Shown one piece after another: positions 1 to 64,000 of a stretch of DNA of 64,000 bases. Each line of letters starts with the position of its first letter. Within the stretch, counting starts at the first letter, position 1. Origin of the DNA: Streptosporangiales bacterium. GTDB taxonomy: Bacteria; Actinomycetota; Actinomycetes; Streptosporangiales; WHST01. Made by a program: the position numbers and the translations under genes. A model generated the notes under the pieces. The model saw only the letters and a list, made by a program, of their open reading frames with translations, was not told where the DNA came from and searched no databases. The stretch covers positions 1 to 64,000 of the forward strand of contig WHST01000022.1 in assembly GCA_009379955.1 (NCBI GenBank), given 5' to 3'.

Positions 1-146
1 GCATATCCGGCGGCAACAAGAACTGCTGGTCACGATCAACAGGTCGGAAATCCCTCGCCATCACAACATCCTGGCAACACAGTCCCGACACCACCAAGAT
101 CATCAAGCCGAGTCGCCCGAAAACGCAACAGCCTCCCTGACGCGGT

Positions 147-190
147 GGGGGTGCCCCTCACGGGGGCGGCGTCCGTGAGGTCGCACCCCC
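147..190 (-). terminator. Hairpin downstream of thiL
   Basis: A two-part inverted repeat lies just past the thiL stop codon. The outer arms are GGGGGTGC (147-154) and GCACCCCC (183-190); the inner arms are CCTCACGG (156-163) and CCGTGAGG (173-180), with a 9-nt loop. There is no clear T-run on the minus strand, so this is a GC-rich actinobacterial-type terminator candidate. The 146 bases before it show no recognisable gene. Confidence 0.5.
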
Positions 191-191
191 G

Positions 192-1118
192 TCAGTCGGC
201 GAAGCTGTCCCAGCCGGTGCCCTCGTACGTCGCTCCGTCGACGGTGACGCCCTCGCCGGCCGACACCCGCCCGACGACCAGCCAGCCCTCGGGCACGCCC
301 ACCTCGCCGGGGAACGTCGCGGCGAGGGCGTGGTCCTCACCGCCCGCCAGGATCCACGACAGCGGGTCCGCGCCGCCGAGCGCGGCCGCGACCTGCTCGA
401 ACGGCTCGGGAACCTCGAACGCCGCCGACGTGACGTCGATGGCGACCCCACCGGCCGCCGCGAGGTGACCGAGGTCCTGGACGAGGCCGTCGCTCACGTC
501 GCACATCGCGGTTGCCCCGGCGTCGGCGGCCTCGGGGCCGGCGGCGTACGGGGGCACCGGCCTGCGGTGGGCGTCGACCAGCACGCGGGGTGACCGGAAG
601 CCGTGGCTGAGCACCGCGAGTCCCGCGGCCGACCACCCGAGGCGTCCGCGTACGGCGACCACGTCACCGTCCCGCGCCCCGCCGCGGGTGACCGGCGCCC
701 GACCGCCGAGGTCGCCCAGGGCGGTCAGCGCCAGGATGACCTTGTCGCTGCGCACCACGTCGCCGCCGACGATCGCGGCGCCGGCGACCGTGCATTCCTC
801 CAGCAGGCCCTGCATCAGCTCGTCCGACCACGACGCCTCGAGGTCCGGCGGTGCGCCGAACCCGACGAGGAGGGCGGTCGCGCGCGCCCCCATCGCGGCG
901 ATGTCGGCGAGACACGCCGCCGCGACCCGGTGCCCGATGTCGGTGGCGGTCGACCAATCCCGGCGGAAGTGGCTCCCCTCCAGGTACATGTCGGTGCTCG
1001 CGACCACCCGCCCGTCCGGCGCGGTGACGACGGCCGAGTCGTCGCCGGGGCCGAGCTCGACATGACCGGCGGGGCCGATACGGCCCGTGACGCGGGCGAT
1101 CAGACCGAACTCGCCCAA
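192..1118 (-). CDS. thiL: Thiamine-monophosphate kinase
   Basis: ThiL phosphorylates thiamine monophosphate to thiamine diphosphate with ATP, the last step of cofactor synthesis. The 308 residues match the family length and have the PurM-like layout: GPGDDSAV near 23-30, a Met/Asp metal-site region around STDMYLEG (41-48), VGGD near 117-120, DVSDGL near 207-212 and GGEDHAL near 269. The start is a TTG at 1116-1118; reading further upstream gives no ATG, GTG or TTG before the in-frame stop at 1167, so TTG (or a rarer codon a few residues upstream) must be used. It is divergent from the small Lrp-type gene at 1195. Proximity to a DUF3515 gene and ddl is a known actinobacterial arrangement. Confidence 0.95.
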   Translation of the reverse strand: MGEFGLIARVTGRIGPAGHVELGPGDDSAVVTAPDGRVVASTDMYLEGSHFRRDWSTATDIGHRVAAACLADIAAMGARATALLVGFGAPPDLEASWSDELMQGLLEECTVAGAAIVGGDVVRSDKVILALTALGDLGGRAPVTRGGARDGDVVAVRGRLGWSAAGLAVLSHGFRSPRVLVDAHRRPVPPYAAGPEAADAGATAMCDVSDGLVQDLGHLAAAGGVAIDVTSAAFEVPEPFEQVAAALGGADPLSWILAGGEDHALAATFPGEVGVPEGWLVVGRVSAGEGVTVDGATYEGTGWDSFAD

Positions 1119-1194
1119 CTCCCCGATGGTGATGATGGCCTCCTGTGCCGCTAACGTGGCCCCTGCTCATCCGAACGGAGAAGGAGCGCGCTCC

Positions 1195-1428
1195 ATGGTT
1201 CAGGCGTACATCCTCATCCAGACCGACGTCGGCAAGGCAGCCGACGTCGCGCACGAGATCGCCGCGCTCAGCGGTGTCACGCTCGCCGAGGACGTCATCG
1301 GACCATACGACGTGATCGTCCGTGCGGAGGCGCGCAACGACGACGAGCTCGGCAAGCTCGTCGTGGCGCGCATCCAGCAGATCGACGGCATCGCCCGCAC
1401 GCTCACCTGCCCCGTGGTGCACATCTGA
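1195..1428 (+). CDS. Stand-alone Lrp/AsnC ligand-binding (RAM) domain protein
   Basis: This 77-residue protein is only the effector-binding half of an Lrp/AsnC regulator: a ferredoxin-like alpha-beta sandwich beginning VQAYILIQTDVG, with the GPYDVIVRAEA core near residues 40-50 and no helix-turn-helix. Stand-alone RAM proteins bind small molecules such as amino acids and oligomerise, but what this one senses cannot be read from sequence. The ATG at 1195 follows a strong ribosome binding site (GGAGAAGGAG, 1177-1186). An in-frame upstream start at 1087 would overlap thiL and add an unrelated N-terminus, so I reject it. It is followed closely by the DUF3515 lipoprotein gene and may be co-transcribed. 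Confidence 0.85.
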   Translation: MVQAYILIQTDVGKAADVAHEIAALSGVTLAEDVIGPYDVIVRAEARNDDELGKLVVARIQQIDGIARTLTCPVVHI

Positions 1429-1466
1429 GGGCAGGCATCGGCTCTCGCCTCCTTGCCGCCCTGGCC

Positions 1467-1889
1467 GTGACGGTGCTGCTGTGCGGCTGCGCCCGGACGC
1501 CCGAGGTGTCTCCACCCCGTCCCACGGGCCAGGCGGCGTCGGCGTGCCGGGCGCTGGCCGACCGGCTACCGGCGCGGGTGAGCGACGAGGAGCGCCGCGA
1601 GACCGACCCGTCCAGCCCGTTCACCGCGGCCTGGGGTGACCCGCCGATCACCGTGCGCTGCGGGGTGCGCAAGCCCGCCCAGCTCACCCCGACCGCGATG
1701 CTGTTCACGGTCGACGACGTCGACTGGCTGCCCCTGCCGCAGGACTCCGACGCGCCCACCAGGTTCTACGCCGTCGAGCGGCGCGCGTACGTGGAGGTCG
1801 TGGTCCCCGCCGAGCATGCCCCCGCCTCCGACGCCCTCGTCGACCTCGGCAAGGCCATCGCCGCCACCATCCCGAAGGACCCCGGCTGA
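1467..1889 (+). CDS. DUF3515 family putative lipoprotein
   Basis: This is a small secreted protein of the actinobacterial DUF3515 family, function unknown, often found near thiL and ddl. The GTG at 1467 gives 140 residues but only a clipped signal (TVLLCGCAR). Reading the frame upstream adds SRLLAALAVTVLLCGC, a proper lipoprotein signal with lipobox LCGC and a basic residue in front. The likeliest true start is therefore further upstream, possibly the CTG at 1425 that overlaps the stop of the preceding gene. Mature features include DDVDWLPLP and a conserved C-terminal helix ending GKAIAATIP. The protein is probably anchored on the outer face of the membrane. Confidence 0.75.
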   Translation: MTVLLCGCARTPEVSPPRPTGQAASACRALADRLPARVSDEERRETDPSSPFTAAWGDPPITVRCGVRKPAQLTPTAMLFTVDDVDWLPLPQDSDAPTRFYAVERRAYVEVVVPAEHAPASDALVDLGKAIAATIPKDPG

Positions 1890-1968
1890 TCTGTCAGCCA
1901 TCCATCGCCGCTGGTACGGCGACCTCGTCGTGGTGTCGGTCGCCTCGCAGCGCAGGTCGTCGGCGGAG

Positions 1969-2045
1969 CTTCACCTCACCGACCTGGACTTCACCTCGTC
2001 CCGGCACGAGGTGAAGTCCACGTTGATCACGTGAACGTGATCAAC
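1969..2045. repeat. 77-bp double-palindrome repeat, copy A
   Basis: The element contains two perfect hairpins: GGACTTCACCTCGT / ACGAGGTGAAGTCC (1986-2019, 6-nt loop) and GTTGATCACG / CGTGATCAAC (2022-2045, 4-nt loop), preceded by CTTCACCTCAC. An inverted, nearly identical 77-bp copy lies at 50916-50992. It sits between convergent genes (the DUF3515 gene and the crotonase) and could end transcription in both directions. The organisation resembles REP/BIME-type intergenic repeats. Confidence 0.8.
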
Positions 2046-2072
2046 CGGTGCGGGCGGCGAGCTCGTTGACGA

Positions 2073-2849
2073 TCACCTGGCGTGCTGCCACCGTGGCGCC
2101 CGCTTGTCCAGGAAGGCCCGCATGCCCTCCTTCGCGTCGGGTGACTGGCTCGTCGCCGCCATCACCTCGACGGCGTGGTCGTACGCCAGCCGCTGGTCGA
2201 GGCCGAGCTGCGCGTACAGGGTGCGTTTGCCGGCGGCCTTGCTCCACGCGCTGCCCCGCGTCGCGCGGCCAAGCAGCTCGTGGACGGCGTCGTCGAGCTC
2301 GGCGTCGGGCACGACGCTGTTGACGAGTCCCCACTCGACGGCGGTCGCCGCGTCGATCGTGTCACCGGTCAGCGCCAGCTCCATCGCGCGCTTGCGTCCG
2401 ACGTTCCTGCCGATGGCGACCATGGGTGTGTGGCAGAACCAGCCGCCCTTGCCGCCCGGTGCGGCGAAGGCCGCCGACTGCGCGGCGACCGCGAGGTCGC
2501 ACGTCGCGACGAGCTGGCAGCCCGCCGCGGTCGCGAGACCGTGGACACGCGCGACGACCGGCTGCGGCACGGACTGGATCGTGTTCATCAGCCGCGTGCA
2601 GACCTCGAGCATCCTGCGCACCTCGTCGCCGTCGCCCGCCGCGACGTCACGGAAGTCGTGACCGGAGCTGAAGACCGGCCCCTCGCCCGCGAGGACGACA
2701 CCGAGCGCATCGCCGTCACCGGTCTCCTCGAACGCCGCGAGCAGTTCGCGCATGTGCGCGGTCGACAACGCGTTCCTTCGTTCCGGGCGGTTCATCGTGA
2801 TCGTGACGAACTCCCCCGACCGTTCGACCTTCACCATCTCGTAGTCCAT
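2073..2849 (-). CDS. Enoyl-CoA hydratase/isomerase family protein, ECHDC3-like
   Basis: This is a crotonase-fold protein of 258 residues. MNRPERRNALS near the N-terminus and the oxyanion-hole region FSSGHD are typical of the family, and the SSGHD variant recalls the ECHDC3 group. The two positions that carry the catalytic glutamates in enoyl-CoA hydratase read Gln (AAGCQLVATCDLA) and Gly (AAPGGKGG). Classical hydration is therefore unlikely; isomerase, thioesterase-like or another CoA-ester role is possible. The ATG at 2849 gives the usual N-terminus; an in-frame ATG at 2894 adds 15 residues without family resemblance. The gene is divergent from the leader ORF at 2893. Substrate is not inferable. 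Confidence 0.85.
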   Translation of the reverse strand: MDYEMVKVERSGEFVTITMNRPERRNALSTAHMRELLAAFEETGDGDALGVVLAGEGPVFSSGHDFRDVAAGDGDEVRRMLEVCTRLMNTIQSVPQPVVARVHGLATAAGCQLVATCDLAVAAQSAAFAAPGGKGGWFCHTPMVAIGRNVGRKRAMELALTGDTIDAATAVEWGLVNSVVPDAELDDAVHELLGRATRGSAWSKAAGKRTLYAQLGLDQRLAYDHAVEVMAATSQSPDAKEGMRAFLDKRAPRWQHAR

Positions 2850-2892
2850 ACGCAGTAGTCTCGCCCAACCGACCGTGCGACCGGGAGAGGTC

Positions 2893-3015
2893 ATGGCTGA
2901 TCACCCCGCGTACCCCGCCGTCCTCCGCCGCTCCGCTCCTCGCTCACCTACGCGAGTCACGTCACTCACGGTGCACATCCTCGCTGCGATGCTCGCTTTG
3001 GATGACGGCTCATGA
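2893..3015 (+). CDS. Short leader ORF of the ATGA-coupled repeat, copy 1
   Basis: This is a 40-codon reading frame with a good ribosome binding site (GGGAGAGG, 2883-2890) in front of its ATG. The TGA at 3013-3015 overlaps the ATG of the following membrane-protein gene (ATGA at 3012). The peptide contains LRRSAPRSP in the middle and LAAMLA near the end, ending in GS. Closely similar peptides occur at 41788-41901 (minus strand) and 54283-54500, each also ending in ATGA. Part of the DNA is conserved almost base for base (CGCTCCGCTCCTCGCTCA, GCTGCGATGCTC), so it may spread as a DNA repeat. Translational coupling to the downstream gene is inferred; a function of the peptide itself is unknown. Confidence 0.65.
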   Translation: MADHPAYPAVLRRSAPRSPTRVTSLTVHILAAMLALDDGS

Positions 3016-4007
3016 ACTTCGAACCTCCGCAGCGCGACCCGCTGACCGACGCTCTCGGCGGACTCGTCCGCGACGGCACGCTCTCCGACCGGCAGGCGCA
3101 GCGGGTCGACGACACGCTGCGCGCCGCCGGCGTCGGTGCCCCTGCCGGCGCGGTGCCGCGGCAGGACGAACGCTCGGAACGATCCGTCACGGCCGCCGAG
3201 GTGCTGTCGTACCTCGGCGCCGCGCTCACGATCGGCGCACTCGTCCTGATCGTCGGCCTCTCCTGGGACCAGCTGGGACGCGCGGGGAAGGTCACCATCT
3301 GCACGTCCGCCACCGTCCTGCTCATCGCGGTGGCGTTCGCGGTGGCGCGGTGGTCGTCGTCGCTGTTCCGGAGCCGCACGTACGTCGTGGCGTCGGCCCT
3401 CGGCGCTCTCGCCGCCGTCGGCGCCGCGCTCACGGCCGGCGTCGCGGTCGACATCCCCCGCGGCGACGACCTGCTGCTGCCCGGCCTCGCCCTCGTGCTC
3501 GTCGGTACGGGAGCGTACGCGGTGTGGCGCGGCGCCCCGACGATCTGCGCGGTCTTCGCCGGTGGCCTGCTCATCGTCGGCGACCTGCTCGACCGGGCTC
3601 CCGACTGGTGGGACTCGAGCCTCGGGTACGGGCTCGCGTTCTACGCCTACGCGGTGCTGACGCTCGCGCTTGGCCGGCTGCTCCCCCACCCGCACGTGAC
3701 CGGCGTCCTCGCCGGCATCGTCGCCCTCGTCGCGTCCGAGGTGGCGACGGTCGACGAGCGTCCGGTCGTGGGGCTGCTGCTCGGCATCGTCGCGGTGGCC
3801 GGGATGTTCGCGCTCTTCTGGACGGCGCGGCGCTGGTGGTACGCCGCACTCGGCGTGCTCACCGCGCTGATCGTCCCGCCGACGGCGGTCGCCCAGATCT
3901 GGGGCGACGCCTCGATCGCCGCCGTGGTGCTGCTGGCGATCGGCGTGCTCCTGGTGGCCGCCGCGCTGGTGCTGGCGAAGCGTGGCGCCTTGCGCCGTCC
4001 GACCTGA
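3012..4007 (+). CDS. DUF2157-like polytopic membrane protein
   Basis: The protein has 331 residues: a soluble N-terminal part of about 60 residues including DGTLSDRQAQRVDD, followed by about nine hydrophobic segments such as VLSYLGAALTIGALVLIVGLS and LIVGLSWDQLGRAGKVT. This N-terminal helix-rich part followed by a multi-pass membrane region fits DUF2157-type proteins of unknown function. The start overlaps the stop of the leader ORF (ATGA) and has no ribosome binding site of its own, so expression probably depends on translational coupling. It is convergent with ddl, with a 4-bp gap between the stop codons. Confidence 0.75.
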   Translation: MNFEPPQRDPLTDALGGLVRDGTLSDRQAQRVDDTLRAAGVGAPAGAVPRQDERSERSVTAAEVLSYLGAALTIGALVLIVGLSWDQLGRAGKVTICTSATVLLIAVAFAVARWSSSLFRSRTYVVASALGALAAVGAALTAGVAVDIPRGDDLLLPGLALVLVGTGAYAVWRGAPTICAVFAGGLLIVGDLLDRAPDWWDSSLGYGLAFYAYAVLTLALGRLLPHPHVTGVLAGIVALVASEVATVDERPVVGLLLGIVAVAGMFALFWTARRWWYAALGVLTALIVPPTAVAQIWGDASIAAVVLLAIGVLLVAAALVLAKRGALRRPT

Positions 4008-4011
4008 CCGG

Positions 4012-5133
4012 TCAGCGGAGGCCGAGTGCGCGGCTCGACGCCAGCGTCACGAGGCGGTCGACCAGCGCCGGGTAGTCGAGACCCTGCGCGGCCCAGAGCT
4101 GCGGGAACATCGACATCGGCGTGAAGCCGGGCATGGTGTTGATCTCGTTGACCAGCAGCCGGCCGTCGTCGGCGTAGAAGAAGTCGACCCGCGCCAGGCC
4201 CTCGCACGACAGCGCCTCGAAGACGTCGACGGACATCGCGCTCGCACGCGCGGCGATGTCGGCGGGCACGTCGGCGGGGATGCGCAGGTCGAGGTGCTCC
4301 TCGTCGAGGTACTTGGCCTCGAAGTCGTAGAACTCGTGCTCGCTGCCGTACAGCACCTCGCCCGGCGCGGTCGCCTCCGGGGGGTCGTCGCCGAGTCCCT
4401 GCAGCACGCCGCACTCGATCTCGCGCCCCGCGACCATCGCCTCGACGAGCACCTTGGGGTCGTGTGTGCGCGCGAGCTCGATCGCGTCGACCGCCGCGGC
4501 GACGTCGCCGGCCTTGCTGACACCCATGCTCGACCCTGCCCGCGCGGGCTTCACGAACACGGGGAAACCGAGCTCGGCGACCTTCGCGAGCACGCCTTCG
4601 CGGTCGACGCGCCAGTCGCGGTCACGGATGACGACGTACGGCCCGACCTCGATGCCGTGACCCTGCAGCACGACCTTGGTGTAGTGCTTGTCCATCGACG
4701 CGGCGGACGCGAAGACCCCGGCACCGACGTACCTGATGCCCGCCATCTCGAACATGCCCTGGATCGTGCCGTCCTCGCCGTACGGACCGTGCAGCAACGG
4801 CAGGACGACGTCGACGGTGCCGAGCTCGCGCGGCACCTCGTCGCGGTCGAGCACGACGAGGCCGCGGTCGCCGCCGTCGGACGGGAGCACGATCTCCGCC
4901 CCGGTCGGGTCGACCTCGGGGAGCTTGCCGTCGGCGATCGCCAGCCGCTCCGGCTCCGCGGACGCCAGCACCCACCTACCGTCGTGCGCGATGCCCACCG
5001 GGAGGATCTCGTACCGGTCCGGGTCCATCGCCTGCATGACGCTGCCGGCGGTGGCGCACGAGATGGCGTGCTCGCTGCTGCGGCCGCCGAACACGACGGC
5101 CACCCGGATCTTCCGCGGTCGGTCACTACCCAT
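4012..5133 (-). CDS. ddl: D-alanine--D-alanine ligase
   Basis: Ddl joins two D-alanines with ATP to make the dipeptide used in peptidoglycan precursors, in the cytoplasm. The 373-residue form has FGGRSSEHAISC at the N-terminus, HGPYGEDGT, the ATP-grasp lysine in FVKPARAGSS, and the C-terminal ARVDFFY and LLVNEINTMPGFT metal and substrate motifs. I chose the ATG at 5133 because a TAGGGT box ends 7 nt upstream (5141-5146), a leaderless start; an upstream in-frame ATG at 5163 would lie before that transcription start. The gene lies 48 bp downstream of the UbiB-like gene on the same strand. Confidence 0.96.
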   Translation of the reverse strand: MGSDRPRKIRVAVVFGGRSSEHAISCATAGSVMQAMDPDRYEILPVGIAHDGRWVLASAEPERLAIADGKLPEVDPTGAEIVLPSDGGDRGLVVLDRDEVPRELGTVDVVLPLLHGPYGEDGTIQGMFEMAGIRYVGAGVFASAASMDKHYTKVVLQGHGIEVGPYVVIRDRDWRVDREGVLAKVAELGFPVFVKPARAGSSMGVSKAGDVAAAVDAIELARTHDPKVLVEAMVAGREIECGVLQGLGDDPPEATAPGEVLYGSEHEFYDFEAKYLDEEHLDLRIPADVPADIAARASAMSVDVFEALSCEGLARVDFFYADDGRLLVNEINTMPGFTPMSMFPQLWAAQGLDYPALVDRLVTLASSRALGLR

Positions 5134-5140
5134 GCCGGCG

Positions 5141-5146
5141 ACCCTA
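5141..5146 (-). promoter_or_regulatory. Leaderless promoter -10 box of ddl
   Basis: On the minus strand TAGGGT is followed by exactly 7 nt and then the ATG of ddl. This matches the actinobacterial leaderless arrangement, in which transcription starts at the first base of the start codon. No Shine-Dalgarno sequence is present. No good -35 was picked out. Confidence 0.6.
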
Positions 5147-5181
5147 CCCCGAGCGATGTCCACCCTCGGCAGCCCTGTTCG

Positions 5182-7107
5182 TCACCTGGCTCTCAGGATC
5201 GACGTGAGGACGCGGAGGGTGAGAGCGCCGCCGCCGAGGAGGAGGACGTACGCGATCAGGTGGTAGAGGCCGAGCGTCGGGGTCACCGGCGGTCCCTCCG
5301 CAGAGCCGAGCAGGATCACGCCGACGATGCCGGCGGCGGTGGCGAGCAGGGTCAGCAGGGTCTGGTGGACCAGTCGGGTCACGAAGCGGCGGTCACGGTC
5401 GTCGGCGAGCACCCGCGTGCCGCTCGACAGGCGTCCGTGCTCGAGCGCACTGGTGAGCCGGTCCAGCCGCCGCGGCAGCCGCCGGATCAGCGGGAGCAGG
5501 TTGACGACCTCGGCCATCGCCGTGGCACGCAGGGAGTCAGGGCGCAGCGTCTGGTGCAGGTGCGCGGCGGCGAACGCCCGCGACTCGTCGACGATGTCGA
5601 ACCCGGGAGCGAGCCGGGCGAGCGTGCCCTCCACGGTGGCGAGCGCACGGAACACCGCGGCCAGCTCGGGCGGAACGGACACGCCGTAGCGGGTCACGAG
5701 CCGGAAGAGGTCGGTGAACATGTCGACGTCGACCGCGACGCCGGGACCCAGGTGCCGGGCCATGAACCGCCCGATCCCCCGCTCGAGCGCCGTCTCGTCG
5801 ATGTCCTCCGGACGGTCCGCGACGTCGACCAGGGCGTCGCTGAGCGCGAGGGCGTCGCCGTTGTCCACCGCGAGGAGCATGCGCTGCAGGACGCCGCGCA
5901 GCCCGGCGTCGAGCCGTCCCACGGAGCCGAAGTCGAGCAGGCCCAGGCGTCCGTCGCGCAGCAGCATGAGGTTGCCCGGGTGCGGGTCGGCGAGGAACAC
6001 ACCGTCGAGCATGATCTGCGTCAGCAGGGTGTGCAGCAGCGTGCGCGCGAGTGCGGTGCGGTCGAGGCCGCGTTCCTCGATGATCGGCTCGGCGCGGTCG
6101 AGGGGCAGGCCGTCGAGGTAGTCCATGACCAGGACGCGGCTGGTGCACAGCTCGGTGTGGACGCCGGCCATGACGACGTCGTCGTAGCTGCGCGCCGCAG
6201 CGACCCGCTTCATGTTGCGCGCCTCGACCGTGAAGTCGAGCTCCTCGAGGAGCGCCTCCGCGTACCCGTCGGCGAGCACCCTGATGCCGATGGCACGCGC
6301 CCAGGAGGCACGCTGGTCCAGCATCCGCGCGATGCGCAGGGTGATGTCGAGGTCGCCGATGACGATTCGCCCGATGCCGGGGCGCTGCGTCTTGACGACG
6401 ACCTCGGCGCCGGAGCGCAGGCGGGCGCGGTGGACCTGGCCGATGGACGCCGCGGCGAGCGGTTCGTGGTCGAACTCGGCGAACGCGTCCTCGACGGGGC
6501 CGAGCTCCTCGACGAGCAGCTCCTCCAGCTCCGCCCACTCGACCGGTGCCACGTGGCTGTGCAGCCGGCTCAGCTCATGGGTGAACTCCGGCGGCAGCAG
6601 GTCGTGCCTGGTCGACAGGATCTGACCGAACTTGACGAACGCGACCCCGGCCTCCTCGAGCGCGAGCCTGAGCTGCCTGGCCAGCTCCGCCCGCTGCTGG
6701 ATGGTCGGCTTGCGCCGCCCGGTCGTGTAGCCGCTCAGGCCGTGCCGGACGGCGATCCGGCTGACCTGGGCGTACCTCCTGGTCCTGCGCCGCCAGTCGC
6801 GGAACGCGCGGTACCAGCGCAGCGGCCTCGGCATCGATCCGACCGGGGCGACGACCTCGCCGACCATCAGCAGGACCATCGCGGCCAACATCCCGATCCC
6901 GACCCACAAGATGACGAACGGCCATCCCTCGCCCTGGACGCGCTGACCCAGCGCGACCGCCGACGTCGCCACGCCCACGAGCCCGGCGACGACGAGACGC
7001 ACCGGGCCCGCCCGAAGCTCGAGCAGGCGCCTGGCGGCGACACTGAGGATGACGACCCACACGGCGATGAAACCGGCGGTGAGCAGGAGGTCTACGGCAC
7101 GCACCAT
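5182..7107 (-). CDS. AarF/UbiB family protein kinase-like membrane protein
   Basis: This is a 641-residue member of the ABC1/AarF/UbiB atypical kinase family. Two or three transmembrane helices lie in the first 90 residues ([19 protein letters not shown] and a second after GEGWP). They are followed by the KxGQ-type motif [14 protein letters not shown], the Ala-rich nucleotide loop [11 protein letters not shown], the lysine in VVVKTQRPG, the catalytic-type DPHPGN and the metal motif LLDFGSVG. Two more membrane helices lie at the C-terminus ([19 protein letters not shown] and [15 protein letters not shown]). UbiB proteins support isoprenoid-lipid or quinone metabolism through ATPase activity; the target here is not inferable. 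The ATG at 7107 begins the membrane segment. Confidence 0.9.
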
Positions 7108-7203
7108 GAGATCACCCCACACGGTCCCGGTTGCGTCTCGGTTGCGGCGACCTTGACCGGATGCGGGGCGACACGCGGCCGTCCCGCCGGGCAGCATGGG
7201 GTG

Positions 7204-8331
7204 ATGAACTCCAACCACGCCGCACCGCCCGGCCGCGCCGCAGACACTATCCTCGTCGCCGCCGGCCGGCCGCCCCGGACGCCCGACGCCCCCCTCAACC
7301 CGCCGCTCGTGCTCGCCTCCCCGTACGCGGCGGGCGGCGAGCACGAGTACGGCAGGCTCGGGAGCCCGGTCTGGGAGGCCTTCGAGGAGGTGCTCGGCGC
7401 GCTCGAGGGTGGCCAGGCCCTGGCGTTCGCCTCCGGCATGGCCGCGGCGAACGCGGTGCTCGACACGGTGCCGGACGGCGGCACGGTCGTCGCACCGCGG
7501 CACGCGTACAACGGCGTGCTCACCCTCCTCGACCGGGCGGCCACGCGCGGCCGCGTCAAGGTCGTCACCGTCGACGTCGCCGACGGCGCTGCCGTCCGCG
7601 AGGCGTGCGCCGGGGCGTCGATGCTGTGGCTGGAGTCCCCGACCAACCCCGCGCTCGAGGTCGCCGACATCCCCGCGGCCTGCGCCGCCGCGCGCGACCA
7701 CGGCTGCACCGTCGTCGTCGACAACACCTTCGCCACGCCGCTCCTGCAGCGCCCGCTCGACCTCGGGGCCGACGTCGTCGTGCACTCCGCGAGCAAGTAC
7801 CTCGCGGGGCACAGCGACCTGGTGCTCGGCGCGGTCGTCACCCGCGACGACGCGCTGCACGACCACGTCGACTCCGTCCGCAGGTCCGCCGGCGCGATCG
7901 CCGGACCGTTCGAGACGTGGCTCGCGCTGCGCGGCATGCGCACGCTCCACCTCCGGATGGAACGCGCCCAGGCGAACGCCGCCGCGCTCGCGGAACGCCT
8001 CGCCGCCCACCCCACCGTCGTACGCGTGCGCTACCCCGGGCTCCCCGACGACCCCGGGCACGCGCGCGCCACGGCGCAGATGGACGGCTACGGCGCCATC
8101 GTCTGCCCGGAGCTCGCCGACGCCGCCGCGGCCGACTCGCTGTGCGCGGGGGTGAGGCTGTGGGCGCACGCCACCAGCCTCGGCGGCGTGGAGTCGACCC
8201 TCGAACGCCGCCGTCGCTGGTCCGGCGAGCCCGACACCATCCCCGCGGGCCTGGTACGCCTCAGCGTCGGCGTCGAGCACGTCGACGACCTGTGGGCCGA
8301 TCTCGCCCAGGCACTCGACGCGATCGGCTGA
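7204..8331 (+). CDS. PLP-dependent trans-sulfuration enzyme (cystathionine gamma-lyase/synthase family)
   Basis: This is a 375-residue Cys/Met-metabolism PLP enzyme. Visible family features are the YGRLGSPVWEAFE region (cofactor-phosphate and substrate contacts), FASGMAAANAV, LESPTNP, the aspartate in VVDNTFATP and the PLP lysine in VHSASKYLAGHSD. It ends with the RLSVGVEHVDDL signature. Such enzymes cleave or make cystathionine or act as methionine gamma-lyases or O-acylhomoserine sulfhydrylases; the exact reaction cannot be settled from motifs. It is slightly shorter than the usual 380-400 residues. It is divergent from the UbiB-like gene and convergent with gpsA (10-bp gap). Confidence 0.9.
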   Translation: MNSNHAAPPGRAADTILVAAGRPPRTPDAPLNPPLVLASPYAAGGEHEYGRLGSPVWEAFEEVLGALEGGQALAFASGMAAANAVLDTVPDGGTVVAPRHAYNGVLTLLDRAATRGRVKVVTVDVADGAAVREACAGASMLWLESPTNPALEVADIPAACAAARDHGCTVVVDNTFATPLLQRPLDLGADVVVHSASKYLAGHSDLVLGAVVTRDDALHDHVDSVRRSAGAIAGPFETWLALRGMRTLHLRMERAQANAAALAERLAAHPTVVRVRYPGLPDDPGHARATAQMDGYGAIVCPELADAAAADSLCAGVRLWAHATSLGGVESTLERRRRWSGEPDTIPAGLVRLSVGVEHVDDLWADLAQALDAIG

Positions 8332-8341
8332 CGGGACGTCG

Positions 8342-9343
8342 TCAGCCGTACCACTCGGGCTTCGCGCTGCGGCCCATCAGGTTGCGGACGGCGTCCATCG
8401 GCGACACGTCGCCGTGGACGACCTCGACGACCGCCTCGGTGATCGGCATCTCGACGTCGTTGCGCACGGCCAGCTCGAGGATCGACTGGCACGACTTGAC
8501 GCCCTCGGCGACCTCACGCGTGTCGGCGATCACGTCGGCGAGCGACTCGCCGCGGCCGAGACGCTCGCCGAACGTGCGGTTGCGCGAGAGCGGCGACCCG
8601 CAGGTCGCCACGAGGTCGCCGAGACCGGCGAGCCCGGCGAACGTCTGCATGTCGGCTCCGAGCGCCACGCCGAGGCGTACGCACTCGGCAAGTCCCCTGG
8701 TGATGAGCATCGACCGGGTGTTGTCGCCGAATCCCATGCCGATGGAGAGGCCGACGGCGAGTGCGATCACGTTCTTGGTCGCGCCGCACAGCTCGGAGCC
8801 GACGACGTCGGTGCCGGTGTACGCGCGGAAGTACGACGTGTGGCAGGCGTCCTGGACGAGCGTCGCCGTGTCGAGCTCGGTGCTCGCCACGACCGTCGCG
8901 GCGGGCTGTCGCGCCGCGATCTCCTTCGCGAGGTTGGGTCCGCTGACGACGGCGATCCTCTCGTCGCCGGCGCCGGTGACCTCGTGCATCACCTCGCTCA
9001 TCCGCTTGCACGAGCCGAGCTCGACGCCCTTCATCAGGCTGACGAGCACGGTGTCACGGCCGAGCAGCGGCACCCAGCGACCGAGGTTGTCCCGCAGGCT
9101 CTGCGACGGCACCGCGAACACCGCGATCTCCGCACCGTCGGCCGCGTGCTCGGGATCGGTGGTCGCCGCGAGCGTGTCGGGAAGCACGAGACCAGGCAGG
9201 TGGACGGGGTTCTCCCGCTTGTCGTTGATCGCGTCGACGACCTCGGCGCGGCGTCCCCACAGGCGCACGTCACCGCCCGCGTCGCAGATCACCTGCGCGA
9301 ACGTCGTGCCCCACGAGCCACTGCCGAACACCGCAACACGCAC
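8342..9343 (-). CDS. gpsA: Glycerol-3-phosphate dehydrogenase [NAD(P)+]
   Basis: GpsA reduces dihydroxyacetone phosphate to sn-glycerol 3-phosphate, the backbone of phospholipids, in the cytoplasm. The 333 residues contain the dinucleotide motif VFGSGSWGTTFA at 4-15, SLMKGVE, SGPNLAKEIA, the catalytic-type lysine region GATKNVIALA and GLGDLVATC. The GTG start at 9343 shares its G with the TAG stop of the acyltransferase gene (TAGTG), so the two are translated as a coupled pair. The pairing places two steps of phosphatidic acid synthesis in one operon. Confidence 0.96.
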   Translation of the reverse strand: MRVAVFGSGSWGTTFAQVICDAGGDVRLWGRRAEVVDAINDKRENPVHLPGLVLPDTLAATTDPEHAADGAEIAVFAVPSQSLRDNLGRWVPLLGRDTVLVSLMKGVELGSCKRMSEVMHEVTGAGDERIAVVSGPNLAKEIAARQPAATVVASTELDTATLVQDACHTSYFRAYTGTDVVGSELCGATKNVIALAVGLSIGMGFGDNTRSMLITRGLAECVRLGVALGADMQTFAGLAGLGDLVATCGSPLSRNRTFGERLGRGESLADVIADTREVAEGVKSCQSILELAVRNDVEMPITEAVVEVVHGDVSPMDAVRNLMGRSAKPEWYG

Positions 9344-10056
9344 TAGGACTCTCCTCGATCCCTCTCGTACAGCACCTCGGGGGCGCGCTCACCACGCAGC
9401 GCGGCGAGCTGTTCCGCGATGTGTCGCATGACGACGTCCGTCGCCTCCGCCATGGCGACGGGGTCGTCCCCCCGGCCCGCGTACGCCGCCAGGTCCACCG
9501 GCGGCCCCGCCTTGATCCGCACCGTCTTTCGTGGCACCGGACGTGGCGCGCCGCGGTACGGCAGGAGGTCCTGCGCGCCCCAGGTCGCCAGCGGCACCAG
9601 CGGGACGCCGGCATGCAGGGCGATCCGGACCGCGCCCGTCTTGGCGGTCATCGGCCACAGATCCGGGTCGCGCGTGATCGTCGCCTCGGGATACACGACG
9701 ACGCACGCGCCCTCGCGCGCCGCGTCGATCGCTGCGCGCAACGCCTCGCCTGCCCTGGTCGACTCCCGGTGGACGGGGATCTGCCCGAGGTCGTGCAACA
9801 GGCGTCCGACCACGGGGATCGCGAAGACGCCGTCCTTGCCGAGGAAGCGCGGGAACCGTCCCGCATCGTAGATGTAGTGCGCGATGGCGACCGGGTCGTA
9901 CTCCGACAGGTGGTTGCACGCCACGACGACGCCCGTCGGTGGCAGATGCTCCTGCCCGAGCCAGATCCTGCGGGTGAGCAGCGTCGCGCTCGACCGGATG
10001 ACGCCGGCCGCGAACTGCCGGAGTGCGCCACGCTTCTCGGGGATGGACACCGACAC
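9343..10056 (-). CDS. plsC: 1-acyl-sn-glycerol-3-phosphate acyltransferase family protein
   Basis: This is a PlsC-type acyltransferase of 237 residues. The catalytic motif NHLSEYD (NHX4D) lies near residues 48-54, the phosphate-binding block reads VVVYPEATIT instead of the common FPEGTRS, and LVPLATWGAQ follows. It transfers an acyl chain from acyl-CoA or acyl-ACP to lysophosphatidic acid at the membrane. I chose the GTG at 10056 because it gives SIPEKRGALRQF with a short amphipathic leader. It is coupled to gpsA downstream by a one-base overlap. Confidence 0.88.
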   Translation of the reverse strand: MSVSIPEKRGALRQFAAGVIRSSATLLTRRIWLGQEHLPPTGVVVACNHLSEYDPVAIAHYIYDAGRFPRFLGKDGVFAIPVVGRLLHDLGQIPVHRESTRAGEALRAAIDAAREGACVVVYPEATITRDPDLWPMTAKTGAVRIALHAGVPLVPLATWGAQDLLPYRGAPRPVPRKTVRIKAGPPVDLAAYAGRGDDPVAMAEATDVVMRHIAEQLAALRGERAPEVLYERDRGES

Positions 10057-10166
10057 AGTCTGGCGGTGTCCTGACGTAGTGTCGAGAACCGGCCCCTCAC
10101 CACCGGAAGGGCAGGACAGCGCCAGCTGCCTCCGGCGGTCTGCGACAACGGACGAGAGGACGACCC

Positions 10167-10796
10167 TTGGGCTCCTGGGCACTCGTCGTACCCGTGAAGC
10201 GCCTCCACCTCGCGAAGTCGCGTCTCTCCGACGTGGCGGGCGCCCGCCGCGCGGACCTCGCGCTCGCCATGGCCGCCGACACCGTCGACGCCGCGCTGCG
10301 GGCACCTGACGTGGCCGCGGTCGTCGCCGTCACCGACGACGACCGCGCCAAGGAGCAGCTCGCCGACCTCGGCGCGGTGGTGGTGGGCGACGAGCCCGAC
10401 GCCGGGCTCAACCCCGCGCTCCGGCACGGCGCGGCCGTCGCGCACGCGTACGCCACGGCCGTCGGCGCGCTCTCCGCCGACCTCCCCGCCCTTCGCCCTG
10501 AGATCATGTCCACCGTCCTCGGCCACGCGGCACAGCACCGCGTCGCGTTCCTCCCCGACCTCGCTGGCACGGGCACGACCCTCTACACGACGACGGCCGA
10601 CGCGGACTTCGAGCCGCGCTTCGGCGACGACTCCGCGCGGCGACACCGGAACGCGGGCGCGGTCGAGCTGCGCGCCGACGACGCGACGGTCGCCCGCCGC
10701 GACGTCGACACCAGGGACGACCTGCTCGCCGCGATCGGCCTGGGCGTCGGGCCGCGCACGTCCGCGCTGGCGCGCGAGCTGGGTCTGACCCGTTAG
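10167..10796 (+). CDS. cofC: 2-phospho-L-lactate (phosphoenolpyruvate) guanylyltransferase for F420 synthesis
   Basis: CofC/FbiD activates phosphoenolpyruvate or 2-phospholactate with GTP, an early step of coenzyme F420 synthesis. The protein has 209 residues and starts VPVKRLHLAKSRL, the family signature with the nucleotide-binding lysine. ALSADLPAL follows near 94-102, then an acidic stretch and a DVDTRDDL motif near the end typical of this nucleotidyltransferase fold. The TTG start at 10167 is preceded by GAGAGGA at 10154-10160. An F420-type luciferase-like enzyme is encoded at 16622, consistent with F420 use. The TAG stop codon is also the first half of the -10 box of the next gene. Confidence 0.9.
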   Translation: MGSWALVVPVKRLHLAKSRLSDVAGARRADLALAMAADTVDAALRAPDVAAVVAVTDDDRAKEQLADLGAVVVGDEPDAGLNPALRHGAAVAHAYATAVGALSADLPALRPEIMSTVLGHAAQHRVAFLPDLAGTGTTLYTTTADADFEPRFGDDSARRHRNAGAVELRADDATVARRDVDTRDDLLAAIGLGVGPRTSALARELGLTR

Positions 10797-10799
10797 GGT
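10794..10799 (+). promoter_or_regulatory. Leaderless -10 box within the cofC stop codon
   Basis: TAGGGT overlaps the TAG stop of cofC and ends 6 nt before the ATG at 10806. It fits a leaderless transcript for the cold-shock-domain-like gene. Confidence 0.5.
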
Positions 10800-10805
10800 C
10801 GCGGC

Positions 10806-11054
10806 ATGCAGGGGACGGTCAGGACGTTCGATCCGGAGAGCCGCAGCGGTGCGGTGTTCCTCGACGACGGCACCGAGCTGGTCTTCGACGCCACCGCGTT
10901 CGACGCGGGCGGGCTGCGCCATCTGCGCCTGGGTCAGCGGGTCAGGCTGCGGACGACCGACGACACCGTGCGCGGCCGCGTGACCGTCATCACGCTGGCG
11001 ACGTTCGACCTGCCTCCCCCACCCGTTCCTCCGTGGGAGCGCGAAGGACGATAG
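10806..11054 (+). CDS. Small cold-shock-domain-like protein
   Basis: The protein has 82 residues. The first 60 follow the OB-fold pattern of cold-shock domains: QGTVRTFDPESRSGAVFLDDG corresponds to strands 1-2, then a short helix-like ATAFDAGGLRHLRLGQRVRL and a final strand VTVITL. The RNP1/RNP2 aromatic motifs of true CspA are not intact, and the tail is proline-rich (DLPPPPVPPW). It is better called cold-shock-like. It lies 9 nt after cofC and is followed by a strong terminator. RNA binding is plausible but unproven. Confidence 0.75.
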   Translation: MQGTVRTFDPESRSGAVFLDDGTELVFDATAFDAGGLRHLRLGQRVRLRTTDDTVRGRVTVITLATFDLPPPPVPPWEREGR

Positions 11055-11084
11055 AAGTGCGGGCGCGCATGACACGGACGTGCG

Positions 11085-11120
11085 AAAGGCGGCCGGTCCC
11101 CTGAGGGACCGGCCGCCTTT
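11085..11120. terminator. Bidirectional intrinsic terminator
   Basis: A perfect 16-bp stem begins AAAGGCGGCC and ends GGCCGCCTTT, with a CTGA loop (11101-11104). It lies between the convergent cold-shock-like gene and hup and can serve both strands (AAA on one side, TTT on the other). Confidence 0.9.
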
Positions 11121-11144
11121 CTGCTGGTACTACGCGACCGCGGA

Positions 11145-11618
11145 TCAGCGTGCGCGCTTGACCGCCTTCTTCGCGGTCGTCTTCTTGGCCGTGGTCTTCT
11201 TGGCGGCCGTCTTCTTCGCCGGCGTGGCCTTCTTCGCCGCCGTCTTCTTGGCAGCCGCCTTCTTGGCGGGTGCCGCCTTCTTGGCCGTCGTCGTCTTCTT
11301 GGCGGCGGTCTTCTTGGCCGGTGCGGCCTTGGCGACCTTCTTGGCCCCGGAGACGTAGGCCTTGAACTCCGCGCCCGGCCGGAACTTCGGCGCCGCCGTC
11401 TTCTTCACACGGACCTTCTCGCCCGTGCGCGGGTTACGCGCGACGCGCGGTCCCCGTACGACCTTCTCGAAGACACCGAAGCCGGTGATCGCGACCTTCT
11501 CGCCCTTGGCGACGGCCGCGGTGATCGTGTCGAGAACGGACTCGAGTGCCTGTCCCGCTTGCCTCTTGTTCCCCTCGAAGTGGGTGGAAAGCGTCTCGAC
11601 TAGTTGTGCCTTGTTCAC
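11145..11618 (-). CDS. hup: HU-family nucleoid protein with lysine/alanine-rich tail
   Basis: This 157-residue protein has a canonical HU domain in residues 1-92: [32 protein letters not shown] and [14 protein letters not shown] disordered tail of about 60 residues built from AKKTAAKK and PAKKA repeats follows, as in mycobacterial HupB and streptomycete HupS. It binds and compacts DNA, with the tail aiding DNA retention. The GTG at 11618 has an ideal ribosome binding site (GGAGGGG). A good promoter lies upstream: TTGTGT (11700-11705) and TAGTCT (11677-11682) with 17-bp spacing. The neighbourhood with leuCD is conserved in actinobacteria. Confidence 0.96.
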
Positions 11619-11676
11619 TAATTCCCCTCCGTGAAGACACTGTGCTTGTCGAGCCCTCTCGACCCGACTCGCCGCG

Positions 11677-11705
11677 AGACTAGAGCGCAATCGGCTCCGA
11701 CACAA
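11677..11705 (-). promoter_or_regulatory. Promoter of hup
   Basis: On the minus strand there is a TTGTGT -35 (11700-11705), a 17-bp spacer and a TAGTCT -10 (11677-11682). The predicted 5' leader of about 50 nt contains a small hairpin GTCGAG-CCCT-CTCGAC at 11648-11663. Confidence 0.6.
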
Positions 11706-11834
11706 CGACCGGCGCCACTTTTTTCTTGTGTCGCAACGGTTTTCGGTCCGGATGACCGCCAGATCGCCCTATGTCACGGTGTTCTCACGCCACGGCGGGC
11801 CAACGGAGGCCGTCGGAGCCGTTCGCGCGAAGGC

Positions 11835-12422
11835 TCAGCCGGTCACGGGAAGCCAGTCGTGGCGCCCCTTCTCGAACGCCGTGACGTCGTCGACGTGGCG
11901 CAGGGTCAGGGCGACGTCGTCGAGTCCCTCCAACAGCCGCCAGCGCGTGTACTCGTCGATCTCCAGCGGCGCCTCGACGCCCTCGGCGGTGACGACGCGG
12001 GCGGCCAGGTCGACCGTGACCGGCGCCTGCGGGTCGTTCTCGGAGAGGGTCTGCAGACGGTCGACGACGTCGTCGGGCACGGTGGCGACCAGCAGGCCGT
12101 TCTTGCCCGCGTTGCTCCGGAAGATGTCAGCGAAGCGCGGCGCGATGACGGCGCGGAACCCGTAGTTCTGCAGGGCCCAGACCGCGTGCTCCCGCGACGA
12201 CCCGGTGCCGAAGTCGGGACCGGCGACGAGGATCGTCGCGCCGTCGTAGCGCTCGTCGTTGAGGACGAACGAGGGGTCCTGCCGCCACGCGGCGAACAGG
12301 CCGTCCTCGAACCCGCTGCGGGTGACGCGCTTGAGGTACGAGGCCGGGATGATCTGGTCGGTGTCGACGTTCGCGCGCCGCAACGGCACCGCGCGGCCGA
12401 CATGTGTCGTGAACGGTTCCAT
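11835..12422 (-). CDS. leuD: 3-isopropylmalate dehydratase small subunit
   Basis: LeuD is the swivelling small subunit of isopropylmalate isomerase, converting 2- to 3-isopropylmalate in leucine synthesis; with citramalate synthase present it can also serve the citramalate route to isoleucine. The 195 residues include [16 protein letters not shown], the substrate loop [13 protein letters not shown] and SNAGKNGLL. The ATG at 12422 lies 2 nt downstream of the leuC stop codon, so leuC and leuD form one operon with coupled translation. Confidence 0.96.
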
Positions 12423-12424
12423 CG

Positions 12425-13828
12425 TCAGGCCTCCAGGTCGGCAGGTGAGCTGAGGTGGCCGGTGACCGCCGTGGCGGCGGCGACCAGAGGCGACACCAGG
12501 TGCGTGCGTCCGCCGCGTCCCTGCCGGCCCTCGAAGTTGCGGTTGGACGTCGACGCGCTGCGCTCCCCGGGAGCCAGCTGGTCGGGGTTCATGCCCAGGC
12601 ACATCGAGCAGCCCGCGCCACGCCACTCCGCGCCGGCGTCGGCGAAGACCCTGTCGAGCCCTTCGCGCTCGGCCTGGCTGCGCACCTGGACCGAACCGGG
12701 GACGACGAGCATGCGCACGTCCGACGCCACCCGGCGCCCGCGCAGGACGTCGGCGGCGGCGCGGAGGTCCTCGATCCGGCCGTTCGTGCACGAGCCGAGG
12801 AACACCGTGTCGACGGAGACGTCGCGCAACGGCGTGCCCGCGCGCAGGTCCATGTACGTCAGCGCCCGCTCGGCGGACGCCCGCTTGCCGGGGTCGTCGT
12901 ACGCCCCAGGGTCCGGGATAGACGCCGACAGGGGGGCACCCTGGCCTGGGTTCGTGCCCCAGGTGACGAAGGGCTCGACCGACGACGCGTCGAGGTCGAC
13001 CTCCGTGTCGAACGCCGCTCCCGCGTCGGTCGGCAGGGAGCGCCAGTGGTCGAGCGCGGCCTCCCACGCCTTGCCGGTGGGCGCGCTCTCACGTCCCTCG
13101 ACGTAGCTGAACGTCGTGTCGTCGGGCGCGATCATGCCCGCCTTCGCGCCCCACTCGATCGACATGTTGCACACGGTCATCCGGCCCTCCATCGAGAGCT
13201 GCCGGAACGCCTCGCCGCGGTACTCGACGATGTGACCCTGTCCGCCGCCGGTGCCCACCTGGGCGATGAGCGCGAGGACGAGGTCCTTCGCTGTGACGCC
13301 GTACGGCAGGTCGCCGTGGGCGTTGACGGCCATCAGCTTCGGCCGCGCCTGGGACAGGGTCTGCGTCGCGAGGACGTGCTCGACCTCGCTGGTGCCGATG
13401 CCGAACGCCAGGGCACCGAAGGCCCCGTGGGTGGAGGTGTGGCTGTCGCCGCAGACGATCGTCGTGCCCGGCTGGGTGAGCCCGAGCTGCGGACCGATGA
13501 CGTGCACGATGCCCTGGCTCGCGTCACCCATCGGGTGCAGGCGGACACCGAACTCGGCACAGTTCTTGCGCAGCGTCTCGACCTGGGTGCGCGAGACGGG
13601 GTCGGCGATCGGCAGGCCGAGCCCGGTGGTGGGGACGTTGTGGTCCTCGGTGGCGATCGTGAGGTCGGGACGGCGCACGGTCCGGTTCGCGAGCCGGAGC
13701 CCGTCGAAGGCCTGCGGGCTCGTCACTTCGTGGATGAGGTGGAGATCGATGTAGAGCAGATCGGGTTCGCCGTCGGCGCGTCGCACGACATGGTCGTCCC
13801 ACACCTTCTCCGCCAGAGTGCGGCCCAT
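12425..13828 (-). CDS. leuC: 3-isopropylmalate dehydratase large subunit
   Basis: LeuC is the [4Fe-4S] aconitase-type large subunit that pairs with LeuD. The 467 residues start [14 protein letters not shown] and contain [31 protein letters not shown], and the three cluster cysteines in FLGSCTNGR (near 346) and [12 protein letters not shown] (near 406 and 409). The ATG at 13828 follows AAGGAG. The upstream region, shared with ndgR, contains two tandem copies of CTCTTGTGTCTCGG, likely the regulator's binding region. Confidence 0.97.
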
Positions 13829-13853
13829 GAGAGGAACTCCTTGGTTCGACAGT

Positions 13854-13881
13854 CTCTTGTGTCTCGGCTCTTGTGTCTCGG
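13854..13881. promoter_or_regulatory. Tandem 14-bp repeat in the leuC/ndgR divergent promoter
   Basis: Two perfect head-to-tail copies of CTCTTGTGTCTCGG (13854-13867, 13868-13881) lie in the 77-bp gap between the divergent leuC and ndgR starts. NdgR-type IclR regulators bind upstream of leuC in Streptomyces, so this is a candidate operator by position; binding is inferred. Confidence 0.5.
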
Positions 13882-13905
13882 ATCGTGAGATGAAAGTATC
13901 GAGAC

Positions 13906-14625
13906 ATGGACAACTCTAGCGGGGTCGGCGTCCTCGACAAAGCCGTACGCATCCTCGCCGCGCTCGAGAGCGGCCCATCGTCCCTCGCGTCGCTCGTCGC
14001 GTCGACCGGCCTGGCCCGCCCGACGGCCCACCGGCTCGCCGTCGCGTTGGAGCACCATCGCATGGTCACGCGCGACGCGCAGGGCCGTTTCGTGCTCGGC
14101 CCGCGGCTCGGCGAGCTCGCGACGGCGGCCGGGGAGGATCGCCTCCTCGCGACCGCGGGACCCGTGCTCGCGCAGTTGCGCGACCAGACCGGCGAGAGCA
14201 CGCAGCTGTTCCGGCGACAGGGCGACAGTCGTGTCTGCGTCGCCTCGGCGGAACGGTTGAGCGGCGGGCTGCGCGACGTCGTCCCGGTCGGCAGCGCGCT
14301 GCCGATGATCGCCGGGTCCGGCGCGCAGATCCTGCTCGCGTGGGAGGAGCCCGAGCGCCTGCACCGGGGTCTTCGGCACGCGAAGTTCTCCGCCACCACG
14401 CTCGCCCAGGTACGCCGCCGCGGCTGGGCGCAGAGTGTCAGCGAGCGCGAGCGCGGCGTCGCGTCGGTGTCCGCGCCGGTGCGCGGGCCCGGCAACCGGG
14501 TGATCGCCGCGATCTCCGTCTCCGGCCCGATCGACAGGGTCGGCCGCGCACCTGGCCGGCTCTACGCCGAGGCCGTGGTGCGGGCGTCGGAGCGCGTCAG
14601 CGAGGTTCTCCGCCGCGGCGCCTGA
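13906..14625 (+). CDS. ndgR: IclR-family regulator, NdgR-like
   Basis: This is a 239-residue IclR regulator with an N-terminal winged helix (residues 8-62: [33 protein letters not shown]) and a C-terminal effector domain ([51 protein letters not shown]). Position divergent from leuCD matches NdgR, which controls leucine and other amino-acid genes in Streptomyces. Autoregulation through the 14-bp tandem repeat is likely but inferred. Confidence 0.9.
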
Positions 14626-14633
14626 CCCGCACC

Positions 14634-14765
14634 GGGGTCCCCACGGTCGCCCGCACCCCACCTGGGGTCCCCAACGGTCACCCGCACACCCACCGGGGTC
14701 CCCAGCGGGGGCGTGGGCACCTGTCGGGGACCCCAGCCGGTGTGCGCGCCCCGGCCGGGGTCCCC
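14634..14765. repeat. Five-unit array of GGGGTCCCC-type motifs with 30-31 bp period
   Basis: The 9-bp near-palindromes begin at 14634, 14664, 14695, 14726 (as GGGGACCCC) and 14757, with steps of 30, 31, 31 and 31 bp. Flanking bases are also partly repeated (CCGCACC before, AACGGTCA or AGCG after), so this is a degenerate tandem repeat of about 31 bp. It fills the gap between the convergent ndgR and htrA-like genes. Confidence 0.8.
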
Positions 14766-14783
14766 AGCGTTTGTGGTGTCACC

Positions 14784-16016
14784 TCAGCCGTCGCTGCCGA
14801 GCGTGACCGTCGCCGTGTGCGACGACCCGCCGCGCTCGTAGGTGACCCCCACCTTCTCCCCCGGGTCGTGCGACCGGGTGGCGGCGACGAGTGCGTCCGC
14901 CGAGTCGATCCGCCGGTCGCCGAGCTTCGTGACGACGTCTCCCTCGCGCAGTCCCGCCTTCGCCGCGGGACCACCACTCGTCACACCCGCCAGCCGAGCG
15001 CCCGCCGTGCCCTGGCTCACGTCCGAGACCTGCACGCCGAGGAGGGCGTGCTGCGCGGTGCCGTCGTCGATCAGCTGCTTCGCGATCGGCCAGGCCTCGC
15101 TGATCGGGATCGCGAAGCCGAGGCCGATGTTGCCCGACTGCCCCGACGACGAGCCACCCGTGCCGGCGATGGCGGAGTTGATGCCGACCACCCGGCCGTT
15201 CATGTCGACGAGCGGACCACCGGAGTTGCCCGGGTTCACCGCGGCGTCGGTCTGGATCGCGTCGAGCACGGCGCTGTCCTGCTCCGCCCCGCCGGGTCCG
15301 TTGCCCTCCGCACCGGTGGTGCGGACGGGACGGTCGAGCGCGCTCACGATGCCCGACGTCACCGTCCCGGAGAGACCGAGCGGCGAGCCGATCGCGACGA
15401 CCGGGTCGCCGACGTCCAGCGACGTCGAGTCGCCGAGCGTCGCGGCGGTGAGACCGGAGACGTTCTCGGCCTGGATGACCGCGAGGTCGCTGGACGCGTC
15501 GGTGCCGATCACGCGCGCCTGCGCGGTCCTGCCGTCCTGGAAGGTGACGGTGAGCGTCCCGCCCTGCCCCGCGTCCGCGACGACGTGGTTGTTGGTGAGG
15601 ATCCTGCCGTCGGAGCTGACGATGATCCCGCTCCCTCCGGCTGCGCCCGTCCTGCCCTCCGCCGTGATCGACACGACGCTCGGCAGCACCCGGTCCGCGA
15701 CCCCGCTGACGTCGCCGCTGGGCGCGTCGGCCTTGTCGTTGGCCGCGGGCAGACCGCTCACGGTCGCGGGCGAGCGCAGTGCCCCCAGCCCGGCGACCGT
15801 GCCCGCGCCGGCGCCGCCGCCGATCAGCCCCGCCGCGAGGACCACCGCGACGAACGCGGCGGTCCGTCGCCTCGGCCGGCGCGCGGGACCGTACGGCGGC
15901 GGACCCGTCGGAGGCGCGCCCTGCGGCGGCGTGCCGAACGGCGGTGGCGGAGCCTCGTGGAACGGCGGTCCCTGCGCGGGCCCTTGTGGCGGTGACATCG
16001 GCGGTGTGCTGTTCAT
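14784..16016 (-). CDS. HtrA-like membrane-anchored serine protease with PDZ domain
   Basis: This 410-residue protein has a Pro/Gly-rich cytoplasmic N-terminus of about 45 residues, a basic RRPRRR stop, one membrane helix (TAAFVAVVLAAGLIGGG), a trypsin-like domain and a PDZ domain. The triad is visible: His in LTNNHVV (near 144), Asp in ASSDLAVI (near 177) and Ser in NPGNSGGPL (near 265). The PDZ part is AGLREGDVVTKLGDRRIDSADALV. The protease faces outward and probably handles misfolded or regulatory envelope proteins. I take the ATG at 16016; a longer in-frame start at 16091 adds residues with no family character. Confidence 0.93.
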   Translation of the reverse strand: MNSTPPMSPPQGPAQGPPFHEAPPPPFGTPPQGAPPTGPPPYGPARRPRRRTAAFVAVVLAAGLIGGGAGAGTVAGLGALRSPATVSGLPAANDKADAPSGDVSGVADRVLPSVVSITAEGRTGAAGGSGIIVSSDGRILTNNHVVADAGQGGTLTVTFQDGRTAQARVIGTDASSDLAVIQAENVSGLTAATLGDSTSLDVGDPVVAIGSPLGLSGTVTSGIVSALDRPVRTTGAEGNGPGGAEQDSAVLDAIQTDAAVNPGNSGGPLVDMNGRVVGINSAIAGTGGSSSGQSGNIGLGFAIPISEAWPIAKQLIDDGTAQHALLGVQVSDVSQGTAGARLAGVTSGGPAAKAGLREGDVVTKLGDRRIDSADALVAATRSHDPGEKVGVTYERGGSSHTATVTLGSDG

Positions 16017-16136
16017 ACCGTCGAGGATCGAACCGCATGCTGGGAGCATCCTGGGCGCAGGTTGAACGCTTCCGCAGAGATGCGGGGTCAACGGCGGCCA
16101 TAGCCGGGTGACCCGTTCCGCCGGCCTGAGCCGTTC

Positions 16137-16625
16137 CTAGGGCGTGACGGTCGTCCGGTGGTCGTACGCGCGCCCGTGCAGGGCGCACGGCACTCCGGTC
16201 GGGCGAGGGCACAGGATCGAGTGCTCCGACGCCGTGGCGCGGTAGAGCCGGTACGGGGACGGCGCGGTGACGTCGGCCAACGTCACGGACCGGACGCCGG
16301 GCTGGAGCGGACCCGGATAGACCGTCAGCGCCCGTTCGACGTCGTCGCCCGCCAGTTCCTCGGCGACGGCGGCCAGGTAGACCGGTGCCCCGTCGCCGGG
16401 TCGCACGCGGGAGTCGAAGATCACGATGCTCACCTCGGGCCGCCGCGCGAGGTTGCGCGAGTGGGTGACGTCGGGCGACGACATCCAGTAGAACTCGCGG
16501 TAGTCCGCATGCGTGAAGTACACCGGCGACGTCCAGGGGCGTCCGTCCCCGTCGGCGGTGCCGAGGATCATGAAGAGGTTGTCGTCGACGACGCCCCTGA
16601 CGAACGCGGCGGTGTCGTCGATCAT
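16137..16625 (-). CDS. Pyridoxamine 5'-phosphate oxidase-like flavin/F420-binding protein
   Basis: This is a 162-residue split-barrel protein. [24 protein letters not shown] and [17 protein letters not shown] are typical of the PNPOx-like family, many actinobacterial members of which bind FMN or F420. The ATG (16623-16625) overlaps the TGA of the upstream luciferase-like gene as ATGA, so the two are co-translated. The pairing suggests a shared deazaflavin or flavin redox role; the substrate is unknown. Confidence 0.8.
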
Positions 16626-17533
16626 GCCGTCCCCCTGACCGCGAGCAGCCGCTCGAGGACGTCCATCTGCTCGTCCGGCGGGGTCTCCATGAACCACAGG
16701 ACGTGGTCGACCCGGAGAGCATCGAGCTCCTCGAGGTCGGTCGCCACCTGCTCGATCGAGCCGGTGAGCGGCATCCGGTCGTCGACCGGTGTGTCGCCGA
16801 CCGTGCCGTTGACCTGGACGACCAGCGGCAGCGTGTCGGGGTCGTGCCCGGCCGCCGCGGCCGCGGTCCGGAAGACGCCGACGGACTGCTTGAGCATGTC
16901 CCAGTCGAACACGACGGTGGCGAGGCCCGCGCCGAGCCGGGCAGCGCGTTCGAGGGCGGCCGGCGCGCCCGCGCCGAGCACGAGGGTCGGGCTGCCCGCT
17001 CGGACCGGCTTGGGACCGATCTCGCACTCGGGGATCTGGTAGAACCGGCCGTCGAAACGGACGGGGTCGGGACCCCAGACGGCGTGCATCGCCTGGAGGT
17101 GTTCCTCGAACCCGGCACCGCGCCGTGTCATCGGGACACCGCTCGCGACGAACTCGTGCGACATCCACCCCTGCCCGATGCCGGCGATCAGGCGCCCGTT
17201 GCTGAGCCGGTCGATCGTGGCGAGCCGGCGCGCGAGGTGCACCGGGTCCTGCAGGAGCCCGGGGATGACGCTGGTGCCGAGCGCGATGCGTTCCGTCCTG
17301 CCCGCCAGGTAGCTCAGCACCTCGAGGGCCTCGTACACCGTGGCCCAGTCGGCCGGCGAGTCCACGGGCGGGCCGAAGCCACCCATCGGGATCGGCTCGA
17401 CCGGCCGCAGCAGGCGCTCGTACACCCAGACGGCACCGAGCCCGATGCGCTCCGCGGTCTCGGCGGCGCGCAGGATCGCCTCGGGCGAGGCGTGGGCTCC
17501 CGAGATCGGGAGGTGGACACCCAGCTCCGTCAT
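16622..17533 (-). CDS. LLM-class (luciferase-like) F420-dependent oxidoreductase
   Basis: This is a 303-residue TIM-barrel enzyme of the bacterial luciferase-like family. Motifs include LGVHLPISG at the N-terminus, [39 protein letters not shown] and [21 protein letters not shown], which resemble actinobacterial F420-dependent LLM enzymes. It probably reduces or oxidises a small organic substrate with F420 (or FMN). It is translationally coupled to the PNPOx-like gene downstream. cofC at 10167 shows that the cell makes F420. Confidence 0.85.
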
Positions 17534-17680
17534 GGTCTTCTCCGTCCGTTCGGCGATCGACAGGGCCTCATCATGCGCGGCCGAGCTTCCGCCGCGCTAT
17601 CGATTCGCCATCCACGGCGCCGGGGAAGAGCGGCGCCCGTGCCGTTGTTACGTGCACGCCGTTCGAGAGGAGGACCTCAC

Positions 17681-17803
17681 ATGAAGGTCCGCAGGTCGCT
17701 TCGTTCGTTGAAGTCCAGGCCGGGCGCCCAGGTGGTGCGCCGCGGGAGGAGGGTCTACGTCCTCAACAGGAGGACCCCCCGCCTCAAGGCACGCCAGGGC
17801 TGA
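17681..17803 (+). CDS. rpmJ: Ribosomal protein L36, cysteine-free type
   Basis: This 40-residue protein reads [20 protein letters not shown] and then [16 protein letters not shown]. It aligns with the L36 type that has lost the Cys/His zinc ligands (no Cys or His is present). In many bacteria this paralogue is made under zinc shortage to replace the zinc-binding L36 and is repressed by Zur. The ATG at 17681 follows a strong ribosome binding site (GAGAGGAGGA). I looked for a Zur-box palindrome in the 147 bp upstream and did not find one. Confidence 0.9.
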
Positions 17804-17825
17804 CCGGAACCACGGAGGTCGAGGG

Positions 17826-18410
17826 GTGAGGTTCACCCGCGCCGAGCTGGAGGCGTGTCGAGGTGACACGCTTCCAGACCTCCTGGGCCCGGACGTGCGG
17901 CTGCTCTTCGTCGGCATCAACCCCGGACTGTGGACGGCCGCCGTCCAGGCCCACTTCGGCCGGCGGGGCAACCGGTTCTACCCGGCGCTGTACCGGGCGG
18001 GCATCGTCGACCGGCTGATCGACGCGTCGTCGGGATACGACCCCGACGACCTGGCCCACCTGAAGGCTCGCGGCATCGGCATCACCAACCTGGTCCACGA
18101 GGCGACGGCGCGCGCCGACGAGCTCGACACGGACGCGCTGGTCGCCGGTGGCGAGTCGCTGGCGGCACGGGTCCCTCGGATCGGCCCCGCCGTGGTGGCG
18201 GTCCTCGGCATCACCGCCTACCGCACCGCGTTCGCACGTCCACGCGCCACGGCCGGCCGCCGGCCGGAGGATCTCGGTGGCGCACAGCTCTGGGTGGCGC
18301 CGAATCCGAGCGGTCTCAACGCGCACGCCACTCTCGCCGGGCTGGCCGACGCGTATCGCGAGGTGGCGGCAGCGGCGGGAATCGACGTGCTCGAACCACC
18401 GTCGGCGTAG
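17826..18410 (+). CDS. mug: G/U mismatch-specific uracil-DNA glycosylase
   Basis: Mug/TDG-type glycosylases excise uracil or thymine opposite guanine. The 194 residues contain the active-site motif FVGINPGL with the catalytic asparagine near residue 32, the GNRFYPALYRAG block and the second motif WVAPNPSGLN near 156-165. The GTG start at 17826 follows GGAGG. It lies 22 nt downstream of the L36 gene and may share its transcript. Confidence 0.92.
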   Translation: MRFTRAELEACRGDTLPDLLGPDVRLLFVGINPGLWTAAVQAHFGRRGNRFYPALYRAGIVDRLIDASSGYDPDDLAHLKARGIGITNLVHEATARADELDTDALVAGGESLAARVPRIGPAVVAVLGITAYRTAFARPRATAGRRPEDLGGAQLWVAPNPSGLNAHATLAGLADAYREVAAAAGIDVLEPPSA

Positions 18411-18446
18411 CGCGTCGACGCCGGTCCAGGGACCGTTTCCCGGTGC

Positions 18447-18452
18447 TAATGT
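18447..18452 (+). promoter_or_regulatory. Leaderless -10 box of the GNAT gene
   Basis: TAATGT is followed by exactly 7 nt (CGTGAGC) and the ATG at 18460. No Shine-Dalgarno sequence is present. Confidence 0.55.
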
Positions 18453-18459
18453 CGTGAGC

Positions 18460-19059
18460 ATGGTCGACCGCGTGCATCGCATCGTCGTCGAGGGCTCCAG
18501 GATCCACACCCCGAGGCTGTTGCTGCGCCCGTGGACGCCTGACGACACCGGGGCGGCACTCGCGGTCTACGGCACCGACGAGGTGTCGCGCTGGCTGGCA
18601 CCGGCCATGGAGCGGGTCTCCGACGAGCGCGAGATGCGCACGCTCCTCGACCGGTGGATCGCGGAGTGCGAGACCCTCGAGCCGCCGCAGGGACGATGGG
18701 CGATCGAACGTCGCGACACCGGCGACCTGGTCGGTGGCGTCGTGCTGCTGCCGCTCCCGCCGTACCGCGGTGACCTCGAGATCGGCTGGCAGCTGGCGCC
18801 GGGCGCCTGGGGCGAGGGCCTCGCGGCCGAGGCGGGCCACGCCGTGGCGCACCAGGCCTTCGAGTCCGACGCCGCGGTCGAGGAGCTGTTCGCCGTGGTC
18901 CGCCCCCGCAACGCCAGAGGCGCCGCCACCGCCCGCCGGGTCGGTATGGACTGGGTCGGGGAGACCGACAAGTACTACGGCCTCAAGCTGCAGGTCTACC
19001 GCCTCCGCAAAGCCGACCTAGACCATTCCGGCCCCACGAGATCTGACACGCCGAGCTGA
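18460..19059 (+). CDS. GNAT-family acetyltransferase (RimJ/RimL type)
   Basis: This 199-residue protein has the ribosomal-protein acetyltransferase-type opening IHTPRLLLRPWTPDD, GVVLLPLPPYRGDLEIGWQLAPGAWGEGLAAEA (the last part being the acetyl-CoA pyrophosphate loop region) and VRPRNARGAATARRVGM. It would acetylate an amine using acetyl-CoA; the target is unknown. The start is set by the TAATGT box 7 nt upstream. Confidence 0.85.
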   Translation: MVDRVHRIVVEGSRIHTPRLLLRPWTPDDTGAALAVYGTDEVSRWLAPAMERVSDEREMRTLLDRWIAECETLEPPQGRWAIERRDTGDLVGGVVLLPLPPYRGDLEIGWQLAPGAWGEGLAAEAGHAVAHQAFESDAAVEELFAVVRPRNARGAATARRVGMDWVGETDKYYGLKLQVYRLRKADLDHSGPTRSDTPS

Positions 19060-19136
19060 CCGGTCACGGAGCCTGCCTCCCCGAACCGAAAGCGGAGCGC
19101 GAGCGGGAAGCGCACGGCCGAGTAAGAACCGCGGGG

Positions 19137-19156
19137 TCTGGGGCTCGAGCCCCAGA
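19137..19156. repeat. 20-bp perfect palindrome
   Basis: TCTGGGGCTC and its exact complement abut with no loop. It lies between the GNAT gene and the tRNA terminator and may add a second transcription stop. Confidence 0.6.
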
Positions 19157-19157
19157 G

Positions 19158-19207
19158 AAGAAAAAGCGAAGGGGAGCCGGTGCGGCGAATGCCGCACACA
19201 GCTCCCC
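19158..19207 (-). terminator. Terminator of the tRNA-Gln/tRNA-Glu transcript
   Basis: On the minus strand, just after tRNA-Glu, a nested hairpin (GGGGAGC with GCTCCCC outside, TGCGGC with GCCGCA inside) is followed by a T-rich run (TTCGCTTTTTCTTC). Confidence 0.8.
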
Positions 19208-19214
19208 ATCCACG

Positions 19215-19287
19215 TAGCCCCGACGGGATTCGAACCCGCGCTACCGCCTTGAGAGGGCGGCGTGCTAGGCCGCTACACAACGGGGCC
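19215..19287 (-). tRNA. tRNA-Glu (anticodon CTC)
   Basis: This is a 73-nt cloverleaf. The acceptor GGCCCCG pairs with CGGGGCT and the discriminator is A; the anticodon stem GCCGCC/GGCGGT holds a CTCTCAA loop with anticodon CTC; the T-arm GCGGG-TTCGAAT-CCCGT is canonical. The CCA end is not encoded. It is followed on the same strand by a terminator and preceded by tRNA-Gln. Confidence 0.95.
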
Positions 19288-19319
19288 GTGGTGGTGGTAC
19301 TGCGCTATCGAGTACTGCG

Positions 19320-19391
19320 CTGGGGTACCAGGACTCGAACCTAGACTAGCTGAACCAGAATCAGCCGGGCTGCCAATTACCCCATACCCCA
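19320..19391 (-). tRNA. tRNA-Gln (anticodon CTG)
   Basis: The acceptor TGGGGTA pairs with TACCCCA and the discriminator is G. The anticodon stem GCTGA/TCAGC holds loop TTCTGGT with anticodon CTG, and the T-arm contains GGTTCGAGTCC. gatCAB is encoded at 43.2-46.5 kb, so this tRNA is probably charged with Glu first and amidated. Confidence 0.95.
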
Positions 19392-19546
19392 ATCGGAGCG
19401 TCCTCGTCGGCCGCTCCGGTGGAAGAGTCTAGCCGACGCTGTCGTCGACGGCCAAAGTGGATGAGGGCCGGGTCGGGTCCTGTTGCTAGCCTGAGACGCC
19501 CCGCGCTCCGGGCGCGGCCTCCCACGGAAACGAGACTGACACACCG

Positions 19547-21199
19547 ATGCTCGACCGCACCGCCGTCGACGCTCTGTTCCCCGCCGAGCTGCCCGATCCC
19601 GACCACTGGGAGCGGCGCTACCCGCCCCGCGACCTCCCCGAGGGTGCGCAGGTCACGCGGTTCGGCCCGTCGCCCACCGGGTCCATGCACATCGGCGGGG
19701 TGTACGTCGCCACGGTCGACCGCGACCTCGCCGCGCACTCCGGCGGCGTCTACCTCGTGCGGGTGGAGGACACCGACAGGTCGCGCGAGGTCGAAGGCGC
19801 GCTGGTGCAGTTCGACCGCGCCCTCGGGCACTTCGGCATCGCGTCGGACGAGGACGACGAGCACGGCGCGTACGGCCCGTACCGGCAGTCCGAGCGCGAG
19901 CAGGTCTACCTGACGTACGTGCGCGAGCTGATGCGGCAGGGCCGGGCGTACCCGTGCTTCGCCACCAGGGAGGAGCTCGCCGAGGTCACTGCCCGCCAGC
20001 AGGCCGCGAAGATCCCCACCGGCTACTACGACCAGTGGGCGGTCTGGCGCGACGCCGACCCCGCCGCGGTGCGGGCGAAGCTCGACGCGGGCATTCCGTA
20101 CGTCGTCAGGTTCCGCACGCCTGACGAGCAGGAGCCGCGGGTCCGGTTCGCCGACGTCATCCGGGGCGAGCTCGAGCACGAGGCCAACCGCAACGACGCG
20201 GTGATCCTGAAGTCGTCCGACCAGTCCCCGCGGCTGCCGACGTACCACTTCGCTCACGCCGTCGACGACCACCTGATGCGCATCACCGTGGTGATCCGCG
20301 GCGAGGAGTGGATCTCCTCGGTCCCACTGCACCTGCAGCTGTTCGAGGCGCTCGGTTTCGAGCCGATCCCGTACGCGCACATCGCGCCGCTGATGAAGCA
20401 GATCCCCGGCGGCAAGCGCAAGCTGTCCAAGCGGAAGGACCCGGAGGCGAGCGTCGACTTCTATGTCGAGTCCGGCTATCCGGTCGACGCCGTCCTCCAC
20501 TACCTGCGCGGGCTCATCAACGGCCGGCTCGCCGAGATGCCCCTTCCCGAGGCGCTGGCCACCCCGATCAGCCTCGACCAGTGCGGTGTCGCCGGCCCGC
20601 TCGTCGACCTCGTGAAGCTCGAGGACATCAGCGCCGACCACGTGGCCACGCTGCCGGGGCCGGTCGTCCTCGAGGCGGTGCGCACCTGGGCCGCCACGTA
20701 CGACCCCGGGCTCGCCGAGGTCCTCGCGGCCGAGTCCGGGCTCGCGATCCGCGCGCTCGCGGTCGAGCGCGACGGCGTGGAGAACCCGCGCAAGGACCTC
20801 CGTAAGTGGGCCGACTTCCGGTCGGCGTACGGCTTCTTCTTCCCGCAGCTGTTCGGGCCCGTCTCGGGTCCGGGCGACGAGCGGGTGGCGGCGCTGGGGG
20901 TCGGGGTCGGTGTCGTGACCGCGTTCGCCGGTGACCTCGTCGACACCTATCAGCACCTCGACGATCCGCAGGCGTGGTTCGAGCAGATCCGGGCGCTCGC
21001 CGGCAGGCACGGGTTCGCGCGCAACGCCAAGGAGTACAAGAAGGACCCCGACGCCTACCCCGGCTCGATCCGCGAGGCGTCACAGCTCGTCCGGGTCGCG
21101 CTCACGGGATCGACGCGTAGCCCCGACATGTATGCGATCTGCCAGGCGCTCGGCGCCGGCGAGGTGCTGCGCCGCCTGCGGAGCCTGGCCGGCCGCTGA
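19547..21199 (+). CDS. gltX: Glutamate--tRNA ligase of the long, clostridial-like type
   Basis: This class I GluRS charges tRNA-Glu and, with gatCAB present, presumably tRNA-Gln as well. The 550 residues are longer than the roughly 490 usual in actinobacteria. The sequence opens with an extension (DALFPAEL, WERRYPPRDLPEGAQVTRF) before the HIGH motif SPTGSMHIGG (42-51). PTYHFAHAVDDHLMR and KRKLSKRKDPEA (291-301, KMSKS-like) follow. These features match my memory of clostridial GluRS better than typical actinobacterial GltX. The locus itself, with tRNA-Glu, tRNA-Gln and the fumarylacetoacetase-fold gene, is the usual actinobacterial gltX position, so in-place replacement by transfer is a reasonable inference. 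Confidence 0.93.
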   Translation: MLDRTAVDALFPAELPDPDHWERRYPPRDLPEGAQVTRFGPSPTGSMHIGGVYVATVDRDLAAHSGGVYLVRVEDTDRSREVEGALVQFDRALGHFGIASDEDDEHGAYGPYRQSEREQVYLTYVRELMRQGRAYPCFATREELAEVTARQQAAKIPTGYYDQWAVWRDADPAAVRAKLDAGIPYVVRFRTPDEQEPRVRFADVIRGELEHEANRNDAVILKSSDQSPRLPTYHFAHAVDDHLMRITVVIRGEEWISSVPLHLQLFEALGFEPIPYAHIAPLMKQIPGGKRKLSKRKDPEASVDFYVESGYPVDAVLHYLRGLINGRLAEMPLPEALATPISLDQCGVAGPLVDLVKLEDISADHVATLPGPVVLEAVRTWAATYDPGLAEVLAAESGLAIRALAVERDGVENPRKDLRKWADFRSAYGFFFPQLFGPVSGPGDERVAALGVGVGVVTAFAGDLVDTYQHLDDPQAWFEQIRALAGRHGFARNAKEYKKDPDAYPGSIREASQLVRVALTGSTRSPDMYAICQALGAGEVLRRLRSLAGR

Positions 21200-21205
21200 C
21201 ACGTG

Positions 21206-21982
21206 TCAGTCGCGGGCGACGACCGGGTTGGTCAGCGTGCCGATGCCTTCTACCGTCACCGAGACGCTCTCGCCGACGTGGAGGGGACCGACGCCCGCGG
21301 GCGTGCCGGTGAGGATGACGTCGCCGGGCAGGAGCGTCATGGCCTCGGTCACGTACGTCACGAGCGACGCGACGTCGTAGATCATCTGTGAGGTGCGGCC
21401 GGACTGGCGCAGCTCGTCGTCGACGGTGCAGGTGAGGGCGAGGTCGGACGCGTCGACGTCGGTCTGGATCCACGGCCCGAGCGGGCAGAACGTGTCGAAG
21501 CCCTTGGCCCTGCCCCACTGCTTCTCGCGCCGCTGCAGGTCGCGCGCGGTGACGTCGTTGGCGCAGGTGTAGCCGAAGATCACCTCGTCGACGCGCTCCC
21601 TCGGCACCTCGCGGCAGACCCGGCCGATGACCACCGCGAGCTCCGCCTCGAAATGCACGTCGTCCGAGACCTTCGGGTAGGCGATGGGCTCCCCCGGCCC
21701 GATCACCGACGTCGACGGCTTGAGGAACACGATCGGCTCCTCGGGCACCTCGTTGCCGAGCTCGGCCGCGTGCTCGGCGTAGTTCCTGCCGATGGCGACG
21801 ACCTTGGTCGGCAGCACGGGTGCGACGAGCCGCGCCTCCGCGAGCGGCAGCCTGACGCCGGTGAGCTCGAACGACGGCTGGAACGGATGGCCGTTGATCT
21901 CGGTGATGACCTCGGCGCCCTCGTCGCCTTCGACGACGCCGAACGCCAGGTCCTCGTCCTTGACGAATCTCGCTATACGCAC
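21206..21982 (-). CDS. Fumarylacetoacetate hydrolase (FAH)-fold family protein
   Basis: This 258-residue protein has the N-terminal RIARFVKDEDLAFGVVEGD, KVVAIGRNYAEHAAELG and the metal-binding carboxylates in VHFEAELAVVIGR and FGYTCANDVTARDLQ. It also has KGFDTFCPLGPW and LLPGDVILTGTPAGVG. Members hydrolyse or decarboxylate acylpyruvates and hydroxyhexadienoates; the substrate cannot be fixed. The GTG at 21982 has a TAGCCT box 8 nt upstream that overlaps the cimA stop, so it may have its own leaderless transcript besides read-through from cimA. It is convergent with gltX (6-bp gap). Confidence 0.9.
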   Translation of the reverse strand: MRIARFVKDEDLAFGVVEGDEGAEVITEINGHPFQPSFELTGVRLPLAEARLVAPVLPTKVVAIGRNYAEHAAELGNEVPEEPIVFLKPSTSVIGPGEPIAYPKVSDDVHFEAELAVVIGRVCREVPRERVDEVIFGYTCANDVTARDLQRREKQWGRAKGFDTFCPLGPWIQTDVDASDLALTCTVDDELRQSGRTSQMIYDVASLVTYVTEAMTLLPGDVILTGTPAGVGPLHVGESVSVTVEGIGTLTNPVVARD

Positions 21983-21993
21983 GGGAGTCGAGG

Positions 21994-23613
21994 CTATACG
22001 GCCGCGCGCACCGCCAGCTCGGCGGTCTCGGCGTGCCCCTTGCGCACGAGGTAGTAGCCGATCGCGTCCTCGAGCGCCTGCCACGACGCCGCGATCACGT
22101 TGTCCCCGACGCCGACCGTGCCCCACTCGTCCTTGCCGTCGCCGGTCTGCATGAGCACGCGGGTGACGGCGTCGGTGCCGTGCGCGCCCTCCAGGATGCG
22201 CACCTTGTAGTCGAGGAGCTCGATGTCGTCGAGCTCGGGGAACAGCCGCACGAGCGCCTTGCGCAACGCGCGGTTGAGCGCGTCGAACGGCCCGTGCGCC
22301 TCGCCGGTCACGACGTGCCGCTGACCGAGCGCGTTGAGGCGTACGGTCGCCTCGCTCGACGACGTGCCGCCGGCCCGGTGGTCGACGATCACGCGCCACG
22401 ACTCGACGGTGAACGCCCGGCGCCGCTCGCCGTCGAGGGTGTCGCGGAGGATCAGCTCGAACGACGCGTCGGCGGCGTCGTAGGTGTACCCCTCGGCCTC
22501 GCGGCTCTTGACGGTCTCGGTGACCGCGGCCAGCGTCGCCTTGTCGCCGGACAGGTCGTATCCGAGCTCGCGCCCCTTGAGCTCGACGCTCGCGCGGCCG
22601 GCCATGTCGGACACGAGCATGCGCATGTCGTTGCCGACGTGCGCCGGCTCGGTGTGCTGGTAGAGGTTGGGGTCGACCTTGATCGCGCTGGCGTGCAGGC
22701 CGGCCTTGTGCGCGAACGCCGAGTGCCCGACGTACGGCTGGCTCGCCTGCGGAGCGACGTTGGTGACCTCGGCGACCGCGTGCGCGATGTGCGAGAGGTC
22801 GGCGAGCTTGCCGGCCGGCAGGACCCGCCGGTCGAGCTTGAGCTCGAGGTCGCCGATCACGGTGAACAGGTTGGCGTTGCCGCACCTCTCCCCTGTGCCG
22901 TTGGCCGTGCCCTGGACGTGCGTCGCGCCGGCGGCCACCGCGGACAGCGTGTTGGCGACCGCGCAGCCGGTGTCGTCGTGGGCGTGGATGCCGAGGCGGG
23001 CGCTCGACGAGCCGGCGACGGTGGACACGACCTCGGTCACCTGGTGCGGCAGCATGCCGCCGTTGGTGTCGCACAGCACGACGACCTCGGCGCCGGCCCC
23101 CGCCGCGGTCTCGACCACGCTGAGCGCGTACGCCGGGTCGAAGCGGTAGCCGTCGAAGAAGTGCTCGCAGTCGAGGAAGACCCGCCGGCCCTCCGCCACC
23201 AGGTGGGCGACCGTGTCGCGCACCATCGCGAGGTTCTCGTCCTTGGTGGTGCGCAGGGCGCGCTCGACGTGCCGCGAGTCGGACTTGGCGACGAGGCAGA
23301 CGACGGGCGTCTCCGCGTCACGCAGCGCGGCGACCTGCGGGTCGTCGGCCGCCACCGCGTCGGCCCGCCTGGTCGCGCCGAACGCGGCGAGCTGCGCGTG
23401 CCGCAGGTCGAGCTCGGTGCGGGCACGGCGGAAGAACTCGGTGTCCTTCGGGATCGCCCCCGGCCAGCCGCCCTCGATGAAGCCCACGCCGAGCCCGTCG
23501 AGCAGCCGCGCGATCACCAGCTTGTCGGCGACGGTGAGGTTGAGGCCCTGTTGCTGGGCCCCGTCGCGCAGCGTGGTGTCGTACACGTGGAAGCTGTCGT
23601 CGAGTGGAGACAT
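21994..23613 (-). CDS. cimA: (R)-citramalate synthase
   Basis: CimA condenses pyruvate and acetyl-CoA to citramalate, giving 2-oxobutyrate for isoleucine without threonine deaminase. At about 540 residues it has HVYDTTLRDGAQQQG at the N-terminus (catalytic Arg-Asp), FIEGGWPGAIPKD, DCEHFFDGY, the HXH metal motif GIHAHDDTGCAVAN, VQGTANGTGERCGNANL and a LeuA-like regulatory domain. Three in-frame ATGs exist (23658, 23628, 23613); 23613 follows GGAG at a suitable distance and starts at the conserved part. An intrinsic terminator and a Leu-Thr-Ile-Ile leader peptide lie just upstream, so attenuation by isoleucine supply is likely. leuA-type regulatory feedback by isoleucine is possible. Confidence 0.93.
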   Translation of the reverse strand: MSPLDDSFHVYDTTLRDGAQQQGLNLTVADKLVIARLLDGLGVGFIEGGWPGAIPKDTEFFRRARTELDLRHAQLAAFGATRRADAVAADDPQVAALRDAETPVVCLVAKSDSRHVERALRTTKDENLAMVRDTVAHLVAEGRRVFLDCEHFFDGYRFDPAYALSVVETAAGAGAEVVVLCDTNGGMLPHQVTEVVSTVAGSSSARLGIHAHDDTGCAVANTLSAVAAGATHVQGTANGTGERCGNANLFTVIGDLELKLDRRVLPAGKLADLSHIAHAVAEVTNVAPQASQPYVGHSAFAHKAGLHASAIKVDPNLYQHTEPAHVGNDMRMLVSDMAGRASVELKGRELGYDLSGDKATLAAVTETVKSREAEGYTYDAADASFELILRDTLDGERRRAFTVESWRVIVDHRAGGTSSSEATVRLNALGQRHVVTGEAHGPFDALNRALRKALVRLFPELDDIELLDYKVRILEGAHGTDAVTRVLMQTGDGKDEWGTVGVGDNVIAASWQALEDAIGYYLVRKGHAETAELAVRAAV

Positions 23614-23670
23614 CGTCTCTGGCTCCATCCAGGATTCGGTCCAGAAGTCGGTGGTCATAGGTGGCCCAAC

Positions 23671-23699
23671 AAAAAGACCCCCCGCGATGCGGGAGGTCT
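23671..23699 (-). terminator. Attenuator terminator in the cimA leader
   Basis: On the minus strand AGACCTCCCGC, loop ATC, then GCGGGGGGTCT (11 pairs, one G-U) is followed directly by a T-run. It lies between the leader peptide stop (23728) and the cimA start, so it can only control cimA and genes after it. Confidence 0.8.
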
Positions 23700-23727
23700 G
23701 CGCGTCGGACGGGTTCGTCGCAACGCG

Positions 23728-23757
23728 CTAAGGGCCAATAATGGTCAGGGAACGCAC
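23728..23757 (-). CDS. Candidate cimA leader peptide (MRSLTIIGP)
   Basis: GTG at 23755-23757 opens a 9-codon frame reading M-R-S-L-T-I-I-G-P and stops at TAG 23728. Consecutive Leu, Thr, Ile, Ile codons fit a ribosome stalling on low isoleucine, threonine or leucine. The terminator hairpin begins 29 nt after the stop. A CATCAT box 6 nt before the GTG would fit a leaderless start. An overlapping alternative frame (MATCVP from ATG at 23766) has no such codons. Function is inferred from position and codons only. Confidence 0.6.
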   Translation of the reverse strand: MRSLTIIGP

Positions 23758-23872
23758 GTGGCCATGATGCCACACCGCTCGCGGAGTGGGAAGCGCTGCC
23801 CACGCGCTGAGACGTCGCGCGCTGTGCGGGCGCGGCCGGAGGCGGCGCCCGCACAGCTGACGGCTCCGCGGC

Positions 23873-24979
23873 TCAGGAGACCCGGTGGAGCCAGCCGTGG
23901 TCGTCGCTCACCGTGCCGGTCTGGATACCGACGAGGGTCTCGCGCAGCTCGTGGGTGACGGGACCCTCCTCGCCCGACGCGGCGCAGTCGATCTCGCCGC
24001 CCCGCCAGGACAGCCGGCCGATCGGGGTGAGCACGGCGGCGGTGCCGCACGCGAACACCTCGGTGAACGCGCCGGACGCCACGCTGTCGCGCCACTCGTC
24101 GAGGGAGACGGGACGCTCCTCGACACGGCGGCCCGCGGCCTTCGCGAGCTCGATCACCGAGTCGCGGGTGATGCCCGCGAGGATCGAGCCGGACGTCGGC
24201 GGCGTCACGAGGGAGCCGTCGGCACGGACGAAGAAGATGTTCATGCCGCCGAGCTCCTCGACCCAGCGCCGCTCGACCGCGTCGAGGAACACCACCTGCT
24301 CGCAGCCGTTCTCGATCGCCTCCTGCTGCGCGATCAGGCTGGCCGCGTAGTTGCCCGCGCACTTCGCGCCGCCCGTGCCGCCGGGCGCCGCGCGGCTGTA
24401 CTCCTCCGACACCCAGATGGACACCGGCTTGACGCCGCCGCTGAAGTACGACGCGGCGGGCGAGGCGATGACGCAGAACGTCACGTGCCTGGCGGGCCGC
24501 ACCCCGAGGAACACCTCGGACGCGTACATGAACGGCCGCAGGTACAGGCTCTTGCCCTGCTCTCGCGGCACCCAGTCGCTGTCGGTGCGGACGAGTGCGT
24601 CGCCCGCGGCGACGAACGTCTCGACCGGCAGCTCGGGCAGCGCCATGCGCTGCGCCGACCGCTGCATGCGGCGGCCGTTCGCGTCGGGCCGGAAGGTGGC
24701 GATGGAGCCGTCGGGCTGCCGGTACGCCTTGTAGCCCTCGAAGATCGACTGGGCGTAGTGGAGCACCGACGTCGCCGGGTCGGTCTGCAACGGGCCGTAC
24801 GGCCTGAGCTCGCCGTCGAACCAGCCACGGTCGGGCTCCCAGTCGATGACGACCATGTGATCGGTGAAGTGCTGCCCGAACCCGGGTGCCGCGAGTACCG
24901 CCTCACGCTCGGCCGAGGGCATCGGCCGGCTGGTGGGCTTCAGCTCGATGGGTATGGGGCCGTGCGCTGTGGTGGTCAT
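23873..24979 (-). CDS. ilvE: Branched-chain-amino-acid aminotransferase
   Basis: IlvE transfers the amino group between glutamate and the branched-chain 2-oxo acids, the last step for Val, Leu and Ile. The 368 residues are the long actinobacterial/eukaryotic-like form: GQHFTDHMVVIDWEPDRGW, LHYAQSIFEGYKAYR, KSLYLRPFMYASEVFLGVRP, the PLP lysine in GGAKCAGNYAASL, and GMNIFFV. The ATG at 24979 follows GAGGAG. An in-frame ATG at 25075 would add 32 residues that coincide with a hairpin-forming leader, so I treat that stretch as untranslated. It lies in a run leuB, ilvE, cimA on the minus strand. Confidence 0.96.
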   Translation of the reverse strand: MTTTAHGPIPIELKPTSRPMPSAEREAVLAAPGFGQHFTDHMVVIDWEPDRGWFDGELRPYGPLQTDPATSVLHYAQSIFEGYKAYRQPDGSIATFRPDANGRRMQRSAQRMALPELPVETFVAAGDALVRTDSDWVPREQGKSLYLRPFMYASEVFLGVRPARHVTFCVIASPAASYFSGGVKPVSIWVSEEYSRAAPGGTGGAKCAGNYAASLIAQQEAIENGCEQVVFLDAVERRWVEELGGMNIFFVRADGSLVTPPTSGSILAGITRDSVIELAKAAGRRVEERPVSLDEWRDSVASGAFTEVFACGTAAVLTPIGRLSWRGGEIDCAASGEEGPVTHELRETLVGIQTGTVSDDHGWLHRVS

Positions 24980-25198
24980 TGCAACTCCTCGTCTCTTACC
25001 AATCGACTCGAAGCAGTGCGACGCCAGGCCCGCGTGACTGCCGGGATCCCTGCTCCGAGTCGGGTTGGTAAGCATCAGTGCAGTGCAGAAACGGTAGCAA
25101 GGGGCGTCGCGTGGTTGTTAGGACGCCCAACTATCCGCAGCCATCGAACGCCACTGGGTCAGCTCGGCAAGGAGTTGTCGTTCGAACGGCCGGGTAGA
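24980..25198 (-). promoter_or_regulatory. ilvE leader with long stem, between leuB and ilvE
   Basis: No gene is seen in these 219 bases. On the minus strand a TACCGT box (about 25091-25096) could start a transcript about 15 nt before an ATG at 25075. The leader then forms a long hairpin: CTTACCAA-CC-CGACTCG pairs with CGAGTCG-A-TTGGTAAG across about 45 nt, the second arm ending just before the ilvE ribosome binding site. Spans are approximate. It could modulate ilvE translation; the ligand or effector is unknown. Confidence 0.45.
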
Positions 25199-26257
25199 TC
25201 AACCCGCAGCGGCGAACTCCGCGATGTCCATGCCCACCTCTTGGGTGGACCTGGCCTGCCATTCGGTACCGCGTTCGGCGATGTCACGCCCGACGGCACG
25301 CTCGACCCGCTGCGCCGCTTCAGCGTACCCCAGGTGGTCGAGCAGCAGCGCGGCCGAGAGGATCGTGGCCGTCGGGTCGGCCTTGCCCTGCCCGGCGATG
25401 TCGGGTGCGGAGCCGTGCACGGGCTCGAACATGCTGGGCGCGACGCGGTCGGGGTTGATGTTGCCGCTCGCCGCGAGCCCGATGCCGCCCGCGATCGCCG
25501 CGCCGAGGTCGGTGAGGATGTCGCCGAACAGGTTGTCGGTCACGACGACGTCGAACCTGCGCGGGTCGCTGACGAAGAACATCGCCGCCGCGTCGACGTG
25601 CTGGTAATCCACGGTGACGTCGGGGAAGTCGGCCGCCACCCGGTCGACCGTGCGCTTCCACAGGTCGCCGGCGTAGGTCAGCACGTTGGTCTTGTGCACC
25701 AGCGTGAGGTGGCGGCGCGGGCGCTCCGCCGCACGCGTGAACGCGTAACGCACCACCCGCTCGACGCCGAACGCCGTGTTGTAGCTGTCCTGGGTCGCGA
25801 CCTCCTGCGGAGTGCCGTGCCTCAGTACACCGCCACCGCCGACGTACGGCCCCTCGGTGCCCTCACGCACCACGACCATGTCGATGTCCTCGTGGTCGAC
25901 GCCGACGAGGGGGCACGGCACGCCGGGATACAGGCGCACGGGCCGGAGGTTGACGTAGTGGTCGAGCTCGAACCGCAGGCGGAGCAGCAGGCCGCGCTCC
26001 AGCACACCCGGCGGGACTCGCGGGTCACCGATCGCGCCGAGCAGGATCGCGTCGGCCTGCCTCAGCTCCGCCATGACGGACTCGGGCAGGGTCTCCCCGG
26101 ACGCGAGGTAGCGGCGGGCGCCGAGGTCGTACTCGACGGTCTCGAGCTTGGCGTCGGCCGAGGGCAGGACGGCCTCGATGACGCGCTGCGCCTCGGGCAC
26201 GACCTCGGGTCCGATGCCGTCCCCTGGTACGAGTGCGAGTGTGATCGTGCGTGCCAT
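25199..26257 (-). CDS. leuB: 3-isopropylmalate dehydrogenase
   Basis: LeuB oxidises and decarboxylates 3-isopropylmalate to 2-oxoisocaproate with NAD+. It can also act on 3-methylmalate in the citramalate route. The 352 residues include [61 protein letters not shown] and [26 protein letters not shown]. The start is supported by TAACCT (26264-26269) 6 nt before the ATG. It is the first gene of the leuB-ilvE-cimA-FAH run. Confidence 0.96.
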
Positions 26258-26263
26258 GGAGCG

Positions 26264-26269
26264 AGGTTA
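26264..26269 (-). promoter_or_regulatory. Leaderless -10 box of leuB
   Basis: On the minus strand TAACCT precedes the leuB ATG by 6 nt, with no ribosome binding site between them. Confidence 0.5.
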
Positions 26270-26300
26270 CCGGCCGTCCACGAACGGCCGCCCGCCAGTC

Positions 26301-26942
26301 TCAGGACGTGGGCAGGTGCGTGCGCAGCCCGGCGACGATCAGGTCGAGTCCCCGCGCGAAGTCGGCAGCGGGGTCGCCCGCGCCCGGCATGTCGTTGAGC
26401 GCGACGACGGTCGGTTGCGTCGCCGGGTCGAGGCGGCGGCGCCGCACCTCGGGGTCGTAGGCGGGGTCCCGCTCGCCCGGCCGCGGCCGTACGGCCTGCT
26501 CCTCGATCGCGTGGCCCACGGTGTAGCTGTAGACGGTGCCGAGCGCGAGGCCGGCGGTGGCCGCGTCGAATCCCGCTGCCGTCAGCACCCCGAGCGCGCG
26601 CTCCATGACGGAGTACATCCGTTCGTCGGTGAGGTACGTGCCCGGCACCATCTTGGCGCCGTCGCGGTACCTGAGCAGCGCGCCGCGCAGGCCGCCGGCG
26701 TACGCCCGCAGGAACTCCGGCCAGGCCCGGTGAGCCCACCCGTCGTCCACCTGGACGGCGTCGGCGAGGACGGTCGTCGCCATCGCGTCGAGTAGCTCCT
26801 TCTTGCCGGCGAAGTGCCAGTACAGCGCGGGCGCCTTGACGCCGAGCTCACCGGCGATCATCCGCAGGGTCAGCTTCTCCAGCCCCACCTCGTCGAGCAG
26901 CCGCAACGCCGTACGGACCACGGTCTCGCGGTCGAGCGCCAT
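26301..26942 (-). CDS. TetR-family transcriptional repressor
   Basis: This 213-residue protein has an N-terminal TetR helix-turn-helix (TALRLLDEVGLEKLTLRMIAGELGVKAPALYWHFAGKKELLD in residues 10-50, given here only to mark the span by its first and last motifs TALRLLDE and GKKELLD) and a ligand domain of the TetR_C type (YRDGAKMVPGTYL). It is divergent from an oxidoreductase gene. Two TTAAC-N3-GTTAA palindromes lie in the 85-bp gap, a very likely pair of operators for it. The inducer is unknown; it may be the oxidoreductase substrate. Confidence 0.92.
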   Translation of the reverse strand: MALDRETVVRTALRLLDEVGLEKLTLRMIAGELGVKAPALYWHFAGKKELLDAMATTVLADAVQVDDGWAHRAWPEFLRAYAGGLRGALLRYRDGAKMVPGTYLTDERMYSVMERALGVLTAAGFDAATAGLALGTVYSYTVGHAIEEQAVRPRPGERDPAYDPEVRRRRLDPATQPTVVALNDMPGAGDPAADFARGLDLIVAGLRTHLPTS

Positions 26943-26968
26943 GCGGGCCCTCCCCTCCGGTTGACAAC

Positions 26969-26981
26969 TTAACGATGTTAA
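26969..26981. promoter_or_regulatory. TetR operator 1
   Basis: TTAACGATGTTAA is a perfect inverted repeat TTAAC-N3-GTTAA in the TetR/oxidoreductase divergent promoter. A TTGACA hexamer lies 3 bp to its left (26961-26966). Confidence 0.75.
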
Positions 26982-27004
26982 AGCACCCTGGCAACGACGC
27001 TACT

Positions 27005-27017
27005 TTAACGTTGTTAA
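27005..27017. promoter_or_regulatory. TetR operator 2
   Basis: TTAACGTTGTTAA is the second copy of the palindrome, centred 36 bp from operator 1 and just upstream of the oxidoreductase start codon (27028). It overlaps the region where its ribosome binding site (AAGGAG) begins. Confidence 0.75.
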
Positions 27018-27027
27018 GGAGTACGCC

Positions 27028-27993
27028 ATGAGGGCTGCCGTCATCCACACCACGGGAGAGCCGCCTCGGTACGGGGAGTTCGACGATCCGGTCGCCGGAG
27101 AGGGAGAGGCGCTGGTCCGGGTGAGCGCGGCCGCGATCACGAACATCGCCCGGGCGCGCGCGGCCGGCACGCACTACTCGCGGCACGAGGTGCTGCCCGC
27201 GGTGCCCGGCATCGACGGCGTCGGACGCACCGAGGACGGCACCCGCGTCTACTTCGGAGGTCCCCGCGAGCCGTTCGGCACCATGGCGGAGTACGCCCCG
27301 GCACCGCGGGCCTGGCTCGCGCCCGTGCCGGATGTACTCGACGACGTCACCGCTGCCGCGTTGCCGAACCCCGGCGTCTCCGCCTGGCTCTCGCTGTCGC
27401 ACCGCGCGCGGCTGCGCGAGGGCGAGAGCGTGCTCGTCCTGGGCGCGACGGGCGTCACCGGCCGGCTCGCGGTGCAGTCGGCGAAGCTGCAGGGCGCGCG
27501 ACGGGTCGTGGCCGCGGGGCGCGACGAGGCGTCGCTCGCGCGGCTCGCCGGACTCGGCGCCGACACCACCGTGCGGATCGGCGACCCGGCGACCGACCTC
27601 GCCGACGCGCTGGTCGAGGCGGCCGGCGAGGACGGCTTCGACGTCGTGATCGACTACCTGTGGGGCGCTCCCACCGAGGCGTTCGTCCGCTCGGTGATCC
27701 GCGGGGACCTCTCGGCCACACGCGGGCGCATCCGGCTCGTGCAGGTGGGCGAGATGGCCGGCACGGAGATCCGTCTGCCCGCCGCCGCACTCCGTTCCTC
27801 CGGGCTGGAGATCGTCGGTATCGGCACGGGCAGCATGCCGGAACCGCAGGTGATGAGCGCCGCATTCGAGCGGGTGCTCGCCGCGGCCACCGCGGGCGAG
27901 CTGTCCATCGACACCGAGGCCGTCCCGCTCAGCGGCGTCGCCGAGGCCTGGGGCCGCGACGGCCGCGGCACGCGCCTCGTCCTGGTCCCCTGA
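27028..27993 (+). CDS. Zinc-independent MDR/quinone oxidoreductase-like enzyme
   Basis: This is a 321-residue medium-chain dehydrogenase/reductase. The GroES-like N-terminal half includes PAVPGIDGVGR, and the Rossmann half has VLVLGATGVTGRLAVQSAKLQGARRVVAAGR, the NADPH-binding type. The catalytic and structural zinc cysteines of alcohol dehydrogenases are absent. It probably reduces quinones or enones with NADPH. The ATG at 27028 follows AAGGAG. Regulation by the divergent TetR protein through the two TTAAC palindromes is expected. Confidence 0.88.
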   Translation: MRAAVIHTTGEPPRYGEFDDPVAGEGEALVRVSAAAITNIARARAAGTHYSRHEVLPAVPGIDGVGRTEDGTRVYFGGPREPFGTMAEYAPAPRAWLAPVPDVLDDVTAAALPNPGVSAWLSLSHRARLREGESVLVLGATGVTGRLAVQSAKLQGARRVVAAGRDEASLARLAGLGADTTVRIGDPATDLADALVEAAGEDGFDVVIDYLWGAPTEAFVRSVIRGDLSATRGRIRLVQVGEMAGTEIRLPAAALRSSGLEIVGIGTGSMPEPQVMSAAFERVLAAATAGELSIDTEAVPLSGVAEAWGRDGRGTRLVLVP

Positions 27994-28024
27994 CGCGGGA
28001 TAGGCGCGTGCCAGGATGTGCGTC

Positions 28025-29254
28025 ATGAACCTGCGCGGAATCTGGCGGTTCGAGGACAACGACGCCAAGGCCACGGTCACGCCCCTCGAGCTGTTCTTCG
28101 ACCTCGTGTTCGTGTTCGCCCTGACGCAGGTGACGGCGTACCTCGCCGACCACCTCAACTGGCACGGCGTGGTCCAGGGTCTGGCGATCTTCGGCCTGCT
28201 GTGGTGGAGCTGGGTCTGCTACGCGTGGGTGGGCAACGTCGTGCGCGCCGACGAGGGTGCCTCACGGTTCGGGCTGTTCACCGCGATGGCAGCGATGCTC
28301 GTGCTCGCCCTGACGATCCCCGAGGCCTTCGACGACCTGCCGGGCGGCCTGCCCGGTCCCGTCGTCATCGCGCTGTGCTACCTGGTGTTCCGCGCGACTC
28401 ACCTGGTCCTGTTCTGGGTCATCTCGCGCGGCGACCACGCCCTGCGCCGGCAGACGCTGCGCTTCGTCCCTTCGGTCGTGTGCTCCACGATCCTGCTGCT
28501 CGTCGCGGCCATGCTCGACGGCTGGGCGCAGACCGTGCTGTGGCTCGCGGCACTGCTGGCGGACTACGGCGGCAACCTGCTCGCCGGGTCCAACTGGCGC
28601 CTGCGCTCGGTCCCCCACTTCGCAGAACGGCACGGCCTCGTCGTCATCATCGCGCTCGGGGAGTCGATCGTCGCGATCGGCGTCGGCATCGCCGCACTGC
28701 CCATCTCCTGGCCGATCATCGTGGCCGCGACGCTCGGCCTCGTGGTGTCGGCCGCCCTATGGTGGGTCTACTTCGACGTGACGTCATTGGCCGCGGAGCA
28801 CGCCCTGGCCGCGGTTCCAGAAAGCGACCGGCCCCGCGTCGCGCGCGATGCGTACAGCTACCTGCACCTGCCGATGGTCGCCGGCGTGGTGGTGCTCGCC
28901 CTTGGCCTGAAGAAGGTCCTGGAGTACGTGGGGGACACCGCACACCACTCGCTCGGCGACCCGCTCACCGGCATCGGGCTCTACGCCCTGTACGGCGGGG
29001 TCGCCCTCTACCTGCTCGGTCACGTGGCGTTCAAATGGCGGACGATGCGCCTCGTCGTCGGGACGCGCATCGGTCTGGCCGTGGTACTGGTCGCCGCACT
29101 CCCGCTCGTCGCGCAGCTGCCGGCACTCGCCTCGCTCGGCATCCTGGCCGCGGCGATGATCGCGCTGAACGTCGTCGAGACCGCTATCCACGCCGAGCAG
29201 CGTGGGCGGATCAGGCACGGCGACGCCACTCCCGACGGCCTCGGACACACCTGA
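28025..29254 (+). CDS. Low temperature requirement A (LtrA) family membrane protein
   Basis: This is a polytopic membrane protein of about 409 residues. The LtrA signature TPLELFFDLVFVFALTQ opens the first helix, followed by about ten more hydrophobic segments and the conserved FAERHGLVVIIALGESIVAIG in the middle. LtrA was named in Listeria for growth in the cold; the biochemical role is unknown. I take the ATG at 28025, 8 nt after AGGA; an in-frame ATG at 28016 is possible. A hairpin follows the stop. Confidence 0.9.
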   Translation: MNLRGIWRFEDNDAKATVTPLELFFDLVFVFALTQVTAYLADHLNWHGVVQGLAIFGLLWWSWVCYAWVGNVVRADEGASRFGLFTAMAAMLVLALTIPEAFDDLPGGLPGPVVIALCYLVFRATHLVLFWVISRGDHALRRQTLRFVPSVVCSTILLLVAAMLDGWAQTVLWLAALLADYGGNLLAGSNWRLRSVPHFAERHGLVVIIALGESIVAIGVGIAALPISWPIIVAATLGLVVSAALWWVYFDVTSLAAEHALAAVPESDRPRVARDAYSYLHLPMVAGVVVLALGLKKVLEYVGDTAHHSLGDPLTGIGLYALYGGVALYLLGHVAFKWRTMRLVVGTRIGLAVVLVAALPLVAQLPALASLGILAAAMIALNVVETAIHAEQRGRIRHGDATPDGLGHT

Positions 29255-29258
29255 GGCC

Positions 29259-29287
29259 GGCCGGTCGGCAGCGCCGATCGACCGGCC
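29259..29287. terminator. Hairpin after the LtrA gene
   Basis: GGCCGGTCG (29259-29267) pairs with CGACCGGCC (29279-29287) around an 11-nt loop. It lies between the LtrA gene and the convergent small gene at 29311. No T-run follows. Confidence 0.5.
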
Positions 29288-29310
29288 CCGGCCGGCGTCT
29301 CAGGTCACAG

Positions 29311-29601
29311 TCACGGGCGGCCGCGGCCGCCGTTGTCCCTGCGGTCCATCGCGATCTGGACGGCTCGACGCACCTCGTCGGCGTCCTTCTTCGCGTCACC
29401 GGCTGACTGCGTGTACCTGTCGTCCACCACGGTGTCGTTCCTCTCCCCCGTACGCGCGTGCCTGCCGTTCGCCGCGCCATGACCCGACGGGATCACCTCG
29501 GTGACGTGGGTGGCGTCGACACCGCGACCGGTACCTCGTGAGCGCCGGCCGGGTGCGTCCGCGGGCGAGGAGTACACGGCGCGCATTGCCAGCGAATCCA
29601 C
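29311..29601 (-). CDS. Small hydrophilic hypothetical protein
   Basis: I do not recognise a family. The 96 residues are strongly charged, with an Arg/Gly-rich middle (PGRRSRGTGRGVDA) and a helical, charged C-terminal part (GDAKKDADEVRRAVQIAMDRRD). There is no signal peptide or membrane helix. Support for a real gene is a very good ribosome binding site (AGGAGG, 5-6 nt before the GTG at 29601) and strong G/C preference at third codon positions. It stands alone, convergent with the LtrA gene. Confidence 0.55.
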   Translation of the reverse strand: MDSLAMRAVYSSPADAPGRRSRGTGRGVDATHVTEVIPSGHGAANGRHARTGERNDTVVDDRYTQSAGDAKKDADEVRRAVQIAMDRRDNGGRGRP

Positions 29602-29912
29602 GAGACTCCTCCTGCCACGGGTCGAGACGGTCGGCCAGCGCGAGACCCCGCGACGGGTGCTGGCCTGTATTTGTCTCAGGCCCCGCCGCGGCAGGTAATG
29701 AGGAGTACCTGGCGCATCATGACGCCTTTCACGGTACGACCGTCCCGCTCGGCTTGTCTCGTCTCCCGGGCGCCGGTCTCGATCTGCGAGACAAGTTGTT
29801 GGACACCCGACTACTTTGTCGCCCGCTGTCCGCCGACGTCAGGTCCCCACCCCGACCGGGACCCCGCGTGTCGTGCGCCGCGTCGATGACCTTCGCCTCT
29901 AGCTTGTGAGTC
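29602..29912. other. 311-bp intergenic region, no gene seen
   Basis: The base composition is less GC-rich than its neighbours. It contains a 9-bp inverted repeat, CTTGTCTCG (29753-29761) and CGAGACAAG (29787-29795), with a 25-nt spacer; TTTGTCTC occurs again near 29671. The promoter of the HAD gene lies at its right end. I see no convincing reading frame. Confidence 0.5.
29900..29905 (+). promoter_or_regulatory. Leaderless -10 box of the HAD gene
   Basis: TAGCTT is followed by 7 nt (GTGAGTC) and the GTG start at 29913. Confidence 0.55.
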
Positions 29913-30743
29913 GTGAGCTCAACGCCGCAGGCGACCCACCGACTCCCCCGCGACACCGACGCCGGTGACGGCAGCCGGCTCGTCGCGCTCGACATCGACG
30001 GCACCCTGCTCGACCAGGAGCTGCGCCTCGCACCCGCGGTACGGTCCGCCGTCCGCGACGTCGTCGCCCGCGCGCACGTCGTCCTCGCGACCGGACGCTG
30101 CATCGTCTCGACCAGGCTCGTCGCCGACCGGCTCGGTCTGGCCCGCGGCTACGCGGTCTGCAGCAACGGCGCGGTCGTCGCGCGCCTCGGCACGTTCGCG
30201 CCGGTGGCGGTGCGGACGTTCGACCCCGCACCGGCCGTCCACCTGCTGCTGCAGCACATGCCCGACGCGCTCGTCGCAGTGGAGGAGCTCGGCGTCGGCT
30301 ACCGGGTGAGCGCGCCGTTCCCACCGGGCGACCTGTCCGGCCTGCAGCGGGTCGAGCCGCTCGACGCGCTCGTCGAGCACCCGGTGCCGCGTGTCGTCGT
30401 CAACCGTCCGGGCTGGTCGGCGCAGTCGCTCCTGCAGGTCGTCGACAGCGCGGGCCTGCGCGGGGTGACCTACACCGTCGGCTCCACCGCGTGGCTCGAC
30501 CTGGCGCCGCAGGGCGTCACGAAGGCGGCGGCCCTGGAGGAGGTGCGCGTCCGCCTCGGAGTACCGCCGGAGGGGACGCTGGCCATCGGCGACGGCCGCA
30601 ACGACATCGAGATGCTGCGCTGGGCGCACCGGGGCCTGGCCATGGCCGAGGCTCCGCCCGACGTGCGCGCCGCGGCCGACGAGGTCATCGGCTCGGTCGG
30701 CGACGACGCGGTCGCCACCGTGCTCGCGCACCGCTTCCGCTGA
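29913..30743 (+). CDS. Cof-type HAD-superfamily hydrolase
   Basis: This 276-residue cytoplasmic phosphatase-like protein has motif I VALDIDGTLLD near 23-33, motif II ATGRC, the C2-cap between, a lysine in GVTKAAAL and motif III/IV AIGDGRNDIEML. Cof enzymes dephosphorylate sugar phosphates or phosphorylated cofactors. The substrate is not inferable. The GTG start is supported by the TAGCTT box 7 nt upstream. Confidence 0.9.
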   Translation: MSSTPQATHRLPRDTDAGDGSRLVALDIDGTLLDQELRLAPAVRSAVRDVVARAHVVLATGRCIVSTRLVADRLGLARGYAVCSNGAVVARLGTFAPVAVRTFDPAPAVHLLLQHMPDALVAVEELGVGYRVSAPFPPGDLSGLQRVEPLDALVEHPVPRVVVNRPGWSAQSLLQVVDSAGLRGVTYTVGSTAWLDLAPQGVTKAAALEEVRVRLGVPPEGTLAIGDGRNDIEMLRWAHRGLAMAEAPPDVRAAADEVIGSVGDDAVATVLAHRFR

Positions 30744-30769
30744 CGCTCGGTCGCGCTCCCATCCCCGGC

Positions 30770-30871
30770 TCAGCCGGTGAAGAGCTTGGCCGCCTTGAGC
30801 AGCGTCTGGTAGACGCCGTACGCCAGCGGGATGCCGACGATCAGCCAGGCGATAGCGAGCCGTACCTTCAT
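30770..30871 (-). CDS. MFS transporter small subunit-like membrane peptide
   Basis: This 33-residue protein (KVRLAIAWLIVGIPLAYGVY, then a short amphipathic tail) has one membrane helix. The ATG at 30869-30871 overlaps the TGA of the OFA-family transporter gene as ATGA, so the two are translated together. Short single-helix peptides encoded directly after OFA-family MFS genes have been annotated as MFS small subunits; I place it there by size, helix and position. It is too short to be found by most gene finders. Confidence 0.75.
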   Translation of the reverse strand: MKVRLAIAWLIVGIPLAYGVYQTLLKAAKLFTG

Positions 30872-32271
30872 GCCGCTTCTCCTCTCGCCTCGACGCGCGC
30901 GGCCGCGCCGTCCGCCGGTTCGTGGAACCGCTCGGACACGGGACGCACCAGCAGGTTGGCGACGAAACCGACCGCCAGGACGGCGATCATCGTGAACAGG
31001 GCCGGCCGGTACGCGGCCGCGGTCAGGCTCCCCGGCTCGCCCTGCGCGTCGAGGAACGAGTTGATGATGAGCGGTCCCGCGACGCCCGCCGCCGACCACG
31101 CGGTGAGCAGCCGACCGTGGATCGCGCCGACCTGGTACGTGCCGAAAAGGTCGCGCAGATAGGCGGGAACGGTAGCGAACCCTCCGCCGTAGAACGAGAT
31201 GATGAGCATCGCGAAGACCACGAACAGGATCGTGGTGGTGCTCCCCAGCAGGGCGAGGCCGAAGTAGAGCAGGATGCCGACGCCGAGGTAGCCCATGTAG
31301 ATCGGCTTGCGGCCGATCAGGTCGGACGTCGACGACCAGACGAACCGACCGGCCATGTTGGCCATCGAGAGCATGCCCACGAGCCCGCCGGCGGCTCCCG
31401 CGGCGACCGCCGACGTGCCGTTCTCACGGAAGAAGTCCTGGATCATCGGTGCCGCCTGCTCGAGGATCCCGATGCCGGCGGTGACGTTGCAGAACAAGAC
31501 GATCCACACGCACCAGAACGACCGTGTCTTGATCGCGTTGGCCGCGGAGACGTTCGCCGTGGTGACCATCGGCTTCGACCGCAGCTTCGCGGGATCGAAG
31601 CCCTCGGGAGCCCAGCCGTCCGCGGGCACTCGTGCCGTGAACGCACCGAACATCATGAAGACCAGGTAGATGAGGCCGAGCGAGAGGAACAGGGCCGCGA
31701 CCGCAGAGCCGCTCGCGACCGACGCCGGGTCGGTGGGGTCGTAGCCGCTGTCGTACAGGGCCATCAGCTGCCCGGACAGCGGGCTCGCGATGAGCGCGCC
31801 GCCGCCGAAGCCCATGATCGCGAGACCAGTGGCGAGGCCGGGGCGGTCGGGGAACCACTTGATCAGGGTCGACACCGGGGAGATGTAGCCGATGCCGAGC
31901 CCGATCCCGCCGATGAAGCCGTACCCGAGGTAGACCAGCCACAGCTGCTGCGTCGCGATGCCGAGCGAGCCGACGAGGAAGCCGACGCTCCAGCAGCACG
32001 CCGCCGTGAACATCGCCTTGCGCGGACCGTTCCTGTCGACCCAGGTGCCGGCGATCGCGGCCGAGAGCCCGAGCATCACGATCGCGATCGAGAAGATCAC
32101 GCCGATCGCCGTCTGCGAGGTGTCGAAGTGCTCGACCAGCGCCGTCTTGTACACGCTCGTGGCGTACGCCTGGCCGATGCACAGGTGCACGGCGAGGGCG
32201 GCCGGTGGGAACAGCCATCGGTTGTACCCCGGTCCGGCGACGGACCGCTCCCGATCGAGGAAGCTCAGCAC
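30868..32271 (-). CDS. OFA-family MFS transporter (oxalate/formate antiporter-like)
   Basis: This 467-residue transporter has 12 predicted membrane helices. It opens YNRWLFPPAALAVHLCIGQAYATSVYK, and carries the family motif region GYGFIGGIGLGIGYISPV and the loop SDLIGRKPIYMGYLG. The helices 8-12 part ends with a long cytoplasmic tail. OxlT-like proteins exchange oxalate for formate, but many homologues carry other monocarboxylates. The GTG at 32271 follows GGGAGG. It is coupled to the small membrane peptide downstream. Confidence 0.9.
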   Translation of the reverse strand: MLSFLDRERSVAGPGYNRWLFPPAALAVHLCIGQAYATSVYKTALVEHFDTSQTAIGVIFSIAIVMLGLSAAIAGTWVDRNGPRKAMFTAACCWSVGFLVGSLGIATQQLWLVYLGYGFIGGIGLGIGYISPVSTLIKWFPDRPGLATGLAIMGFGGGALIASPLSGQLMALYDSGYDPTDPASVASGSAVAALFLSLGLIYLVFMMFGAFTARVPADGWAPEGFDPAKLRSKPMVTTANVSAANAIKTRSFWCVWIVLFCNVTAGIGILEQAAPMIQDFFRENGTSAVAAGAAGGLVGMLSMANMAGRFVWSSTSDLIGRKPIYMGYLGVGILLYFGLALLGSTTTILFVVFAMLIISFYGGGFATVPAYLRDLFGTYQVGAIHGRLLTAWSAAGVAGPLIINSFLDAQGEPGSLTAAAYRPALFTMIAVLAVGFVANLLVRPVSERFHEPADGAAARVEARGEAA

Positions 32272-32471
32272 GATCTACCTCCCGACGTCATCGTCGCCCC
32301 GGCCGCGCACCATCCTGCACATTCGTTCGCCGACTGTCGACGTCCCGACCGCTCACCGTGAGACGAACGGTCCCTCCCCCGCGGCCGGTGGCTCCCCCGC
32401 CCCGACTCGCGATGCTTCGGCTGAGGCAAAAGGCTTAGCGACAGCGGCCTTCGCCTGCGACGCTTCGGAGC

Positions 32472-33677
32472 ATGACCGTTCGGACCTATCCCGCGCTGCT
32501 CCGGACTCCCGGGGTCGCCGTGCTGCTCGCCTCGTCCCTCGCCGCGCGGACGCCGAACACCATGATCATGATCGCGATGTCGTTCTGGGCGCGCGACCTG
32601 ACCGGCACGTTCGCCTGGTCCGGGGTGCTGATCGGCACCTACACCGCCGGCGTGGTCGTGGCCGGCCCGCGCCTCGGCCGGCTCGTCGACAGGTACGGGC
32701 CGCCGCGGGTGCTCCTCCCATGCGGCGTCGTGTGGAGCGCGGGGTTCGTCGTGCTCGCGGTGCTGCCGGCGAGCGTCTGGTGGGTCGGGCTCGGCGTCTC
32801 GCTCGTCACCGGCGCGGCGCTCCCGCCGGTCAGCGCGGCGGTCCGGGCGGTATGGCCGCGGCTCGTCCGCGGTGACCAGCTGCGGACGGCCTACACGCTC
32901 GAGGCCACGGCCCAGGAGCTGATGTTCGCGGTAGGCCCGATGCTCGCGGCGGTCCTGGTGACGTTCGCCGGCTCGCGGTTCGGCATGGCGGGTTGCGGTG
33001 TCGTCGGCCTCGCCGGCGTGGTGTGGTGCGCCAGCCGCCCGGCACTGCGAGCCGGTGGCACCGGAGCCGAGCCGTCACAGCGCCGCGAGGGCATCCTGCG
33101 CCACCCCGGACGGTTCAGCCTCATCGCCGGTATGGCGCTGCTGGTCGCGGCGTTCTCCGCCGTCCAGCTCGGCATCGTCGCGTTCGCCGAGGCGAGTGGC
33201 GACCGGCTGCTGAGCGGCGTGCTCGAGCTGGTGTGGAGCCTGGCCAGCCTGGCGGGCGGCCTCGTCGCCGGGGCGGTCGGCGCGCGCAGGGGCGTGTCGC
33301 CGTGGCGGCGGGTGGCGATCATGTCGGTGGGCGTCGCCGGCTGCGTGGTCGCGCCAGGACCGTGGTGGCTCGGCGTCGCGTTGATCGCGGCCGGGGCGAT
33401 GATCGCACCGACGATGGCGGCGGCGTACGAGTGCATGGGCGAGCTCGCCCCACCGGGCGCGAGCGCCGAGGCGTTCGCCTGGCTCTCGGTCGCGGCCATG
33501 GCGGGTTCAGGAGTCGGTGCGACGCTCGGCGGCCAGGTCGTCACCTGGTACGGCCCGAGCGGAGGGTTCGCGCTCGGCGTCGTGCTGTGCGTGGTGGCCG
33601 TGGCCGCCCTGCTGCCGGCGGGCCGCACCGGGACGCCGGCCGCCCTCGCCGGCCGTCCCGCCCTCGCCCCCGAGTAA
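32472..33677 (+). CDS. MFS transporter, drug-efflux-like
   Basis: This 401-residue protein has about 12 hydrophobic segments. The signature loop between helices 2 and 3 reads GPRLGRLVDRYGPPRVLL, and the second half has VGARRGVSPWRRVAI. The type resembles small actinobacterial MFS exporters of unknown substrate. The ATG at 32472 lies 7 nt after a GACGCT box, a weak leaderless-type promoter. It is convergent with serA. Confidence 0.83.
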   Translation: MTVRTYPALLRTPGVAVLLASSLAARTPNTMIMIAMSFWARDLTGTFAWSGVLIGTYTAGVVVAGPRLGRLVDRYGPPRVLLPCGVVWSAGFVVLAVLPASVWWVGLGVSLVTGAALPPVSAAVRAVWPRLVRGDQLRTAYTLEATAQELMFAVGPMLAAVLVTFAGSRFGMAGCGVVGLAGVVWCASRPALRAGGTGAEPSQRREGILRHPGRFSLIAGMALLVAAFSAVQLGIVAFAEASGDRLLSGVLELVWSLASLAGGLVAGAVGARRGVSPWRRVAIMSVGVAGCVVAPGPWWLGVALIAAGAMIAPTMAAAYECMGELAPPGASAEAFAWLSVAAMAGSGVGATLGGQVVTWYGPSGGFALGVVLCVVAVAALLPAGRTGTPAALAGRPALAPE

Positions 33678-33698
33678 AGGGCGGAGGCGCCCCGGTCG

Positions 33699-35288
33699 TC
33701 ACTCGCTGAGGTCGACGACGCGGCCGTTCTCGGCGCCGATCCCCGAGACGATCGCGTCGACCAGGCCGGCCGGGATCGGCGAGTCGACGGTCATCACGAC
33801 GAGCGCGTGGGTGGCCTTCTCGTCGCGGCCGACCTGCATGCTCGCGATGTTGACGTCGGCCTCGCCGAGCAGCCTGCCGACGGTGCCGACGACGCCCGGA
33901 CGGTCGGTATAGCGGAAGAACGCCATGTGCTCGGTCAGCACGATGTCGACGTCGTAGCCGTCGACCTCGACGAGCTTCTCGACGTGCCTGACGCCCGACA
34001 GCGTGCCGGACACCGAGTGCACCTCGCCGCTGGCGAGCGTGCCGCGGATCGTCACGACGTTGCGGTAGTCGGGGCTCTCCTCGCTGGTGAGCAGGCTGAC
34101 CTCGACGTCGCGCTCCTGGGCGAAGAGCGGCGCGTTGACGTAGCTGACGGCGTCCTCGACGACGTCGGTGAAGACGCCCTTGAGCGCGGCGAGCTGCAGC
34201 ACCTGGACGTCCTCGGTCGCGATCTCGCCGCGCACCTCGACCTCGAGGCCGCTCGCCATGCCGCCGGCGAGCGCGGTCCACAGCCGGCCGAGCTTCTCGA
34301 CGAGCGGCAGCGCCGGGCGGACGTCCTCGGCGATCGCGCCGCCCTGGACGTTGACGGCGTCGGGGACGAGCTCCCCGGCGAGCGCGCGGCGCACGGACTT
34401 CGCCACGGCGACGCCGGCCTTCTCCTGCGCCTCGTGGGTGCTCGCGCCGAGGTGCGGTGTGACGACGACGTTGGCCAGCGAGAACAGCGGGCTGTCGGTA
34501 CACGGCTCCGTCGGGAAGACGTCGACCCCGGCGCCCGCGACGCGGCCGTCCTTCAGTGCCGCGGCGAGTGCGTCGTCGTCGATGATGCCGCCGCGTGCGG
34601 CGTTGACGATGCGCACGTCGGGACGGACGAGGTCGAGCTCGTGCTCGCCGACCAGGCCCTTGGTCTCCGGCGTCTTCGGCAGGTGCACGGTGATGAAGTC
34701 GCTCTCGCCGAGCAGCTCGTCGAGGCTCACCAGACGCACGCCGATCTGCGACGCGCGCGCGGCCGGGACGTAAGGGTCGTACGCGATCAGCTTGACGCCG
34801 AACGCGGACAGCCGCTGCGCGACGAGCACGCCGATCCGGCCGAGGCCGAGGATGCCGACGACCTTGCCGTGCAGCTCGACGCCGGTGTACTTCGACCGCT
34901 TCCACTCTCCCGCCTTGAGCGCGGCGTCGGCCTGGGGAACGTTGCGGGCGGTGGCGAGCAGCAGCGCGATGGCGTGCTCGGCGGCGCTCACGATGTTGGA
35001 CTGCGGCGCGTTGACGACCATGACACCGCGCTTGGTGGCCGCACTGACGTCGACGTTGTCGAGGCCGACGCCGGCACGCGCGACGACGCGCAGCTTCGGT
35101 GCGGCGCCGAGCGCCTCGACGTCGACCTGGGTGGCACTGCGGACGATCAGCGCCTCGGCGTCGGCGAGCGCGGGCAACAACGCGGCACGATCGGTGCCGT
35201 CGACCTCGCGTACGTCGAAATCCTCGGCGAGGAGGGCGGTTCCTGCGGGCGAGAGCTCGTCAGCGACGAGCACTACGGGACGACTCAC
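33699..35288 (-). CDS. serA: D-3-phosphoglycerate dehydrogenase
   Basis: SerA oxidises 3-phosphoglycerate in the first step of serine synthesis. The 529 residues are the long actinobacterial type: VLVADELSPAGTALL, ARAGVGLDNVD, the NAD motif GILGLGRIGVLVAQRL, VNAARGGIIDDDAL, then the intervening domain and a C-terminal ACT domain (PGVVGTVGRLLGEADVNIASMQVGR). The GTG at 35288 gives the standard N-terminus after GAGAGG; an in-frame GTG at 35357 adds 23 unlike residues. It lies downstream of ilvC, separated by a perfect 25-bp palindrome, and has its own candidate -10 (TAAACT near 35368-35373). Confidence 0.97.
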   Translation of the reverse strand: MSRPVVLVADELSPAGTALLAEDFDVREVDGTDRAALLPALADAEALIVRSATQVDVEALGAAPKLRVVARAGVGLDNVDVSAATKRGVMVVNAPQSNIVSAAEHAIALLLATARNVPQADAALKAGEWKRSKYTGVELHGKVVGILGLGRIGVLVAQRLSAFGVKLIAYDPYVPAARASQIGVRLVSLDELLGESDFITVHLPKTPETKGLVGEHELDLVRPDVRIVNAARGGIIDDDALAAALKDGRVAGAGVDVFPTEPCTDSPLFSLANVVVTPHLGASTHEAQEKAGVAVAKSVRRALAGELVPDAVNVQGGAIAEDVRPALPLVEKLGRLWTALAGGMASGLEVEVRGEIATEDVQVLQLAALKGVFTDVVEDAVSYVNAPLFAQERDVEVSLLTSEESPDYRNVVTIRGTLASGEVHSVSGTLSGVRHVEKLVEVDGYDVDIVLTEHMAFFRYTDRPGVVGTVGRLLGEADVNIASMQVGRDEKATHALVVMTVDSPIPAGLVDAIVSGIGAENGRVVDLSE

Positions 35289-35432
35289 GTGTAGGGACCT
35301 CTCGCGGCTATTGCTGTGACCGGTGTCCTCGGGGCTCGGACACAGCTCTGTGCCCACGTAACGCAGAGTTTACCCACCGACGGATCGATCGACCCGGCGG
35401 CCGTGATAGTGGGGTCGCATCCCCCGGAACGA

Positions 35433-35482
35433 CGCGAAGGGCACCGTCACCACACCATGGTGTGGTGACGGTGCCCTTCGCG
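35433..35482. terminator. 50-bp perfect palindrome after ilvC
   Basis: The left arm CGCGAAGGGCACC... and right arm ...GGTGCCCTTCGCG are exactly complementary over 25 bp, centred at 35457/35458 on CCATGG. It begins 17 bp past the ilvC stop and lies upstream of serA. It would form a very stable stem; without a T-run it is a GC-type terminator or processing site. Confidence 0.75.
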
Positions 35483-35499
35483 TGTACGGAACGTGCTGC

Positions 35500-36561
<1,062 letters not shown>

Positions 36562-37086
36562 CTAGGCGCTTCGCTCGAGCGAGCGGAGCGTGCGGTCGGT
36601 GATGGAGCGCTCCCCGCGGCCCAGCGCGACCACGCCGGACTGGACGAGCTCCTTGATGCCGAACGGCTCGAGCACGCGCAGCATCGCGGACAGCTTGTCC
36701 GGTGACCCGGTGGCCTCGATGGTCACCGACTCCGGCGAGACGTCCACGGTACGCGCGCGGAACAGCTGCACCGTCTCGAGCACCTGGCCACGGTGCCGCG
36801 CGTCGGCGGCGACCTTCACCAGCAGCAGCTTGCGCTGCACGCTCGAGCTCTCCTCGAGCTCGACGATCTTGATCACGTTGACGAGCTTGTTGAGCTGCTT
36901 CGTGACCTGCTCGAGCGGCGAGTCCTCGACGCCGACGACGAGCGTGATGCGCGAGACCTCGGGGTGCTCCGTGGTGCCCACGGCGAGGGACTCGATGTTG
37001 AAGCTGCGGCGGGAGAAGAGGCCGGAGATGCGTGCGAGCACGCCGGGCTTGTTCTCGACGAGGACCGAAAGTGTGTGGGTCTTCAC
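36562..37086 (-). CDS. ilvN: Acetolactate synthase small (regulatory) subunit
   Basis: IlvN activates the catalytic subunit and gives valine feedback control. The 174 residues begin [26 protein letters not shown], the ACT domain with the N-G-like effector loop, and continue to a second ACT-like half. The GTG at 37086 overlaps the ilvB stop codon (GTGA), so the two subunits are translationally coupled and made in matched amounts. Confidence 0.96.
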
Positions 37087-38828
37087 AGGTCGTCCTTCTC
37101 CCAGTCGGGCGCCATGTCCCTGGCCACCTTGATCGCGTCGTTGCTCGTGCCCGCCGCGACCATCGGCCACACCATCGCGTCCTTGTTGACGACGAAGTCG
37201 ATGACCACGGGGGTGTCGTGGATGCTCATCGCCTTCTCGATGGTGGCGTCGACCTGGTCGGCCTCCTCGCAGCGCAGGCCGACGCAGCCCATCGCCTCGG
37301 CGAGCTTGGCGAAGTCGGGGATGCGCGTGGAGTGCAGGTCGGTGTTGGAGTAGCGGCCCTCGTAGAAGAGGGTCTGCCACTGCCGCACCATGCCCAGGCT
37401 CTGGTTGTTGATGATGGCGATCTTCACCGGGATGCCCTCGAGCGCGCAGGTGACCAGCTCCTGGTTGGTCATCTGGAAGCAGCCGTCGCCGTCGATCGCC
37501 CAGACCGTCGCGTCGGGACGGCCAACCTTCGCGCCCATCGCCGCGGGGACGGCGTAGCCCATCGTGCCGAGCCCGCCGGAGTTGAGCCAGGTGGACGGCT
37601 TCTCGTACTTCACGAACTGCGCCGCCCACATCTGGTGCTGACCGACGCCCGCGACGTAGATCGCGTCGGGGCCGACCGTCGCGCCGATCCGCTCGATGAC
37701 GTACTGCGGCGACAGCGTGCCGTCGTCGGGTGCGTCGTACCCCAGCGGGTACATCCGCCGCCAGCCGTCGAGCTGCCGCCACCACGCGGCGAGGTCGGCG
37801 ACCCGGCCGCTCTCGCGCTCGGCGCGGACGGCCTCGAGCAGCACCGCGAGGGTCTCGCGGCAGTCGCCGACGATCGGCACGTCCGCGGCGCGGTTCTTCG
37901 AGATCTCTGCGGGGTCGATGTCGACGTGGACGACCTTGGCCTCGGGCGCGAACGACGAGAGCTGGCCGGTGACGCGGTCGTCGAAGCGCGTGCCGAGCGC
38001 GATCAGCAGGTCGGCGCGTTGCAGCGCGCCCACCGCCGTCACCGAGCCGTGCATGCCCGGCATGCCGACGTGCTGCCGATGGCTGTCCGGGAACGCGCCC
38101 CGTGCCATCAGCGTGGTGACAACGGGGATGCCGGTCAGCTCGGCCAGCTCGAGCAGCTCCTTGGTCGCGCCGGCCTTGATGACGCCGCCGCCGACGTAGA
38201 GCACCGGGCGGTCGGCCTCGGTGATCATCCGCGCCGCCTCGCGCACGCGCTTGGCGTTGGGTTTGGTCACCGGCCGGTACCCGGGCAGGTGCGGGCGCAC
38301 CGGCCAGCTGAACGAGCCGGTCGCCTGCATGGCGTCCTTCGCGACGTCGACGAGCACCGGGCCCGGGCGGCCCGTGCTCGCGATGTGGAACGCCTCGGTC
38401 ACCGCCTGCGGGATGTCCTCGGGCTTCGTCACGAGGAAGCTGTGCTTGGTGATCGGCATCGTGATGCCGCAGATGTCGGCCTCTTGGAAGCCGTCAGTAC
38501 CGATCAGACTGCTGGGCACCTGGCCGGTGATCGCGACGATCGGCACCGAGTCCATGTGCGCGTCGGCGATCGCGGTGACGAGGTTCGTCGCACCGGGGCC
38601 GCTCGTCGCCATGCACACGCCGACTCGTCCCGTCACCTGCGCGTAGCCCTCGGCCGCGTGCCCGGCGCCCTGCTCGTGCCGGACGAGGACGTGGCGGATC
38701 TGCTTCGAGTCGAACAGCGGGTCGTACGCGGGGAGGACCGCGCCGCCGGGAATGCCGAAGACGACCTCGACACCCTCGTGCTCGAGCGATCTGATGAGGG
38801 CCTGTGCCCCCGTCATCTGCTCTGTCAT
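37083..38828 (-). CDS. ilvB: Acetolactate synthase large (catalytic) subunit
   Basis: IlvB condenses two pyruvates, or pyruvate and 2-oxobutyrate, using ThDP, FAD and Mg2+. The 581 residues include [19 protein letters not shown], the catalytic-glutamate segment [14 protein letters not shown] near 55-65, the FAD region [23 protein letters not shown], and the ThDP motif [16 protein letters not shown] with [12 protein letters not shown]. The ATG at 38828 follows GAGGAGG. The upstream leader has an Ile-Leu-Val-Leu leader peptide and an intrinsic terminator, so attenuation by branched-chain amino acids is expected. Confidence 0.97.
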
Positions 38829-38898
38829 GCGCCCACGCCTCCTCGCACTGCCACAGTCGTCATGCGTCCTCACCGTTCCCCGACATGTAGTTGGCCAT

Positions 38899-38933
38899 CA
38901 AAAAACCCCTCGGGCCGAAGCCGGCGAGGGGTT
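38899..38933 (-). terminator. Attenuator terminator in the ilvB leader
   Basis: On the minus strand AACCCCTCG pairs with CGAGGGGTT (8-9 bp), with an inner GCCG/CGGC stem and GCTT loop, followed by six T residues (38900-38905). It lies 19 nt after the leader peptide stop and about 70 nt before the ilvB start. Confidence 0.85.
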
Positions 38934-38952
38934 GCGCACAAGCGGATCTCGG

Positions 38953-39000
38953 TCAGCCTGTGCGCTGCCCGAGTACGAGGATCGACCGCTCGTTGTTCAC
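38953..39000 (-). CDS. ilvB leader peptide (VNNERSILVLGQRTG)
   Basis: This is a 15-codon frame from GTG 39000 to TGA 38953 containing consecutive Ile-Leu-Val-Leu codons, the regulatory amino acids of the operon. The intrinsic terminator follows at once. A TTGACA (39032-39037) and a GAAGGT box (18-bp spacing) lie upstream, the latter 7 nt before the GTG, so the transcript is probably leaderless. This is the classical layout of ilv attenuators in actinobacteria; starvation would stall the ribosome on the ILVL codons and favour read-through. Confidence 0.8.
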   Translation of the reverse strand: MNNERSILVLGQRTG

Positions 39001-39031
39001 GATACGTACCTTCACCCGAAGCGACCGTGCG

Positions 39032-39037
39032 TGTCAA
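39032..39037 (-). promoter_or_regulatory. -35 box of the ilvB operon promoter
   Basis: A consensus TTGACA on the minus strand is followed after 18 nt by GAAGGT and, 7 nt further, by the leader peptide GTG. Confidence 0.6.
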
Positions 39038-39088
39038 GCTGGTGGGACGGTTCGGTCCATCATCCGAGACGTGAGGCGTGCCACAGGC

Positions 39089-40732
39089 TCAGGGATCGTC
39101 ACCGAAGCTCGCGCCGACGTCGAGCGGGTCGTGGTCGAAGCCCGACGCCATCGTCAGGATCAGCCCGTTGACGTAGCCGCGCTCACCGTGTCCCAGCGGC
39201 ACCTCGAGCCAGGCGCCGCGCATGTTCCGCGGAACGGTCACGAGCGTGAAGCCGTCGTCGGCAGTGCGCGCATGCACCTGCTCCGGTGCAGAGCCGACCC
39301 CTCCGTGCAGGACGACCCGGCGGTTCGGGTGGTCGGGGAAGAGCACGGCGACCTGGTCGCCCATGCGCCACGCCACCGGGTCGCCGGCGTCGAGCAGTGG
39401 CCTGCCCCTGATGTACCTGTTGATCGAGAGCCTGTTGTCGACGTCGCGGCTCCACCACAGGGCCTGCAGCACGACCGCGCCGGTGCGCAGCCGGTACGCC
39501 GCGGCCATCCAGTACGTGCGGCCGCCGTCCTGCCTGGTCCACCGCCACAGGACGTCGAGCTGGGCGAACGTGAGCCGGTACGTGCCCGCGAGGTCGGCCG
39601 CCGCGAAGCCCCAGGCCTCGTCGTCGGGGACGTCCCCGTACGACCGCCGCGGTGCCGGTGCCTGCCCGCCCGGGTAGAACGACGTGCGCTCGACGCCCTG
39701 CACCGGACCGTCGTAGGGCGAGCCCGCCGTCCCCGTCACGGACACCCGCATCATGCGGACGGAGGGCGCCCGCACCCGCTCGAACACCACCCCGCCACGC
39801 GGCACGTGGGTGACGTACGTGCGCTCGACGTGGCCGAACCGCGGGACCGGGCGGGTCGACACCGCGATCGAGCGCGCGTCCGACGGTGCGAGCACCACGA
39901 GTAGGCCGGTGCCCGCAGGCTCGGGGTCGGCCCAGGCGACGGTCCTCGACCAGGGCGAGAGCGATCCGGCGGCGAGGCGTTCCATCCGGTCGAGGCCGTC
40001 ACCCGTGCGGCCGACGAAGGCGACCAGCTCGAGCGGCCCCCGGGGGACGCCCGGCCGCACCACGAGGACGACCCGCCTGCCGTGCGCCTCACCGGCGAAC
40101 AACGCCCTGCCGCCGGGCGCCCACCGGGCGAGGGAATCGAGGAGAGCGCGGTCACCGACCAGCGACCCGCGGACCGGCCAGGTCGTGACGTCCCCGCGGA
40201 CGACGGGCGTCCGGTCCGGCCGGTGCTGGGGCGCCAGCACCACGGACCCGAGCACGACGAGCACGACCGTGACCGCCGCGACGAGGCCGGCGTACGCGCG
40301 CCGTCTCCGGTGGCGGCGCAGGAGCGGCGCGACACGTTCGTACGGCGCCGGATCGAGGGGCACGTCGTCGACACGCCTGCGCAGGACCTCGCCGAACGCG
40401 GCCCGCGGGTCGGGGAGATCGTCCGCCGCGGCGCCTCCGGCCAGCCGCGCGTACGCGTCGTCGCGCGCGGCCGCGAGCTCGTCGCGGCGTCCGCGCAACG
40501 AGCGCAGCGCCGTGCCGGCGTCCATCCCGGCGTACGTCTCGAGGACCACGAGCACGCGCCCGGGCGGTGACAGGGCGCGGTACGCCGCCTCCGTCTCCGA
40601 GGCCGCCGGGGTGTCCGCAGTGGTCGCGAGGAGGGTCGCGGCGTTGCGTGCGACGTCGGCCAGCACCGACTCCTCGACGGAGTCGGCGTCGTGGCGGATG
40701 TCGGGGGCAGCGCGGGCGAGGGCCTCGGCCAC
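39089..40732 (-). CDS. Membrane protein with SigE-like sigma N-terminus and extracytoplasmic domain
   Basis: From GTG 40732 the protein has 547 residues: a helical N-terminal region, one membrane helix (RAYAGLVAAVTVVLVVLGSVVL, near 143-165) and a large outer domain of about 370 residues, rich in beta-type sequence, with no family I can name. Reading the frame upstream of 40732 gives FVITRWHALLRTGYLLSAD, clearly like region 2 of SigE-type ECF sigma factors; region-4-like sequence (LSPPGRVLVVLETYAGM) follows. The true start therefore lies upstream, to about 40825, but no ATG, GTG or TTG is present before the stop at 40847. GGAGGG stands 7 nt before an ACG at 40825. A non-standard start or a base error near the 5' end is possible. 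Confidence 0.7.
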   Translation of the reverse strand: MAEALARAAPDIRHDADSVEESVLADVARNAATLLATTADTPAASETEAAYRALSPPGRVLVVLETYAGMDAGTALRSLRGRRDELAAARDDAYARLAGGAAADDLPDPRAAFGEVLRRRVDDVPLDPAPYERVAPLLRRHRRRRAYAGLVAAVTVVLVVLGSVVLAPQHRPDRTPVVRGDVTTWPVRGSLVGDRALLDSLARWAPGGRALFAGEAHGRRVVLVVRPGVPRGPLELVAFVGRTGDGLDRMERLAAGSLSPWSRTVAWADPEPAGTGLLVVLAPSDARSIAVSTRPVPRFGHVERTYVTHVPRGGVVFERVRAPSVRMMRVSVTGTAGSPYDGPVQGVERTSFYPGGQAPAPRRSYGDVPDDEAWGFAAADLAGTYRLTFAQLDVLWRWTRQDGGRTYWMAAAYRLRTGAVVLQALWWSRDVDNRLSINRYIRGRPLLDAGDPVAWRMGDQVAVLFPDHPNRRVVLHGGVGSAPEQVHARTADDGFTLVTVPRNMRGAWLEVPLGHGERGYVNGLILTMASGFDHDPLDVGASFGDDP

Positions 40733-40885
40733 CAGCCGGCGCGCGGAGTCGAGATCGGCGCTCAGCAGGTAGCCGGTACGCAGGAGTGCGTGCCAGCGCG
40801 TGATGACGAACTCGCGGACGTCCGTCGCTCGGCCCTCCGACTCTCGTCACGAGCCTACGCCCGTGCGCGGTCGGCGGTCAGCCTC

Positions 40886-41791
40886 CTAGGGTGCGCCGCG
40901 AACCACGACGTTGGCCAGCGGCTCGCCCGCGGCGAGCCGGGCGAGCTGCTCGTTGACCAGCCGGCGGGCGCGCGGCAGGAACGCGGTGCTCGGCCCGCCG
41001 ACGTGCGGGCTGATCAGGCAGCCGGGCGCGCGCCACAGCGGATGGTGGGACGGCAACGGCTCGGGCTCCGTCACGTCGAGAGCGGCGCGGAGGCGTTCGG
41101 ACTCGAGCTCGGCGAGCAGCGCGTCGGTCTGCACGATCCTGCCGCGGGCGACGTTGACCAGGAGCGCGCCGTCCTTCATCCGGGCGAGGAACCCCGCGTC
41201 GACGAGACCGCGGGTCTCGTCGGTGAGCGGGAGCAGCACGACCACGACGTCGGCGCGCGGCAGCAGCTCGGGCAGCTCGTCCATGGTGTGCACGCCCTCG
41301 CGAGCGCGCCGCGCGACGCGGATGACGTCCGCCTCGAACCCGGCGAGCCGGGCCTCGACGGCCTTGCCGATCGACCCGTGGCCGAGGATGAGCACGGTGC
41401 GGTCGGCCAGCGCCGGCCGCGTCGTCGGCGCCCAGCGGCCGGAGTCCTGCGCCCTCGTGAACTCGGGGATACCGCGCAGCGAGGCGAGGATCAGGGTCAT
41501 CGCCAGCTCGGCGGTGCTCGTGTCGTGCACGCCGCGCGCGTTGCACAGGGTGACGCTGTCGGGCAGTCCGGACAGCACATGCTCGTACCCGGCCGTGAGG
41601 GTCTGGATCGTCCTGAGCTTCGGCATGCGCCCGGCCAGCGCGAGGTTGACCGGGTCGAAGTCGTACGGGAGCACGTAGAACTCGACGTCGTCGAGGTCGG
41701 TCGGCTCCTGGGGCGGTCCCGTGTAGTGGGCGGCCTCGACGTCGTCGGGGATCTCGAGGTCGGTGAAGGGGACGAGTACCTTTCGAGTCAT
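40886..41791 (-). CDS. D-isomer-specific 2-hydroxyacid dehydrogenase
   Basis: This 301-residue protein has the C-terminal Rossmann domain VLILGHGSIGKAVEARLAGF, LVNVARGRIVQTDAL, an RxxE-type region at ALLAELESERL, DVTEPEPLPSHHPLW and ISPHVGG with the catalytic histidine. The N-terminal part is short. It reduces a 2-oxo acid or oxidises a D-2-hydroxy acid; the substrate is not inferable. Its start overlaps the stop of the upstream leader ORF (ATGA at 41788-41791) and lacks a ribosome binding site, so translation likely depends on coupling. Confidence 0.9.
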   Translation of the reverse strand: MTRKVLVPFTDLEIPDDVEAAHYTGPPQEPTDLDDVEFYVLPYDFDPVNLALAGRMPKLRTIQTLTAGYEHVLSGLPDSVTLCNARGVHDTSTAELAMTLILASLRGIPEFTRAQDSGRWAPTTRPALADRTVLILGHGSIGKAVEARLAGFEADVIRVARRAREGVHTMDELPELLPRADVVVVLLPLTDETRGLVDAGFLARMKDGALLVNVARGRIVQTDALLAELESERLRAALDVTEPEPLPSHHPLWRAPGCLISPHVGGPSTAFLPRARRLVNEQLARLAAGEPLANVVVRGAP

Positions 41792-41901
41792 GAGCCGACC
41801 ACCGAAGTGAGCATCGCAGCGAGGACGTGAGCCGCGACAATCCCGCCACGCGCAGGTGAGCGAGGAGCGGAGCGGAGGAGGTCGGCGGGAGACACAGTCA
41901 T
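41788..41901 (-). CDS. Short leader ORF of the ATGA-coupled repeat, copy 2
   Basis: This is a 37-codon frame on the minus strand. The peptide starts MTVSPADLLRSAPRSP, has a Gly/Ala-rich middle, and ends AAMLTSVVGS. The TGA (41788-41790) overlaps the ATG of the hydroxyacid dehydrogenase gene. A TAGGGT box ends 7 nt before its ATG (41909-41914), so it would be the first frame of a leaderless transcript. It is homologous to the ORFs at 2893-3015 and 54283-54500. Confidence 0.65.
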   Translation of the reverse strand: MTVSPADLLRSAPRSPARGGIVAAHVLAAMLTSVVGS

Positions 41902-41908
41902 AGACGAA

Positions 41909-41914
41909 ACCCTA
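41909..41914 (-). promoter_or_regulatory. Leaderless -10 box of the leader ORF/hydroxyacid dehydrogenase unit
   Basis: TAGGGT on the minus strand ends 7 nt before the leader ORF ATG (41901). It is divergent from the promoter at 41958. Confidence 0.6.
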
Positions 41915-41957
41915 CCTTTGCCAGGCGATCGTCATCTTCCCGCGACCTTCGTGCCCG

Positions 41958-41963
41958 TACGGT
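41958..41963 (+). promoter_or_regulatory. Leaderless -10 box of the sugar dehydrogenase gene
   Basis: TACGGT is followed by 7 nt (CGTACTC) and the GTG at 41971. Confidence 0.6.
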
Positions 41964-41970
41964 CGTACTC

Positions 41971-43113
41971 GTGAGACTCCTCCCTGTCCTCGTGGCCATG
42001 ACGGCGTTCGTCACCGCATGCGGCGGTCCCGGCGGATCCGGCGAGACCCCGTCGGCGGCGCCGTCCACCGAGGAGCCGGCGAGCCGGTCCTCGTCCGGGT
42101 CTGCGACGCCGAGCGCCACGTCCACCGGGCGGGCACGCGCCGGAGAGCCGCGGGTGCTCGTCGACGGGCTCGAGGTGCCGTGGGGCATCACGTTCCTGCC
42201 GGACGGCTCCGCGCTGGTGAGCGAGCGCGACCGGCACCGCATCATGCACGTGACGGCGTCCGGCAGGGCCACGCACGTCGGCACGATCGACGGCGTCGCG
42301 GAGGACACGTCCGAGGGCGGCCTGATGGGTCTCGCGGCGTCGCCGGCGTACGAGGAGGACAAGCAGGTCTTCGCCTACCTCACCGCCGCGGACGACAACC
42401 GCGTCATCAGCTTCCGCTACGAGGACGGCAGGGTGCGGGAGCGCCGCACGATCTTCACCGGCATCCCAAAGGCGAGCAACCACGACGGTGGGCGCATCGC
42501 GTTCGGCCCCGACGACATGCTGTACGTCACCACCGGCGACGCCGGCCAGGCAGACCGCGCGCAGGACCGGGGGTTCCTCGGCGGCAAGATCCTGCGGATG
42601 ACACCCGAGGGCGAGCCGGCCCCGGGCAACCCGTTCGGCGACTCGGTGGTCTACACGCTCGGTCACCGCAACCCGCAGGGCCTGGCGTGGGGACCGGGCG
42701 ACCGGCTCTACCAGGCGGAGTTCGGGCAGAACGCGCTCGACGAGGTCAACCTGCTGCGCCCCGGACGCAACTACGGCTGGCCCGACGTCGAGGGCACCAA
42801 CGGTCCACGCAGCCCGCGGTTCGAACGTCCCCTCACCACCTGGCCGACCGGCGACGCCTCGCCGTCGGGCCTGGCGTACGCGGGCGGCTACCTGTGGCTG
42901 GCGACGCTGCAGGGCGAGAACGTCTACCGCATGACCGTCGACGCCGACGGCACGGTGGGGAAGCCGCAGCCGTTGTACGACGACCGGTGGGGCCGCCTGC
43001 GTACGGTCATCTCGGCGCCCGACGGCTCGTTGTGGGTCACGACGTCCAACAAGGACGGCCGCGGCGGCCTCTTCGACCGCAGCGACCGCATCGTCCGCAT
43101 CCCCCTGTCCTGA
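41971..43113 (+). CDS. Secreted PQQ-dependent sugar dehydrogenase-like lipoprotein
   Basis: This 380-residue protein starts with a lipoprotein signal (RLLPVLVAMTAFVTACGG, lipobox VTAC), a Ser/Thr/Pro-rich linker to about residue 55, then a six-bladed propeller of the glucose/sorbosone dehydrogenase family. Family marks are LEVPWGITFLPDG, EGGLMGLAASP, SNHDGGRIAFGPDDMLYVTTGD, YTLGHRNPQGLAW, FGQNALDEVNLL and NYGWPDVEG. It would oxidise an aldose outside the membrane if PQQ is available; no PQQ synthesis genes are in this window. The start is set by the TACGGT box. Confidence 0.9.
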   Translation: MRLLPVLVAMTAFVTACGGPGGSGETPSAAPSTEEPASRSSSGSATPSATSTGRARAGEPRVLVDGLEVPWGITFLPDGSALVSERDRHRIMHVTASGRATHVGTIDGVAEDTSEGGLMGLAASPAYEEDKQVFAYLTAADDNRVISFRYEDGRVRERRTIFTGIPKASNHDGGRIAFGPDDMLYVTTGDAGQADRAQDRGFLGGKILRMTPEGEPAPGNPFGDSVVYTLGHRNPQGLAWGPGDRLYQAEFGQNALDEVNLLRPGRNYGWPDVEGTNGPRSPRFERPLTTWPTGDASPSGLAYAGGYLWLATLQGENVYRMTVDADGTVGKPQPLYDDRWGRLRTVISAPDGSLWVTTSNKDGRGGLFDRSDRIVRIPLS

Positions 43114-43163
43114 CATGCCGCCCGACCGGGGACCCGTTGCGAGGCGCCGCACATCGCGATTCA

Positions 43164-43197
43164 GGGGTTCCCATCAGCTGCAGCATGTGGGAACCCC
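43164..43197. terminator. Terminator between the sugar dehydrogenase gene and gatB
   Basis: GGGGTTCCCA (43164-43173) pairs with TGGGAACCCC (43188-43197) around a 14-nt loop. It serves two convergent genes. Confidence 0.7.
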
Positions 43198-43234
43198 CCG
43201 ACTCACGGTGTCAACACCACGGCCAGGGCCAGAA

Positions 43235-44740
43235 CTACGACGCGGCGAGGCGTTCCAGCAGCAGCTCGCGGACCCGCTTGGCGTCGGCCTGGCCGCGCAT
43301 CGCCTTCATGACCGCGCCGACGAGCGGGCCGACCGCGGCGACCTTGCCCTCGCGCACCTTGGCGGCGACGTCGGGGTTGGCGGCGATCGCCTCGTCGGCG
43401 GCGCCGACGAGCGCGCCCTCGTCGGTCACGACCGTGAGGCCGCGCGCCGCGACCACCTGGTCGGGGTCACCCTCGCCGGCGAGCACGCCGTCGAAGACCT
43501 CGCGCGCGAGCTTGTCGGTCAGGCTGCCCTCGGTGACCAACGCGCTGACCCGGGCGACCTGCTCCGGCGTCACCGGCAGCGCGGTGAGCTCGATGCCCTG
43601 CTCGGTCGCGCGCCTGGACAGCTCGTTGAGCCACCACTTGCGGGCGTCGGCAGGCGTGGCGCCCGCGGCGACCGTACGCTCCACGACGTCGACGGCGTCG
43701 GCGTTGACGAGGTCGCGCAGCTCGAGGTCGGTGAGCGACCACTCGCGCATGATCCTCGTGCGCTTCGCGGCCGGCAGCTCGGCGAGCTCGGCGCGGATCG
43801 CCTCGACCCACTCGCTCTCCGGCGCGATCGGCACGAGGTCGGGCTCGGGGAAGTAGCGGTAGTCCTCCGCCTCCTCCTTGCTGCGGCCCGACGTCGTCGT
43901 GGCGGTGGTCTCCTGGAAGTGCCTGGTCTCCTGCACGACGCGACCACCGGCGGAGAGGACGCCCGCCTGCCGCTGGATCTCGTGCCGGACGGCGCGCTCG
44001 ACGCTGCGCAGCGAGTTGACGTTCTTGGTCTCGGTGCGCCTCCCCCACTCGGCCGCGTCGTGCGGGGCGAGCGAGACGTTGACGTCGCAGCGCAGCGAGC
44101 CCTCCTCCATCCGCACGTCGGAGACGCCGAGCGAACGGATCACGGCGCGCAGCTCGGTGACGTACGCACGCGCCACGGTCGGGGCCGCCGCGCCGGTGCC
44201 CGGGATCGGCTTCGTGACGATCTCGACGAGCGGGATGCCGGCGCGGTTGTAGTCGACGAGGGAGTAGTCGGCGCCGTGGATGCGTCCGGACGTGCCGACG
44301 TGCTGCGACTTGCCGGTGTCCTCCTCGAGGTGCACGCGCTCGATCTCGACCCGCACCGTCTCGCCGTCGACCTCGACGTCGAGGTAGCCGTCGGTGCACA
44401 GCGGCTCGTCGTACTGCGAGATCTGGTAGTCCTTCGGCATGTCCGGGTAGAAGTAGTTCTTGCGCGCGAACCTGCACCACGACGCGATGTCGCAGTTCAG
44501 CGCCAGCCCGATCATCACCGCGTAGCGGATCGCGGCCTCGTTGACCACGGGCAGCGAGCCCGGCAGGCCGAGGCACACCGGGCAGACCTGGCTGTTGGGC
44601 TCGCCGCCGAACGTCGTCGGGCAGCCGCAGAACATCTTCGTACGCGTGCCGAGCTCGACGTGGGTCTCCAGCCCGAGCACCGGCGCGTACGCCGCAATGG
44701 CCTCGTCGTACGAGACCAGCGTGTCGGTTTGTGCGGTCAT
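43235..44740 (-). CDS. gatB: Asp/Glu-tRNA amidotransferase subunit B
   Basis: GatB binds the misacylated tRNA and activates its Glu (or Asp) side chain with ATP before amidation. About 501 residues include [20 protein letters not shown], the cysteine pair in [62 protein letters not shown] and a C-terminal helical/tail domain (YqeY-like). The ATG at 44740 overlaps the gatA stop (ATGA). It is the last gene of gatC-gatA-gatB. Confidence 0.97.
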
Positions 44741-46230
44741 AGGGTCGCCCCTTCGTCGAGCAGCGGGTGTCCCCATCGGTCGAGCAGTGCGGCCTCGAGT
44801 GCCGCGCCGACGCGGTACACGCGGTCGTCGGCGAGCGCCGGTGCCATCACCTGCAGCCCGACCGGCAGGCCGTCCTCCGGTGCCAGGCCGCAGGGCAGGC
44901 TGAGCGCCGGCGTGCCGGCGAGGTTGGACGGAACGGCCGCGACGTCGGCGAGGTACATCGCCATCGGGTCGTCGACCCGTTCACCGATCCGGAACGCCGT
45001 CGTCGGAGTCGTCGGCGACACGAGCACGTCGACCTGCTCGTACGCCGACGCGAAGTCGCGGGTGACAAGGGTGCGTACCTTCTGTGCCTGCCCGTAGTAG
45101 GCGTCGTAGTAGCCGGACGACAGGGCGTAGGTGCCGATCATCACGCGCCGCTTGACCTCGGCGCCGAAGCCCGCCTGGCGGGTCAGCGCCATGACCTCCT
45201 CAGCGCTTCGGGTTCCGTCGTCGCCGACACGCAGGCCATAGCGCATCGCGTCGTAGCGGGCCAGGTTGCTCGACACCTCGCTCGGGTTGATCAGGTAGTA
45301 GGCGTCGAGCGCGTGCTCGAAGTGGGGGCAGGACACCTCCACGATCTCGGCGCCGAGATCGGCGAGCAGGTCGACACCCTCGCGGAACCGCTGCTCGACG
45401 CCGTCCTGGTAGCCGTCACCGGACAGCTCGCGGACGACCCCTACGCGCAGGCCAGCGACGTCGGCCCGCCGCGCCGCCTCGACGACGGGTGGGACGGGCG
45501 CGTCGATCGACGTGGAGTCGAGCGGGTCGTGCCCGGCGATCGCCGCGTGCAGCAGTGCGGCGTCGAGCACGGTGCGCGCCAGCGGCCCGGCCTGGTCGAG
45601 GCTCGACGAGAACGCGACGAGGCCATACCTCGACACCCCGCCGTACGTGGGCTTGACGCCGACGATGCCGCAGACCGCCGCCGGCTGCCTGATCGACCCG
45701 CCGGTGTCGGTGCCGATGGCGAGCGGTGCCTCGTACGCGGCGACCGCGGCGCTCGATCCACCGGACGAGCCGCCGGGGATGCGCTCGAGGTCCCACGGGT
45801 TGCGCGTGGGCCCGTAGGCGGAGTTCTCCGTCGACGACCCCATGGCGAACTCGTCCATGTTGGTCTTGCCGAGCACGACGACGTCGGCCTCTCGCAGCCG
45901 GGCCGTGACCGTGGCGTCGTACGGCGGCTTCCAGCCCTCGAGGATGCGCGAGCCGCAGGTGGTGGGGGCGCCCCGCATGGTGAGGACGTCCTTGAGCGCG
46001 AGCGGCACGCCGGCCAGCGGCCCGAGCGTCTCGCCGGACGCGCGCTTCTCGTCGACCCGCGCGGCGTCGGCGAGCGCGCGCTCGGAGTCGAGGTGCAGGA
46101 ACGCGTGCAGCTTCTCGTCGACCGCGGCGATGCGCTCCAGGTGCGCCTGCGCCACCTCGACGGCGGACGTCTCGCCGGAGGCGATGGCCGCGGCGGTGTC
46201 GGCGGCGGTGAGCCTGGTGAGGGACGTCAT
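44737..46230 (-). CDS. gatA: Asp/Glu-tRNA amidotransferase subunit A
   Basis: GatA is the amidase subunit that releases ammonia from glutamine. The 497 residues carry the Ser-cisSer-Lys triad: Lys80 in LALKDVL, the cis-Ser near 155 in [10 protein letters not shown] and the nucleophile Ser179 in [36 protein letters not shown] is the usual substrate-channel region. It overlaps gatC upstream and gatB downstream with ATGA junctions, giving a tightly coupled operon. Confidence 0.97.
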
Positions 46231-46526
46231 GCTTCCTCCCCCAGGATGCGCGGGACACGGAAGCGTCCGTCCTCGACGGCGGGCGCGACGGACAGGACGT
46301 CGTCGGGACGCAGGCAGGGACGCGGCTCGTCGGCGCGGAACACGTTGGTGAGCGGCACCGAGTGGGAGGTCGGCGGGATGTCGTCGGCGGCGACCTCGCC
46401 GACCTTGGCGACAGAGGTCAGGATCGCGTCGAGCTGTGGCGCCAGGTGATCGAGCTCGTCGTCGGTGAGCGCGATCCGCGCCATGTGCGCGAGACGCGCG
46501 ACGTCGTCGCGGGTGAGTGCGGGCAT
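46227..46526 (-). CDS. gatC: Asp/Glu-tRNA amidotransferase subunit C
   Basis: GatC is the small linker that holds GatA and GatB together. The 99 residues have the family pattern [43 protein letters not shown], and [21 protein letters not shown] at positions typical for the subunit. Its TGA overlaps the gatA ATG. Upstream lies a long palindrome that ends the PhoD-type gene. Confidence 0.95.
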
Positions 46527-46560
46527 GCCGGCAAGTGTAGGACCGCCAGGCGCGGGCTCA

Positions 46561-46614
46561 CCGTTGCGTCCGAGGAAGTGGTGGCCATGGCGACCAGTTC
46601 CTCGGACGCAACGG
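46561..46614. terminator. Long near-perfect palindrome after the PhoD-type gene
   Basis: The arms CCGTTGCGTCCGAGGAA (46561-46577) and TTCCTCGGACGCAACGG (46598-46614) are exact complements. The interior also folds (TGGT...ACCA around GCCATGGC), leaving only two G-G mismatches across 54 bp. It lies 10 bp past the stop of the gene at 46624 and upstream of gatC. Confidence 0.7.
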
Positions 46615-46623
46615 CAAGGGCGA

Positions 46624-48288
46624 CTACGACCGGCGGCGGGTGAGGCGACGGCGGTAGGTCGGGCGGAGCACCTGGCGGCCGCCGACGACGTGGGCGTGGG
46701 CGACCTCGAACGACGCGTCGCGTCCGTTGAGGACGACGGTCATCACGCCGTTGTCGAACCACGGACCGTAGCGCATCCTCCAGTCGACGCCCGCGGGCGG
46801 CACCCGTGCGGTGCCGGCGAGGCGCGCGGTGAGCCTGGCCATCCGCTCGGTGCCCGCGATCCTGTTCGCGAGCTTCAGCGGCACGTTCAGCGGGTTGCGG
46901 AACGGCGACATCGTCAGCTGGTGGACCGCGATCCGCTCGGGATCGACGCCCGGCACCCGCGCCTCCGCCGTGTAGGAGCAGTGCACGTCACCGGACAGCA
47001 GCAGCGCGCTCGCCGGCGGGTCGGGCACGGCGGCGACGCGGACGAGCAGGTCGGCCATCTGGTCGAACGACTGCCGGAACGCCGCCCAGTGCTCGAGGTC
47101 GACCTTCTGCCTGACCAGCTCGGCGACGTGCCCGACCCGCGGTCCCCAGGCGCCCTCGGCGACCGCTTCGTTCCACGACTCGACGTGGTGGATGCCGGGT
47201 GGCAGCAGGTACGGCAGCGTCGACCCGATCAGCAGATGGTCGATCCGCTCGCCCTCGCGCGGGACGAGTGCGTGCTCGGTGACCCACTTCCACTCGTCGT
47301 CGTCGACCATCACCCGGTGGCTGTCGAACCGGCGCGAGCACCTGCTGTCGACCGCGACCATCCTGATGCCGAGCCGGCCGTTGCCGAAGTCGCGGTAGAA
47401 GCTCCACCGGGTCGACTCGGGCTCCGCGTCGGCCCGCCACGCGAAGTCGTCGAGCAGGCGGGTGCGCTCGTCGTCGTCGGTCACCGTGCGGACCATCCGG
47501 TACGTCTCGTCGTCGGCGAGCTGCTCCGGCGAGAGGTTGCCGAGGTGCTGGTACACCCAGTACGACCCGAAGCCGCCGACGACCCGGTCACGCCACCACG
47601 GTTGGGCCGTGACGTACTGACGCCAGGCCGCGGAGGTGTTCCAGTCGTCGCGCAGGTCGTGGTCGTCGAGGAGCATGCAGCTCGGCACCGTCGAGAGCAG
47701 CCACCGGACGGCCGGGGTGTTCCAGCTCTCGTGGTACAGCCAGGTGTACTCCTCGAAGTCGCGGATCTCGGTGCCGAGCCCGTCGTCGATGCCCTTGTGC
47801 AGGACCTTCAACCGGCGGTGCAGCTTCGCCGACGGCATGTCCGCGTAGACCTGGTCGCCGGCGAGGAACAGCGCGTCGGGCCACTGCTCGTACGGCAGGT
47901 CGCGCATCCGCCTGGCCAGCGCGACGAGGGCGTCCGCGCCGTACCTGCGCAGTCCGCGCCGGTCGAACGGGGCCACCCGCCGGCAGGAGCCGAACGCGAG
48001 CCGGAACGTCTCGTCGGTGCGGAACGTGCGGATGACGCTCGGCGGGAACGGCGAACGCGGCAGCGGCCAGGCCCGCTCGCCGTCGAGGCGCACCTCGTAC
48101 GGCGTCTCGCCGCCCGGCGCCAGCCCTTCGAGCACCAGCAGCGCGTAGTGGTGGCGGTGGACGGTCCAGGTGGGCTCGCGTACGCCGAGCACCTCGACGG
48201 TGCACGGCCGGTCGGTCTCGACCCAGATCGTCGCGCGGCTCTCGTCGACGTACCGCAGCAGCGGCCCGACGAGCAGGCGTGGTGTCAC
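46624..48288 (-). CDS. PhoD-type alkaline phosphatase/phosphodiesterase family protein
   Basis: This protein of about 554 residues is of the metallophosphoesterase PhoD group: an N-terminal beta domain (RLLVGPLLRYVDESRATIWVETD), then LAFGSCRR, LFLAGDQVYAD, LLDDHDLRDDWN, and the C-terminal LLLSGDVHCSYTAE. These supply the Asp/His metal ligands. There is no export signal, unlike classical PhoD, so it may act in the cytoplasm. I prefer the GTG at 48288. A TAACGT box (48324-48329) puts the transcript start near 48317, downstream of the alternative in-frame GTG at 48333. A leaderless mini-frame MPTPAAT (48317-48294) would end 5 nt before the GTG. Confidence 0.85.
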   Translation of the reverse strand: MTPRLLVGPLLRYVDESRATIWVETDRPCTVEVLGVREPTWTVHRHHYALLVLEGLAPGGETPYEVRLDGERAWPLPRSPFPPSVIRTFRTDETFRLAFGSCRRVAPFDRRGLRRYGADALVALARRMRDLPYEQWPDALFLAGDQVYADMPSAKLHRRLKVLHKGIDDGLGTEIRDFEEYTWLYHESWNTPAVRWLLSTVPSCMLLDDHDLRDDWNTSAAWRQYVTAQPWWRDRVVGGFGSYWVYQHLGNLSPEQLADDETYRMVRTVTDDDERTRLLDDFAWRADAEPESTRWSFYRDFGNGRLGIRMVAVDSRCSRRFDSHRVMVDDDEWKWVTEHALVPREGERIDHLLIGSTLPYLLPPGIHHVESWNEAVAEGAWGPRVGHVAELVRQKVDLEHWAAFRQSFDQMADLLVRVAAVPDPPASALLLSGDVHCSYTAEARVPGVDPERIAVHQLTMSPFRNPLNVPLKLANRIAGTERMARLTARLAGTARVPPAGVDWRMRYGPWFDNGVMTVVLNGRDASFEVAHAHVVGGRQVLRPTYRRRLTRRRS

Positions 48289-48357
48289 GGTGCTCAGGTG
48301 GCTGCGGGGGTCGGCATGCGCCGACGTTAGCACCGTGGGACGACTGGTCGCCGAGGG

Positions 48358-49563
48358 TCAGCCGGCCGGCTCCCCGGTGTAGAGCGCGCGTGGACGCAGC
48401 GGGGTATCACGCGCGTACTCCTCCATCGCGTGCGCCAGCCAACCGGCGGTACGCGCGACGGCGAACACGGCCTCCCCCGCCCCCGGCACCATGCCGGCGA
48501 CAGAGGTGACGGCGGCGAGCGCGAGGTCGATGTTCGGCTCGGGGAGTCGCCGGGCGCGGGCCTCCGCCAGCACCGCGTCGGCCGCGGCGAGCCGGTCGTG
48601 CCCTGGCGCCGCCTCCCTGAGCAGGTCGAGCAGCAGCCGCCCGCGCCCGTCGCCCTCCTTGTACACGACATGGCCGAGGCCCGAGATCCGCTCGCCGTGC
48701 CGCAACCGCTCGCCGATCACCCGCGCCGCGTCGCCCGGCTCGCGCATCGCGGCGAGCATCCGCTCGGCACCGAACGACGCACCGCCGTGCAGCGGTCCGC
48801 CGAGCGCGCCGAGGCCGGTGGAGACGACGGCGTACGGGTCCGCGCGGACGGACGCCGCCACCCGCGCGGCGAGGGTCGACGGGGCCAGCTCGTGGTCGGC
48901 GAGCACGACGAGCGCGGCCCCGAGCACGCGCAACAGCCCTGCCGGCGGGGGCTCCGGGCACAGCCGGCGCCACAGCCGCGCCGCGAGCGGCGCGCCGGGC
49001 GCGTCCTCGACATCGGCTACCAGGGGAAGGGCGTCGACCATGCCGGCGATCAGCGACCGCCCGGTGGCCGCGACCGCGGCGGGATCGAGGTGAAACCGCA
49101 CGGGGTCGGTGGCCGCCAGGGTGGCCACGACGATCTGCAGCCGGTCGAGCGGCAGGACGTGCACCGGCAGTCCCGACTGCGCCGCCCACGCCGCGGCCAC
49201 CCGGGCCGGGTCGGACACCCAGGCTGGCCTCTCGGCGGGGAACGCGCCGGTCCACAGCCACTCCGCGACCGTCTCGAAGTCGTGCACGCCGGCCAGGTCG
49301 AGGGCGTCGCGCCCGCGGTAGTACGGCCGGTCGTCGCCGAGCCTGGTGAGCTGCGAGCCGATGACCAGCTCGCCCGACCCGGGCTGCCGCCGCGGGCGTC
49401 CGCGGCGGGCGAGCTCCTCGACCTCGGCCGCGTTGTAGAGACTCCGCCGGCCGTCGTCCGCACGGCGCCTGCGCAGCACGCCCCGGCTGACGTAGGCGTA
49501 CAACGTGGCGGGTCTCACACCGAGCCGCTCGGCCGCCGCCGCGGCGTCGATCCAGCTCGCCAT
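48358..49563 (-). CDS. Citrate synthase-family protein with N-terminal helix-turn-helix
   Basis: This 401-residue protein begins with a MerR/excisionase-like helix-turn-helix (WIDAAAAAERLGVRPATLYAYVSRG, residues 3-27, and a wing to about 50). It continues into a citrate-synthase fold with YYRGRDALDLAG, LVVLADHELAPSTLAARV, GALGGPLHGGAS (citrate synthase His motif), GLGHVVYKEGDGRG and the ending PRALYTG. It may make citrate or methylcitrate from acetyl- or propionyl-CoA and oxaloacetate, or act in part as a regulator. The ATG at 49563 follows GGAGG. It is divergent from a homocitrate-synthase-like gene across a palindromic promoter region. Confidence 0.88.
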   Translation of the reverse strand: MASWIDAAAAAERLGVRPATLYAYVSRGVLRRRRADDGRRSLYNAAEVEELARRGRPRRQPGSGELVIGSQLTRLGDDRPYYRGRDALDLAGVHDFETVAEWLWTGAFPAERPAWVSDPARVAAAWAAQSGLPVHVLPLDRLQIVVATLAATDPVRFHLDPAAVAATGRSLIAGMVDALPLVADVEDAPGAPLAARLWRRLCPEPPPAGLLRVLGAALVVLADHELAPSTLAARVAASVRADPYAVVSTGLGALGGPLHGGASFGAERMLAAMREPGDAARVIGERLRHGERISGLGHVVYKEGDGRGRLLLDLLREAAPGHDRLAAADAVLAEARARRLPEPNIDLALAAVTSVAGMVPGAGEAVFAVARTAGWLAHAMEEYARDTPLRPRALYTGEPAG

Positions 49564-49587
49564 CTGCGCCTCCGTTCCCTCGTCGAC

Positions 49588-49607
49588 ATTGATTTTCGTC
49601 AATATTG
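49588..49607. promoter_or_regulatory. AT-rich palindrome in the citrate synthase/homocitrate synthase-like divergent region
   Basis: ATTGATTTTCGTCAAT (49588-49603, arms ATTGA/TCAAT) overlaps the palindrome CAATATTG (49600-49607). It is strikingly AT-rich for this genome and lies between two divergent starts. The helix-turn-helix of the adjacent citrate synthase-family protein is a candidate binder; this is inference. Confidence 0.45.
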
Positions 49608-49666
49608 AACACAACTCGATCACGTGTCAACCTGAGGCCCCACCCGCGGAGACCAGGGAGGCACCC

Positions 49667-50890
49667 GTGCCGACGATCCACTTCCTCGACGTCACCAACA
49701 GGGACGGGGTGCAGACCGCCCGCACCGGGCTGTCGAAGTTCGGCAAGACGATGGTCAACGTGTACCTGGGCCGGCTCGGCGTCGCGCAGTCCGAGATCGG
49801 TTTTCCGTTCCTCTTCCACGAGGTGCCGTACGTGCGGGCGCAGGTCGCCCTGGCCGAGGCCGGCGCGTTCGGCGACCTGCGGCTGTCCGGCTGGTGCCGA
49901 GGCGTGGCGGACGACGTGGAGATGGCGGCGCCGCTCGGGCTGCGGCACTACAACCTGTCGATCTCGACGTCGAACTACATGATCGCCAACAAGTTCCGCG
50001 GCCGGCTCGACCGTGACGGGATCATCCGCGAGATGACCGCCGCCGTCCGCGCCGCCGGTGACGCCGGGGCGGAGACGATCGGCGTCAACGCCGAGGACGG
50101 CTCGCGCACCGACGACGGGTTCCTCGCCGAGTTCGCACTCGCCGCCAAGGAGGCGGGCGCGGCGCGGGTGCGCTACTGCGACACCATCGGCGGCGACACC
50201 CCCGACCGGATCAGGGCGCGCTTCGCCACCCTCGCCGCCGCCGTCGACATGCCGGTGGAGACGCACTGCCACAACGACCTCGGGATGGCCGTCGCGAACT
50301 CCGTCTCCGGCGCGCTCGGCGCTCTCGAGGCCGGCCAGGACGCCTGGGTCAACACCTGCGTCAACGGCATCGGCGAACGCTCGGGCAACGCCGACCTGCT
50401 GTCGACCATCCTCGCGTTCCGGCACGGCTTCGGCCTGCCGGAGAAGACCGAGATCGGCGACCCGCTCGACCTGTCCTGGGCACGCCGGTTCGCGTTCTGG
50501 GCGAGCTACGCGTTCGGCCAGCCGCTGCCGTACAACCAGGTGGGCGTCGGCCGCAACGCCTTCGCCCACGAGTCTGGCATCCACGCCGACGGGGCGCTTA
50601 AGGACCACGGCAACTACGAGCTCTACGACGAGGAGACGCTCGGCCCGTTCCCGCGCGACTGGCACACCCGGCCGGGACGCGTCGTGCTCACCGGCGAGTA
50701 CGGCGGCAAGGCTGGCTTCCGCCACGTGATGGAGGGCCTCGGCGTCGAGGTCGTCGACGAGGACCTGTCGTTCGCGCTCGTGCAGCTCTGCAACGCCATG
50801 ACCGGCCACCCGCTCACCGACGACGAGCTCGGCCTGATCGCCGCCTATCCGCGAGAGCTGGCCCTGCTCTTCCCCGACCAGCTCCCCTGA
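49667..50890 (+). CDS. Homocitrate synthase/isopropylmalate synthase-family protein
   Basis: This 407-residue protein is of the HMGL-like aldolase superfamily: catalytic FLDVTNRDGVQTAR at the N-terminus, the metal motif ETHCHNDLGMAVANSV, GIGERSGNADL and the downstream NAFAHESGIHADG typical of homocitrate and isopropylmalate synthases. It lacks the LeuA regulatory domain. It would add acetyl-CoA to a 2-oxo acid. Divergence from a citrate-synthase-like gene suggests a linked Claisen-type acid pathway; the substrate is unknown. The GTG at 49667 follows AGGGAGG. Confidence 0.85.
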   Translation: MPTIHFLDVTNRDGVQTARTGLSKFGKTMVNVYLGRLGVAQSEIGFPFLFHEVPYVRAQVALAEAGAFGDLRLSGWCRGVADDVEMAAPLGLRHYNLSISTSNYMIANKFRGRLDRDGIIREMTAAVRAAGDAGAETIGVNAEDGSRTDDGFLAEFALAAKEAGAARVRYCDTIGGDTPDRIRARFATLAAAVDMPVETHCHNDLGMAVANSVSGALGALEAGQDAWVNTCVNGIGERSGNADLLSTILAFRHGFGLPEKTEIGDPLDLSWARRFAFWASYAFGQPLPYNQVGVGRNAFAHESGIHADGALKDHGNYELYDEETLGPFPRDWHTRPGRVVLTGEYGGKAGFRHVMEGLGVEVVDEDLSFALVQLCNAMTGHPLTDDELGLIAAYPRELALLFPDQLP

Positions 50891-50915
50891 CGCCATGACG
50901 AGCTGGGTGGTCCCT

Positions 50916-50992
50916 GTTGATCACGTCAACGTGATCAACAGGGACTTCACCTCGTGCCGGGACGAGGTGAAGTCCAGGTTCGTGAGGTGAAG
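50916..50992. repeat. 77-bp double-palindrome repeat, copy B
   Basis: This is an inverted copy of the element at 1969-2045: GTTGATCACG.CGTGATCAAC hairpin first, then GGACTTCACCTCGT / ACGAGGTGAAGTCC, then GTGAGGTGAAG. Differences from copy A are confined mostly to the loops and junctions. It again lies between convergent genes (the homocitrate synthase-like gene and ligA). Confidence 0.8.
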
Positions 50993-51017
50993 TCCCGTCG
51001 CCGGACCCGCGGCCCGG

Positions 51018-53168
<2,151 letters not shown>

Positions 53169-53219
53169 CCGACACCCACCGACACCCCGCGCGCGCTTCG
53201 CCGCAGGTGAGGAGCCGGG

Positions 53220-54239
53220 TCAGCGGTCGGCGACCGTACGCGCGGCCCGTACGGCGAGGGCCGTCGCGTCCCGCGCCCAGGACGGCGACGCGCCGGCGAG
53301 GCCACACGTGGGCGTCAACGCCGTCCGCGTCACGAGCTGGTCGGTCGTGAGGCCGATCCGCTTCCACCAATCACGGACCGTTGTCAGCACGTCGTCGGCG
53401 GAGAGCGGGGTCGCGGGCTCGGACGTCGGGACGCAGCCGACCAGCAGACCGAGGCCCGCCTCGACGAGCTCACCGACCTCGTCGTCGTCGGCCGACGTCA
53501 GCAGCGAGACGTCGAGCGAGACGCCCCGCGCCCCCGCGTCGTGCAGCAACCGGAGCGGCAGGTCGGGAGCGCAGCCGTGGACGAGCGGCCAGCCGTCCGC
53601 GCCCTCGATCGCACCGAGGACGCCGGCCAGCGCCTCCTGTGCGGTGCGCGGCTCGACCGCCGCGACGCGCGAGAAGCCGCTCATCGTCGGGATGTCACCG
53701 CGCAGCACGGCCGGCAGCGACGGCTCGTCGATCTGGACGAGCACCCTCGCACCGGGGAGCCGGCGACGAACGCCGGCAACGTACTCGGCCACGCCCTCGG
53801 CGAGCGACTCCGCGACGTCGCGGCTCGCGCCGGGGTCGCCAAGCGCCGGGCCGCCGCGCGGCAGCTCGAGCCGGGCGGCGAGCGTCCACGGCCCGCAGAC
53901 CTGCACCTTGACGGGACCCTCGCGGTCGCCCGCGACCTCCTCCAGCGCGTCGAGGTCACGGGAGAGCAGCGCACGCGCGCGTCGCTGGTCGAACCCCGGA
54001 CGCGTCGCGAGCCGCCACCTGCCCGCGAAGACGTCGACGTCGATCCCCGACAGCACGCCCGCCGCCGCGCGACCGACGATGTCCGCGCCAGGTCCGCGCG
54101 CGGGCAGCTCCGGCAGGTACGGCAGGTCGGTCAGCTCGCCGACCACCACCCGGCACGCCTCCAGGGGCTCGTCACCCGGCCACGAGCCCACACCGGTCGC
54201 GGTGCCGGGCGGCCAGGGGAGGTCAGTCGAGTCGATCAC
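53220..54239 (-). CDS. MetE-like (cobalamin-independent methionine synthase C-terminal domain) protein
   Basis: This 339-residue protein equals only the catalytic C-terminal barrel of MetE. TATGVGSWPGDEPLEACRVV starts it; VQVCGPWTLAARLELP, QIDEPSLPAVLRG, the zinc-site VHGCAPD (His-x-Cys) and TALTPTCGLAG (last Cys) are visible. Such short proteins occur next to ligA and mnmA in actinobacteria and are called methionine synthase without proof; methyl donor and acceptor are unknown. I take the GTG at 54239, which has TACGCT exactly 7 nt upstream. A longer in-frame start at 54374 would run through the repeat on the other side of the promoter. Confidence 0.85.
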   Translation of the reverse strand: MIDSTDLPWPPGTATGVGSWPGDEPLEACRVVVGELTDLPYLPELPARGPGADIVGRAAAGVLSGIDVDVFAGRWRLATRPGFDQRRARALLSRDLDALEEVAGDREGPVKVQVCGPWTLAARLELPRGGPALGDPGASRDVAESLAEGVAEYVAGVRRRLPGARVLVQIDEPSLPAVLRGDIPTMSGFSRVAAVEPRTAQEALAGVLGAIEGADGWPLVHGCAPDLPLRLLHDAGARGVSLDVSLLTSADDDEVGELVEAGLGLLVGCVPTSEPATPLSADDVLTTVRDWWKRIGLTTDQLVTRTALTPTCGLAGASPSWARDATALAVRAARTVADR

Positions 54240-54286
54240 GGGTGCGAGCGTACGCCGGGCATCTCGTCGTACGCTCGCACCCGTGA
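54236..54286. promoter_or_regulatory. 19-bp palindrome holding two mirrored leaderless promoters
   Basis: TCACGGGTGCGAGCGTACG (54236-54254) and its exact complement (54268-54286) flank a 13-nt loop. Each arm contains the -10 box TACGCT (54270-54275 plus; 54247-54252 minus) followed by 7 nt and a GTG: 54283 for the leader ORF and 54239 for the MetE-like gene. Both start codons and both -10 boxes are inside the symmetric arms. Confidence 0.7.
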
Positions 54287-54393
54287 CTGTGCCTCCCGCC
54301 ACCCTCCTCCGCTCCGCTCCTCGCTCGGCGGACACACGGACACCGCGGGCACTCCGAACCGCTGCGATGCTCACTTCGGACGGCAGCTCATGA
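54283..54393 (+). CDS. Short leader ORF of the ATGA-coupled repeat, copy 3a
   Basis: A 36-codon frame starts at GTG 54283, preceded by TACGCT and 7 nt. The peptide starts VTVPPATLLRSAPRSA and ends TAAMLTSDGSS. The TGA (54391-54393) overlaps the ATG of copy 3b at 54390. It is the first half of a perfect 107-bp tandem duplication. Confidence 0.6.
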   Translation: MTVPPATLLRSAPRSADTRTPRALRTAAMLTSDGSS

Positions 54394-54504
54394 CCGAGCC
54401 TCCCGCCACCCTCCTCCGCTCCGCTCCTCGCTCGGCGGACACACGGACACCGCGGGCACTCCGAACCGCTGCGATGCTCACTTCGGACGGCAGCTCATGA
54501 CCGA
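54291..54504. repeat. Perfect 107-bp tandem duplication
   Basis: The unit 54291-54397 is repeated without change at 54398-54504. Because 107 is not a multiple of three, each unit reads in a new frame, and each ends by overlapping the following start codon as ATGA. The repeat spans most of leader ORFs 3a and 3b and the first codons of the glucosidase gene. Confidence 0.95.
54390..54500 (+). CDS. Short leader ORF of the ATGA-coupled repeat, copy 3b
   Basis: A 36-codon frame from ATG 54390 reads MTEPPATLLRSAPRS and ends TAAMLTSDGSS. Its TGA (54498-54500) overlaps the ATG of the GH13 gene (54497). The peptide differs from copy 3a only at its first codons. A chain of two re-initiations would be needed to reach the glucosidase start from the promoter at 54270. 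Confidence 0.6.
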   Translation: MTEPPATLLRSAPRSADTRTPRALRTAAMLTSDGSS

Positions 54505-56143
54505 GCCTGCAGCGACCGAACTCCCCTGGTGGCACGGGACGACGATCTACCACGTCTACCCGCGCTCCTTCGCCGACGGGAACGGCGACGGCATCGGCGA
54601 CCTCAGGGGACTCATCGACCGGCTCGACCACGTCACCGACCTCGGCTTCGACACGCTCTGGCTGTCACCGTTCTTCACCAGCCCGCAGCACGACTTCGGC
54701 TACGACGTCAGCGACTACCGTGCCGTGGCGCCCGAGTACGGCACCCTCGACGACGCCGACGAGCTCATCGCCGCGTGCCACGAGCGCGGGCTGCGCATCG
54801 TGTTCGACCTCGTGCTCAACCACACCTCCGAGCAGCATCCGTGGTTCCGCGAGTCGCGACGGTCCCGCACCAACGACAAGGCCGACTGGTACGTCTGGCG
54901 CGACGGCAAGGGGCGGTACGGTCGCCGGCCGCCGAACAACTGGCGCTCCAGCCTCGAGGTGCGGTCCGCGTGGCAGTGGAGCCCCGAGCGCCGGCAGTGG
55001 TACCTCGCCTCGTTCCTGCCGTGGCAGCCCGACCTGAACTGGCGCAGCCCCGACGTGCGCCGCGCGATGTTCGACATGGCGCGGTTCTGGCTCGACCGCG
55101 GGGTCGACGGCTTCCGGCTCGACCTGTTCGGCACGGTCATGAAGGACGCCGAGTTCAGGAACAATCCCCTGCACCTCGTGACCGGCGGTGGCGACATCCC
55201 CCACCTGTGGCGTCGCGTGCACAACGAGAACACCGACGACAACTTCGCGCTCGCACGCGAGCTGCGCAGCGTGACCGACGACGTCGCACCGCCCGATCGC
55301 GTCCTGCTCGGCGAGGTGTTCGGGTCGTCGGCCACCGTCCGCCGCTATCTCGGCGACCACGACGGCCTGCATCTCGTCTTCCTGTTCGAGTTCCTCGCGT
55401 TCCGCTACGACGCGCGCTTCGTCCGCGACCGCATCAGCGCGTACGAGTCCGCGTTCCCCGCGCCGACGCAGCCGACGTACGTGGTCGAGAACCACGACCA
55501 GACGCGCAGCATCGACCGGCTCGGCGGCGACCTGCGCAAGGCAAGGGTCCTCGCGGTGCTGCTGCTCACGCTGCGCGGCGTCGCCTGCGTCTACCAGGGC
55601 CAGGAGCTCGGTCAGCCGAACACCTACATCCCGCTGCGGGACGCCCAGGACCCCATCGTCCGCGAGTTCTTCTCCTGGGTGCCCGAGGTGATCGCGCGTC
55701 GCCTGCGCCGCCGGATCAACCGCGACGAGATGCGCACCCCGATGCCCTGGGACGCCTCACCCGGTCACGGCTTCTGCCCGCCGGAGACCGTTCCCTGGCT
55801 GCCGATAAGCGCCGTGCCCGGCCGTGACGTGGCGAGCCAGCGCGCGGTGCCCGGCTCGCTGCTCAACCTGTACCGCCGCCTGCTCCGCCTGCGCGGAGAG
55901 GTCCGCGCGCTCCGCCACGGCGAGCTGCGCCTCGTACCCGACATGCCGGCCGACGTGCTGGCGTACGAGAGGTCCGCGCCGACCGAGCGATACGCCGTCT
56001 ACGCCAACTTCGGCGACCGGGTCGCGCGCGTCCAGCTCACCTCTGCGGGCGACTCCGTGCTCGGCACCGACGAGGCGATCAGCCTCACCGGGCGTGACCT
56101 ACGGTTGCCGCAGCACTCGGCCACCGTGGTGCGCCTGCGCTGA
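54497..56143 (+). CDS. GH13 alpha-glucosidase (oligo-1,6-glucosidase type)
   Basis: This 548-residue enzyme has the usual (beta/alpha)8 barrel. TIYHVYPRSFADGNGDGIGDL opens it; DLVLNHTS, the nucleophile Asp209 in DGFRLDLFG, the acid/base Glu273 in LLGEVFG, and Asp334 in VENHDQTRS are all present, with a short C-terminal beta domain. There is no signal peptide, so it acts on sugars such as maltose, isomaltose or trehalose-type disaccharides in the cytoplasm. The ATG at 54497 overlaps leader ORF 3b and has no ribosome binding site of its own. Confidence 0.93.
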   Translation: MTEPAATELPWWHGTTIYHVYPRSFADGNGDGIGDLRGLIDRLDHVTDLGFDTLWLSPFFTSPQHDFGYDVSDYRAVAPEYGTLDDADELIAACHERGLRIVFDLVLNHTSEQHPWFRESRRSRTNDKADWYVWRDGKGRYGRRPPNNWRSSLEVRSAWQWSPERRQWYLASFLPWQPDLNWRSPDVRRAMFDMARFWLDRGVDGFRLDLFGTVMKDAEFRNNPLHLVTGGGDIPHLWRRVHNENTDDNFALARELRSVTDDVAPPDRVLLGEVFGSSATVRRYLGDHDGLHLVFLFEFLAFRYDARFVRDRISAYESAFPAPTQPTYVVENHDQTRSIDRLGGDLRKARVLAVLLLTLRGVACVYQGQELGQPNTYIPLRDAQDPIVREFFSWVPEVIARRLRRRINRDEMRTPMPWDASPGHGFCPPETVPWLPISAVPGRDVASQRAVPGSLLNLYRRLLRLRGEVRALRHGELRLVPDMPADVLAYERSAPTERYAVYANFGDRVARVQLTSAGDSVLGTDEAISLTGRDLRLPQHSATVVRLR

Positions 56144-56243
56144 CGCTCACCCTCCGTTCCCGTCCTCACGCAGACGGTCGTCGGGCAGGTAACGAGTCGA
56201 TAACCTCAGGCCCCTCGGATACCCAAGATCACCGAGGAGCCCC

Positions 56244-57452
56244 ATGCACACCACCCGCCATCAGCGAGCGGCCGCCGGTGCCCTGGCCGCGCTCGTGCTG
56301 TGCGGGTTCGCCGCGACCGGTCCGGTCTCGGCGGACACCGCGAAGAGATCGGTGAGCCCCGCGCTCACCCCGCAGGACGGTTCGACGAACGTCCGCACGC
56401 CGGACGACCGGCTGGAGCTCGGCGATGCCGGCGCGTCGAGGAGCGCCGCGGACGTCGCGCGCCGCACCGGCTACGCCCTGCTCGAGCCCGTCACCCTGCC
56501 CCACGACGCGTCCGCCGTCTCGGTCGACTACGCGGCGAGGGAGCCGACCGGGTCGTCCGCCGCGGTCGACGTCCGCGCCCGTGCGCGCGACGGCGCATGG
56601 ACGCAGTGGACCGCCGCGGCGCCCGGCAGGGCGACGAACCTGTCGGTGTCGAGCCGTACGGTCCAGCTCCGGGTCGTGCTCCAGGCGGCGGACGCCGAGG
56701 CCAGCCCGAGCGTCGGCGACGTCGCCGTCGCCGCGGCGCAGGCGACGAAGCAGGCCGTCGCACGCGCCGCCGCGCCCGTCGCCTCGCGGGTGTACGCCAC
56801 GCGCGAGGGACTCGTCGGCGGCACGACGGCGAACGGTCACGTGATCGTCGAGCGCGACCACTTCGTCGCGCTCCCGTCGCGCCGCGGCCTGTCCGCCGCG
56901 GGCAACGGCGACTACTCCGTCCAGGTCTGCGCCAACGGCCGGTGCGTCTGGGAGCCCGTCTGGGACGTCGGGCCGTGGAACACCAAGGACGACTACTGGA
57001 GCCCGTCCGCCACCCGTGAGATGTGGCAGGACCTGCCGCAGGGCAGGCCGGAGGCGCAGGCGGCGTACGAGGACGGCTACAACGGCGGCAGGGACGAGTT
57101 CGGCCGCGACGTCGCCAACCCGGCCGGCATCGACCTCGCCGACGGCACGTTCTGGGACGGCCTGGGGATGACCGACAACGGCTGGGTCGACGTCGTCTAC
57201 CAGTGGACCGGCGACGGCGCGTACGGCACCGTCGAGCTCGACGGCGGCTACCTGAATGTCCGCAACGCCGCGGGCACGGGTGGCGGCGTCGTCGGCATGG
57301 CGGGCGACGCGGCCCGGGTGCCGCTCCAGTGCCAGGTGCAGGGCGACTCCGTGACCGGCTCACAGGGCACCACGACCACCTGGTACCGCGTGAACGCCGG
57401 CATGTACCTGTCGAAGGCGTGGGTCGCGGGCGGTGACGTCGCGGCCTGCTGA
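56244..57452 (+). CDS. Secreted protein with double-psi barrel/SH3-like region
   Basis: This 402-residue exported protein has a Sec-type signal (HQRAAAGALAALVLCGFAATG, cleavage after VSA). It has an N-terminal beta-like part of about 120 residues, a stretch resembling RlpA-type double-psi barrels (GGTTANGHVIVERDHFVALPSR near 194-215), and a region with four cysteines including VQVCANGRCVWE. The C-terminal SH3-like part ends VAGGDVAAC. A role at the cell wall is plausible. The ATG at 56244 follows GAGGAG. The function is not known. Confidence 0.75.
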   Translation: MHTTRHQRAAAGALAALVLCGFAATGPVSADTAKRSVSPALTPQDGSTNVRTPDDRLELGDAGASRSAADVARRTGYALLEPVTLPHDASAVSVDYAAREPTGSSAAVDVRARARDGAWTQWTAAAPGRATNLSVSSRTVQLRVVLQAADAEASPSVGDVAVAAAQATKQAVARAAAPVASRVYATREGLVGGTTANGHVIVERDHFVALPSRRGLSAAGNGDYSVQVCANGRCVWEPVWDVGPWNTKDDYWSPSATREMWQDLPQGRPEAQAAYEDGYNGGRDEFGRDVANPAGIDLADGTFWDGLGMTDNGWVDVVYQWTGDGAYGTVELDGGYLNVRNAAGTGGGVVGMAGDAARVPLQCQVQGDSVTGSQGTTTTWYRVNAGMYLSKAWVAGGDVAAC

Positions 57453-57631
57453 TCGACACGCCCTAGATGCCTCTGACTGCGAGGCGTCGTCCTCCTCCTC
57501 TACGGAGGGTGAAGGACGGCGACTCGCGGTCGCCTCCGGCGTACTGTGGACGATGCATAATCCAGCGTTCCAGGCCACAACGACGAAGCCTGGGGGGTCT
57601 CGATGGCGGCCTGGCGGAAAGGACCGTCATC

Positions 57632-58774
57632 ATGGCCGAGATCGGTGACTTCAGCAGACGCGACGCGATGAAGGCCGTGGCACTCGCCGGCGTGGCTCCG
57701 GCGATGCTCCCCGGTGCCTTCGAGGTCCTCGACATGGACAAGCGGACGACGCGGGTGAGAGCCCCGCGGTTCAAGGTCGACCCGTTCTGGCCCAGGCCGC
57801 TCCCCCGCGACCCCGAGACGAAACGGTTCTGGGTCACCGGCGAGGTGGCGGGCACCGCACTCGACTCCAGGGACCGGCTCTACACCATCAATCGGCGCAA
57901 CCTGACCGAGACCGAGCTGCGCGTCGCCACACCGTCACCGGCGTTCGTCGTCTACGACCGGAAGGGCGAGGTCACCCACTCCGCCACTCCAGCCGTCCTC
58001 CCCGACGGCGTCCACGGCTGCTTCGTCGACCACGACGACAACGTCTGGATCGGCGGCAACGGCGACGCGATCGTCCAGAAGTACAGCCACGACCTGTCGA
58101 CGCTGCTGCTGCAGATCGGCGAGAAGGGCCGCTACGACACCGACGACGGCACGATCGACGGCGCGCCCAACAACAGCAGCCGTACCCTGCTGAACCTCCC
58201 CGCCGACATCGCCGTCGACCCGGAGAACGACGAGATCTACGTCGCCGACGGGTACGGCAACCGCAGGGTCGTCGTGTTCGACAGGAACGGCACGTTCCAG
58301 CGCCAGTGGGGCGAGCAAGGCACGCTCGCCGAGGCGCAGACCGGCGCGCCGGGCAAGTTCTTCGCGGTGGTGCACGGCGTCAACATCGGCAACGACGGCC
58401 TGGTCTACGTCAACGACCGCAAGGGCGACCGCATCCAGGTGTTCGAGAAGGACGGCACGTTCGTCAGGAACATCTGGGTCAACAGGGGCTTCCTGCTCGA
58501 CGACCCGGCGAGCCCGGGCACGTCGTGGGACATCGCGTTCTCCAAGGACCGCGACCAGCGGCTCATCTACTGCGTGGACGGCGAGGAGCAGTTGCTCTGG
58601 ACGCTCAACCACTCCGACGGCAAGACACTCGGTGCGTACGGACAACCCGGTCACATGGCCGGAGAGTTCACGTACGTGCACACGCTCGACACGGACTCGC
58701 ACGGCGACATCTACACCGGCGAGACCATCGGCGGCCGCCGCGTGCAGCGCCTCGAGGCCGCAGGGAGGTGGTGA
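57632..58774 (+). CDS. Tat-exported NHL-type beta-propeller protein
   Basis: This 380-residue protein has a twin-arginine-like signal (FSRRDAMKAVALAGVAPAML), then repeated propeller strands such as VHGCFVDHDDNVWIGGNGD, LPADIAVDPENDEIYVADGYGNRRVVVFD, VYVNDRKGDRIQVFEKDGTF and GDIYTGETIGGRRVQRLE, typical of NHL/peptidyl-hydroxyglycine lyase-like folds. Metal or sugar binding outside the membrane is possible; no catalytic site is evident. The ATG at 57632 follows GGAAAGGA. The next Tat-exported gene starts 4 nt downstream, so the two form an operon. Confidence 0.85.
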   Translation: MAEIGDFSRRDAMKAVALAGVAPAMLPGAFEVLDMDKRTTRVRAPRFKVDPFWPRPLPRDPETKRFWVTGEVAGTALDSRDRLYTINRRNLTETELRVATPSPAFVVYDRKGEVTHSATPAVLPDGVHGCFVDHDDNVWIGGNGDAIVQKYSHDLSTLLLQIGEKGRYDTDDGTIDGAPNNSSRTLLNLPADIAVDPENDEIYVADGYGNRRVVVFDRNGTFQRQWGEQGTLAEAQTGAPGKFFAVVHGVNIGNDGLVYVNDRKGDRIQVFEKDGTFVRNIWVNRGFLLDDPASPGTSWDIAFSKDRDQRLIYCVDGEEQLLWTLNHSDGKTLGAYGQPGHMAGEFTYVHTLDTDSHGDIYTGETIGGRRVQRLEAAGRW

Positions 58775-58778
58775 CGCC

Positions 58779-60119
58779 GTGCCGGACAGGAAGCTCTCCC
58801 GCAGGCACCTCCTCGGCGGCACTGCCGCGGGCGCGACCGCCGGCTTCGTCGCCGGCATGCCCGGCACGGCGTCGGCCGAGCCGGCGTCCGGCGAACGGTT
58901 CTCCGCCCGACGTCCCACCGGCCACCGGACCAAGGTGCTCTCCTACTCCGACCTCGACGACCGCGGCGGCGGGTTCAAGCTCGCGATCCAGGAGGTGCGC
59001 GGCAGGTGGTACCTGTACGTCGGCCATCTGTGGCACGGCGGGTGGACCATCCTCGACGTCACCGACCCCCGGCGTCCCGAGGTCGTGAACTTCGTCGAGG
59101 GACCGGCCAACACCTGGACGATCCAGATGGACGTCAACGACGGCAAGATGATCACCGCCCTCGAGCAGAAGCCGGCGAGCTGGGGCGGCGACCCGGACGC
59201 GCCGTTCGAGGAGGGCGTGCTCATCTGGGACCTCGAGGACGATCCCGTGCACCCGCGCAGGCTCGGCCACTTCCGCACCGGCGGCACCGGCACCCACCGC
59301 AACGGCTACCCGGGTGGGCGCTACGTCCACCTCGCGGCCGGGATGCCTGGCTACAGCGAGAACATCTACGTGATCATCGACATCGCCGACCCGGCGAACC
59401 CCGTCGAGGTCTCGCGGTGGTGGGTACCCGGCCAGCACGTCGACGGTGGCGAGACGCCGGAGGACTCCGTGTCACTGCACGGGCCGCCGTTCGTCGTGGG
59501 CGACCTCGCGTACCTCCCGTACGGCGCCGCCGGGATGATCGTGCTCGACATCAGCGACGTCACGAAGCCGACGCAGGTCGGGCGGCTCGACTTCTCCCCG
59601 CCGTTCAACCCGAACATCGGCGCGCACAGCGTGCTCCCGCTGCCGGGACGTGACCTCGCGGTGGTGAACTCCGAGGCGATCGCGGTCCGCGGCGGGGAGC
59701 CGTTGAACCACACCTCGATGGTCGACATCGCCGACCCCGCGAACCCGGTGCTGCTGGCGACGTTCCCCGAGCCCGTGCCACCGCGGGGAGCGCCGTTCGA
59801 GACGTTCTACGAGCGCGGCGGCAGGTTCGGGCCGCACAACACGCACATGATGTACCACAGCCGCTTCACCGACCACACGGAGAAGCGGATCTACCTCACG
59901 TACTTCAACGCCGGGCTGCGCATCTACGACATCGAAGAACCCCGGCGCCCGCGCGAGGTCGGGTGGTTCCTGCCGCCCGACCCGAAGAAGCGCTACGGCC
60001 CGCAGCCGCCCGACGCGCTCGTCCTGCAGAGCGAGGACGTCCTCGTCGACCGGCGCGGCAACATCTACCTGTCCAACAAGAACCAGGGGATCTGGATCCT
60101 GCGCTACACCGGCCGCTGA
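58779..60119 (+). CDS. Tat-exported LVIVD-repeat propeller protein
   Basis: This 446-residue protein begins KLSRRHLLGGTAAGATAGFVA, a clear twin-arginine signal. It carries LVIVD-type repeats: WTILDVTDPRRPEVV, IYVIIDIADPANPVEVS, MIVLDISDVTKPTQVG, MVDIADPANPVLLA and LRIYDIEEPRRPREVG, forming a propeller. Conserved HN and GPHNTHMM sites hint at a metal site. The GTG at 58779 follows GGGAGG, 4 nt after the upstream stop. The pair probably works together at the cell surface; the substrate is unknown. Confidence 0.87.
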   Translation: MPDRKLSRRHLLGGTAAGATAGFVAGMPGTASAEPASGERFSARRPTGHRTKVLSYSDLDDRGGGFKLAIQEVRGRWYLYVGHLWHGGWTILDVTDPRRPEVVNFVEGPANTWTIQMDVNDGKMITALEQKPASWGGDPDAPFEEGVLIWDLEDDPVHPRRLGHFRTGGTGTHRNGYPGGRYVHLAAGMPGYSENIYVIIDIADPANPVEVSRWWVPGQHVDGGETPEDSVSLHGPPFVVGDLAYLPYGAAGMIVLDISDVTKPTQVGRLDFSPPFNPNIGAHSVLPLPGRDLAVVNSEAIAVRGGEPLNHTSMVDIADPANPVLLATFPEPVPPRGAPFETFYERGGRFGPHNTHMMYHSRFTDHTEKRIYLTYFNAGLRIYDIEEPRRPREVGWFLPPDPKKRYGPQPPDALVLQSEDVLVDRRGNIYLSNKNQGIWILRYTGR

Positions 60120-60122
60120 CCG

Positions 60123-60812
60123 TCAGCTCGTGAGCAGGCGAACGACCTCGTCGACGTCGGACAGGTCGGGCAGCACGGCGTCGGCGCCGAGCGCCGACAG
60201 CTCGTCGTAGCTCGACCTGCCCGTCGCGACGAGCAGGCAGCGCGCGCCGGAGGCCGCCGCGCACTCGTAGTCGAACTCGGTGTCGCCGACGATCCAGGTC
60301 TGCTCGGGCTCCCACCGCCGCCCGTACGCGCGCTCGGCACGTTCGAGCACCAGCGGCAGCAGCTTCGGCCGGTCGGCGTGGTCGCTGCCGAACGCGCCGA
60401 TCTCGACGTCGAGGAACTCCTCCAGCCCGAACGCCGCGAGCTTGACCACGGCGTTCGGCCTGATGTTCCCCGTCAGCACCGTCTGCACCACGCCGTCGGC
60501 GCGCAGCCGGGTGAGCGTCTCGCGCACGCCGGGCATCAGGTGCCCGTCGGCGGCGATCAGGTGGGCGCGCTCGGCGAGTACCTGCTCGAGATGGACGAGC
60601 ACGTCGGCGACGTGCGCGTCGTGCGGTGTCGGCACGCCGCCGGAGACGAGGATCTCCCCCGCGATCCGCGGGTCGGTCTTGCCGCCGAACCAGACGTCGT
60701 ACGTCAGCGCCTCACCCACCGCACGAGTGACCGCGGTCTGCATGATGTCCCTGCCGGCGGTGCCGGAGGACAGGAGCGTCTGGTCGACGTCCCACGCGAC
60801 GAGCGGCGTCAC
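60123..60812 (-). CDS. HAD-superfamily phosphatase-like protein
   Basis: This 229-residue protein has motif [13 protein letters not shown] (8-14 region), helical cap, motif II VLTGN, a lysine in [10 protein letters not shown] and motif [18 protein letters not shown]. The first motif is DxDxT-like (DVDQT), so it is probably a phosphatase or phosphoglycolate-phosphatase type. The GTG at 60812 overlaps the mnmA stop (GTGA), suggesting co-translation. The substrate is unknown. Confidence 0.86.
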
Positions 60813-61897
60813 GCACCCCTCCGCTCGGTGCGGTCGATCGTCGCGGACCCGACGACGCGCTCGTCGTCGGCGTAGAGGACGACCGCCTGCCCCGGCGCGA
60901 CGCCCTCTGCGGGACGTCGCAGCGACACGACGAGCTCATCGCCGACGGCCTCGGCCACTGCCGGGTGGACGCTGCCGTGCGCGCGCAGCTGGGCATGGCA
61001 CTCGATCGGGCCGCCGGGCACCGGACCGGCCCACCGCGGGCGGATGCCGGTGACCGAGTCGACGAGCAGCGACTCGCGCGGACCGACCGTGACGGTGCGG
61101 TCGACCGGACTCACGTCGAGCACGTACCGCGGGCGGCCGTCGGGTGCCGGCCGGCCGAGCCGCAGCCCGCGCCGCTGGCCGACGGTGTAGGCGTACGCGC
61201 CGTCGTGCTCGCCGAGGACGCGACCCTCCTCGTCGACGACCGTCCCCGGCGAGGGGCCGAGCCGGTCGGCGAGCCACCCCGCGGTGTCGCCGCTCGGGAT
61301 GAAGCAGATGTCGTGGCTGTCGGGCTTGTCGGCGACGGCGAGGCCGCGGCGGTCGGCCTCGGCGCGGACGTCGGTCTTGCGGGAGTCACCGAGCGGGAAG
61401 AGGGAGTGCGCGAGCTGGTCTGCGGTCAGCACGCCGAGCACGTACGACTGGTCCTTCTCGTCGTCGACGGCGCGGTAGAGCCGGCCGTCGACGAGCCGCG
61501 CGTAGTGCCCGGTGCAGACGGCGTCGAACCCGAGTGCGCGCGCCTTGTCGAGGACGCTGGTGAACTTGACGCGCTCGTTGCAGCGAAGGCAGGGGTTCGG
61601 TGTGCGGCCGGCGGCGTACTCGTCGACGAAGTCCTCGACGACGGCGGCGTGGAAGCGTTCCGCCAGGTCCCAGACGTAGAACGGGATGCCCACGACGTCG
61701 GCGGCGCGCCGCGCGTCGCGTGCGTCCTCGCGGGTGCAGCACCCACGCGCACCCGAGCGGTACGACTGCGGGTTGCGCGACAGCGCGAGGTGCACGCCGG
61801 TCACGTCGTGGCCGGCGTCGGCGGCGCGGGCGGCGGCCACGGCGGAGTCGACCCCGCCGGACATCGCCGCGAGCACGCGCAACGGTCGGTCGGTCAT
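60809..61897 (-). CDS. mnmA: tRNA 2-thiouridylase
   Basis: MnmA puts sulfur on U34 of tRNA-Glu, -Gln and -Lys, using ATP and sulfur passed from a cysteine desulfurase. The 362 residues have the PP-loop [13 protein letters not shown] (11-23), the catalytic cysteine in [14 protein letters not shown] (Cys102) and the second cysteine in [11 protein letters not shown] (near 195). GQRRGLRLG and a C-terminal beta domain follow. The start is supported by TAGCCT 7 nt before the ATG. The cysteine desulfurase gene lies just upstream on the same strand, a natural partner. Confidence 0.96.
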
Positions 61898-61904
61898 GCC
61901 GTCC

Positions 61905-61910
61905 AGGCTA
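61905..61910 (-). promoter_or_regulatory. Leaderless -10 box of mnmA
   Basis: TAGCCT on the minus strand is followed by 7 nt and the mnmA ATG. It lies in the 26-bp gap after the cysteine desulfurase stop. Confidence 0.55.
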
Positions 61911-61923
61911 GTCGGCGCCGGAC

Positions 61924-63126
61924 TCACCCGTGGACAGCGGGAGGCTGGTCGGCCGCGGAGGTGAGGCCGGCGCGGCGGGCACGCTCGACCGCGGGGCCGA
62001 TCGCGTCGACGAGCGCGTCGACGTCGGCGGTGATCGAGGTGTGACCGAGCGAGAACCGCAGCGAGCCGCGGGCACGCTCCTCGTCGGCGCCCATGGCCAG
62101 CAGCACGTGGGACGGCTCGGCGACGCCGGCCGAGCAGGCCGAGCCGGTGGAGCATGCGACGTCCTGCGCGTCGAGGAGGAGCAGGAGCGAGTCACCCTCG
62201 CAGCCGGGGAAGGAGAAGTGCGCGTTGCCCGGCAGGCGTCCGTGCGGATCGGGGTCGCCGTTGAGCACGGCGTCGGGTACGGCCGCGCTGACGCGCGTGA
62301 CGAGGTCGTCACGCAGGACCGCGAGCCGCTCGGCCTCGCTGCTCCGGTCGCCGACCGACGCCGTGACCGCCGTGGCGAACCCGACGTACGCGGCCGCGTC
62401 GAGGGTGCCCGAGCGGACGTCGCGCTCCTGCCCGCCGCCGTGCAGGACGGGCGTGACCTCGGCCTCCCTGCGGAGCACGAGAGCCCCCGCGCCGACGGGA
62501 CCGCCGAGCTTGTGGCCGGTGACCGTCAGCGCGTCGAGGCCGCTGGCGGCGAAGTCGACGGGAAGGTGCGCCACCGCCTGCACGGCGTCGGAGTGCACCG
62601 GGATGTCGTACGACTGCGCCACCTCGACGATCCGCGAGATCGGCTGGATCGTGCCGACCTCGTTGTTGGCCCACAGCACCGAGACCAGTGCCACCGTGTC
62701 GGGGTCGCGCGCCACGGACTCCGCGAGTGCGTCGACGCGGACGCGACCGAGCCCGTCGAGCGGCAGCAGCTCGACCTCGGCGCCCTGTTCGCGTGCGAGC
62801 CACACCGCGGAGTCGAGCACGGCGTGGTGCTCGCCGGCGCCGACGAGGACGCGGCGCCGCCGGTCGTCCCCGGCGCGACGCGACCAGTAGAGGCCCTTGA
62901 CGGCGAGGTTGTCGGCCTCGGTGCCACCGGAGGTGAACACCACCTCGCCCGGTCGTGCGCCGATCGCGCCGGCCAGCTGCTCGCGCGCCTCCTCGACCAC
63001 CCGGCGCGCGGCACGTCCCGGCGTGTGCAGGGACGAGGGGTTGCCGAGCCGGCCGAGCTCCGCGCTCATCGCCGAGATCGCCGCGGGCAGCATCGGCGTG
63101 GTCGCCGCGTGGTCCAGGTACGCCAT
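61924..63126 (-). CDS. Cysteine desulfurase (NifS/IscS family)
   Basis: This PLP enzyme removes sulfur from cysteine for tRNA thiolation and possibly iron-sulfur clusters. The 400 residues include YLDHAATTP, the PLP lysine Lys206 in [24 protein letters not shown] and the catalytic cysteine in [11 protein letters not shown] (Cys331; Cys325 nearby). RFSLGHTSI near the end is typical. The downstream gene is mnmA, its likely sulfur acceptor. The ATG at 63126 has TAGGCT 8 nt upstream, which abuts a foldback repeat. Confidence 0.95.
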
Positions 63127-63134
63127 CGCCGTTC

Positions 63135-63140
63135 AGCCTA
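63135..63140 (-). promoter_or_regulatory. -10 box of the cysteine desulfurase gene at the edge of a foldback repeat
   Basis: TAGGCT on the minus strand is followed by 8 nt and the ATG at 63126. The first base of the box is the last base of the foldback element (63140), so the upstream -35 region would lie inside the element. Confidence 0.5.
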
Positions 63141-63303
63141 GTGCCCTGCGTTCGACGTTGTTCGCCCGTGCCGGCGGTCAGGTGGGTGCATCGCAAGGCG
63201 GAGGAGGTCCCTCGTACTGGGCGTACTTGGGATTCTCCGACAACGCAGCGAGGTGCCCGCCTGGGCGTCGGCACGGGTGAACGTACGTCGGACGCTGGGC
63301 ACT
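63140..63303. repeat. 164-bp foldback (MITE-like) element
   Basis: The ends AGTGCCC and GGGCACT begin imperfect terminal inverted repeats of about 45 bp, matching at most positions (shared blocks CGACGT, GTTC, CCCGTGCCG, CAGG). The centre of about 65 bp has partial inner symmetry. I see no target-site duplication or coding sequence. It lies between the DUF418 gene (3' end) and the cysteine desulfurase promoter. Confidence 0.75.
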
Positions 63304-63343
63304 GACCAGTCGGCAGGGCTGAACGGCGACGGTGGTCGACGGG

Positions 63344-64000
63344 TCAGTGCGCGGGCGCGCCGGTCGCCTCCCGGTCGGTCGGCGGCGCGGTGATCCGCCG
63401 CCAGGCCGGACGCTCCGCGTTGGTCACGGCCCGCAGCGCCCATTCGACCGGGCCGTACTGGAACCGTGCCATCCAGAGCCGGCTGACGACCAGCTGCCCC
63501 AGCCAGATCCCAAGAGCGATCGCGAAGACACCGAGCGGGGCGACGTGGCCGACCAGGCCGAGACCGACGCCGGTGAAGATCAGCAGGCACGCGAGCGACT
63601 GGCCGAGGTAGTTCGACAGCGCCATCCGGCCGGCCGGGGCGAGGGCCGCGGCGAACCTGCGTCCTGGCGCGGTCCTGAAGAACAGCAGCAGGCTCGCGAC
63701 GTACGCGGCGGTGAGCGCGGGCGAGGTCAGCATGCCGATCGCCGTGGCGGTCGTGTCGGTGCCGATGCCGTCCATGCCGGCCCACTGGTACGCGCCGGCG
63801 AGGCCGATCGGGTAGCCGACCAGGCAGATCACCTTGAGCGCCCTGGTGTGTGCGTCGACCTCGGCCAGCAGCCGCCGCTTGCCCGCGGCGAGGCCCACCA
63901 GGAAGGCGGCCAGTGCCATCGAGAGCTGGTAGGCGACCAGGGTCAGGCCCAGGAACGGCAGGTCGGCGATGTGCTGCACGATCACGGAGCCGTAGCCACC
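63344..64000 (-). CDS. DUF418-family membrane protein (partial)
   Basis: This is the C-terminal part of a polytopic membrane protein; the frame runs open past the window edge (GGYGS before the first internal GTG at 63985). About six hydrophobic segments are seen, with LVGYPIGLAGAYQ and the C-terminal signature MALSNYLGQSLACLLIF plus WMARFQYGPVEWALRAVT, typical of DUF418. The function is unknown. The stop is followed by the 164-bp foldback element. Confidence 0.85.
   Translation of the reverse strand, partial: GGYGSVIVQHIADLPFLGLTLVAYQLSMALAAFLVGLAAGKRRLLAEVDAHTRALKVICLVGYPIGLAGAYQWAGMDGIGTDTTATAIGMLTSPALTAAYVASLLLFFRTAPGRRFAAALAPAGRMALSNYLGQSLACLLIFTGVGLGLVGHVAPLGVFAIALGIWLGQLVVSRLWMARFQYGPVEWALRAVTNAERPAWRRITAPPTDREATGAPAH

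Follow-up and report, generated by a model that had tools for sequence, protein, structure and literature searches.

A start-codon repeat resembling mycobacterial MIRUs in a Streptosporangiales genome

In 1997, Supply et al. reportedly found the target of mycobacterial interspersed repetitive units (MIRUs) to be the RTGA stop/start overlap of an operon. To our knowledge, neither the way in which MIRUs spread nor the reason for their position at start codons has been settled. Unit sizes of 40-100 bp are given in the literature. The family is described here through two articles (PMC12548453, PMC2734929), the first of them a 2025 review in which MIRUs are presented as apparently mobile units that insert at start codons, with an internal ORF coupled at -4 spacing to the gene that follows; in a third article (PMC4128351), an M. 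bovis gene has a 5' UTR that is wholly a MIRU, and the M. marinum orthologue is leaderless. The palindromic repeats of the REP/RAYT systems (PMC3733652) share with the cassette described below a small size, high copy number, hairpin formation and lack of autonomy.

Here we consider a repeated leader-ORF cassette in positions 1 to 64,000 of contig WHST01000022.1 (the window; contig C22 of genome G000, which comprises 6.6 Mb in 225 contigs). It is very probably a mobile repeat, small and non-autonomous, with the mode of action of the mycobacterial MIRUs. The preliminary description of the window knew of no described family like this one; this claim has to be given up, given that MIRUs do the same thing (PMC12548453).

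Copies and anatomy of the cassette

The four leader ORFs that had been picked out in the window, of 36-40 aa with RSAPRS and AAML motifs and an ATGA overlap between the stop and the next start, are all present as described. In copy 1, on the plus strand, the 40-aa leader ORF (2893-3015) ends with a TGA that overlaps the ATG (3012) of the gene at 3012-4007, the product of which is a DUF2157-like membrane protein (30.7 bits, just below the Pfam cut-off of 32.4); within it lie the 5' arm GCCGTCCTCC (2917-2926), the conserved core CTCCTCGCTC ... CGCTGCGATGCTC with its variable middle, of the 59-nt class (2936-2994), and the 3' arm GGATGACGGC, a degenerate Shine-Dalgarno arm (3000-3009). Copy 2, on the minus strand, has a 37-aa leader ORF (41788-41901) with a stop that overlaps the start (41791) of a 2-hydroxyacid dehydrogenase gene (40886-41791); its 5' arm GCCGACCTCC (41877-41886), core of the 59-nt class (41809-41867) and 3' arm GGTGGTCGGC (41794-41803) follow the same order, and the leader ATG is preceded by a TAGGGT -10-like box 7 nt upstream. 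Copies 3 and 4 form a plus-strand tandem with a period of 107 nt. The 36-aa leader ORF of copy 3 (54283-54393) starts with GTG, 7 nt downstream of a TACGCT -10-like box, contains a core of the 56-nt class (54317-54372), and ends on the start of copy 4, itself a leader ORF of 36 aa (54390-54500), with a 56-nt-class core (54424-54479) and the degenerate 3' arm GGACGGCAGC (54485-54494), the stop of which overlaps the start (54497) of a gene for a GH13 alpha-amylase domain protein (54497-56143). Both the leader of copy 4 and its GH13 gene carry ATGACCGAGCCT.

The search for further copies that the preliminary description had called for gave 76 unique copies in the genome, with a covariance model built from 53 of them. 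The unit, measured from one RTGA to the next, is 107 or 110 nt long and comprises, in this order, RTGAC..., a short variable stretch, the 5' arm (consensus GCCGNCCTCC), the invariant block CCGCTCCTCGCTC, a variable middle in two length classes, the invariant block CGCTGCGATGCTC, the 3' arm (consensus GGAGGNCGGC), and CTC-RTGA. The Shine-Dalgarno sequence of the gene that follows lies in the 3' arm. Of the 67 coupled copies, 58 carry such a Shine-Dalgarno-like stretch within the element, immediately ahead of the start of the downstream ORF (consensus ..CACTTTGGAGGACGGCTC-ATGA). The earlier statement that the downstream genes lack a ribosome binding site thus applies to the degenerate window copies (GGATGACGG, GGTGGTCGG, GGACGGCAG) but not to the family; it is explained by the degenerate state of the 3' arm, which the window copies share with some others. 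Besides the pair at 54283/54390, tandem pairs occur on contigs C45 and C13. One locus on the minus strand (L331, G000:C74:28861-28920) is a deletion derivative of about 50 nt, in which a leader that is still coupled can be read.

Could the resemblance among the copies reflect chance or the ordinary composition of a GC-rich genome? Within the window, individual 13-mers with two mismatches do come near the chance level, and CTCCGCTCCTCGCTC, at up to two mismatches, occurs 4 times against 1.2 expected. However, the two-block pattern has 58 exact matches genome-wide and none in the reversed control, and the 347 genomes of the order yielded no control hits, so that this explanation, to which we attach practically no credence, is already refuted.

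Junctions with host genes and lineage-specific sites

In 65 of the 76 copies, a leader ORF of about 36-40 codons points the same way as a gene of at least 60 codons, and its stop overlaps the start of that gene by 4 nt, mostly as ATGA or GTGA; 3 further copies end on the leader start of a tandem copy. Copies thus end on a start codon almost always, though not invariably; the remaining 8, under the strict criterion, are decayed or lack coupling to a gene or a tandem leader. Among the exceptions, L048, L053 and L328 no longer abut a start codon, L044 is followed by a gene starting with ATGTCC, and L331 is the deletion derivative mentioned above.

On the 5' side, an overlapping stop is present at 58 of 64 leader starts, and at 33 of the 64 the stop within the leader RTGA terminates a co-directional ORF upstream that has the GC3 signature of coding sequence. 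A TANNNT box of the leaderless type lies 4-9 nt before 10 of 67 leader starts (0.6 expected from shifts), and a Shine-Dalgarno sequence precedes 20 of 67 (2.4 expected). These upstream overlaps, boxes and Shine-Dalgarno sequences imply that the leader took over the start of the native gene. Moreover, codon 2 is identical in the leader and the gene in 21 of 51 cases, compared with 9.8 +- 2.6 after permutation (p = 0.0001), and the first bases of a leader resemble those of its own gene more closely than those of genes at other loci. Because of the stop/start overlaps on both sides and the shared codon 2, we place the cassette inside native stop/start junctions, with the start codon duplicated. 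At L055 (G000:C150), the leader and the gene after the element have their first 17 bases in common (ATGACAGTGTTGCCCGC), which may reflect a target duplication of greater length or a tandem that has collapsed.

We infer the transposition itself, the translation of the leader and re-initiation along the following lines. The element would insert at native RTGA(C) start codons, often at an ATGA where the stop of one gene overlaps the start of the next, and would duplicate the start codon together with a few following bases. The old start, with its native ribosome-binding site, leaderless promoter or upstream overlap, would then begin the leader ORF of about 36-40 codons, and the duplicated start would be preceded directly by a Shine-Dalgarno sequence that the 3' end of the element supplies. 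Ribosomes that finish the leader could therefore restart on the host gene, and insertion would be tolerated. The conserved core and the complementary arms would be, most likely, what the mobility machinery recognises.

The comparison with the sister species G001, of which a part of the genome, about 1.2 Mb, was used, bears on mobility. Upstream of about six orthologous genes in this species, the element was not detected; the clearest orthologues, with 77-87% protein identity, are those of L052, L318, L006, L030 and L320, along with a short match for L035. The presence of the element at these sites is lineage-specific, with insertion rather than loss as the simpler reading. Copies can also be inherited stably and kept for long, as indicated by four genomes of another genus (g8), in each of which one copy stands before the same 190-aa gene (L333, L336, L337, L338), which putatively encodes a CDP-alcohol phosphatidyltransferase. 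The proposal that a DNA element is spreading and provides translational coupling is, accordingly, well supported by the 76 copies, their almost invariable endings at start codons, the lineage-specific sites, the start duplication, and the tandem arrays.

As for the enzyme involved, a search for the Y1 transposase (PF01797) in the carriers G000-G003 found none, with control genomes positive, and no mobility enzyme was identified for the cassette. Mobilisation of the IS200/RAYT type was rejected on the absence of this transposase from these carriers. REPs also differ from the cassette in being extragenic and devoid of a coupled ORF.

Complementary arms

What is new in the cassette is the pair of covarying complementary arms of about 10 nt. 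Across the copies, 501 of 560 arm positions form Watson-Crick pairs, compared with 463 +- 4 after permutation; changes on both sides are seen at 6 of the 10 arm pairs, and the signal collapses in slid registers, a control that retains the kinship among copies, which the permutation ignores. G-U pairs are rarer than in the permuted set (4 vs 14.9 +- 2.0), and because of this depletion we prefer pairing at the level of DNA over selection on the mRNA. This pattern suggests that the arms pair as DNA, through recognition of a hairpin or through templated correction between the arms.

The location of the Shine-Dalgarno sequence in the 3' arm brings up a different scenario, in which the cassette is a dispersed cis-regulatory RNA: the CCUCC arm of the leader would sequester the Shine-Dalgarno arm, and a regulon of about 70 genes would be switched when ribosomes translate the leader or stall on it. 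The covarying 10-bp stem does include the Shine-Dalgarno sequence, it appears in the predicted folds of the copies L029, L041 and 41780, and, in other genomes, the pairing partner changes along with the Shine-Dalgarno arm. Yet, G-U pairs are depleted below the permuted level, which is unexpected for selection on RNA; the middle is fully variable; the three target genes in the window are unrelated; the orthologous genes of the sister species lack the element; and Rfam gave no match to the cassette, only two tRNAs being matched in the window. Furthermore, the folds of single RNA copies are no more stable than those of shuffled sequences, with the partial exception of copy 2 and L029. An RNA stem that hides the Shine-Dalgarno sequence and is opened by translation of the leader may still form, but sequestration as the main selected function is weakened by the G-U depletion and the weak folding of single sequences, and we regard a regulon of this kind as unlikely.

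Relatives of the cassette and comparison with MIRUs

The coupled 3' end, at no more than one mismatch, was detected in 11 of the 347 genomes of the order. It is found in 70, 18 and 2 copies in genomes of the genus to which the window belongs, in 5 copies in G003, in G723 as well, and in one copy each in six genomes of a single genus of another family. Besides the genus of the window, the coupled form is thus represented in a second family and in several genomes at most of a third, all of the same order; in the other genera, the architecture and the pairing are kept, and the sequence and the length of the middle are changed. A phylum-wide search with the model scored only nine candidates per genome, so that its negatives are uninformative.

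A related core repeat, CTCCGCTCCTCGCTCG-TTCC-TCGCTGCGATGCTCAC (L109-L188, e.g. L180:3127-3412), is widespread in Blastococcus, Geodermatophilus, Modestobacter and some other actinobacteria, and a tandem array of four copies with an 83-nt period is present in Blastococcus mobilis. These Geodermatophilaceae-type repeats, of which we found no description in the literature searched, share with the cassette the core CTCCGCTCCTCGCTC...TCGCTGCGATGCTCAC and complementary flanking arms (flank complementarity z = 8.2) but have neither a leader ORF nor a junction with a start codon, the sole match with one, out of 88, being that in G003.

The related repeats bear on the status of the leader peptide. A functional family of small proteins carrying RSAPRS...AAML, for instance an arrest peptide, might have been copied before many genes, given that nearly all copies retain an open, in-frame ORF and that the middle contains no in-frame stop in 56 copies. 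Nevertheless, the blocks are invariant at wobble positions whereas the variable sites alter amino acids, the middle does not show the high GC3 that usually marks coding sequence, the Geodermatophilaceae repeats have the same DNA core without such an ORF, and one G003 copy (L105) has no RSAPRS at all. We therefore reject a selected leader peptide, a highly improbable account in view of the wobble invariance, the missing GC3 signature and the ORF-less relatives. The peptide motifs are, judging from the sequences, probably by-products of the DNA element, because the core is conserved also in the repeats without a coupled ORF.

Turning to MIRUs, a query with a MIRU core matched 104 of the 248 genomes of one genus, presumably Mycobacterium. 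The units, of about 53 nt, are arranged in tandem and have an RTGA...RTGA layout like that of the cassette; one example lies between sensor-kinase and response-regulator genes. In the MIRU-type units examined (L225-L254), the complementarity of the arms exceeds the permuted level (p = 0.002), and duplication of the start codon is apparent by eye. Like MIRUs, the cassette is a short interspersed repeat with many copies, some in tandem arrays, which lies at RTGA starts or stop/start overlaps in the direction of the gene and has an internal Shine-Dalgarno sequence and an internal ORF; the 4-nt overlap in 65 copies corresponds to the -4 spacing, with the coupling itself presumed. Unlike MIRUs, the cassette is 107-110 nt long as opposed to the units of about 53 nt, has a different core, and is found in a non-mycobacterial order; its covarying arms are longer, and the Shine-Dalgarno sequence is part of the 3' arm. 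The best local score between the cassette and MIRU units gives p = 0.002 on the same strand and 0.016 in reverse, figures that include the shared RTGAC and Shine-Dalgarno motifs. Because this similarity is marginal, the cassette is classed as MIRU-like rather than as a proven homologue; because the coupled form occurs outside Mycobacterium, it is not called a MIRU.

A more far-reaching and rather doubtful conjecture is that the MIRU-like elements, the Geodermatophilaceae intergenic repeats and, possibly, MIRUs make up one actinobacterial superfamily of hairpin elements, in which a conserved core lies between arms that vary but keep strict Watson-Crick complementarity, and which some enzyme would move in the form of folded DNA. 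If so, coupling through the leader ORF would have arisen as an adaptation by which such DNA can land harmlessly on start codons. With 76 copies, empty orthologous sites, start duplications and covarying arms at hand, insertion and coupling become testable in harmless organisms. The cassette also carries a warning: conserved short peptides encoded before genes can be by-products of a DNA element.

Follow-up and report, generated by a model that had tools for sequence, protein, structure and literature searches.

A strong inverted repeat lies directly upstream of a cysteine desulfurase gene in a Streptosporangiales genome, against the -10 box of that gene, which raises the question of what the repeat is, how it came to lie there and what it does to transcription of the desulfurase. 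The window analysed here is a stretch of 64,000 nucleotides (contig WHST01000022.1, positions 1 to 64,000 of the forward strand). Its minus strand reads DUF418, then desulfurase, then mnmA, with the inverted repeat between DUF418 and desulfurase; mnmA, which the initial annotation had taken to depend on this sulfur supply, is the next gene. The features are as follows.

60809-61897, minus strand: mnmA-type tRNA 2-thiouridylase gene, 26 nt after the desulfurase gene (Pfam tRNA_Me_trans domains)
61924-63126, minus strand: cysteine desulfurase gene (NifS/IscS-like, class V aminotransferase; Pfam PF00266, NCBIfam TIGR03402 below cut-off)
63123-63138: inner arm of an outer inverted repeat, made up of desulfurase leader and start codon; a related leader also occurs in empty-site relatives
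63135-63140, minus strand: -10-like box TAGGCT of the desulfurase promoter, leaderless type (TANNNT in relatives)
63139-63140: desulfurase-side copy of the duplicated TA target, inside CTAG 63138-63141 (from copy comparison and the same-genus empty site ggtggCTAGgct)
63141-63302: fold-back element (MITE), 162 bp without target duplication (from copies, border comparison and fold z-scores)
63211-63229, minus strand: conserved hairpin tip CAAGTACGCCCAGTACGAG, with compensatory changes beside it
63303-63304: second target copy, decayed by its sequence (TG for TA, CTGA for CTAG); other copies have CTAG here
63317-63332: outer arm, an inverted copy of the desulfurase leader (15/16 nt)
63344-64000, minus strand: upstream gene DUF418 (YeiB-like, Pfam PF04235), running past the window end

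Structure and borders of the element

Positions 63141-63302 are a near-complete fold-back element, a MITE. It had been drawn as 164 bp at 63140-63303; the inverted repeat is real, and its borders, set from comparison with other copies, are now placed one base further in on either side. At 162 bp the element is below the limit of approximately 600 bp for a MITE; it contains no transposase gene and has terminal inverted repeats (TIR) and a TA-in-CTAG duplication, with copies elsewhere and empty sites in relatives. The terminal pairing of the window copy joins 14 of 16 nt, and its 35-nt arms (63160-63194 and 63248-63282) are 77% complementary. The predicted RNA fold of the minus strand reaches -132.6 kcal/mol (z -9.8) and the DNA fold of the element by itself -51 kcal/mol (z -6.5), each equalled by 0 of 200 shuffles.

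Outside the element lies a second inverted repeat of 16 nt (63123-63138 with 63317-63332, 94%), which was absent from the initial annotation. As measured (15 nt), this flank pair is the longest of 115, a count that may hold filter-passing spurious TIR pairs and one element through more than one locus, and it exceeds all 1492 null pairs.

Copies in the window genome and empty sites in relatives

The window's own assembly (G000, 6.6 Mb in 225 contigs) holds seven further copies with 82-87% identity over 145-167 nt. A second set in G000 matches the core only and has other ends (TAGGGCGTGTCTCC..., TAGGAGGCTGGTGTGAAAC...), although it is laid out alike and mostly bordered by CTAG. Allowing up to 3 mismatches, the tip pattern occurs 31 times in G000 vs 12 times for the reversed control, and 17 of these 31 have at most 2 mismatches. 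Solo ends of 14-15 nt (CTAGTGTCCTGCGTC, exact or with one mismatch) are found at L082-L087, L093 and L098 with no nearby partner end, some of them at gene ends or directly before a start. A separate repetition concerns the promoter itself: the desulfurase -10 box, leader and start (CACTAGGCTGAACGGCGATGGC) recur as an exact 22-nt copy at the head of a histidine kinase gene (L099, contig C91:11893-11914 of G000), the next best matches in G000 having 3 mismatches.

All 31 genomes (own and 30 relatives) have the desulfurase, and 30 loci were fetched, one being the window's own. The element is present in this one locus of the 30 and absent from 29 of 29 others. In the same-genus genomes G001 and G002 the site is empty and its CTAG/CTAA target present (promoter letters ggtggCTAGgctgtgcggtgATG in G001, gcCTAAgctggtggcgATG in G002), and in both the desulfurase lies approximately 30 nt after etfA. 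In 22 of the 30 loci a TANNNT box precedes the aligned start by 13-18 nt; in the remaining eight the start codon was not located, the alignment starting at residue 2. Since the G001 and G002 promoters carry the site without the element, the target TA is the start of the ancestral -10 box.

That the repeat might be a non-autonomous mobile element had been suggested from the sequence, and dispersed copies, a TA/CTAG target, empty sites and a Streptomyces IS630 element with matching ends bear this out; the repeat is neither conserved at this locus in all relatives nor without copies elsewhere. The contrary reading, that the repeat is immobile and ancestral to the desulfurase operon, serving it as a regulatory palindrome or structured RNA, would suit a strong fold at the operon head, but the empty loci of all 29 relatives, the dispersion of copies and the Rfam result (5 hits at E<=5 for the window element, every one below gathering score) render it extremely improbable. 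A structured RNA or riboswitch was rejected on these sub-threshold hits and the empty sites.

Insertion into the desulfurase promoter

Leaderless promoters with a TANNNT box occur in actinobacteria. The desulfurase ATG (63126-63124, minus strand) lies 8 nt past the box TAGGCT (63140-63135), the first two bases of which are the duplicated TA rather than element. The adjacency of element and box described initially therefore holds with refined coordinates.

We consider it likely that an IS630-associated MITE entered the TA of the desulfurase -10 box, and that with the box restored and the upstream sequence replaced, leaderless transcription continues, uncoupled from the genes upstream. The insertion would have been made by a transposase acting in trans, at the TA with which the box begins. 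Since this class of element duplicates TA, the duplication would have restored TAGGCT 8 nt before the ATG and left the box intact, all sequence upstream of it, any -35 included, being replaced by the element. With the box intact and its upstream sequence gone, leaderless desulfurase-mnmA transcription probably still depends on this box. Transcripts reading through from the gene upstream are predicted to form a very stable hairpin in which the outer 16-nt repeat pairs the start codon, so that they should be poorly translated. The net outcome would be a desulfurase uncoupled from upstream genes and reliant on the -10 box of its own promoter. In the window genome, etfA and the element are set apart by a segment of approximately 2.4 kb that carries DUF418 and a gene for an M23 peptidase, and because this segment also separates etfA from the desulfurase, the uncoupling may owe as much to it as to the element. 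Against this reading stands the far target copy, which has decayed to CTGA. The promoter effect of the insertion we infer from the regenerated box and the replaced upstream sequence. The inverted leader copy beyond the element perhaps arose by template switching at the hairpin.

The MITE, although real, could be a neutral passenger, the pre-existing -10 box sufficing and desulfurase expression being little changed, to which we give a little short of even probability. The box is present in relatives and regenerated by TA, and the element shows no -35 consensus; yet everything upstream of the box has been replaced, a strong hairpin abuts it, and the family rarely occupies such sites, hinting at a cost elsewhere.

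The initial annotation held that any -35 must come from the element, and that the element may shape expression. By position the former is correct; however, the search gave no -35-like hexamer, and the -10 box predates the insertion. On this reading desulfurase expression would be raised or regulated through a promoter or activator site supplied by the element, which is well placed for a -35 contribution; Correia elements do carry promoters (PMC10969869). Here, a consensus scan gave 0 sigma-70-like -35/-10 pairs in 63000-63500, and with that no outward promoter hexamers of the Correia kind on the element, a weak test in that the consensus is not actinobacterial. The same scan gave no terminator at the desulfurase locus. 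Moreover, -10-like contexts are rarer beside elements of the family (17 of 159 flanks vs 65 of 321 background CTAG directions, p 0.01, with possible spurious pairs and repeatedly sampled elements in the count). With the family thus depleted at promoter-like sites, donation is rather unlikely. The same numbers contradict a general family preference for -10 boxes; promoter use is therefore not a general habit of the family and the desulfurase case is unusual. As reconstructed, the locus would illustrate cleanly, in a natural setting, how a transposon can land in a -10 box and, by duplicating its target, leave that box whole again.

IS630-family transposases and other candidate movers

Transposons of the IS630 family target TA. 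The end matches include one inverted pair, in G070, with a spacing of approximately 1.7 kb; two single ends in G064 were also inspected. IS630-family transposase frames are present at two of these three sites, NF033545 scoring over cut-off in both: L314 has DDE_3 and HTH domains and is apparently frameshifted near its N terminus, while L313 has HTH domains and is disrupted. The 1.7-kb element of G070 ends in CTAGTGCCGCACCACGCAACGTTCGCCCCG, as compared with CTAGTGCCGCGGCAGGCAACGTTCGCCCCG for the MITE, and the right end of L313 is close to the MITE end over approximately 30 nt. This match concerns the Streptomyces TGCC class, and extends to the window copy only by the resemblance of its ends to that class. 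The window genome has no IS630-like sequence beyond one degenerate match, with internal stops and without these ends. Hence IS630 is linked directly to the Streptomyces ends and, judged by sequence resemblance, probably to the window copy. An autonomous IS630 partner was not found in the window genome, where, as the assembly is in 225 contigs, a collapsed autonomous repeat could be missing.

Other movers were considered. IS5/IS427-type transposases (PF13340) have no representative in the window genome, and the IS701 type (PF13546) has one relic beside MITE copy L013, the ends of which do not match; this relic is a decayed transposase gene adjoining the copy (L252, contig C30 of G000). G000 also contains a high-copy CTAG-specific IS with TIR TAGTACTTTGTTAYG, 41 exact ends of which lie at contig ends (L253-L282 and others), where it breaks the assembly. 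Very short fold-back derivatives (approximately 60 nt, one approximately 20 nt) with both ends and no tip are seen at L269, L282 and L265. It is quite unlikely, in our estimate, that another CTAG-specific transposase such as that of the TAGTACTTTGTTAYG IS or an IS701 type moves the MITEs in place of IS630: 30 of 30 fetched ends of this IS in the window genome are at CTAG, some against MITE ends, and the IS701 relic adjoins a copy, but the ends of both are unlike those of the MITE, whereas the Streptomyces IS630 element matches over approximately 30 nt.

A superfamily with a common hairpin tip

The window element belongs to an actinobacterial, IS630-associated MITE superfamily. Ten of 61 genomes (own and 60 relatives) match the element at E <= 1e-5, and the exact tip pattern occurs in at least 118 stretches of named actinobacterial genomes; the matches listed are chiefly from Streptomyces and also include Kitasatospora and Actinokineospora. 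Members measure approximately 155-175 bp, are flanked by CTAG and have the hairpin tip CAAGTACGYCCAGTACGAG in common; their terminal repeats are diverse, and the dozens of end sequences fall broadly into two classes, one TGCC... and the other GGCCTGTC...-like. One element, L150, is a clean hybrid with one TGCC-type and one GGGG-type end. L167 was rejected as an element with chimeric ends, being a truncated element that adjoins a second one, and the core matches of L185 and L229 are chance hits in coding-type sequence.

By an automatic rule, a TIR pair was found at 119 of 130 tip sites (own and named loci), including a few that look spurious (e.g. L165, L190, L219, L233, L240) and were kept in the count; CTAG is present on both sides in 67 of the 119. 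Because these elements were collected by tip, the constancy of the tip among them is by construction. Elements found by their ends alone number 17 distinct ones: the tip is present in 14, exactly in 10 of these and with no more than 2 mismatches in the others, and is lacking in 3. In 16 representatives with less than 85% identity, 61% of cells in the helix beside the tip pair vs 34-44% when the helix is slid, and 41 cells are changed on both sides vs 9-24 when slid, both counts being open to spurious pairs that passed the filter and to one element entering through several loci. A nested palindrome of approximately 36 nt (ctcccccaagctcttcgagcagggggt...) was observed within the element arms of L149, L155, L222, L299 and others, and occupies the place of the missing tip in three elements found by ends.

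In each of the 13 genomes reached through loci, ends of a single class number 12 to 113 (reversed control 0). This is a large superfamily in antibiotic-producing actinobacteria, in some genomes of which one end class by itself accounts for tens of copies. Thirty plasmid records match, all from Streptomyces, and no phage record matched the element family. Three viral_contigs matches to tip or core showed no fold-back ends around them on inspection, and presence in viruses was rejected.

The superfamily raises the question why one tip is kept, with compensatory changes beside it, while transposon ends differ widely. A tentative answer, possible but not one we would bet on, is that CAAGTACGYCCAGTACGAG serves a function as a module, a host or transposon factor recognising it as cruciform DNA or as RNA; modular elements would keep tip and helix and exchange or diverge their ends, so that many TA/CTAG transposases could carry them.

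Comparison with known systems

The MITE superfamily of Streptomyces and relatives is apparently undescribed so far. The letters of the tip were not found in the literature searched, and none of the titles and abstract starts listed for work on Streptomyces or actinobacterial MITEs, IS701 and CTAG, IS630 MITEs and Streptomyces palindromes describes it. A term search of the main text of a 2024 review of prokaryotic MITEs returned none of 'actino', 'streptomyces', 'IS630' or 'CTAG'.

REPs depend on Y1 transposases for their movement and are not known to have TIR or target duplication. The REP/RAYT system resembles the present elements in its short fold-back repeats and many copies, but the latter have complementary ends and TA/CTAG on both sides. 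With IS630 (NF033545) they share the TA target, and one Streptomyces element has ends matching the MITE; unlike IS630, the MITE encodes no transposase, and no matching autonomous copy was found in the window genome.

Correia/NEMIS elements of Neisseria are likewise 100-160 bp long with TIR and a TA target, adjoin genes and in some cases carry promoters (PMC2229807, PMC10969869); promoter motifs were not found in the window element, and the host phylum differs. The repeat unit of pneumococcus (RUP), for which IS630-Spn1 is the proposed mobiliser, is similar in being non-coding (approximately 107 bp) with a TA target, IS630-like TIR, dispersed intergenic copies and a stable fold (PMC2229807, PMC3049150). 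Compared with RUP, the present family is GC-rich, CTAG-preferring and actinobacterial, folds over its whole length, and has one hairpin tip common to dozens of end sequences.
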